From Apricaphanius iberus (taxonomy: Eukaryota > Chordata > Actinopteri > Cyprinodontiformes > Aphaniidae): a stretch of DNA of 64,000 bases. Location: the NCBI GenBank assembly GCA_028564705.1, contig JAPXFQ010002381.1:558001-622000 (forward strand), read 5' to 3'. Made by a program: the position numbers and the translations under genes. The notes under the pieces were generated by a model. The model was not told the origin of the DNA, ran no database searches, and saw only the letters and a list, made by a program, of their open reading frames with translations. Positions 1 to 64,000 of this stretch are shown one piece after another; positions within the stretch are counted from its first letter, which is position 1; every line of letters begins with the position of its first letter.

Positions 1-289
1 AAACTTGCAGGATCAAGTTGGAAAAGAAAAACTGAGATGGAGCAAAAATCCACCTTAGCTAGCTAGGGTTCCAAAATGAAGCCTATATTATACTTCTGCG
101 TCTGCGGTTTTGCAGACACACACAACGCCTTTATCCATTGATGTAAGGGAATTCCGATGGCTACGCAAGGTTGGATGAAGCGGTGCGGAAACTTGGGGCT
201 TCTCAGAGGCCGCGTGGAGGCCTAAATTACGTAATTTGGCCATGTGAAACCGTGTGGACCTCGTGGATGCGTCAAGCATAAACCAAGCT
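1..289. repeat. repeat-like flank, no gene seen
   Basis: No convincing coding signal. Read on the minus strand, the stretch ending near 289 (aagcttggtttatgcttgac) resembles the ends of short interspersed teleost repeats, but I cannot assign a family. The open frames here are short and show no recognisable protein. Confidence 0.3.
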
Positions 290-1002
290 TTAGGCCAGTT
301 TATCTAATATGGTCTTTTGCCGATTTTTAACACCAGGGAAGTAGAGAATAACAAAAAAGGCAGCCGTTTGATTGCATGAGTTTTTAGGGTATTCTATGAG
401 CTGCACCTCTCGTAAAAAGCTTCCCAGCTCAATCAAAACTCGCTCTCTCTCTGCCATTGCTCCTTGAGTGGACCTGCGTTTATGAGCTGCAGTAAATAAA
501 CTTCCATCAACCAGAGACGTCTCTGCCATGGTAAGAAGACCTGCCAGAAAAGTTCTACAACCCGTGCTGTCCTGGCAGATGGTTTCGTAAAAACTGAGAA
601 GTGTAACAGGAAAACATCTCCATCAATACGTGCATTTGTGGGTGCAAACTTTCTGACAGAGAAGTATAAAGTAGGCTTAAACATGACCACTGACACTTGA
701 CAATGAAAATGCCTTGTTTTGATATTTTTATTACAAATGTTTCTTTGAGGTACATGAATGGTGGTGGAATGGTACAATGGCGAACGTCGTCCCAAAGCAC
801 AGAACGTTGAACCTCGATTGGGTAGATCCTTTTGGAGTTTGTAGACTTTCCTAAAACAATCAGCATAATGATTTTCTAAAGGTGTTCCAGTTTCCTCCAT
901 GTCATAAAAGACACAGGCATCAAATATATAAATCGTTCTAAAGTGGACAAGTTCAGGGAAGCATTTTAATCCCAAACTGCTGACAGAGCCTTTCAGAAAC
1001 AT
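290..1002 (-). other. unresolved minus-strand open region
   Basis: On the minus strand a 189-codon frame runs from 1002 to 433, and a second frame from 529 to 290 begins with two closely spaced Met codons in MAETSLVDG...GAMAERERV. The first part of the long frame (FRTIYIFDACVFYDMEETG, then a Cys/Tyr-rich stretch) looks protein-like and has balanced composition. The second part is less convincing. I do not recognise either product. They could be exons of an unknown gene running leftward, a decayed transposon ORF, or chance. The adjacent repeat-like sequence favours a mobile-element remnant. No splice model could be fixed. Confidence 0.25.
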
Positions 1003-1640
1003 GAAGAATTACTGTTGCTCAATTCCTATTTTCACATCTACTCCAGTGTGCCATAAACTGTAAGGCTTCTGAAAAAATATATGGGGTGAAAAACTCAAAC
1101 GAATGACTGGAAATAGACCCAGTGATGGCCAATATTGATAACATCTATTTATAACAATGAGCCACAAACCCTGTGACCCAAATAGCCTTTAACAGATCAG
1201 CAGTGAGCTGACTTCTAATCCGCCTCACCATGCCAACTTCTCCCAGATTATGAGTCTGCAAAGAAAAGCGGGCATCTAAATGGACACCAGGCTGTAAACA
1301 CGTTCTCCCAGTAAATCTTACAAACTTTTATCTCAGGAATGAGTATTTAGATATTAGTTCATTCACTGAATATCTGAATTGAGTATTATTGGATGCACCT
1401 TTGACAGGCAGTACTTGCACATACCAATGCCGATTCTTCTACAACACAAAAAAACATGCAATGAATAGGAAGATAAATGATGGTGAATTAAATAAAAATA
1501 ATTAATGAAAATAACCATAAAACTAAAATTTCAAGTGGAAAAACAAATATTTCTGTGAAATTATTTAAAGTTTCCACATTTTAAGTATCAGATAATGGTA
1601 TCGGTTAACTAACTGACTGAGATACAAGTACATTAGAAGT
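1003..1640. other. AT-rich stretch, nothing recognised
   Basis: Low-complexity AT-rich DNA with short open frames only. I see no exon-like splice sites, no RNA gene and no terminal inverted repeats. Confidence 0.4.
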
Positions 1641-1644
1641 AGGA

Positions 1645-2075
1645 ATGCACCGATCCAACTTTTTTCAGTCCCGATACCGATACAGATGGCTGGATTTTGT
1701 GTCGATACCCGATACCGATCCAATACTATTTGTGACAGTGTGGAGGTCTTGTCACTGACTGGTTAGCGCAAATGACCTTCACATGGGAGTTGTGGGATCG
1801 AATCCCGCCTGGGCCCTCGTTGTGTACCTTGCCACATATTGTTGAATTTATAAACTGTATAACTTCTGGTGCCTTTCTTGAAGAGACTAAAGGCACCAGA
1901 CTTTACAAACTAAACATAACTGAGACAAAATAACAGATGTAAAATATAAATTTACCACAAAAATAAAATTTCAAGTGAAAAATTAATCTTTTTTGGTGAG
2001 TTTGTTGCAGATTTTCCCTATTTTGAGTATCGGTTCATGGTAATGGTTAAGTTTAACCGATCTTGCTTACTCTCA
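1645..2075 (+). repeat. interspersed repeat containing a tRNA-derived SINE head
   Basis: The block opens with tandem-like 'ccgataccgata' motifs typical of abundant fish repeats (1666-1725). At about 1738-1812 it holds a tRNA-like head. An A-box-like tggttagcgcaa (near 1760) is followed about 35 bases later by a B-box-like ggatcgaatcc (near 1796), which is the spacing of a polymerase III type 2 internal promoter. Similar phrases recur near 1575-1620 and 2013-2070 around it, suggesting that the SINE sits within or beside a larger non-autonomous element. Confidence 0.5.
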
Positions 2076-2521
2076 GCATATATAATTCAGATAAAGCATC
2101 CAAAACCAAAACATTTTACATTAATTACCTGAAACGGACTGATTTACAGAGCCAGATGTGGAGCCCCTGAAGAACACACATAAAGAGTCCTGTTCAACTG
2201 TGGACACGCCCATACGTTCAATTTGCCTCAACCCGTTTTCTCTGTTCTTTTCATTCAGATTAATCTAAACACACCAGGGGTCTCATTTATAAAACATTGC
2301 GTAGAATGGCTACTAAAAGTGTACGTACGACCAAAACAAAAAGTTTGCGTACGCCAAAATGATTTCTGATTTATAAAACCATGCCTACGCACAGTTGTAA
2401 GCAATTTCCCTTTATAATTCACGGTCTTCTTGGAAGTTCGGCACGTGAATTTGGCTCATATCCCGTCCTGAACACGCCCAAATCTGGCTATAAAAGGTCA
2501 ATGCAAAGCAGGACATGAATA

Positions 2522-2866
2522 TTGATGCATATGAAGAAGAGGGGAAATATGGCAACAACAAAAGAAAAACAAGAAGAGAAAGTTTACGGAGTGGGTGAAG
2601 TGGAGGCTAGAAGAGACATTTTATTTGGTGGACAAAGCAGCGGTGTCACAAGTAAAAGGAAGAACTGTGAGTGGCAGCATGTGGCGTCTGCAGTGCAGAC
2701 TGTCAGCGCAACTGACAGCACTGTACCCGAAATAGAAATAAATAAAAAGTGGTCGGACCTCAAAGTTGAGGGGGGAAAAAAAACACTTGCCTCCCGCCGC
2801 CAGAGTGGGTCTGCTACTGGAGGGGGTACGTGTACACTTGAGCTGACACATTGCTACCTTAAATGA
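2522..2866 (+). CDS. Harbinger Myb/SANT-like DNA-binding protein remnant
   Basis: A 114-codon frame. The stretch from about residue 26 (EVEARRDILFGGQSSG) through TVPEIEINKKWSDLKVEG matches the layout of the Myb/SANT-type helper protein of Harbinger elements (NAIF1-like): an N-terminal helix with a lysine/tryptophan region (CEWQHVASAV) and a KKWSDLK third-helix motif. In this family the helper binds the transposon ends and brings the nuclease into the nucleus. The frame is short for the family, and the C-terminus after the DNA-binding region is only a few tens of residues, so truncation is likely. The assignment rests on motif resemblance and on position inside the inverted repeats. Confidence 0.5.
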   Translation: MMHMKKRGNMATTKEKQEEKVYGVGEVEARRDILFGGQSSGVTSKRKNCEWQHVASAVQTVSATDSTVPEIEINKKWSDLKVEGGKKTLASRRQSGSATGGGTCTLELTHCYLK

Positions 2867-3165
2867 TACAATAAAAATGTTATATCCTGGCCGATCCTTG
2901 CTCCCTGGGTTAAAGCTTCCTGTCGAGGAGGAGGCGGCTGTGGGTCGGGGTTCTCATGCTGGGGAGGGGGTACGCCAGGAGGGAGGGGAATTTCCTCGGA
3001 CAGGGCCCTTATAGTAATATGGGTGCAGTCAATTGCGCCGATTATGTTTGGGAACCCGGACATTGCTGCAAATTGCATCTCAATTTCGGCCTGCTCCCCC
3101 ACAGTATATGGAAACGTGATGTATTGCCTGCTCATTTTAATGATCCCATCCAAGACTGCAGGCAT
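2854..3165 (-). pseudogene. Harbinger DDE nuclease (HARBI1-like) fragment
   Basis: A 103-codon minus-strand frame contains FPNIIGAIDCTHITI, the block around the first catalytic Asp of Harbinger/HARBI1 nucleases, preceded by ITFPYTVGEQAEIEMQF. The family normally continues for about 150 more residues to the second Asp and the Glu. Here the frame jumps to a proline-rich segment (PLPPGVPPPQHENPDPQPP) that looks like a distal part of the ORF. This implies an internal deletion that removed the remaining catalytic residues, so the protein cannot be an active transposase. Confidence 0.65.
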
Positions 3166-3544
3166 TATTGCGCTATGTATCTATTTTGATATTGAAAAAT
3201 GTTTTTAGAAGAGCTATAGCTCACTGCTAAGCTACAATATAGATATCATTGCTTGTTTGGATGTTTATAATAACATGAATCCATAATTAATGTTTGGTGT
3301 GAGGTGAAATGATATGCGTGAGAGGAGTAATATGCAGTCTGGCTGCAGTTCACCACCTCACCAACTGCGTCGTCGATTCCCTCGTCTCCAAAATGTCCGT
3401 ACGCACGGGTCAGAGTTGGCGTACCTGTGCGCACATTTTCCCGTCAAGTCTGTTTTATATAAATCACAACTTTTGCTTTGAAAGTGGCGTACGCCAGTTT
3501 CAGGCCCTGTTTTGTGCGTACGCAACGTTTATAAACGAGACCCC

Positions 3545-3999
3545 AGAACATGTGAATGCATTGCAGTTCCAGATCAGGCCCGGATGAGCTTTCTTGGTTT
3601 AAGCCGATGTACATGTTTTTGTGTCACCCAGAAACAATCGATGTGAAACAAAGCTGTCATCTTGTTGCCAAAGACAGCAGGACAGTGCTTGACTTTACTT
3701 AAACTTCACTGATCTCTTTGGCACAACTCCTTCAGGGAAATGAAATAATGGGCAAAACTAGAAGATCATGTGCTGGTGAGGTTAGGATAGCGATGTTTGC
3801 ATCAGTTGGGTGGAATCAATATTTTGCCTACTCCTGGTTTACTTTCATGCTTACTTTCAGCAATCTGTGTGAACCCTACAAGAAATCCTTCCCGCTCACA
3901 GCCATCTTGAGCTACGCCATTATACTTTATGTCACAATATTGTAATGATATTCAATAGCAATGTATCGATTTTTTTATTCATTTATTTGAATGGATCCA
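3545..3999. other. intergenic, nothing recognised
   Basis: Ordinary AT-rich sequence between two mobile elements. It contains a 75-codon open frame (3718-3945) with no recognisable motif, which I regard as chance. Confidence 0.4.
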
Positions 4000-4438
4000 T
4001 TAAAGTGACAGTGTGTAGTTTTTGCAGTACATCTTTGAAAATAGCCATTAAAATATTATGTTATAATAATTACGTAAAGCACATTAATTGCAAAATATTG
4101 GCGATATTGTAAAATATGACTTTAAAAATCAGTTTTAAAATACAAAGGGGGGGGGTCCTCTTTATAGGGGAAAGCCATATTAGATGATGTCTTTACTTCT
4201 ACAAGAGTAGATAAATACATTTTTACCTCTTCGCTAGTTCCAAGCGATGAAAGAGAGACTGATGTGCTCATCATGTTGCTCCAAATAGATAATTTTCAGG
4301 GAACTGAGTGTTTGAAAACAGTACTAGTTGGACCTCCGTTGTTGAGTTTGTTACTCGAAGACACAGATACCGCATACTTGTGATAATTTAGGTATGCACT
4401 GCCCCCTACTGGCCGAAAATTACACACTGTGCCTTTAA
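4000..4438. mobile_element. TTAA-flanked MITE (piggyBac-like)
   Basis: A TTAA at 4000-4003 is followed by agtgacagtgtgtagtt. At the right end the inverted copy aattacacactgtgcct is followed by TTAA at 4435-4438. Imperfect 17-bp terminal inverted repeats flanked by TTAA are the hallmark of piggyBac-superfamily insertions. The 439-bp size and absence of a transposase ORF make it a non-autonomous MITE. It contains a G-run (about 4146-4155). Confidence 0.65.
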
Positions 4439-4951
4439 AGCAACTATGTGAAATGTGATTGTTTTTTTGCTCGCAAGTGCCCCCTGAGGCAAAAGGCATA
4501 GCTGCAGCCTGAATGTTAAGCTTGTGCACGAGGTGGACATGTGTGAAAGCTCAGTCCCGAACGCCGAGAAAAACCAAGTGTGAAGACAAACACTGAAGAT
4601 CAGTGTCTTTGTGTACCTGGTACAAAGTATATGGACACAACCTGATGACCTCATCAAAACTGTATAACCAACGGTATGCTGGTATAGTCAAAATTTCTGA
4701 CTTTGGCTAAATTCATATCGTTTCTACCTGTTACCTTTTATATAGCCCACTACCATTAGATTCTCATATGAAGTAAAATTACAAGCGGCATTATTGTAGC
4801 TGTTTAACGAAACATTTAAAATGTCTAATTATATCCTACTTTTCCCTCAGTCAATTACTCTGAGGAGAAGAATCCTTGTTCTCAGAGCACTTTTTCACAC
4901 AGATCGCCATGCATATTATTCTACCAGTTGCCCACACACACACACATTATA
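4439..4951. other. intergenic, short CA repeat only
   Basis: No gene seen. A short (CA)n run lies at about 4932-4946, immediately left of the Tc1 insertion point. Confidence 0.4.
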
Positions 4952-6560
4952 CAGGTGCTGGCCAGTAAATTAGAATATCATCAAAAAGTTGAATTATTTC
5001 AGTAATTCCATTCAAAACGTGAAACTTGTATACTGTATACTTTCCTTCCACACATAGTGATATATTTCAAGTGTTTATTAATTTTCATTTTTATTATTAC
5101 AACTGACAGCTAATGAAAACACCAAATTCAGTATCTCAGAAAATTAGAATATTCTGAAAAGGCTCAATATAGAAGACACCTGGTGCCACTCTAATCAGCT
5201 GATTAACTCAAAACACCTGCAAAGGCCTTTAAAAGGTCCCTCAGTCTTGTTCTGAAGGCTCCACAATCATGGGGAAGACTTCTGACTTAACAGCTGTCCA
5301 AAAGACGACCATTGACACCTTGTACAAGGAGGGCAAGACACAAAAGGTGATTGCTAAAGAAGCTGGCTGTTCGCAGAGCTCTGTGTCCAAGCACATTAAC
5401 AGACAGGCGAAGGGACGGAAAAAATGTGGTAGAAAAAAGTGTACAAGCTCTAGGGATAACCGCACCCTGCAGAGAATTGTGACGACAAACCCATTCAAAA
5501 ATGTGGGGGAGATCCACAAAGAGTGGACTGCAGCTGGAGTCAGCGCTTCAAGAACCACCACGAAGAGACTCATGAAAGACATGGGATTCAGCTGTCGCAT
5601 TCCGTGTGTCAAGCCACTCTTGAACAAGAAACAGCGTAAGAAGCGTCTCGCCTGGGCCAAGGACAAAAAGGACTGGACTGCTGCTGAGTGGTCCAAAGTT
5701 ATGTTTTCTGATGAAAGCAATTTTTGCATTTCCTTTGGAAATCAAGGACCCAGAGTCTGGAGGAAGAGCGGAGAAGCACAGAATCCACGTTGCATGAGGT
5801 CCAGTGTAAAGTTTCCACCGTCAGTGATGGTGTGGGGTGCCATGTCATCTGCCGGTGTTGGCCCACTCTGTTTCCTGAGGTCCAAGGTCAATGCAGCCGT
5901 CTACCAGGAAGTTTTAGAGCACTTCATGCTTCCTGCTGCTGACCAACTTTATGGGGATGCAGACTTCACTTTTCAACAGGACTTGGCACCTGCACACAGT
6001 GCCAAAACCACCAGTACCTGGTTCAAGGACCATGGTATCCCTGTCCTTGATTGGCCAGCAAACTCGCCTGACCTTAACCCCATAGAAAATCTATGGGGTA
6101 TTGTGAAGCGGAAGATGCAATACGCTAGACCCAACAATGCAGAGGAGCTGAAGACGACTATCAGAGCAACCTGGGCTCTCATAACACCTGAGCAGTGCCA
6201 CAGACTGATCGAGTCCATGCCACGCCGCATTACTGCAGTGATGGAGGCAAAAGGAGCCCCGACTAAGTATTGAGTGCTATACATGCACATTCTTTTCATG
6301 TTCATTCTTTTCAGTTGGCCAACATTTAAAAAAAAACATTTTTTTTCATTGGCCTTTAAAATATTCTAATTTTTTGAGATACCAAATTTGGAGTTTTCAT
6401 TAGTTGTCACTTATAAATATCAAAATTAAAAGAAATAAACATTGGAAATACATTGGTCTGTGTGCATTGCATGAATATAATGTACAAGTTTCACGTTTTG
6501 AGTGGAATTACTGAAATAATTAAACTTTTTGATGATATTCTAATTTACTGGCCAGCACCT
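4952..6560 (+). mobile_element. complete Tc1/mariner element
   Basis: The left end caggtgctggccagtaaatt and the right end aatttactggccagcacct are inverted copies. They extend inward through the tagaatatcatcaaaaagtt region, with further matches (cagtaattcc/ggaattactg). A TA dinucleotide flanks each end, as expected for Tc1 target-site duplication. The right side runs into a (TA)n tract. The element is about 1.6 kb, the family norm, and encloses an unbroken transposase ORF. Confidence 0.9.
5269..6273 (+). CDS. Tc1-like transposase, uninterrupted
   Basis: A 334-residue frame, close to the usual 340 of Tc1 transposases. The N-terminal paired-like DNA-binding region (about residues 1-110) has a helix-turn-helix, KEGKTQKVIAKEAGCSQSSV, then a basic GRKKCGRKKCT linker, then a second helix-turn-helix. 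The catalytic DDE domain follows: D148 in MFSDESNF, D238 in QQDLAPAH and E273 in NSPDLNPIENLW. Exactly 34 residues separate the second Asp and the Glu (DD34E). The C-terminus is the family-typical GAPTKY. It cuts and pastes the surrounding element at TA dinucleotides in the nucleus. The start is the Met at 5269 (MGKTSDL), which fits the conserved family N-terminus. No stop or frameshift is present, unlike the three other Tc1 copies in this window, so it may be young or recently active. The ORF is transposon-borne and not a host gene. Confidence 0.93.
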   Translation: MGKTSDLTAVQKTTIDTLYKEGKTQKVIAKEAGCSQSSVSKHINRQAKGRKKCGRKKCTSSRDNRTLQRIVTTNPFKNVGEIHKEWTAAGVSASRTTTKRLMKDMGFSCRIPCVKPLLNKKQRKKRLAWAKDKKDWTAAEWSKVMFSDESNFCISFGNQGPRVWRKSGEAQNPRCMRSSVKFPPSVMVWGAMSSAGVGPLCFLRSKVNAAVYQEVLEHFMLPAADQLYGDADFTFQQDLAPAHSAKTTSTWFKDHGIPVLDWPANSPDLNPIENLWGIVKRKMQYARPNNAEELKTTIRATWALITPEQCHRLIESMPRRITAVMEAKGAPTKY

Positions 6561-6588
6561 ATATATATATATATATATATATATATAA
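6561..6588. repeat. (TA)n microsatellite at Tc1 right edge
   Basis: A run of about 13 AT dinucleotides begins at the TA target site of the Tc1 element. The element either inserted into, or seeded, this dinucleotide tract. Confidence 0.85.
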
Positions 6589-7370
6589 CCTGCTTCCATG
6601 TAAATCATTCCCATTACAAATGTAAACAGGTTATAAAATAGCTTTTGCATAAACAGCTATGATGTTTTGGCGATGAGTCAGCCTTGATCTTGGCTCCTCT
6701 CACACTAGACATCAGCTTCAGCCTCCGGGTAAGAAACAGAACAAAAACTGGCCTATCTGTTGGTAGCTAGAACTAAAGAACGGATGTAAAAAATGTGTTC
6801 TCATGTGGTTCATAAAACTCATCTCCCCAGAGCCAGAGGAGCTTACAACTTCTTCTTTACATTACAGGGTTTTTCATTTACTTTTACTGCAGCAAACATG
6901 CTCCTTACTTTCTCGATCAAGGTTCCTAATGTTTCGATGCCATTTGGCACTGTCACTAATTTGATATAAATATCCCCGCCACAAAGAATTGGATTAATAT
7001 CTGTGCTTCTGATACTTTTACCCAACATCTAGGATTATCTCTTTAAAGTAACTTGTAATCAGCTACCTGAGCAGTATGTACTTACCAGTTACAGGTGAAT
7101 GGTGATTTCGTAAATAACTATTCTTTTTATCACTATTATAGCCATTTATTTATGCAGAGTAAAAGTCATATTACTGACTAAGTCAATATTAATTAAAATT
7201 TAAATAAAATTTCCCAATTCATTAAGTGTGATTTAGGGGTTTAAAAGATCATCATCATAATTACTAAAGAATGATCTTTTATTATTACACAATTTTTTTC
7301 TACTTGTATATTACTCAACACCATAATACAGTCAATCCCTAGTAAAAGTAGCAGTAGTAATAATGATAAT
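6589..7370. other. intergenic with an orphan minus-strand frame
   Basis: Mostly AT-rich. On minus, 7028-6843 is a 61-codon frame ending in a stop (…NPILCGGDIYIKLVTVPNG…). Its composition is protein-like, but I do not recognise it and found no partner exon. The rest holds nothing I can name. Confidence 0.25.
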
Positions 7371-7371
7371 A

Positions 7372-7700
7372 ATAACAGGGCTACATAGTGGGGCTTTGTA
7401 CCACTGTTGCCTTGCAGAAAGACGGTCCTTGGTTTTCATCCCAGCGTGTAGTTCTTAATGCGTGGTCTCTCAGGGTGCTTCGGCTTCCTCGCAGTCTAAA
7501 AACACGACTGCTGGGTTAACTGGTCTCTCTAAATTGTCCTTAGATGCGCGCATGTGTGCCGGGTTAGCCGTGCTGTTTGTCTTTATGTTGCCCTGCGATG
7601 TAATGGCGACCCATTCAGTGTGTACCCCTCAACCAATGACTGCTGGAGATGGGCCCAAATGTACCCCCAAATCCCTGCAAGTAACAGCGGGTGTAGATAA
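7372..7700 (+). repeat. tRNA-derived SINE-like repeat
   Basis: The run gttgccttgcag, ggtccttggttttcatccca, ctctctaaattgtccttaga, ttgccctgcgatgtaatggc and gtgtacccctc reproduces, with mutations, a very abundant teleost interspersed repeat whose head is tRNA-like (A-box region degenerate, B-box ggttttcatccc). The 93-codon open frame inside it (7462-7743) is therefore not a gene. Confidence 0.6.
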
Positions 7701-7744
7701 CGGATGGGTAAAAATATTAGCAGATTTAGGCTTTATAAGGTAAG

Positions 7745-9059
7745 CCGAATATGCATTAATTCATGTTAATTTCTTTTGTTGACAGTGTTTAAAAATGTAC
7801 AACTTATTTGTGTTTTAATGATGCATTTCAATTTATGTTATTAACAGTTGTAGTAAGAAATCCATCTGTTTTGATAGCAATATTGTTTAGATTATATCAC
7901 AAATAAAGTGTCTTTTGTAGCATTACGTAGATTTTAAAGGTTTCTATAATTTCAGCATTTTTTTAGCCCAAAGCAAAACACTGATTGACAGATCTGTTAC
8001 TTCTTTTTTCCACTCTTATTTATTTGCTTATTTGGTTTGATCACTTCTAGAACATGTCTCAAGTTTTTTGTGTCTTTAAGTGGATTTTTAATCTCTGTAA
8101 AGTACTTTATGTTACAATTGACTAAATTAAAAGCACTACTAAAAATAATAACTTACTGAACATTATAATGATTTAAAACTAAATTCTTACTGCACAGAAC
8201 ATATTAATTTTTGTTTGCCCTTCTATTCTTCTTCCAGGAATGCATGTATAACAAGTTGATATAAGATGGGTTATTAGTCAGGCTTTGACAGAAACCTGAC
8301 ATATATATATGTCAAGTTTATCTCATACGCACTGAAAAAGTACTGTATATTGGCTTTCTATCAGCCGGTCGCTCGCAGCTATTTCTCCTGCATCTATTAA
8401 AGAAACAACCTTTCGATTGTAGGAACGATGTGGTGAGAAACTGTAGTAGTAAACAATAGAAATAAAAGGAAGTTTAACATCTTAAAAGTAAAAAAAAAAA
8501 AAAAAAAAAAGAGTTGGAAGGGTTTCTTTGGACGGTCGCAAACAGGATGCCCATTTAACAAAAAATGTGCATGTTAGTTTTTATTAATTTGTAAAATGGT
8601 TATCAGAAATACATTTAAATGTTCTTGTTTGATTTCGTTAATTAAAAAAACTGTTATTCCTAACTGACCCTCATCCTGGTTCGAGTACATCTAGTCCTGA
8701 GCAAGAACTGATTCATGTGACACTTAAAGGAGGAACGGCTTTTACACGAACAGATGCTCAATGTGGGAACCTTAAAGCTTAACACCAACAACCGGCTAAG
8801 CTCCTTCTGCTGCAGATAAAAACAAACGCCAAAAATAAAATCGCTTAACAACGCTGTTTTAAACAAAGTGTTAACTATACTTGCAGTAATGTAACACGCT
8901 GTTCCCAGGCATACCACCTTAAATAAACGCATCCTTTTAAGACAGAGAGCGATAAACACGGGCCTCGCTGCTAAGCTAACTTACGTTGTGGTTTTTACCT
9001 GTACGGCTTACCATTATAAAAGAGCGAATAATGACATTTAAGAGAAAAGGACTTGTTAG
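7745..9059. other. intergenic, no gene recognised
   Basis: AT-rich DNA with a 20-base A run near 8491-8510. A 99-codon minus-strand frame (8959-8660) starts with a hydrophobic stretch (LFKVVCLGTACYITASIV) but resembles no family I know. I leave it uncalled. Confidence 0.3.
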
Positions 9060-9480
9060 TTTTTGACGCGTTTTGGGGTGGCGAAACGCTAGTAGCGTGG
9101 CAAACAAGGTCGTGCAGCTGTTACATAAATGGCGTAGCGTTAGAGAGCGAGCTTGCTCTACTGATCTACTGACCTAGTTTCGGAATAGTGCAAACTCCTC
9201 AGTTGAGCGCGGCGACCAAAACTGACAATAAACACCGCTTGCACCTCACCTTCGTAGCCTAAACCTCGATACACGGCAGCTCCCGCAGCCCACATAAGTG
9301 AGCATTACCGGCGGTAAGAGCAGTAGTGTTTTGTGTAGCCATTTACCGGGTTCGCTTCCCGCTCTGTCACCGTCGCCAGCCGCTGCGTTCTGTGCCGACA
9401 TGGCTGAAGCCGGAGCCGGTGCGCTGGGGCCCAGGACTCCAATACATGGATGAGCCAGTCGACAACCCTCCCCCCGGTTA
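9060..9480. promoter_or_regulatory. CpG-rich island, possible promoter
   Basis: CpG density jumps here relative to the surrounding AT-rich DNA: several CpG per 60 bases from the gacgcgttttgg region through the cgtcgccagccgctgcg region near 9370. Such isolated CpG-rich stretches often mark vertebrate promoters. The transcribed direction is not clear. A palindromic CATG at 9399-9402 offers a start codon on either strand, both with a purine at -3. No downstream exons could be linked. Confidence 0.4.
9347..9401 (-). CDS. candidate first coding exon (leftward gene), speculative
   Basis: On minus, a Met codon at 9401-9399 opens 18 codons rich in Ala/Gly/Asp (MSAQNAAAGDGDRAGSEP), followed at 9346 by GTAAAT, a usable splice donor. 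It lies in the CpG-rich island. The low-complexity start is like many vertebrate first exons, but I found no second exon and recognise no protein. The opposite strand also has a start, MAEAGAGALGP, but it stops after 17 codons. Confidence 0.2.
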
Positions 9481-9520
9481 TGTAGGACAGGGTTGTGTGG
9501 GTGCCGCTAAATGTTGAAAA

Positions 9521-10490
9521 GCCGATGTAATAAACTCTCTATTGGTATCACTAAAAATGGGAATAAATAAATGATGACGGGTTGGAAACGTGACCAAAAT
9601 TACTGGCGTGCTGTGCAATGAGAGAAGTGAGCGGGGAAACGCGGAAGCCAGAGAAAAGTCTCCTCCTACCCGTTCACTGCACTGCTGCTGATTCCGTTCC
9701 CTTCATGGGAGTCCAGATCAATCAACGCCACTAGATAACGTAACACAAACTGATGAATCAATTCATTATAGTATTCTCAATAAATTAGAAGAAAATTTGA
9801 ATTTGAGTAACACTGAAAAGATCAGCGATATACTTCATAAATCATTTCTACATTATATGGCCTAAATCTATTACTGAGTGACAACTTTTAAGTGTCTAAT
9901 ATGTTAATATTGATGAATATGGTTTATGTTGATTAAAAACGCCTCACAGTAACACAGGATGTTGCATAATTACATCAAAACAAGCTGTTTAAGACAGAAA
10001 TGTCAGCCAGTTTATACAGTGCATGCGCAGGGCCAACCCAAAAATGTACTTTTATAGTGAATTGCAGCAACAATATAAGTGGGCAATATAAGAGGTATAA
10101 GGTAGAAATAATATAAAATTTAGCCAAAGGTTGAGATTTTGACAACACCGCCATACTACAGTAATGCGTTTTGAATATGTCATGAAGCCCTGCATAGCTG
10201 TACCTGGTCCATACTTAATACCAGGTATGCAATGATTCTGATGTTCAGTGTTTGTCTTCACACAGGATATTGAACGTTTAAATTTTTTTTGTTTTTCATT
10301 TAAAGTAAAATAAACGTGTTTAAGTTTTTAATTCAAATACTTGCAGATTTATTTTCATGCAATATTACATAACCAGGAAACCAGACCATTTGTAACTTTA
10401 TTTTCTTATATTTATTTTTATATTTTATTTAAAATATCTTCATCTTTATGTTATGAGAATTTTGTTTTGCATTATTTTTGAGAAAGAATT
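9521..10490. other. intergenic, no gene recognised
   Basis: AT-rich sequence with only short chance open frames. I see no splice-like exons or repeats that I can name. Confidence 0.4.
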
Positions 10491-10497
10491 GCCAAGG

Positions 10498-10710
10498 GAA
10501 TACAGTCTATTGAGGAGAATGGTGTGAGAGATGGTATCGAAGGCCGAACTCAGGTCAAGGAGGATGAGGATGGAAACCAGTCCGGAGTTAGCAGCAGTGA
10601 GGAGGTCATTGGTGATTTTTATAAGGGCAGTTTCTGTGCTGTGGCCAGGGTGAAAACCAGACTGGAAGGGTTCGTAGAGGCTATTGAGGGTGAGATGAGC
10701 ATGAAGTTGA
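10498..10710 (-). mobile_element. antisense LINE (L2/CR1-like) reverse-transcriptase fragment
   Basis: Read on the minus strand the sequence encodes HPGHSTE-like residues, then ALIKITNDLLTAANSG and LILLDLSSAFDTISHTILL. The latter is reverse-transcriptase motif A with the catalytic Asp of L2/CR1-group LINEs. Only about 70 codons remain. The plus-strand frame covering it (10524-10832) is a shadow. Confidence 0.7.
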
Positions 10711-10748
10711 ACAGAGACGATTTTTTAAATGAAGGGAAGATTTGTTAT

Positions 10749-11835
10749 GCCCCTGGTAGGGTCACCCATGGCAAACTGGTCCTAGGTGAGGGATCAGACA
10801 AAGTGCAGCACAAAGACCCCTATGATGAATGACAGCGTTGGACCAAGTGTTCCCTCGCCCGGACGCGGGTCACCGGGGCCCCACTCTGGAGCCAGGCCTG
10901 GAGGTGGGGCACGTTGCCGAGCGCCTGGTGGCCGGGCCTTTACCTATGGGGCCCGGCCGGGCTTAGCCTGAAGAGGAAACATGTGCCCCCCTTCCCATGA
11001 GCTCACCACCTGTGGGAGGGGCCATAGGAGTCGGGTGCAATGCAAGATGGGCGGTGGCCGAAGGCGGGGACCTTGGCGGTCCGATCCTCGGCTGCAGAAG
11101 CTGGCTCTTGGGACGTGGAACGTCACCTCTCTGGTGGGGAAGGAGCCGGAGCGGTGTGCGAGGTTGAGAGGTTCCGACTGGACATCGTCGGCCTTGCCTC
11201 GACGCATGGCTCTGGCTCTGGAACCCGTCTCCTCGAGAGGGGTTGGACTCTCTTCAACTCTGGCGTTGCCCACGGTGAGAGGCGCCGTGCTGGGGTGGGC
11301 ATACTAGTTGCCCCCCATCTCGGCGCCTATACGTTGGGATTTACCCCGGTGAATGAGAGGGTAGCCTCCCTCTGCTTACGGGTGTGGGGACGGGTTCTGA
11401 CTATTGTTTGTACTTATGCACCCAACAGTAGCTCAGATTACCCACCCTTCTTGGAGTCCTTGGAGGGGTTGCTGGAGAGTGCTCCTTCTTGGGACTCCCT
11501 CATTCTGCTAGGGGATTTCAACGCTCACGTGGGCAGTGACAGTGAGACCTGGAGAGGCGTGGTTGGGCGGTATGGCCCCCCCCGATCTGAACCCGAGCGG
11601 TGTTTTGTTGTTGGACTTCTGTGTTCGTCATGTATTGTCCATAACGAACACCATGTTCAAGCATAAGGGTGTTCATGTGTGCACTTGGCACCAGGACACC
11701 CTAGGCCGCAGCTCGATGATCGACCTGGTTGTCATTTCATCGGACCTGCGGCCGCATGTTTTGGACACTCGGGTGAAGAGAGGGGCGGAGCTAACCACTG
11801 ACCACTACCTGGTGGTGAGTCGGCTCCGTATTGGG
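10749..11835 (+). pseudogene. LINE 5' part: AP-like endonuclease domain, frameshifted
   Basis: The 5' leader of a common teleost LINE (from gcccctggtagggtcaccca) is followed by its endonuclease domain. The frame opens with [17 protein letters not shown]. It shifts near 11150 to [14 protein letters not shown]…[14 protein letters not shown]…[11 protein letters not shown]…[14 protein letters not shown], then shifts again near 11575 to [13 protein letters not shown]…[23 protein letters not shown] and TDHYLV are the family's catalytic blocks. Two frameshifts make it inactive. The homology stops before the reverse-transcriptase domain. The sequence after 11835 (purine-rich, to about 12090) is unrelated. 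Confidence 0.8.
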
Positions 11836-12393
11836 GTAATTGATGCAGTTTTGAAAAGTGAGGGAACAATACCGGTAGAGAGGGTGGAGTGGATTATGGC
11901 GCTTATGAGAGGGAGGAGGGAGGTGAGACACGTTTTAACCAGAGCTGTAGGGAGGGGGTCGAGAGAGCAGGTGGGTGGTTTTGATTTACGGATGAGATCA
12001 GATATTTCAAGTGGGGTGGGAAGAAGAAAATAACAAAATGACTGGCAGAGAGGAAAGATCTCAGGGGGAGGGGGGGGGGTGCTTGAAATAAGTTGGAGGT
12101 GTATGGAAACAATTTTCTGAATAAAGAAGGTTATTAAGCAGTTACATGAGTCAGCTGAAGACAGGTGAGGGGGTAGAGAGTCATGTCAACCTGACATATA
12201 ACAGCTAAAATGGTTTTTGAAATCAAGCTTAATAGATGTTTATTTCTCCTGTGAAGTTGGCATTTTTAACATTGGAGTCAATAGGAAACTGCTCCTTTCT
12301 GGAGCCAGGGGAACTACAATTTTTCTCACTTACAGGTTGGCTTCACATTTGTCCAGCGGAGTTTGCCTCTTGGTTACCATATACCATAAGCCA
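11836..12393. other. purine-rich and AT-rich spacer
   Basis: A G/A-rich stretch including a G-run at about 12065-12080, then ordinary sequence. No gene seen. Confidence 0.4.
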
Positions 12394-12480
12394 GGGGTGT
12401 CAAACTTATTTCCATTTTGGGCCACATCAAATTCATTAATATCCTTAAAGGGCCGGTTTTATTGATGAAACTACAACAAG
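12394..12480 (+). repeat. hAT-like repeat end
   Basis: The sequence caggggtgtcaaacttattt followed by gggccacatcaaattc and agggccggttt is the well-known left end of abundant hAT-type non-autonomous elements in vertebrates. A matching inverted end was not found, so this is a partial copy. Confidence 0.5.
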
Positions 12481-13779
12481 CCATTTAAATATGAGTAAAA
12501 AAAAAAAATCTATATCCGCATTCGATGTTCTTGAAATTCTTGAAAATTGTATCTTGAAATTATATAAAAATGTTTATGTAATGATGTGATTTAGGGCTGT
12601 TCAAATAAGCACTAATTTGATTTTCTTTTATTTTAAGGTGCACATAAATATAATTTAAATGATCTAATTGTAGGGTCTTCTACAGTTTACTACTGTAAGC
12701 TATGCTCATGTGTGGAATGACGGGATCTGCCTCCACCCATCAGAGCTGGATCCTGTCTCTCCGGTGTGCCCTCTGGTGGACAACTTTTGGAATGTAGAAA
12801 GACAGAAATTACCACACAAACCAAACCCCCAGACTCCCGTGTACATTAGTGTATTGACTTTGAAGAAAGTAATAAAAAATATCCTAAACCTTTTAGGGCA
12901 GCGCAGGGAACCCGATTGTATTTATACAGATTTGTGGGAATTTGTTCTACTTTTCCGGTAAAAGGCACTGGGCGGAAGGGCCAGAAAACGATGTAAAAAC
13001 CCTCCTCAGAAAAAATAAAATAAAATCATATCCCTGATTATGGGGGCGCCTCCTCCTCCCTAGTCCCACATTTAAAAACTTTATATCATCTTCATCCTTG
13101 ATGATTCTGCATCTTCGCCTCATTTTTTGCTATAGGCCTATTGCAAAGAAGACAAAACATATATTTTTTAAAACTCGTCCTAAATTATAAGCTGCAGTAG
13201 TTTGAAAATTGCGAAAATTAAGATCTAATAATAATAATAATAATAATTCAAGAACATGGTAATAGCAAAGGCTACTGTCAATTAAATGAATTACAATATG
13301 CGTTCTGATGAGACTAATTTGATCAATAACGTATAAAATAACATTCAAGCAAGTAGCCTACTAAACATATTTTTTATCAAGCCTATAATTTCTGTAAAAT
13401 TTTTGTTTTTATTGGTCGGATTACTATTCAGTGTTTTCATTAGCTCTAAGTGGAAAATCCTCATAATCAACTAAAACAAATACTTGAAAACATCACTCTG
13501 TGCAATTATCTGGCTCATCTATTCACAGACTTTTCAATCATTTCCTAAGTTATTGAATATGACAGAAAACAAAAGTAGGTGATATTTTTTTCCCAAAAGA
13601 AGAAATATTTTACTGAAATTTTTTCTTTTTTTTCTTCAAAAAGCCCCTTTCCAAGCGAACTTACCTCTCGTAACATGAAAGAAAACAATCAATAGTAATT
13701 AAGTGGATTTCATTTTCTCCAAAAGAAGCAACATTTAACTGAAAAAGAAGAAGAAAAAAAGCGAAATTTCCAAGTGTAT
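12481..13779. other. AT-rich intergenic region, no gene recognised
   Basis: An 83-codon open frame at 12710-12961 has no recognisable motif. The remainder is AT-rich, with a short (AAT)n run at about 13227-13247. Confidence 0.35.
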
Positions 13780-14144
13780 TTGCCACTCGTAATATGGCGG
13801 ACCATTTCACATAGGCAATCGTTTCAGCGGGGCTAGAGAAGCCCTAAACTCCTGTGCCTTATCTTTACCTCTGGTTCTCTGAATCAGAGAGTCGCAGCCG
13901 TGTTTTTACTGGCAGTACAATAACTGGGAGGCATCGCTTACAGCTGGGTGACATCACGCAAACAACGTGGGCGGGTAAAGAATTAACTGCGTCACCTTGT
14001 TGCTAGGATACGCAAATATTTTTTTTCCTTGCCTTTATGACATCAAAGTGGACCTACTTCAATTTTCTTAGAACAATCTCATCTAGTGTGCCATATTTTG
14101 GTGTATTGAGAAATTTTAACTAATGACTAATCTTTTGCTGACAG
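13780..14144 (+). promoter_or_regulatory. putative promoter/5' leader of the giant ORF, with possible 170-bp intron
   Basis: Upstream of the 2304-codon frame lies a less AT-rich patch. It has a CRE-like tgacatcacg (13949-13958), a GC-box-like gtgggcggg (13967-13975) and gttgctaggatac (around 14000), which resembles a ciliary X-box but imperfectly. A consensus donor GTAAAG begins at 13975. A strong acceptor (branch-like ctaatgactaat, then cttttgctgacag) ends at 14144, giving a possible 170-bp leader intron. All of this is inferred from motifs only. Confidence 0.3.
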
Positions 14145-14189
14145 GATTTACCACAAAAAAGAAAAAACAAACAAAAAAAAAACGTTACA

Positions 14190-17100
14190 ATGTTGAGAAG
14201 TAATCCTTTTTTCGCTGGGGAAGACAAATGGGAGGAATCTCGCAGGGCATGCATGGCAGAACAAGAAGAAATCGAGCCACTTACCTTTCAACAGAGACCT
14301 TATCACGAGAAAGAGTTTTTGAAGGAAAAAGCAGAAAAGGAGTATTACAGAAACCAATGCTTTCAATTAAAGGCTGAACTCTTAAAGGTAAATTCAAATG
14401 ATAAGAACTGTATTGAGTATGAAGAAGGCTCTACTGCAATTAAAAATCTACATACAATGATAAATGTGAGTACTTTAAGGACAAAACTGTTTAGAGAGAT
14501 ATTGGCAAAGGAGCATTACAAATATCGATACCTTGAATTCCAGGATGGGCTCTTGAGAGTGCGTTCATCATGGGGAAATTTAAGGAAGCACCTTGAGGGC
14601 AAGACAGCTGAGCTTAAAAATGAGAGTTCATCTGATAATGACAGCAACATTGATTTAAAGAAAGAGATAGATTCATTATCTTTGGTTTTGGATGAACTTT
14701 ATGTTCAAACACAAGTTTTCCAGCAAGAAGACAAACAACCAAAGAGTTTGTCAATACAAAATCGATTGACTCCAGATGTATTTTCTGCTGAGCTTGAGCA
14801 CAATGAGGACAGAAGTGAAACCCCTTCAGATGCTGGATTTGAATATTCTCCTGGGTCTAAGCAAGAAAATATCTCTGCTGGAAAGACTCAGAAACATAAA
14901 GAGACAAAATGCATTGGTGGAGTGACTGCATCCAGGCCCAAGGTCTTTTCTACGAAGGAAAGGCCTGACGCATCTTTGGAGGTTAAAGCACCCAACTGTG
15001 AGTTTGAACAGACAATAGCTTTGGTGAAAATACCTGATAGAGGGCAAAGGATGGAAACTCAAAGATTGGTTGTGCCAGATAAAGAAAAACCGAACGCATT
15101 TGTCCTGCTGCAGAGACATTGTTACCACACGTCGGGATTGTTAAAAGAAACGGCTAAAAAGGAGTATTACAAGAGGCAGTACATTAGATCACAAGCTGAA
15201 CTCTTTAAGCTGTATTCAAAGTGGCAAAATTTCAATGCCAGGTTTGGACACAACATAACTACGTTTGAAAATATGAGTTTAGTTTGCATTAATCTTCAGA
15301 GAGATATATTAAAAGCGAAGTCAGAAAAAGAGCATTACATAATCCAATGCCGTCATTTCCAAGCGAAACTCTTAGAAATGCATTCAATGTGGAAAAACTT
15401 AGAGGCACAGCTTGAAAACAAGATATCTGCGCTTCAACATCTGACTCCATCTGGTATGGACAGTGTAGATTTAGACAGAGAGATTGATGGACTGAATTTA
15501 GTTTTGGATGAACTTCTGGTTCAACTGGAAGATTCTGATCAAAATTGCAACCAGGCTCAAAATGGTTTAAAACCAAATGAAACAATTGCAAAGGGGCCGG
15601 TTTCTGCTGAGTTTGAAGTAACTGAACACAGGCCTTACCAACTTTTGGATTCTGAAGATGAGCAATGCGACATCCCAGAGACACCAAAAACAGAAAAACC
15701 AAAGCAGCTTTCCCTTCAACAAAGAGTTTGTGATCTTGAAGCAGATTTATCTAAAGCAAATGATGAAAAGGAGTATTACAAAAAACTATATGATGAATCA
15801 CAAACCGAGCTTCTGCAGCTGCGTGCCAGGCTGGATAACTTTGTTCAGCAGGCTGAAGAAAAGAAAGTGGTACCTGGATGTGCAAGTTCATCTGGAAATA
15901 ACGGCAATGATTGTGTAAATGAACACATCGTTGCTTTGCGGAAATCTGCAGATGCATTTGAATTTCAAGTTCAAAGGGCTAAACAAGTGGCTGAAATATT
16001 GAAAAAGTTTGCAGAATCAAAAGAAACAGAACGGAAGGACACATTCTCTTCAGAGATTGACAACAATGAGCAGAGAAATAAGGTTTTAGATGCTGAACAG
16101 GAGGCCCAAAATGTGACTAACCTACACGACTCTAGTGAAATTATGGACATCGCTGCTTCTGCATCTTTACCAGAGGAGACCTCTGCACCTAAAAGACTTA
16201 GGGACACCCACAGCACTTTCATGGGCTTTAAATTTGAGGAAATTGTTTTACCAGAATCAGAAAAATCTGGCACATCTTTGGATTTTAAAGCTTCTGAATG
16301 TGAGCAAGAACAGATATCTGCTTTGGAGAGTGAACTACTCGAGCCTAGACATGATAAAGAACAAAACATGAAATCTCAAAGTTTGTGTGCATCAGAAACT
16401 GAAAAACCCACGTTGTTTTCCCTTCAACAGAGAGTTCATGATCTTGAAGCAGAGTTATCTGAAGGAAATGAGGAGAAGGACTATTACAAAAAGCTATACA
16501 ATGAATCACAAGCTGAGCTCTTGGCAGTGCGAGCAATACAGAATAATTTCATTCAAAAGTCTGAAGAAAAGAAAGTGGCACCAAGTTCATCTGGAAATGA
16601 TGGCAATGATTATGTAGATGAAAACATCAAAGCTGTGTGGAAACCTGCAGATGAGATTAAATTTCAATCTGAGGAGGTCTCTGATGTTCTAAAGAAACAG
16701 GATCTTACTGTGTCTAGTGCTGCAGAGTCTGAACAAAAGGACTTTGCTTCTGCTACAACTTCGGAACATAACGACGCACAATGCATTTTCATTCATACTA
16801 AATCTGAGGAGCTGGTTTTGTCCAAGGTGGAGGAATTTAGTACATCTTTGGATATTACAGCTCCAGAATGTGACCATGAACAGATTTCGGCTTTGAACGT
16901 TGACGTCAATGAGCAAAGACATGATACTCAACTAACTAAAGAATCTCAAGGTTTAGGTATTCCAGATGAGGTTCTAATTAAGCCACAATTAGACAAAAAG
17001 AGAGTTTGTGATCTTGAGGCAGATTTATCTAAAGAAAAAGATGAAAAGGAGTATTACAAAAAACTATATGATGAATCACAAACCGAGCTTCTGCAGCTGC

Positions 17101-20100
17101 GTGCCAGGCTGGATAACTTTGTTCAGCAGGCTGAAGAAAAGAAAGTGGTACCTGGATGTGCAAGTTCATCTGGAAATAACGGCAATGATTATGTAAATGA
17201 ACACATCGTTGCTTTGCGGAAATCTGCAGATGCATTTGAATTTCAAGTTCAAAGGGCTAAACAAGTGGCTGAAATATTGAAAAAGTTTGCAGAATCGAAA
17301 GAAACAGAACGGAAGGACACATTTTCTTCAGAGATTGACAACAATGAGCAGAGAAATAAGGTTTTAGATGCTGAACAGGAGGCCCGAAATGTAACTAACC
17401 TACATGACTCTAGTGACATTATGGACATCGCTGCTTCTGCATCTTTACCAGAGGAGACCTCTGCACCTAAAGGACTTAGGGACACCCACAGCACTTTCAT
17501 GGGCTTTAAATCTGAGGAGGTTGTTCCGCCAGAATCAGAAAAATCTGACACATCTTTGGATTTTAAAACTTCTGAATGTGAGCAAGAACAGATATCTGCT
17601 TTGGAGAGTGAACTACTCGAGCCTAGACATGATATAGAACAAAACATGAAATCTCAAAGTTTGTGTGCATCAGAAACTGAAAAACCCACGTTGTTTTCCC
17701 TTCAACACAGAGTTCATGATCTTGAAGCAGAGTTATCTGAAGGAAATGAGGAGAAGGACTATTACAAAAAGCTATACAATGAATCACAAGCTGAGCTCTT
17801 GGCAGTGCGAGCAATACAGAATAATTTCATTCAAAAGTCTGAAGAAAAGAAAGTGGCACCAAGTTCATCTGGAAATGATGGCAATGATTATGTAGATGAA
17901 AACATCAAAGCTGTGTGGAAACCTGCAGATGAGATTAAATTTCAATCTGAGGAGGTCTCTGATGTTCTAAAGAAACAGGATCTTACTGTGTCTAGTGCTG
18001 CAGAGTCTGAACAAAAGGACTTTGCTTCTGCTACAACTTCGGAACATAACGACGCACAATGCATTTTCATTCATACTAAATCTGAGGAGCTGGTTTTGTC
18101 CAAGGTGGAGGAATTTAGTACATCTTTGGATATTACAGCTCCAGAATGTGACCATGAACAGATTTCGGCTTTGAACGTTGACGTCAATGAGCAAAGACAT
18201 GATACTCAACTAACTAAAGAATCTCAAGGTTTAGGTATTCCAGATGAGGTTCTAATTAAGCCACAATTAGACAAAAAGAGAGTTTGTGATCTTGAGGCAG
18301 ATTTATCTAAAGAAAAAGATGAAAAGGAGTATTACAAAAAACTGTATGATGAATCACAAACTGAGCTTCTGCAGCTGCGTGCCAGGCTGGATAACTTTGT
18401 TCAGCAGGCTGAAGAAAAGAAAGTGGTACCTGGATGTGCAAGTTCATCTGGAAATAACGGCAATGATTATGTAAATGAACACATCGTTGCTTTGCGGAAA
18501 TCTGCAGATGCATTTGAATTTCAAGTTCAAAGGGCTAAACAAGTGGCTGAAATATTGAAAAAGTTTGCAGAATCGAAAGAAACAGAACGGAAGGACACAT
18601 TTTCTTCAGAGATTGACAACAATGAGCAGAGAAATAAGGTTTTAGATGCTGAACAGGAGGCCCAAAATGTAACTAACCTACATGACTCTAGTGAAATTAT
18701 GGACATCGCTGCTTCTGCATCTTTACCAGAGGAGACCTCTGCACCTAAAAGACTTAGGGACACCCACAGCACTTTCATGGACTTTAAATTTGAGGAAATT
18801 GTTTTGCCAGAATCAATAAAATCTGGCACATCTTTGGATTTTAAAGCTTCTGAATGTGAGCAAGAACAGATATCTGCTTTGAAGAGTGAACTACTCGAGC
18901 CTAGACATGATAAAGAACAAAACATGAAATCTCAAAGTTTGTGTGCATCAGAAACGGAAAAACCCACGTTGTTTTCCCTTCAACACAGAGTTCATGATCT
19001 TGAAGCAGAGTTATCTGAAGGAAATGAGGAGAAGGACTATTACAAAAAGCTATACAATGAATCACAAGCTGAGCTCTTGGCATTGCGAGCAATACAGAAT
19101 AATTTCATTCAAAAGTCTGAAGAAAAGAAAGTGGCACCAAGTTCATCTGGAAATAACGGCAATGATTGTGTAAATGAACACATCGTAGCTTTGCGGAAAT
19201 CTGCAGATGCATTTGAATTTCAAGTTCAAAGGGCTAAACAAGCGGCTGAAATATTGAAAAAGTTTGCAGAATCAAAAGAAACAGAACGGAAGGACACATT
19301 TTCTTCAGAGATTGACAACAATGAGCAGAGAAATAAGGTTTTAGATGCTGAACAGGAGGCCCAAAATGTGACTAACCTACATGACTCTAGTGACATTATG
19401 GACATCACTGCTTCTGCATCTTTACCAGAGGAGACCTCTGCACCTAAAAGACTTAGGGACACCCACAGCACTTTCATGGACTTTAAATCTGAGGAGGTTG
19501 TTTTGCCAGAATCAGAAAAATCTGGCACATCTTTGAATTTTAAAGCTTCTGAATGTGAGCAAGAACAAAAAATGACGTCTCAAATTGTGTTTACGACAGA
19601 AGCAGAAATCAGCACGCTGATTTCGCTTCAACAGAGAGTTTACGATCTTGAGACAGAGCTGGCTGAAGAAAAGAACCAAAAGGACTATTACAATAAACTT
19701 TACAACGCATCACAAGCTGAGCTCTTAGAATTGCTTGCAGTACAAGAGAACATACATAAGACATCTAAAGACATGACAGCTGTACCTGAAAGTGAAAGTA
19801 CATCTAGAAATGATGACAATGATCATGTAAATGAAAACCTCAAAAGTGCACCTAAATCTGCAGATGCACTTGAATTTCCAGTGCAAATTGCTGAACACTT
19901 ATCTGAAAAACTCAAGAAATTAACAGAACCAAAAGAATCAAACCCAAAGGAGACACATTTTGACGAGTTTGACAATGAGAAAACAGTTCATTCATTTTTG
20001 GAGGCGGAACATGACAACCATCATACACCTAACATAATGAACCCTATACAAATCATTGCTCCTGAAACTGTACAAGAGGACACCTCCGTTTCACCTAAGG

Positions 20101-21104
20101 AATTTGGAATTACAGACTGCATTGTCATGGATATTAAATCAGAGGAGTTTATTACTGAGGAAGAGAAATATAGTACATCTTTGGATGGTAAGGCTGTAGA
20201 ATATGGCCAAGAACAGATTCCTACTTCAGACATGAATACAGAGGGAAGAAATAAATCTCAAAGTTTATCTGTGCCAGATAAACCAATCACCAAATCGTCA
20301 TCTGATCTAATTGCATCCCCAAAATATTTGGAAACAAGTACAGAATTTAGAAAAGAAATGACTGCTGTTGTTGATGTTGAAATGCATGAGCAAAGAAAGG
20401 ACATTAAGCCTGATAAAAGGGAGCTGAAGGGAGATAGTTCCTCCCTGTATTTTCTGTCTTCAGGGCCTGAAAAAGGAGAAACCTCCAACACTGAGCCCGA
20501 TCAACAACGGCAGTTATGTACTTCTATCCAGGATACTACGAAGGAACACCGAAACAGAACTCTGCGAAAGAAAGACCTTGGATTTAGTGTTACATATGGA
20601 GAGCTTGAGCAGGAGGAGGTATTTTCTCCTTTCAGGAAGCAACATGTACAAAACAATGGCACATTTTCTGAAACAGATTCTCAGGAAGCTGTTCCTCAAT
20701 TGGTAAGTGACAATGCTGCTGTGGAAACAGTGATCCCAGAACAAGAGAGTGCCACCACAGAGACAGAGAATTGTGAGGTAAGATGTCCTCTAATCTTGGA
20801 TGCACAATCTGAGAAATTGATTGCACCTGAGCAGCCAACAGATACCCCTCTGACAGATAGTTCTTTGGAAGAATTAACAGTACATGCTGAAACTCATCCA
20901 GAGGCAGCTGGTTTAGGTGGTCAAAAGAGATCACGTTTACGACGTTGTTGTAAATTCCTGACTACTCTGGGCTTGACACTTGGCTTCTCCCTTTTGGGTT
21001 CATTTATGTTTAGTATTGCCTTCAACCATGATGTGAACAACACTCTATACCCACTACTAGAACCCCTCTGCTCCTTTGAAGAGGCATTACCCCTCCCCTT
21101 CTAA
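14190..21104 (+). CDS. unrecognised giant repetitive, tail-anchored coiled-coil protein
   Basis: One exon encodes 2304 residues without a stop. An in-frame TGA at 14139 bounds the frame upstream, and the Met at 14190 is the first after it. The protein is very rich in Glu, Lys, Ser and Gln. The motif EKxYYKKLYxESQxELL recurs about eleven times. Diverged forms lie near residues 49, 106, 323 and 379. Near-identical forms lie at 526, 762, 952, 1188, 1378 and 1614, and another diverged form near 1830. Segments around each motif look helical and probably form coiled coils. The N-terminal 510 residues contain two older duplicates sharing LxxEIDxLxLVLDELxVQ. The C-terminus has a basic patch with two cysteines (KRSRLRRCCK, 2246-2255), one hydrophobic segment (2256-2278) and a 26-residue tail with an NNT sequon. 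This predicts a tail-anchored protein with a huge cytosolic part, as in golgins or KASH proteins. I cannot name it, and no function is asserted. Its coding status rests on length and on in-frame repeat preservation. Confidence 0.8.
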   Translation: MLRSNPFFAGEDKWEESRRACMAEQEEIEPLTFQQRPYHEKEFLKEKAEKEYYRNQCFQLKAELLKVNSNDKNCIEYEEGSTAIKNLHTMINVSTLRTKLFREILAKEHYKYRYLEFQDGLLRVRSSWGNLRKHLEGKTAELKNESSSDNDSNIDLKKEIDSLSLVLDELYVQTQVFQQEDKQPKSLSIQNRLTPDVFSAELEHNEDRSETPSDAGFEYSPGSKQENISAGKTQKHKETKCIGGVTASRPKVFSTKERPDASLEVKAPNCEFEQTIALVKIPDRGQRMETQRLVVPDKEKPNAFVLLQRHCYHTSGLLKETAKKEYYKRQYIRSQAELFKLYSKWQNFNARFGHNITTFENMSLVCINLQRDILKAKSEKEHYIIQCRHFQAKLLEMHSMWKNLEAQLENKISALQHLTPSGMDSVDLDREIDGLNLVLDELLVQLEDSDQNCNQAQNGLKPNETIAKGPVSAEFEVTEHRPYQLLDSEDEQCDIPETPKTEKPKQLSLQQRVCDLEADLSKANDEKEYYKKLYDESQTELLQLRARLDNFVQQAEEKKVVPGCASSSGNNGNDCVNEHIVALRKSADAFEFQVQRAKQVAEILKKFAESKETERKDTFSSEIDNNEQRNKVLDAEQEAQNVTNLHDSSEIMDIAASASLPEETSAPKRLRDTHSTFMGFKFEEIVLPESEKSGTSLDFKASECEQEQISALESELLEPRHDKEQNMKSQSLCASETEKPTLFSLQQRVHDLEAELSEGNEEKDYYKKLYNESQAELLAVRAIQNNFIQKSEEKKVAPSSSGNDGNDYVDENIKAVWKPADEIKFQSEEVSDVLKKQDLTVSSAAESEQKDFASATTSEHNDAQCIFIHTKSEELVLSKVEEFSTSLDITAPECDHEQISALNVDVNEQRHDTQLTKESQGLGIPDEVLIKPQLDKKRVCDLEADLSKEKDEKEYYKKLYDESQTELLQLRARLDNFVQQAEEKKVVPGCASSSGNNGNDYVNEHIVALRKSADAFEFQVQRAKQVAEILKKFAESKETERKDTFSSEIDNNEQRNKVLDAEQEARNVTNLHDSSDIMDIAASASLPEETSAPKGLRDTHSTFMGFKSEEVVPPESEKSDTSLDFKTSECEQEQISALESELLEPRHDIEQNMKSQSLCASETEKPTLFSLQHRVHDLEAELSEGNEEKDYYKKLYNESQAELLAVRAIQNNFIQKSEEKKVAPSSSGNDGNDYVDENIKAVWKPADEIKFQSEEVSDVLKKQDLTVSSAAESEQKDFASATTSEHNDAQCIFIHTKSEELVLSKVEEFSTSLDITAPECDHEQISALNVDVNEQRHDTQLTKESQGLGIPDEVLIKPQLDKKRVCDLEADLSKEKDEKEYYKKLYDESQTELLQLRARLDNFVQQAEEKKVVPGCASSSGNNGNDYVNEHIVALRKSADAFEFQVQRAKQVAEILKKFAESKETERKDTFSSEIDNNEQRNKVLDAEQEAQNVTNLHDSSEIMDIAASASLPEETSAPKRLRDTHSTFMDFKFEEIVLPESIKSGTSLDFKASECEQEQISALKSELLEPRHDKEQNMKSQSLCASETEKPTLFSLQHRVHDLEAELSEGNEEKDYYKKLYNESQAELLALRAIQNNFIQKSEEKKVAPSSSGNNGNDCVNEHIVALRKSADAFEFQVQRAKQAAEILKKFAESKETERKDTFSSEIDNNEQRNKVLDAEQEAQNVTNLHDSSDIMDITASASLPEETSAPKRLRDTHSTFMDFKSEEVVLPESEKSGTSLNFKASECEQEQKMTSQIVFTTEAEISTLISLQQRVYDLETELAEEKNQKDYYNKLYNASQAELLELLAVQENIHKTSKDMTAVPESESTSRNDDNDHVNENLKSAPKSADALEFPVQIAEHLSEKLKKLTEPKESNPKETHFDEFDNEKTVHSFLEAEHDNHHTPNIMNPIQIIAPETVQEDTSVSPKEFGITDCIVMDIKSEEFITEEEKYSTSLDGKAVEYGQEQIPTSDMNTEGRNKSQSLSVPDKPITKSSSDLIASPKYLETSTEFRKEMTAVVDVEMHEQRKDIKPDKRELKGDSSSLYFLSSGPEKGETSNTEPDQQRQLCTSIQDTTKEHRNRTLRKKDLGFSVTYGELEQEEVFSPFRKQHVQNNGTFSETDSQEAVPQLVSDNAAVETVIPEQESATTETENCEVRCPLILDAQSEKLIAPEQPTDTPLTDSSLEELTVHAETHPEAAGLGGQKRSRLRRCCKFLTTLGLTLGFSLLGSFMFSIAFNHDVNNTLYPLLEPLCSFEEALPLPF
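15723..19634 (+). repeat. tandem 1278-bp coding repeats (A-B units) within the giant ORF
   Basis: Unit starts are marked by agagtttgtgatcttga at 15723, 17001 and 18279, exactly 1278 bp (426 codons) apart. Each unit is an A module (708 bp, 236 codons) plus a B module (570 bp, 190 codons) whose starts are at 16431, 17709 and 18987. A and B share the same head motif and so are themselves ancient duplicates. B1 and B2 look essentially identical at nucleotide level. The third B module switches to A-type sequence partway and is 648 bp long. A diverged module begins at 19635. Confidence 0.93.
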
Positions 21105-21776
21105 TTTAGCCTAAGAGCTCGCACATTCATTTTAATTTGCTGAAATTTTTGTTCCGCAAAAAAACAGTTTTTATCTACAGAACAGTTATCACAGAAACTT
21201 GTCACTTTATACTTTATCACTACATGGCTAAAGGCTTTGCTCACTATTTTTATTTCTCAACTTAAAAAAAATAAATCAAAAATTGTTTTTTTCCTGATAA
21301 AAAAATCAAATAATAAAAATAAATAAATCAAATAATAATAATTATAATTATATTTTTTAAATAGTGTGTATAACAGCTAAAATATTAAATTAATGCGTTT
21401 TCTCCAGGTGCCCTGGTTTTTCGCTCCCAAAAAATTATTAGGTAAAATTATTTGCCTTGGGCAAAACCCTTTTTTTGTAAATAGTTCACTTTTGGGTGAG
21501 AGTACAGTTTTAAGCAGTGGGTGACTAGTTTCAAACCTTAGACTTACTGCATATACTGTATATACCCCAAATAAACCAAAAGAAAATTTCCCTGCTTTTC
21601 ATCAACAGTTAAAAAATATTTACTAATAAATTATTCGTATCACTGTTTTCAAATCCTATTGCCTTAAAACAGTTTTATTTGGGAAGTGAACATTTTGGCA
21701 TTGTTCTTGTTTGTTCAGGAATCACCTTTTTAAACAACCTTAATGAACAAATGACAAAAGTACAAAAGATCTCCGG

Positions 21777-21812
<36 letters not shown>

Positions 21813-22794
21813 CAATAAATACAAAAGAAACCAGACCCACATAATAGCAGCAATAATGTTACCTTAGCGGCTATTTCTCCATAAAACTTAAACAAACGAA
21901 TAATCAAAACTTTCGAATGGCCCATGAGGCTACGTCAAAGGTTGTAGATACTTCAAATCAAGCTATGTCCGTGCCAAATAAATGTGATTGAAGCTGGTTT
22001 ATTTAGAAGCAAGTTAACAGACGTTTTGAATCCTCCAGGCTCCATCCACCTTAACCTATATATGCAAGTAGTCATTCACATGTGACCAACAAACAATAAC
22101 ATAAATAACCTAAAGTAGCAGAAATTGCAAACCACAAATAATAAGCATGCATGCAAAATAAAACAATTAACTTCAGCAAGAAAGGAAATAAATTAGGCTA
22201 TGACTTAAGCCTAAATTAAACAAAATACAAAATAGCTCCAACAACCCAGCCCCTAATTGTGAAGGTGTTTTACACACAATTAACCTTAGCAATAGCACAA
22301 AACGGCTGTTTCCTGATTGAAGCCTATGCACGAAGCTGGAATCTGTGGATCTTTAGTTTCTCCTTGCATGAAGATAAAGATTAGTGTATGAGCGGCACAG
22401 CCATTCGTTGGCCTCCAGGAGGAGACAGAGCTTAGTAAAGGTCTGTCAAGGATGCTGGTCTTCCTTTGGACCTTAACAGAGCGAGGCAATACAGAGGGCT
22501 CTCCTTGGATACAGTCTTTGGATCACATTTTAGTGAGGCATTTCACTACTAAATCTTTGGTTTTGCACAAACTGAATTATTGCCATTTGAGATGGGAATA
22601 ATTTGCCAAATGTAATCAAATCTATTACTTCTTTTAATCTCTTCAGAGCATCACTATATGATTAGTTAGAGTATATACCCTCTTTATTTTGACTATATTC
22701 ACTTTTAGCTGTCATTTAACTTCATTTTCGCGAACTGTACTCAACCTGTATGTTATGTGTTGTAACTATATTTACTGTATCAATGTACTGTATC
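21105..22794. other. 3' flank of the giant ORF, AT-rich, with polyadenylation-like signals
   Basis: AATAAA hexamers occur at 21270-21275 and 21570-21575 and are possible polyadenylation signals for the upstream ORF. A (CAA)n microsatellite lies at about 21778-21811. No other gene is recognised. Confidence 0.4.
21778..21811 (+). repeat. (CAA)n microsatellite
   Basis: About eleven CAA triplets in a row. The short frames through it (poly-Gln on plus, poly-Val on minus) are artefacts of the repeat. Confidence 0.9.
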
Positions 22795-23866
22795 TATGCT
22801 GCACCCTCAGCAGGGTCCAGGAGGGTGCATGGGAGTGGACTTGGAGAAGGCATTCGACCGTGTCCCTCAGGGAGTCTTGCGGAGGGTACTTCTGTATGAC
22901 AGGTGTCAGAGTTTGGTTCGCATTGCCGGCAGTAAGTCTGATTCATTTCAAGTAAGAGTTGGACTCGCCAAGGTTGCCATTTGTCACCGATCCTGTTCAT
23001 TTATGGACAGGAATTCTAGGCACAGTCAAGGTGTTGAGGGGATCCGTTTTGGTGGCCACAGGATTGGGTCTCTGCTTTTTCGCAGTTGATGTGGTCCTGC
23101 TGGATTCATCAGAACGTGATCTACAGGTTTCACTGGAGCGGTTCGCAGCAGAGTGTGAAGCGGCTGGGATGAGGATCAGTACCTCCATATCTGAGACCAT
23201 GGTCTTGAGCCGGAAAAGGGTAGGATGCTTTCTTTGGGTCCAGGAGGGGGTCCTTCCTCAAGTGGAGAAGTTCAAGTATTTTGTTCACGAATGAGGGAAA
23301 AATGGAGCGGGAGATCAATAGATGGATTGGTAAGGCAAATGCAGTTATGTGGGTGCTGTACCGGTCTGTCGTGGTGAACAGAGAGCTGAGCCGATAGGCA
23401 AAGCTCTCGATTTACCGGTCGATCTACGTTCCTACCCTCATCTATGGTCATGAACTCTGGGTGGTGACTGAAAGAACGAGATCACGGATACAGGCGGCTA
23501 AAATGAGTTTCCTCCACAGGGTGGCTGGACTCTCCCTCAGAGAGAGAAGCTCGGTCATCCGGAAGGGGCTCAGAGTAGAGCCGCTGCTCCTCCCCTTTGA
23601 GAGGAGCCAGTTGAGGTGGCTCAGGCATCTGGTCAGGATGCCTCCTGGACGCCTCCCTGGTGAGGTGTTCTGGGCACGTCCCACCAGGAGCAGGCCCAGA
23701 GGAAGACCCAGGACTCGCTGGAGGGACTATGTTTCCCGGCTTGCCTGGAAGCACCTTGGGATTCCTCCAGAGGAGCTGGCCCAAGCGGCTGGGACTTGTA
23801 TCTCTGCTTAAGCTACTGCCCCCGCGACCCCGGATAAGTGGAAGAAGGATGGATGGATGTACTTAG
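22795..23866 (+). pseudogene. LINE 3' part: reverse-transcriptase core to 3' end, degraded
   Basis: The sequence begins at the motif-A block VDLEKAFDRVPQGVLRRVLL and continues CQSLVRIAGSKSDSFQVRVG. It runs through a damaged active site, where the expected Y/FADD is read as FAVD in FFAVDVVLLDSS, and through RFAAECEAAGMRISTS. Further on are LWVVTERTRSRIQAAKMSFL and the Arg-rich C-terminal region LPGEVFWARPTRSRPRGRPR. It ends at a ggatggatgg tail, typical of these LINE 3' ends. Several frameshifts and stops separate the frames starting at 22796, 22959 and 23461. It appears to belong to the same teleost LINE family as the endonuclease fragment at 10.7-11.8 kb. Confidence 0.82.
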
Positions 23867-24369
23867 AAAGCTGGGATGTAAGTAGATATGGTGCGCTGTA
23901 TGAATGTTGGTATGAATATGAAGTATTGTTACGTGTTTTACATTGTAATTCTGTTGTCTGCATTGTTGTTTGTTTTAAGGACCCCCCCCAAAACGAGATG
24001 GTACATCTCAAGGATGTATCCTTTAAATAAATTTCAAATTTCCTCCAAGAGCGCTGGTCTCAAGCTGGATGTTTCAAGTGTGGTTTACATTTTTTAGGCT
24101 CCTGTGCCACATTTTCAGTTTCCTTAAACAACATATTAATTCCTCCTTTAACTCTAAAGTAAAAGTCTTTCTATTACTTTCAAGTCAAAAGTAAAAGTCT
24201 TTCAGCTCCAACAACGGGGCCAATGATCTTTTAGACTTTTTCCAGGATGAGAATTAGTGAATGAGTTGACTGATGGAATTGTGACTGTGTGTTATATTAC
24301 AGTAGCATTCACTTTAATTTCTCTTTTCACCTCTGGATCATCAGATGGGATGGTGGAGTCGTCAAAGTC
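23867..24369. other. intergenic, no gene recognised
   Basis: AT-rich sequence including an imperfect direct repeat of aagtaaaagtcttt near 24158-24202. No coding signal. Confidence 0.4.
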
Positions 24370-25568
24370 GACTTTTGGCCATTAGGTAGGAGGCAACCGC
24401 TAAAAATCTGGTCCGTTTAGCCATTTTTCATTTTCCTAACTCCGGAGCTCTTACTCCTCGAGAAGCTTCATCCACAGGATTGTCTTTGAGGCTTACATAT
24501 CTCCACTAATCTTTATCTGTGGATTCTCTTATGGTGCTGACATGGTTGGCAACATATGTGTGAAAGCGCTTTGTTTCATTAAAGTTGTACTTGAGAACAG
24601 TAGTGCTGTCAGTCCAAAAAACGGATTTTTGCAACGGCAACTGTAGCTCCTTTAACAGCATTATGTCCACTCGAACAGCAAGCACACCTGCAGCAAGGGC
24701 AAGATGTGAAATATTAATTCGCTTCAGAGGAGCAACACGAGCCTTGCCTGTGAAACTTGAAACATGCATACTGTCAGTGCTCTCCAATCTCAAGTATGAA
24801 AAAGTTCTGCTTTTACTTGTGCTCCAAAGTTCTTTGGTTTGGATGCACTGCTCCAATCTAAATCCACTCAGGCGCTGGAGTTCAGAGAGCCACTCAGAGC
24901 AATGTTTGGAGAAGGCACTGGGGACTGGCTCATCCCATTTAAAGTTCATTTTGCACAGCTCCTGTAACAGTAACTTGGCAGGGATAATGAAAGGAGATGA
25001 CAGCCCAGTGGATCATAGAAGGAGCTTACCACAGAAAGGATGCCCCTTTTTGGGTATGGACGTTCCTGCACTGCAGTCCTGAAGCTGAACTTAACTTCTT
25101 GAACTCACCATTGCATCCCCAGGGCTCTTTCCATGAGGAGCTGGTCCCTGTCCAAATCCATGTCCTTCAATCCGCCAGCTGGGATTCCAACATTTTGGGT
25201 TATTTGTGACCCACTTTTGGAGATGAAAGCCACCTTTTTTACAGAGAGATGTTCGTCCATTTATGAGCTTCACTGCATCTTCCTCTGTTGTACTGGACAT
25301 AAGACAGTCATCCACATGGAAATTAGTTTTTACTGTACTGAGGACATCAGATATGCATTATCCTGAGCTGTTATTCTCAGTGCATAGTCTGAGCGGCTTG
25401 GGAGGGTACAGCTCCAAAGAAATGCACACACATGCTGTATTCCTCTGGCTCCTTCGTAATATCTCCATTGGGCCACCATAGAAAGTGCAGAAGGTTGACG
25501 TGTTTGTGTGAGACCCAGGCTTGATGGAACATGCACTGCAAAACTGTCCATCTAACCAAATCCAGCAA
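24370..25568 (-). pseudogene. BEL/Pao LTR-retrotransposon pol remnant
   Basis: On the minus strand three blocks appear in order. FHQAWVSHKHVNLLHFLWW with EPEEYSMCVHFFGAV lies at about 25545-25400. The reverse-transcriptase catalytic block VDDCLMSSTTEEDAVKLI, with LCKKGGFHLQKWV, lies at about 25320-25220. An RNase H-like segment follows, SVFWTDSTTVLKY with KRFHTYVANHVSTIRE, at about 24640-24520. This order and these motifs are those of BEL/Pao elements. The blocks are in different frames with stops between, no LTRs were identified, and gag, protease and integrase are absent. It is a dead fragment. Confidence 0.75.
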
Positions 25569-26225
25569 TCTTGTTTCCAGGGAAAATGTATTTTTGAATT
25601 TGTTTTGAGACTTGTATACTAAGCAAGAGCAGAAGGTCTAAGATGATTTATCTTATTTAGAGAATATGTTTCTTATTTTGATTGAGAGTTCATTCCAAGT
25701 ACAATTGGAAGCCTGTAACTGAAGATACACTGTAGGATAGTCTCATGAAGAGGGTGCTTAGGGTTGTCCACTATTTATTTTATTTTATGAAGAATCCTTC
25801 TTTGCATCATAATATCAGTTGTTTGACAGATGTCAGCAGAACACAACCAGCCTTCTTAATCAGTTCGTTGAGCCTTTTTAAGTCCCTGGCTCTGATGCTG
25901 CTATCCAAACAGATGCTGTATCCCAAAAAAATGCATTTTTTTCCTCAAGAAAACACTCAATGTGTAGCTAACAGAGCCACTCCAAGATACAGCCACCCAG
26001 AGCACCGCAATTCTAGAATCACCAAGTGTTGTCACATTTCTCCACTCTGGAATCGGTTTTTGAAAAGTTGCGTTTCAGCCTGGTAGCCATTTAGTTGTCT
26101 GGTTTCTGGGGTTCTGTGGGTTTACCCTAAAGCTGCAGCCTGTTAACGTTCAGTCACCTCCTCCTTCTTCATCATGAACTCACCAGCATATATGTTGTGT
26201 GTCACATATTTCTGTTCTGCATGTG
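25569..26225. repeat. interspersed repeat fragments
   Basis: The section 25735-25850 (gtaggatagtctcatgaaga, then attttatgaagaatccttctttg) recurs with mutations at about 31922-32020 inside slc17a8 intron 2. 25861-25925 (gttgagcctttttaagtccctggctctgatgctgct) resembles a common teleost retroelement tail. No gene was seen. Confidence 0.5.
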
Positions 26226-27810
26226 AAGTGGGGCAAAAAAGTATTTAGTCAGCCACCGATTGTGCAAGTTCTCCCACTTAAAATAATGATAGAGGTCAGT
26301 AATTTTCATCATAGGTACACTTCAACTGTGAGAGACAGAATTTGAAAAGAAAAATCCAGGAATTCACATTTTAGGATTTTTAAAGAATTTATTTGAAAAT
26401 TATGGTGGAAAATAAGTATTTGGTCACTTCAAACAAGGAAGATCTCTGGCTCTCACAGACCTCTAACTTCTTCTTTAAGAAGCTCTTCTGTCCTCCACTC
26501 GTTACCTGTATTAATGGCACCTGTTTGAACTCGTTATCTATATAAAAAGACACCTGTCCACAGCCTCAAATAGTCAGACTCCAAACTCCACTATGTCCAA
26601 GACCAAAGAGCTTTCCAAGGACACCAGGAAAAGAATTGTAGACCTTCACCTGACTGGGAAGAGTGAATCTACAAAAGGCAAGCAGTTTGGTGTGAAAAAA
26701 TCAACTGTAGGAGCAATTATCAGAAAATCGAAGACATACAAGACCACTGATAATCTCCCTCGATCTGGGGCTCCACGCAAGATCTCATCCCGTGGGGTCA
26801 AAATGATCATGAGAACGGTGAGCAAAAATCCCAAAACCACACGGGGGGACCTGGTGAATGACCTGCAGAGAGCTGGGACCAAAGCAACAAAGGTTACCAT
26901 CAGTAACACACTACAACAACAGGGAATCAAATCCTGCAGTGCCAGACGTGTTCCCCTGCTTAAGCCAGTGCATGTCCAGGCCCATCTGAAGTTTGCCAGA
27001 GAGCACATGGATGATACAGAAGAGGATTGGGAGAATGCCGTGTGGTCAGATGAAACCAAAGTAGAACTTTTGGGTATAAACTCAACTCGTCGTGTTTGGA
27101 GGAAGAAGAATACTGAGTTGCATCCCAAGAACACCATACCTACTGTGCTGCTGTTTTTCTGCTAAAGGGACAGGACGACTGATCCGTGTTAAGGAAAGAA
27201 TGAATGGGGCCATGTATCGTGAGATTTTGAGCCAAAACCTCCTTCCATCAGTGAGAGCTTTGAAGATGAAACGTGGCTGGGTCTTCCAAGATGACAATGA
27301 TCCCAAACACACCGCCCGGGCAACGAAGGAGTGGCTCCATAAGAAGCATTTGAAAGTCCTGGAGTAGCCTAGCCAGTCTCCAGACCTCATACCCCAAACC
27401 CCATAGAAAATCTGTGGAGGGAGTTGAAAGTCCGTGTTTCTCGGCGACAGCCCCAAAACATCACTGCTCTCGAGAAGATCTGCATGGAGGAATGGGCCAA
27501 AATACCAGCTACTTGGTGTGCAAACCTGGTAAAGACCTATAGTAATCGTTTGACCTCTGTTATTGCCAACAAAGGTTATATTACAAAGTATTGAGTTGAA
27601 TTTTTGTTATTGACCAAATACTTATTTTCCACCATAATTTACAAATAAATTCTTTAAAAATCCTACAATGTGAATTCCTGGATTTTTTTTTCACATTTTG
27701 TCTCTCACAGTTGAAGTGTACCAATGATAAAAATTACTAACCTCTGTCATCATTTTAAGTGGGATAACTTGCAAAATCGGTGGCTGACTAAATACTTTTT
27801 TGCCCCACTG
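26226..27810 (+). mobile_element. Tc1/mariner element, second lineage
   Basis: The left end agtggggcaaaaaagtattt and the right end aatacttttttgccccact are inverted copies of roughly 100-200 bp in total, including a matching acttcaactgtgagagacag block. A TA follows the right end at 27811. The left TA has mutated to TG. Size about 1.59 kb. The TIR sequence differs completely from that of the element at 5 kb. Confidence 0.88.
26593..27594 (+). pseudogene. Tc1 transposase, frameshifted
   Basis: The Met at 26593 ([20 protein letters not shown]) begins an intact N-terminal half with both helix-turn-helix regions and the first catalytic block [12 protein letters not shown]. Near 27140 about 30 bp of the conserved glycine-rich segment are missing, and the frame is lost. 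The C-terminal half resumes in another frame ([20 protein letters not shown], with the second Asp in DDNDPKH). It meets a TAG at 27365-27367 where a Trp is usual, and shifts again before ENLWRELK. The family ending (GYITKY-type) is still legible before TGA at 27592. Inactive. Confidence 0.85.
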
Positions 27811-29590
27811 TATGTTCCACGGTTCCTATAGGTTTTCCTGAATGCTTCATGTGTTTTTTGTTTTTCAGTTAAAACTTTTACAATTTACATTTTTCATTAA
27901 AGATTTATTCTTTCCACACTAACAATACGACAAAAGTGTTCCTTTCTCCTTTTACTACATATTTGCTCAGGAGAAGGAATAGATGCAGTGTATAGGGCTT
28001 AGTTAGGTAACTTTTTACTTGTTTGCATAACAAATTGGCTCCAAACAAATACATTTAATTAAACGATTGAATTGATATATCATTTATTTAGTATAGCCAA
28101 AGCTTTACAGTTTATTTAAACCTATCTGGGTTCATGTTTATAGTCAGCAGCTCAAACCAAATCTATGAGTAGATTGTCAGGTTGATGAGATTAAAAAATA
28201 AAAAAATTAAACGTTTTAATTATTGACTGTAGCAGCCATCCATTTATTGTCTATATGGAAGACAATAGAGAAGTCAGTGCCTCTTCATCTTAGCAACCAC
28301 TAGATGGCAAACACAGCATTTGGCTTATCCAGGTGTTCTATTAGTAAACTATTTTCTGAACATAAGCTGTGGTTGTAAATCGAGAAGTGTATGTTTGCTA
28401 TTAGATATGTCATTAAGGCTTTACAAAATGTCTTGTATGTGTTTTCAATTATTTGATTCAATTAGATATTTATGATGTTTGTTTTTGTAAAACCCTAAAC
28501 ATTAGGTTTATTAAAACAAATGAAAAAATATAAAATCTGTTCATCAGTTTTAGAAGATCCTAACAGTTTAGAGGATAAAAACCCAGTTTACCAGAAAGTT
28601 ATTAGTCAGGAACCAGTTTGTAGTTTTTTGTGAAGCGCATTAACAGCTGGACTGTCAGCAATTACTGCGACCAAAATCTTGGTTTCAATATTATTTGACG
28701 CTGTTTTATTGAATGATCTGTAATTGGGAATATTCTCCAAGCATGGATACAAAGACCTCACTTCTGTTTGTCTCATAGTGCATAGCAGTCTCAGATGTAC
28801 TGTGTAATATTCATAGCTTCACCACAGCTGGATAGGACCCCATCATTTAATCAGAAACAAAAACATGATAGCAGCTTACAACAATAAGAAAAATGACGGA
28901 CACAGAGGGGTTGTCCTGGATTTTGAAGGCTCTGTCTTAGGTTTCACGCTCACCCATTCTATTTCGCGGCCATCCTCCTACCTCTGTCTCTCCTCAGCAT
29001 GTCAGGCTTATGCATATTTCATTTGCTCGTCCTCAGATCAGCTATCAAATGAATCAAGCTGGATAAATAGAGGTGGAGCTGGGAAGCTGATGAAGAGGAT
29101 GATGTGTGAAAGCGAGGGGCTGGGTTTAGGGATAACCAGTTACACCTGCCCCCTCCTCTCCAGGAATGAATGAGTTATGAGATGAGATCTCTTCATCTCA
29201 GCTCAGCTCTTCTATTCAGCTGCAGAGAAGAACAAGATCACAATGTCTCAGGACTAGAACCTGGATTCCAAACCTCTAATTTGCTTCAATATTCAATATC
29301 ACTCTTCAATGGAATTTTTCAGGGTGCCTAAAGTTTCAATTCTGTGGCATTTAGGACTTTGACGTATACTTTCAACATCAACTCTTCCCTCTTCTGCACG
29401 GATACAAAAGTTGGAAAAGTCCTCCTCATCATTCTGGGACCTTCAGCACCATAGTTGCCAATCTCCAGTAATACAAACTGAAGGAGGATGACAGACGGCA
29501 TCTAGTGGATATTTTTCTATTTTCCTGTATAAGAATTTTTGTGCAATTAGGATTCTGTTTTGGCACAGCGAAGGAAAAAACAGAAAAAAA
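27811..29590 (+). promoter_or_regulatory. upstream region of slc17a8
   Basis: The 1.8 kb between the Tc1 element and the slc17a8 start codon must contain its promoter and 5' leader, but no TATA box or CpG island stands out. The 29.18-29.25 kb stretch (cagctcagctcttctattcagctgcagagaag) is rich in CAGCTC/CAGCTG E-box-like motifs and could lie near the transcription start. A non-coding leader exon cannot be excluded. Confidence 0.25.
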
Positions 29591-44513
<14,923 letters not shown>

Positions 44514-47500
44514 GACAGCAGATGGATTACAATTACAGGACTTCCAGAACACTGGGATAAAACTCAAGGTCTGATTTCACACCTGTTAGACAGCTTGAGG
44601 GAAACAATGTGAACTGCAGGATCGTAAGCACCTCAAGACAGTACTGTAAAAAAGTTCCTGACCATTATTTCAGCATATTTTGTTTCCAGGGAGCCAGGCA
44701 ATTTTTGTAATATGTTAAAGTGATCTTGATTAATAATTCAACGTATTTCACCTGTTTCTGTTCACCTCATTCAGACACTGTATTGTACATTATGAAAGGA
44801 AACAACGGAGGACATTTTGGGCCTGAAATCAGTCTCAGTATCAGCAAGGTTTCATGTTAAGTTTTCAGGTGGCAGCTTTTTGGTCCAGATAGCTTAACTT
44901 CAGCATTTTTATGAACTGAAGGTCAATTAGACCAGCTGCTTTTAGCATTCAATCAGTTTCTTCTTCCATTTAGTGCAACATTGACAATTTTGTAACAATT
45001 TAGAAAATCTTTGCTTATCAATTAAATTTTTTTTTTTTGATGGTTTAGTATCTTTATTAACACTATGGACATAGAGATACTTTTGATTTAACGTGCAATT
45101 ATATAATATTTTCTGCATAGTGCCAGTGATCAAAGCAAAAATATTTCAAACCAACATCCCGCTGATACATAATATTCATTGGTGTAACGTAACATTTTCT
45201 CATAGTGAAGAGAATCTATGTAGATACTTCAGAAAAATGCTTCATATTATGATTTATTTGTCTTTAAGCAAAAAGCAAAAGTCACAAACTTTAAATATGA
45301 AACACAAAAGAAACATGGGTTGAATTAAATGGCCATCACCCTACCTACAGTATGTTACAGAACTGAATATGAGTAGAAAATGTTGCTGTGTCAACAGATA
45401 TAGCAAGATTTGAAAAAGCTTTCCTCCTGGCCTGGTCCACGGTTAAAACTAAACCTAACTCTCCCAGGATTTGGTTTAGAGGCTCATTTTCAACTAAACT
45501 CATTGCAAGTCTAAAAACTTTTTAGAGTTGAGTATTAGGGGAGAAAATGTATTGTTTAGTTCACAACAACCACAGGACAATAGGTTATCACTCCTTGATC
45601 TACTTACACATAATAAAGGTGTGCAGGAAATTAAATATGTAGATTAATCGAAATGAGAATATAACTCTTCATATTATTATTTTTATCATGAATATTCTTC
45701 CTTAGGTTCATATGTGTGCTGATCTGTCGACCAGAGGTCAGAATCAGACAGTTTTCTCTTGATTAGCTTTGATCTGTGATCAGCATGTGAAATACAAAAA
45801 AAAAAGTATTTCTAAGTTTCTGTGCTCATTATCTGCAAAAGAACTATGAACTCCCATTGGTTTTGGTCTATAAATAAACTTATATTATTGCACTTTGATT
45901 AATTTTGATTTTGGTTTTAGTTTAATAAAAAAAAAATATGATTTATGAAAATGTGCATTCATTCATGTAATGGGGATAGTTTTGTAATTGAGAAAGATTC
46001 ATATCTACCATTTTTATGAAATGACATTCCAAGACATAAAGAAGAAATGACTGCACATCTATGTAGTACCTATCCAACTTGTGCATTCGTAGACCTGTCC
46101 TGTTTAAACCCAAGTTCTGTTAGTGGACCTCAAACAACCCATGCAATTACAAAGTTCACTTGTACCTGTGGCTGGCTCAGTCTTGCTCCTTGGAAGCAAA
46201 ATATAAAGAAATGATGGTGGACTTACATTTGCATAGTACTTTGGTGAAATGTGATGAAAATAATAAAACAAATGCCAATGTTGGACATTGTTTTGAATTA
46301 GACAACCACTGGGGGAAATAAAATGTGTCTGTCACAAAAAAAATACAACTTAATTACTAATTTGACAAACAAAAACTGTTTTGTCCAGTGCAATCCACTG
46401 TATCCAACATTATGCTGAAGATATAAGTAACCTGTATCAACTTCCAAACCGATCTCTTATTTGTCTGCAGGTTGTGCTGATTGCAGTATTTGTTAATCCA
46501 TGTGGACAGTTCATGGGGTGTTTTGTGTCAGCTATGCAACATGTAAAAACCTGAAAGAATGTAATGATCAGTCTTTAGTTAACCACAGTGGTAATGGTGT
46601 CAGTCTTAGAGGGATTCCAGTGTAAATCTGCTGTTGGTCACTGCTTTGCTTGTTTGAGCAGGTCTTAGTTCATCATCTGCTTGGAAACCATCTTTAAATC
46701 AGCTTTATTGTTTACTGAGCTCCACATTATTGGACAAAATGAAGGTTGAGCTTATTTATTTTTTGCTCTTTCCTCATTGTTTTCTACTTGGAGATCCAGT
46801 TAAAAACAATGAGTATTTCACTGTAATAATTTAATTATGTGGGAAAAAAGTATCATATTGTCACTATAGAACAAACAAATTGTGCTGTAAGTTTTAACTT
46901 TATAGGCTTGATTTGCACATTTACACATATGGTGTAAAAAAGAAATGCTTTATTGTAAATTATGGAGATTGCCTACGGAAAACACCATGACATACTTTAA
47001 GGTTCTGGATTTCTAGGTAATGTTTATGTGAATGATAAATATTTTTTGTTCGTATGTGAAGTCATGGAAACCTAAAAAAGTCTTTATAAAAATGACTATT
47101 GCTTGGTTATTGACATTGTTATTGTTATTATTATTATTATTATCACAAAATTATGCATAAATCATTTTGTTCAGTAAAAAATCAGGCCGTTGAATACATC
47201 GGCTTATCTTTAGAATGAATGAAGTATAGCTATGAAGCTCTCCATGTAGGAGGATCAGGGACTGGTGTCCCCCACAGTTAAAAAATCTTTTAAATATCAT
47301 GTATGTGTTCAGGCCCTTTTAGGAGCTGTAAGGTAGGCAGACCACAACACCTGCAACTCTGCCTCTCACACACTGGCACACACACACATGTGCGCAGTCA
47401 TTCATCCTCTTGCATACTCACACACATTCAGATTTTCATTTTCACACATACATATTTATACTAATAAATACAGACTCATTCATACGCAGATTATAGTGAA

Positions 47501-48680
47501 TAAAAACAGAATAACATTCATTAATAGCCTGATTAGACACAGGATCACCTTTGTTGGTCATATTCATGTCAATGGAAAACAAACTGACACAAACTTTTGA
47601 CACTGACTACGTTTTTTAAAAGCTATTTAGGCTTTGATGCTTAAATCTGAAGCTCAGTGGACCTAACTCAGTGACAGAACCTTCGATTCACGTCCAGATA
47701 GTACACACAAAGTGGCAGGGTCTTTCAAATGTTCGTCTAATAATTTTCTAGCGCTGGTTTTATGTTCAACAATGGGTGTGTGTGTTTGAAGAAAAAACAC
47801 AATGGATCACAGGAAAACTAACAAGGTGCAAACTAAGCCTCTGAAGTGTAAATACTGATGTAAGTGTGAGATACAAATTAAGTTAAGTTACAGCACAAAG
47901 TGGCAGAACATTAAAAAAGACATGCAATAGTCAAAATATATAAATAAATAAATAAATAAATAAATAAATGAAGTCAAACATGAAAAAACAGGACACCCTA
48001 TAACATTCTGTTTTTCTAATATTTTATATTTTAAAAATGCTCTAAAATTTAAGCAAGGAACAAAAAAACTGAAAAGTGAAGAAAAGACATTTTAATGTGT
48101 CTGTTGAAGGAAGCATTAGGACAAGCTCACATGTACTTGAAATGGCTAAAATCTCACACAGAAATATCACATCAGGTGCACAAGATTAGAAAACCATAAC
48201 TCAATATTTCCAAGAATGTCAGTCCTGTTTGAACCTCAGATATGTAATTCAGACTGATGTCAGAGACAGGTAGGTATCTACAAGAAGCATTTCACTGAAA
48301 TTGTTTATTTATTTTAACTCTTTTTTTTTTTTTTTACATGTCCTGTCTGGCAGTGTGGTACTCAGAATTGGTGTCTGAGTACCAATTATAAGCCCGACAG
48401 ATTTACTTTCTCAAGCAGAGCATTACAGCTTTTGCTATAGTACTCCACTTGATAAATATGTCTGCAAATTCTTTATTAGTCCTTTCTGTGGGTTTAATTT
48501 GGTGAGGTTGTGGACACAGAGAAGGAAAAATCAAGAGAGAGAAAAAAAAAAGAAAATGAAGATTAAAAAATTAGTAAGATGAAAAAAAACAAATCCAATG
48601 AAATTAACTAAAACCTAGACATCGACAACATACAACATACACCTGAGTATGTCCTCCATAGACCCATGTGTGTGTGAAGT
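44514..48680. other. slc17a8 3' region and intergenic DNA
   Basis: The slc17a8 stop codon ends at 44513. AATAAA hexamers that could end its mRNA lie at 45612-45617 and later (for example near 45876 and 46315), but which is used cannot be told. An (AAAT)n tract lies at about 47938-47968. A T-run lies at 48320-48337. No other gene is recognised. Confidence 0.4.
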
Positions 48681-48704
48681 TATTTTGAACAAAGAGGGTA
48701 AGTT

Positions 48705-50453
48705 TTGCTTTTGGGTGGGGTGGGGAAGAATTTTTTTTTGGAAAAATGGGGGTTGATCGAACCTGTTGAGATTGCCCTTGGCGTACGCTATGACGCAAGA
48801 AGATATAGAACTTCTTTTACATATGACCAGGTTCCAGTAACAGATAAATTTGTTTACGTTCCCATATTAGAGACTTTGAAATTCATTTTTTCAAACAAAG
48901 AGATACTTAGCCATTTTGTTCAGCCTTCAGATCAACCTTCTGTGTACAAATATTTCTGTGATGGTAGTTATTTTCAATCTCATCCTCTCTTCTACAACAA
49001 CAAAAATGCTATCCAAATTCAGATTTTTTTTTGATGAGTTTGAAACTGCAAATCCACTTGGGTCAAAGAAAGGAATTCATAAAATTGGAAGTATCAATGC
49101 AATGTTCGAGCCTTTGGTACACGATCTCAAAATCCTTGAGTCCTCAGGAATCAGTGTCCCGTTTTCCAAAAGTCCAGTTTGTGGTACAGTGGCATAAGTC
49201 ACTGGGGACAATTTAGGTTTGCATACACTGCTAGGTTATGTTGAATCTTTCAGTGCTAACTATTTTTGCCGTTTCTGTGTGGCTAACAAAGATACGTGTC
49301 AAAACATTTTCACTGATGATGACCCAGACTTAACACTGCGCAACAAAGAACTCCATGTTCAGCATTGCTATGATATACAGGACCCTGCAGTGCCATCATC
49401 ATTTGGGGTAAATCGAATGTGCTTGCTCAATGATCTGCTGTATTTTAACGTCTCTGAAAACTACGCTGTTGACATTATGCATGACATATTGGAGGGTGTA
49501 GGGCAGTTGGAGTTAAAGTTACCTTCAGGGTACCTCTCAGACAACAAAATCATTTCCAAAAATGAGGCATCTGAAAGAATGTACTCTTGCAACTATGGAT
49601 TTCTTGAACGAAAAAATTGTCCCAACAAAATAAACCTGGACCAAAAAAGCAATTCAATAGGTCTTGATGCCATTCATACATTTTGTTTGATAAGAAATGT
49701 TCCACTAATATTTGGAGATATACTGCCAGAAGGCAATGCATACTGGAGACTGTTGCTGCTCCTTCTTCAAGTGATCAATATTGTGTTTTCACCTGTCGTT
49801 ACAGAAGGCATGACCATTTGTCTGAAGCATCTCATTATTGATCATCATCATCAGCTATTCAAAGAGCTGTATCCACAACAGAATCTGATACCCAAACACC
49901 ACTTCATGATCCATTATCCCAGAACCTTATGAAAAATCGGCCCAATTCTTCACCTCTGGTCAACCAGATTTGAGGCAAAGCATAGATTTTTTTAAAACAC
50001 TGTAAAAAATTTCAAAAAAATTACAAAGACTTTAGCTAAAAAACATGAGGTGGCTATAGCATATCACTGGGAGTCATTACCTTTGAAAGGCATGGATTCT
50101 GGGCCTGTAAAATAAGTTAAAGTATGTGAGTTAAAACATGGGGATTTGGTAGTAGATAACCTGAAGGCTGACATGAACTCTGAGGTTGACGTGGTGTCTT
50201 GGGATGTGTGTTATGGAACAGAGTATCACCCTGGTCTCCTTGTGTGTTCAAAGATTGAAGGTGGAATGCCAGTTTTTAGTAAAATAAGTGAAATTATTGT
50301 TTTTGCTGGGAAACATTTTTTTGCAGTCGAACACTTTGAGACACTGGGATTTGCTGAACATTTTCTCTCCTACCATGTGGAAAAGGTAAATGAGTTTGAT
50401 ACTTCTCTTTTGAGGGTTGATAAGTTGCGTTTTTTCCAACCATTTGACCTTTA
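48705..50453 (+). pseudogene. transposon-derived coding region, decayed
   Basis: A long stretch of linked frames encodes one protein. It starts LIEPVEIALGVRYDARRYRT…SYFQSHPLFY, shifts frame at a T-run near 49030 to FDEFETANPLGSKKGIHKIG, then runs in an open 237-codon segment (49219-49932). That segment contains SANYFCRFCVANKDTC, YAVDIMHDILEGVGQLELKL, YWRLLLLLLQVINIVFSPVV and LIPKHHFMIHYPRTL. After a stop it continues FEAKHRFF…ITKTLAKKHEVAIAYHWES to a final 102-codon frame ending at 50453. The CxxC pair and MHDxLEGV block are typical of a large multi-copy family of transposase-related ORFs in fish, perhaps CMC/EnSpm-like; I am not sure of the superfamily. At least one frameshift, several stops and an internal deletion near 49100 make this copy non-functional. 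Confidence 0.6.
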
Positions 50454-52599
50454 GACCTTTGGTTTGAGAGTAATGATTTGTATGTGGTTCTTGTGCATGC
50501 GCTATCATAGCGGGCAGTGAAAAGGTTTGTTTCTTCAGGATACTAGTTTGGTACAAACTTGAATTGAGCTGATTTTTGTGTTGTAGTGAGAATTGCAAAA
50601 TACTGTTAATAAGTAAATGTTTGATAAAAGTGATTTTACTTTTGCACTTTTTCATTTTCAATTCACTTTTTTTGTGTTTAGGGTTCCTTGTTTACTTTTC
50701 ATATTCATTGTGCAGCACGTTCTAAATCTTTTCACACTGGCTTAAAGGATGTGTATATATATATATATAATATAAATATATATCAATGTCTTTCCTATGT
50801 TTCTTAAGCCAATCTGTACACTTGGAACGTTTTGTCTGCATGTTGTAATGTTTCAAAACTTATTGTGTTGCTGGTTTGAAATAAATGATTGAAATTTCTA
50901 TGGTTGGTTGCTCATTGATGTGTAATAATTTTTTTTAAATGAGAGCAATGTAACTAATGGTATCTTAGAGTACATATGAAGAGGATGTAAAATGTCAAAG
51001 GTCAACTCTTGAATTCTGTAGGATTTACTGTGTTTTGGTAATGAATATATTACCTTTTCAGGGGTTCATTGGACTCCATAAGGTCAATATTAGACACTGT
51101 CAGAGTTTATATACATTATTTTGGTGTAGGCTGTCTGTATTGTAAGTGTTAAAACGACCCAATTTAAAAAGATAACACCATGATAGTATAACATTTTAGA
51201 CACTTTGAGAGTATGGTGGTGGGGGGTGCAGGAGGCGGGTTTATAGAGAAACCAGCTGTTTTATTAAGTGGTCCAACATTAACTACAGGATACATAAGTT
51301 TAATGAATGGACAAATTAATACTGTATAACACCAATGGTAACATTTTAGCATATATATGTCTATCCCAGAAGATGAAAGCTGTAAAATAGCATGATTTAG
51401 TCCCTTTAATGGGAATGAAGTTTTGGCACATTAATTTCATTACAAAAAAATAAAAACAGCCTGTCCCAATAAATCTCTGAGTAGAAGCAAATAATATAAA
51501 TTAAATGCAAAAATAAGACAAATGATGGCTGGTGTTTTTACATTTTAATCAGGACCACAGTTTAAGAAGCACAACTTACATGTATTAAAGCAAACAAAAA
51601 GAATTGTCAATGCTTTTTTAAAACGTGTATGATGCTCTTCTTTTTGGTTGTTTATGTAAAGATTGTGAAAGAAAAATTAAACACGTGTCTGTTTTCAGTC
51701 AAACTGTAAACATCCTTAGCGTTATCTAGCCTTGTATGCTTGCTTCGTAATTACTTGACAGATTCTTCATTTCTACTGTTAGCTTCTGCTGTTTAAGACA
51801 GTTCATCCTGTAAAGCCCTTCGAAAAAGATTTGTGTGATTTGGCTTTGAAAAACCAGATGATTACACCCTTTCACTTGATAAGAAATTTCAAGGTTATGG
51901 ACTTTGTTGCTGGTTGTCCTTGTATTGCTGCAGTGTTGTACTTTCCAGTTGTACTTTCCAGTAACAAAGGGAGAAAAAACACAATCTAACAACTGAAATC
52001 TTCTGATTATCTTAGTTACCTGTTTAAATGTGAATTTTACATTTGTTTGCTTGTATTGTGCTTTTTAATTCCTCGCATGTTCTTAAATCCAGAGCAGATA
52101 GTCCACAAACAGCAGCCAATGGCAAAGGTTCTGTTTATTTCAGCGAGCCTGTCTGTTGACTCAGAAGGGCCTCTTCAGATGAAGCAACATCCCATCAATG
52201 ATTAAACTATCCTGTTTTAGGGGAAGATTAAGAATTCAATTTGAAAAAGGAATTTAATTTCAGGCTTATTTCTTACTGAATTATATAAAAAAAAAACAAT
52301 AAAAAGATATGTGTAAGCCCTGACTGTTCCAAAAAAACCAAAAGAACAAAAAATAAATCTGCCACTGAATGTCACTGTGCGTGATGAAATGATTTGGATC
52401 AGTTCAAGGACAAATGACACCCAGTCAGCTTCAGAGATTTTCCATTACAAGATGAAATTCTTAGAAAATCTATAAAAAAAACCTTGAAACCCCCCCCACA
52501 GAAATGAAAAAAAGTTTGTCATTTGTTTTTGTTTTTTGTAAAAATATGTTGGTTGGTGTATCCATTCACCTTTCTAATGATCACAGCAGTAGTTTGAGT
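50454..52599. other. intergenic, nothing recognised
   Basis: AT-rich DNA with a short (TA)n tract near 50753-50785 and many T-runs. The minus-strand frames here are short and featureless. Confidence 0.4.
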
Positions 52600-52689
52600 C
52601 ATGCTAACGATGTATGTGTTGTTTGTGTGTGAAAGTGGGGATTCATGAGGCAGCCTGTTGACATGTTCTGATAAAACGCAATGTGGGAG

Positions 52690-52881
52690 TGGGTTGACAT
52701 GGACAGGAATGGACAGTTTAATTAATAACCACCATCTATTCCTCGTTCTGACCTCAAATGCTCGCACATCTTCTCACTGGAGTTCGGACACATGCAACTT
52801 AATGTTCACTCCTGAATATTGGTGGAGCTCTAGCTCACAAAGACGAGAGGAAAGTGCTGCACATCAACTGGGCAGGAGAAG
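52690..52881 (+). other. possible 5' non-coding exon of nr1h4
   Basis: A less AT-rich patch (ggagctctagctcacaaaga…aactgggcaggagaag) ends at 52881 with an excellent donor, AAG|GTAAGA. It lies 2.1 kb upstream of the nr1h4 start codon on the same strand, so it could be a leader exon. The left boundary is arbitrary. There is no protein evidence. Confidence 0.25.
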
Positions 52882-53149
52882 GTAAGAACTAGAATGAGTG
52901 AAAGGTTGGAGATGTATGTACTGTGATGGGATAAAGAACATTTCCTTTGATTGAATCTATATTGGTAGGATAGGATAGAATACTCTATAATTCGACAGCT
53001 TTTAGAAAAACCTTTATCATCTTAATATGAGACTTTTTTTGTTTGTGACTTTATCTGTTTCTGGCATGGTTGTGGATAGATTGTTTTCTTTTTTTATTTA
53101 TGACATTGCTTATGTTTATTGAGGCCTGTGGTGATAACTTTCTTTGCAA

Positions 53150-53415
53150 ACTAGCTTGAGGTTCCTGTACAGCATTACAAGTAGAAATCTGGGCTCTGAA
53201 TAGGCCATTGAAACACATATATTCTTTTCTTCAGCCATTGGTCTGCAGATTTACAGCCATGTTTCATGAGATGAATGTGTTTAAACCTGTCTGGGACGAG
53301 TTTAATATGATGAAAAGCCGACAAACTTAGAGTAGTTACACTTCGGCCTACAGAGGTGCTTGACTCATTGACTGGAAGATCCTCCCAAACAAGCCAAATC
53401 ATCACCCCTCCACCA
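53150..53415 (-). repeat. Tc1 transposase relic
   Basis: On minus, SADQWLKKRIYVFQWPIQSP reads as the degraded region before the catalytic Glu of Tc1 transposases (…WLK…VL.WP.QSPDLNP). It is preceded by a short open frame and surrounded by repeat-like sequence (cacccctccaccactatgct). Confidence 0.45.
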
Positions 53416-54900
53416 CTATGCTTGACAATTGATATTGGGTGTTTGTGCTATCTGCTGTTTTTGCAAGGGCTTTTGATCACAAAAAAAAAGGGAATCGAAA
53501 GATTTAGCAGAATGGCTTGCCATAAACAATTTAAGATTAAATGTATTGAATGATTTTAAGAAAGCCAAAGCCATGAGTTGCCTTTGTACCCCTTTACATG
53601 CTGGTAAATGTTTAAGATTTTGTTTCCCCATCCGTTTTTGAATTTCTCTAAGTTTTAAAACAATGTGTTTCTTTTTGATGTCTTTTGACCTACTTCATGC
53701 GTTGAGACAAAATCTATTTGTGTGATTAATTGCTTCTATTGCTCAGACAGTAATAAGGCTTGAACATAGACAGTGAAATTGATCAGAATAATATGGAAAA
53801 TTGCAGTTAATTCATGATTCAACAAAGTGGGGAATTTCCTGTAGGCCCAAATTGATTGATTTAGCCCTTTACCTCAAAAAATAGAATAGAATTATCCTTT
53901 ATTCTCCTACATAGGGGGGGATTCAGCTATAACAGCAGCCAAGTGACAAGTAATAGAAGCATTTATATTAACAAGAGAAAAAAAGAAAAGTACAAAATTA
54001 ACAGAATTAAGAATAATATACGTACAAAACATAAAAATTACAAAACCAGTAATAACAAAAACTGAAAAGGAAATTATAATTTCAAAATAGCAGTATGCAT
54101 TGAGTCTAGTCATTTTTTGTCTGGTTAAAAAAAATAGTTTCATCATCTAAAATATTTAAGTTGAACAAAGAATGAAAAAAAACAAGAAAACTGTAACAGG
54201 GTCAAATACTTTTTTAATGCACTGTAATTGTTTGTGGACCATTTATTCTCTAGCCTGTGTGCATCTTTTTTATTTAGTTTTATTTTGCAGTGCTCTGATC
54301 AGACTTGTTTTTCTAAAGTGGCAATGGATGTTATTTTCCTGCTCAAATCTTATAGATGATGTGCTTGATTTTCCCGTGACTATATTAACCTCCACTGTAT
54401 GTATAGTTTTATTGTGGGAAGAGGGTAACTGAATCCATGTGGGCTGCTTTTTATCTCAGGGGAAATTACACCGACTTAATTAAAACATGGTGGAAGAGAC
54501 GTCAATAATGTCCAACGTGAACATTTTGTGACCCCTGTGCAAAGAATATATTGAAAAACTCTTCAAATACACCTCAGCTCTACTTACTAAACATCTGTTA
54601 CCTCTGAATGTTTGCTTTTTAAACTGTATCTTTGATCAGATTACATGGAGACTGGCATTCACATCAGCTGAAGTTTTTTTTAAACATAATGAAACAGCAT
54701 GTGCAATGACTGAAAATACAGAAAGAATGGTCTCATTTGTATGGTTTGCTCTTCCCGAGGCCTTGTAGTGACCTGACCTTCATCTTCTTTCTTCCTGCTC
54801 ACAGCTACTAAACATCTCATCCCTGAGTGTGAGAGCAAGCTGTCAGGTGTGTTGATGATTATTAACACTTTCATTATTGGCTATGATTCAAATGGTTCAT
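53416..54900. other. intergenic, nothing recognised
   Basis: AT-rich DNA upstream of nr1h4 with chance frames only. No motif that I can defend as regulatory. Confidence 0.35.
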
Positions 54901-55017
54901 TGCATGTTTGTTCAAAACAGCTTCATCAAGCCCCATAAATCTTTTAGGAGGAGTAAGCACTGACGTATCACGACGCCTGTCAAGGATTTTGAAGTCAGCG
55001 ACAGAAAACGCTCCTGA

Positions 55018-61010
<5,993 letters not shown>

Positions 61011-63355
61011 GTGTGTGGAGATGCAGCACTGTGGAGGCAGAATATTATTTCATAGCCCAACTCTGCTTTAGACTTCTCCACATTTTTCTTCCTTACCTGT
61101 CTGCTGTGTTTCTTGTTCTGCATGATGATGTTTTTCAGTTACATTCTCATAATTTACCACTTTGTGTTGGTCTATCATCAAAAATCCAATTGAAGCACTT
61201 AAAATTTTGTGATTGCAGTGTTACAAAATGTGGCACTACTTCAAGTTCAAGACTTTAGAAAAGCACTGCATCAGAAGCAGCTAAAGTCTGTTTAAAGTCC
61301 AGCTGCAGGCAGTTATTATAAATAAAATTTTACCTAAAAGCTCAATGGCATTTGCCCTACGTTGGAAATGTCTTTTCGTCATGTCTTTAGACCTTTAGAG
61401 CCTATTAACGACAGCAATGTTTATTTCTACAATACAAACATCTGGAGGAGAATTATATGTGTGCATGAGACAATAGTAGCCAGAGTTACACAATATTTAG
61501 AAATTCATGATTAAATGTCCCAACTAAAGAGAAGGACATTTTTTTCCAATAGGACATATTTTTTCTATCTTAAAATGCCACAGTCACTTCCTCAAGTGAG
61601 TGCTTTTGAAGATTTTGAAACACCAGTTAAAGAGTGCTTGTATAAAATGTACTAAATGCTGTTTGGTGAATGTTTAATTACCCACCAAGGACATGGAATA
61701 AATCCATTTAACCTAAGACATTGCTCAGGTTCAACTGTGACCGATTGATGCTGACTTTAAAAGAATAAAACAACCAAATTACTGTATGTAACAGTGGGGG
61801 TGAGCACTTTACGAGTTTTTTTTAGTTTACAAATAATTAACTGAGGGAAAGCAGCGTTGCGACCTTCAGCAACCCCTCCCTGTGATTTTATGACATTGGG
61901 AATTCAGTGGGATTCCTGTCGTACAGCAGGCTAAATGGATATGTGTGTAATTCCACACTGCGGTGCTGAACAATGCCAGGAGTGCGGAAGGTGACCTATG
62001 CAGCCATTTCACTGAGAATTGACTCGGGTCTACGTGGTAATGCTGCCTCGGTTGGATTCCTTCTCACCTTTCTCCAACACAATGCACAAGCAACCTGAGC
62101 TAGGTCTCATCACTGCGTTTCGTTGTGTTTAATGACGACAGAATGTCTTGTCACTGTCCTAAAGTTGTCCTAAAGTTAATGTATCAAAGTGCTAGTTGGT
62201 TACTATATTTGTTAGTTCTATGTGGACCAAGATTTTTATTGAGGCTAGAGGTTAGAAATAGTTCAGGCTGTAGAGCAGTTTTAAAAAACAACTGTGTGTG
62301 TGTGCGTGTGTGTGTGTTTTCACCTGTTGCTGTCTGGTTTACAGCCAAACTTTTACATCCGTATGACTGACATTTTATAGAAACACCAGAATTGAACTGC
62401 CATTTGATTCAAATCTAATTATAATGATCAGAAATGTAGCGTATTTAACAATTACAGCTTTACTTTAAATAAGTATGGGAAACAAGGCTTTATTCATCTT
62501 CTTTTTTTTTTTTACGTGTTCTATCCAGCCATGAAGAACTCAGAATTGTTGTTCTGGCAAGAAGAAGCCCAACAGATTTACGTTAACAATTGGAACACTG
62601 CAGCTTTTTCTATAATGTTTCACTTGATATATGTCTATATGTCTCTTTTTCTATAAAAAGTTGATTAAAAATTGCTTTGAAAACAGGGCTGAAATCCATT
62701 TTCCATTGGTGCATTTTGCTTTATGGATAGAATGAGTGCAAAACTAGAACTTCGCCTAAAGGAATAAAACCCCTTGTTACCCAACTGCTTCTCCCTATTT
62801 ATTTATACATTTATTTATTTTTGTCAATATCCAGGCTACTAAATAGATTAACTATAGGGTAAAAGCTGGATTTCGCAGTTATACAATACAACATAATTGT
62901 TTAATAGACACCAGCTATACCTTTTTGATACGTGTGATGTATTCCATTTCCCTTAAATGGGAAGTACTGGTTTCAACTACCTGAACCTTATCTATATCAT
63001 TCATTATGTTCATTTACTCACCCAGACAAGTTTGGAGCCAGAGGAGAAGTTTCTATCCACTGGTGATTAGTGTATATCCATACAATGAGAGTTGATGGGG
63101 CAAGCAAAATGCCTTCTCTAAATAAGGAATTATGTCCCACAAAACTCCTTCATTGCGCCAACGTTTTGTTAGCACTAATCCCTTGTTAGATCAGAACGTC
63201 TCGGAGCTGCTGCGTTGTTGTGATCTGGGATTTTTAAAGGCTTTTAATCCTAACAATTCCAAACTACAACAAACAGTGCTTTGAGTGACGTCGCAGCCAC
63301 TCATTGTTACAGCTGTAGTGTAAGTAGGTTGCGGGAAGGGAGCCTGTGGAAGCTC
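61011..63355 (+). other. nr1h4 intron, continuing
   Basis: Intron after the first zinc-finger exon. It contains a (GT)n tract at about 62289-62319 and T-runs. I looked for the second zinc-finger exon (FFRRS…) and did not find it, so the intron continues beyond the window. Confidence 0.5.
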
Positions 63356-63360
63356 AACTG

Positions 63361-63980
63361 ATGGTGCGTTCACATCGCCCAAAACGTGGACGTCAAGAGC
63401 GGCAAGATTACATGTAAAGTCTATGGTTGAAGCCGTCAGAGTCTCAGCGGCACTTTGTGTTCTTTGTCCGTGTCGATTTATGAACCTCTTCCTGGGTTTC
63501 AAAGCCAGCAACACAGAAGTTCAGCTAGCTGAACTTTCACTAACACTGCCCAAGCATCAATCAATCAGAGCGTCTCACTGTAGTGAGATTGCCTGACGTT
63601 AACGTTGTGTAGTCAGCTAATGTATTTGTATAGCGCTAACCCCCATAGCGCTATACAGATACATTCAGTCTTTCACCCATTCACACACATTCACACACTG
63701 ATGATGGTAAGCATTGTAGCCACAGCTGCCCTGTGGCACAATGACCAAGGCAAAGTTGCCGGACACTGGCGGCACCGGGCCCTCTGACCACCACCAGTAG
63801 GCAAAAGGTGAAGTGTTTTGCCCAAAGACACAGTGACTGAGACAGTCAGAGCCGGGGCTCGAGCCAGCAACCTTCCGAATACAAGACGAATGCCCAACTC
63901 CTGAGCCACGGTTGCCCCTAAAGCCTAAAAACTGTTAGCTTTGTGACACCAACAAAGCATTCAGTGTGAACGCACCATTA
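63361..63980. mobile_element. non-autonomous DNA element with inverted ends
   Basis: atggtgcgttcacatcgc at the left (from about 63361) and cagtgtgaacgcaccat at the right (to about 63979) are inverted terminal repeats. The family is a common fish short DNA transposon, possibly hAT-like. No transposase is present. A SINE lies inside it. Confidence 0.6.
63600..63912 (-). repeat. tRNA-derived SINE nested in the DNA element
   Basis: On minus from about 63912: ggcaaccgtggctcaggagttggg (A-box-like), then ggttgctggctcgagccccg (B-box-like), about 35 bases apart. The body then includes tttgggcaaaacacttcacc and ggtcagagggcccggtgccg. This arrangement is that of a tRNA-headed SINE. It lies wholly within the inverted-repeat element, so it is probably a nested insertion or a component of it. 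Confidence 0.6.
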
Positions 63981-64000
63981 GTCCACTTGATCATTTTATT

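Follow-up and report, generated by a model that had tools for sequence, protein, structure and literature searches.

What defines tail-anchored proteins is a single hydrophobic segment no more than about 30 residues from the C-terminus, with no other in the protein. The golgins are long, near-continuous coiled coils, and giantin and golgin-84 carry a C-terminal anchor. KASH proteins end in a domain of about 30 residues for which a PPPX end is typical, according to PMC5371868. Divergent forms have been described, since PMC10827754 reports that KASH6 differs from Nesprin-1-3 and from KASH4/5, and Jaw1/LRMP, which has a C-terminal KASH region, is placed at the ER and the outer nuclear membrane in PMC7804115. 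With respect to targeting, PMC5214336 states that tail-anchored proteins with basic residues after the anchor are rejected from the ER and sent to mitochondria.

The window analysed here is a stretch of 64,000 nucleotides from Apricaphanius iberus (contig JAPXFQ010002381.1), and it contains a real, constrained and poorly described fish gene of a recognisable tail-anchored helical-repeat kind, not a new kind of system. Compared with the tail-anchored golgins, the predicted product is alike only in how it would work, with a large cytosolic region and a C-terminal anchor. In the same limited sense, and by analogy with nesprins, KASH5 and JAW1/LRMP, it may work like a KASH protein, having a cytosolic helical region, a C-terminal anchor and a short tail. 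For the ER proteins IRAG1/IRAG2 (MRVI1/LRMP), the comparison extends no further than the C-terminal anchor.

The frame occupies 14190..21104 on the plus strand, with an ATG at 14190 and a TAA at 21102-21104, and encodes 2304 amino acids with zero internal stops, exactly the unbroken frame of 2304 codons described in the initial annotation; the A. toweri homologue introduced below aligns to it. Each of the remaining five frames across 14190-21104 contains 81-291 stops. From base composition alone, the chance of a run this long is about 10^-73, a figure that is too extreme because of the repeats. The protein is rich in Glu (12.9%), and Ser, Leu and Lys are also abundant.

The same reading frame is open already from 14142, and a pyrimidine-rich, splice-acceptor-like sequence ending in CTGACAG was located at 14120..14144 (+) by direct reading and in the pattern listing. 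The bases up to 14144, taatgactaatcttttgctgacag, resemble a branch point with a pyrimidine run and an acceptor, with tcttttgctgacag meeting GATT at 14144/14145; therefore, a 5' exon, either non-coding or coding, is possible, and an exon with a 5' leader may begin at 14145. Further upstream, GGTAAAG resembles a splice donor whose GT is at 13975. The earlier description of the gene as single-exon thus holds for one large coding exon but is otherwise unproven, and "single large coding exon" should be the better wording. At the 3' side, the first AATAAA after the stop in the pattern listing is at 21270..21275 (+), which is not specific because nine AATAAA, along with one ATTAAA, occur in the same A+T-rich 1.1 kb.

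Upstream of the ATG, an X-box-like site at 13999 was considered as a sign of a ciliary or testis promoter and set aside, since sites matching the RFX X-box consensus used for the scan are not above chance (13 in the window versus 10.3 expected, with 13 reached in 26 of 100 shuffles). CRE-like TGACATCA sites are present at 13949 and 14038, both no more than 245 bp upstream of the ATG. The window has 12 matches to TGACRTCA versus 5.4 expected, and 12 was reached in 2 of 100 shuffles, in a count that scores palindromes twice and includes two places inside the repeat array; for these reasons the sites were not used as promoter evidence. A bacterial promoter scan of 13800-14200, which is unsuited to fish, found none.

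Using a loose pattern, 11 copies of an (E/A/K)K(E/D)(Y/H)Y-like motif were identified, at residues 49, 107, 323, 379, 526, 761, 952, 1187, 1378, 1613 and 1831. The initial annotation had counted about eleven, and only the last seven fit the form EK(E/D)YYKKLY(D/N)ESQ(T/A)ELL closely, the four N-terminal copies having diverged. The layout consists of two N-terminal pairs (49/107 and 323/379) followed by seven copies spaced along the rest. The pairs lie in two helical blocks defined by the homologue, a low-confidence model and the heptad signal: N1 (residues 39-179; 14304..14726, +) and N2 (residues 297-459; 15078..15566, +). The N1 and N2 regions share homology with each other (36.6% over 194 columns) and, at a greater distance, with the later units. 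The latter, all on the plus strand, were delimited by unit alignment, and A1, B1, A2, A3 and BA4 also by repeat spacing: A1 (15645..16352), B1 (16353..16922) and A3 (18201..18908); A2 (16923..17630), a near copy of A1 save for the first ~25 codons; B2 (17631..18200), with 2 differences from B1 across 190 codons; BA4 (18909..19556), a recombinant hybrid whose head is B-type and whose tail is A-type; and the diverged unit C (19557..20237).

Offset comparison revealed that 15718..19203 (+) is made up of about 2.7 copies of a 1278-bp module (A+B), nearly identical to one another. From 15718 to 17925, 2156 of 2208 positions (97.6%) have an equal base 1278 bp downstream, and 31 of 37 blocks of 60 nt reach at least 0.97, the lowest being 0.80, at the edge. 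The copies are spaced 708, 570 or 648 bp apart, all whole codons. The internal repeats were analysed through unit alignments and unit-versus-unit comparisons; run against itself in BLASTP, the full-length protein gave no off-diagonal rows. Judging from the alignment, the mixed head and tail of BA4 is a mark of unequal exchange, and together with the near-identical modules it suggests that in-frame copy-number change has been recent; such change may be continuing today. Because the modules are 97.6% alike, the length of the protein probably varies. The module copy number may have been affected by assembly error.

Suggested initially as a check, protein searching returned one fish relative. When a repeat-collapsed query was compared with 5.8 billion proteins, with 7986 candidates scored, the sole match at E<=1 was the hypothetical protein ATANTOWER_012378 (E = 5.5e-200), a partial gene prediction of 808 amino acids from Ataeniobius toweri (Goodeidae). 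The goodeid genome paper PMC11286751 is presumably the source of this record. Against residues 10-496, 267 of 502 positions are identical (53%), and the same protein aligns again to the repeat region. Identity is 80/141 (57%) in the N1 block, 94/162 (58%) in N2, 53/117 (45%) in the first linker and 22/37 in the second, while two further A. toweri units show 44-67% identity to units in the window. The two proteins are hence alike in the order of the N-terminal ~490 residues, in the four N-terminal motif copies and the linkers, and in at least two further units, so that homology extends in order over N1, N2 and repeat units within the partial record. They differ in that the known part of the A. 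toweri protein is without near-identical 1278-bp modules, and its record ends inside a motif, short of the membrane segment. The gene had been called unrecognised; a partial hypothetical protein is in fact annotated in A. toweri, though the record carries neither a function nor a family. The suggestion that the gene is possibly fast evolving fits the 53% identity to the goodeid protein.

Other queries were less productive. The whole protein gave no match at E<=0.001 among the 7971 candidates with most shared words, a result that is no evidence of absence; coil words probably swamped this search. With the last 515 residues as the query, none of the 7996 scored candidates, which could only be proteins of ~283-901 amino acids, matched at E<=1. 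Viral contigs searched with one A+B module produced 4 pattern matches, and bacterial and archaeal contigs searched with the N-terminal 485 amino acids produced 6, with no relative in either set. In the literature, no text was found with any of three protein strings taken from the repeat or from the N-terminus of the homologue, and no paper naming slc17a8, nr1h4 and synteny together; further papers judged by title and start of abstract were not on point.

To the homologue can be added evidence of coding constraint from the repeats themselves. The seven units A1, B1, A2, B2, A3, BA4 and C were aligned, and Nei-Gojobori dN/dS values were 0.32-0.66 in 19 of the 21 pairs. In the other two, B1-B2 has 2 nonsynonymous and no synonymous change and A2-A3 gives 0.95. 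The distances between A1 and A2 are inflated because A1 shares no homology with A2 and A3 over its first ~25 codons. In six of the 21 pairs, the same changes were placed at random in 1000 runs and those with an equal or lower pN/pS were counted: none for A1-B1, 16 for A1-C, 76 for B1-C, 34 for A1-A2, 10 for A3-BA4 and 650 for A2-A3. A frame control on seven pairs was mixed. The true frame is lowest for A1-B1, A1-A2 and A1-BA4; for A1-C, B1-C and BA4-C it gives 0.57, 0.60 and 0.61 versus 0.58, 0.54 and 0.54 in the +1 frame, and is therefore either not separable from +1 or higher; for A2-A3 it gives 0.95 versus 0.33 and 0.67 in the others. The older repeats are thus under moderate coding constraint, most clearly in the A-versus-B pairs, and the youngest have too few changes for constraint to be judged.

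Two independent lines, the constraint among the repeats and the homologue, argue that 14190..21104 is a real protein-coding gene, as had been supposed. An intact frame devoid of present function, whether a recently amplified array or a decaying gene that is open by chance, is very unlikely. The lack of constraint between the youngest copies, A2 and A3, and the transposon remains in the neighbourhood would agree with such an origin; against it are the constraint on the older units and the N-terminus, the spacing of the copies in whole codons with zero stops, and the same N-terminal architecture in A. toweri.

The architecture predicted from the models comprises about nine units that each combine a helical stretch with an acidic, probably disordered linker; the later units have a head with the motif helix, then a further helix, then an acidic tail. 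An AlphaFold model of a single unit, built from a seven-row alignment of the A. toweri protein and all but one of the seven window units, is poor, with a mean pLDDT of 51.3 and values of at least 70 at only 38 of 236 residues. It places helices at 21-37, 41-74, 86-127 and 140-161 and none at 162-236, and its motif-helix blocks at 41-70 reach a pLDDT of 75-83. The model of the N-terminal 517 residues (two rows; mean pLDDT 38.5) is also poor, and has helices with breaks between 39-179 and 297-459 and none at 180-296. By these two poor models, the helical stretches are at most ~160 residues long and themselves broken, and the acidic linkers measure ~75 to 120 residues. Heptad-like periodicity at p<=0.02 was detected in 15 of 188 windows of 49 residues, versus ~4 expected, all 15 overlapping motif helices. 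N1/N2 account for ten of them, with a single window in each of B1, A2, B2, BA4 and C; A1 and A3 have none, though A3 is almost identical to A2. An 18-residue linker motif near TSLDxxAxECExEQISAL is found in eight of the nine units and is absent from N2. Against a consensus typed from these same units it is identical at 11-17 of 18 positions, where 200 shuffles of the protein reach at most 9; in A. toweri, the corresponding places give 10 and 8 identities and one other place 9.

Since the periodic windows are separate and the linkers free of helix in the two models, the term "giant coiled coil" used in the initial annotation is too strong; helical stretches alternate with acidic linkers. This bears on the proposal that the product is a golgin-type Golgi tether, with a tail anchor of the giantin or golgin-84 type. 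The long cytosolic repeat region and the C-terminal anchor would suit that role, and Golgi sorting after insertion into the ER is possible, but the helices are interrupted by acidic linkers and heptad windows occur only in separate helical stretches, whereas golgins are near-continuous coiled coils; furthermore, no golgin family is among the Pfam matches. We regard a golgin-kind tether as distinctly doubtful.

At the C-terminal end, the basic patch, single membrane segment and short tail noted initially were all found. Sequence reading located a juxtamembrane patch, RSRLRRCCKF, at residues 2247-2256 (20928..20957, +), of whose 10 residues 5 are basic. It precedes an uncharged hydrophobic stretch of 23 residues, 2257-2279 (20958..21026, +), which holds the Kyte-Doolittle maximum of the protein: the best 19-residue mean is 1.79 at 2260, in contrast to 0.85 for the best window starting before 2200. 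The remaining 25 residues, HDVNNTLYPLLEPLCSFEEALPLPF (21027..21101, +), read as a tail without Lys or Arg. The sequence therefore has one C-terminal hydrophobic segment and no other strong one, which supports the tail-anchored topology proposed earlier. A soluble or otherwise non-tail-anchored scaffold, for example a sperm or cytoskeletal protein in which the hydrophobic stretch does not act as an anchor in vivo or is spliced out, would suit the acidic, helical or disordered character of most of the protein; an uncharged 23-residue stretch after a basic patch is, however, what is seen in membrane anchors, and we consider such a scaffold unlikely.

For a protein with the predicted tail-anchored topology, the ER or the nuclear envelope is favoured over mitochondria because the tail is without Lys and Arg, following the rule given in PMC5214336. 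The RRCCK sequence beside the membrane could be palmitoylated.

The single membrane segment before a short tail is also the layout of KASH proteins, in which case the tail would lie on the luminal side. The product might be a non-canonical KASH-like protein of the outer nuclear membrane, with the tail binding SUN in the perinuclear space and the repeats reaching a cytoskeletal partner. Order and size would be right for this, with a helical region, one membrane segment and a short tail to compare with the ~30-residue domain of PMC5371868, and divergent domains such as KASH6 (PMC10827754) do exist. The LYPLL stretch and the proline-containing end recall the nesprin tail. The protein nonetheless ends in LPLPF, so that PLPF stands in the place of the PPPX that is typical according to PMC5371868. 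The last 114 residues match no Pfam family at E<=10 and no KASH profile, in a search whose HMMER filters drop most weak matches, and the tail matches no KASH chain among solved structures at E<=10, a weak search with a very short query. The product differs from KASH proteins also in having no spectrin repeats or another family domain among its Pfam matches, and we rate this alternative as rather improbable.

Pfam searches of the whole protein gave 14 families at E<=10, of which only DUF7739 (PF24881) exceeds its cut-off (33.9 bits versus 27), in three stretches, the best covering positions 36-71 of 98. This family is unlisted for one A+B module (E<=10) and for the homologue (E<=1), and membership was rejected, since the cut-off is passed only by the sum over near-identical copies. 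The other families at E<=10 were rejected as all below their cut-offs. None was above cut-off for four separate segments or for the A. toweri homologue. Pfam contains an MRVI1 model, and the IRAG/LRMP (MRVI1) profile is absent at E<=10 from the whole protein and the four segments. Sequence and profile searches of solved structures found no relative, the lowest E being 0.077 for a designed repeat protein. The earlier statement that the protein has no family-specific domain is borne out, as no Pfam match, KASH included, survives inspection, and none points to a binding partner.

The neighbours named in the initial annotation are in place: for an exon at 30844 the best match is the brain transporter vesicular glutamate transporter 3 (slc17a8), and for one near 60.9 kb it is the bile acid receptor (nr1h4); 60608-60940 as a query had no match. 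The human SCYL2-SLC17A8-NR1H4 interval is not known to contain such a gene. A transposon or viral origin of the frame was rejected, as blastn and tblastn gave no match to the rest of the window while a positive control matched, and no transposon family is among the Pfam matches.

Several mobile-element remains were seen elsewhere in the window. A LINE-like endonuclease piece lies upstream of the gene at 11028-11666 (+; Exo_endo_phos, E 7e-4, below cut-off); downstream, ~22800-23870 (+), in the same orientation, looks by eye like the reverse-transcriptase end of a LINE and has no Pfam match at E<=0.01 in the two frames scanned. A Tc1/mariner-type transposase with an uninterrupted frame of 334 amino acids and matches to DDE_3 and a Tc3-type HTH is at 5269-6273 (+), and a second frame of this type, at 26515-27165 (+), has only Tc3-type and Sleeping-Beauty-type HTH matches. 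A Pao-type retrotransposon fragment is at 24506-25012 (-; Peptidase_A17, E 1.8e-19). At 48702-50454 (+), several clustered frames resemble, by eye, fragments of a disrupted mobile-element protein, with no Pfam match for 48702-49031 or 49198-49929. A tetranucleotide TGTA array of ~45 copies is present at 59882-60064, upstream of the nr1h4 exon.

Taking up the observed frame, units, near-identical modules, coding constraint, homologue and single C-terminal hydrophobic segment, the explanation we favour, with confidence a little below even, is that this fish gene is functional and that its product, a membrane protein anchored by its tail, works as a multivalent and flexible tether. Its C-terminal segment would enter the ER membrane post-translationally, and since that membrane is continuous with the outer nuclear membrane, both would be possible sites. 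The other 2250 residues would remain cytosolic, with N1, N2 and the seven further units, each a helical stretch with an acidic linker, arranged as beads on a string. The helical stretches would be expected to oligomerise or to bind a partner repeatedly and the linkers to supply reach; the recurrence of one helical stretch and one linker motif points to weak contacts made repeatedly, and so to a multivalent tether or scaffold. Gain or loss of the 1278-bp module through unequal exchange would alter both reach and the number of binding sites.

A more specific version, a fish-specific, length-variable tether of the nuclear envelope or ER with a non-canonical SUN-binding tail, its reach and valency tuned by within-exon recombination, is decidedly speculative and, in our judgement, quite unlikely; if true, tether reach and valency would differ between individuals or species.

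This is a vertebrate gene of large size and under constraint; neither a family nor a domain or function was found for it, and only a partial relative is on record. Its interest lies in this annotation gap and in the candidate length-variable tether. If the tether reading is true, the in-frame array of near-identical modules of 426 residues would be a natural case of unequal exchange changing the length of a tether together with the number of its binding sites.
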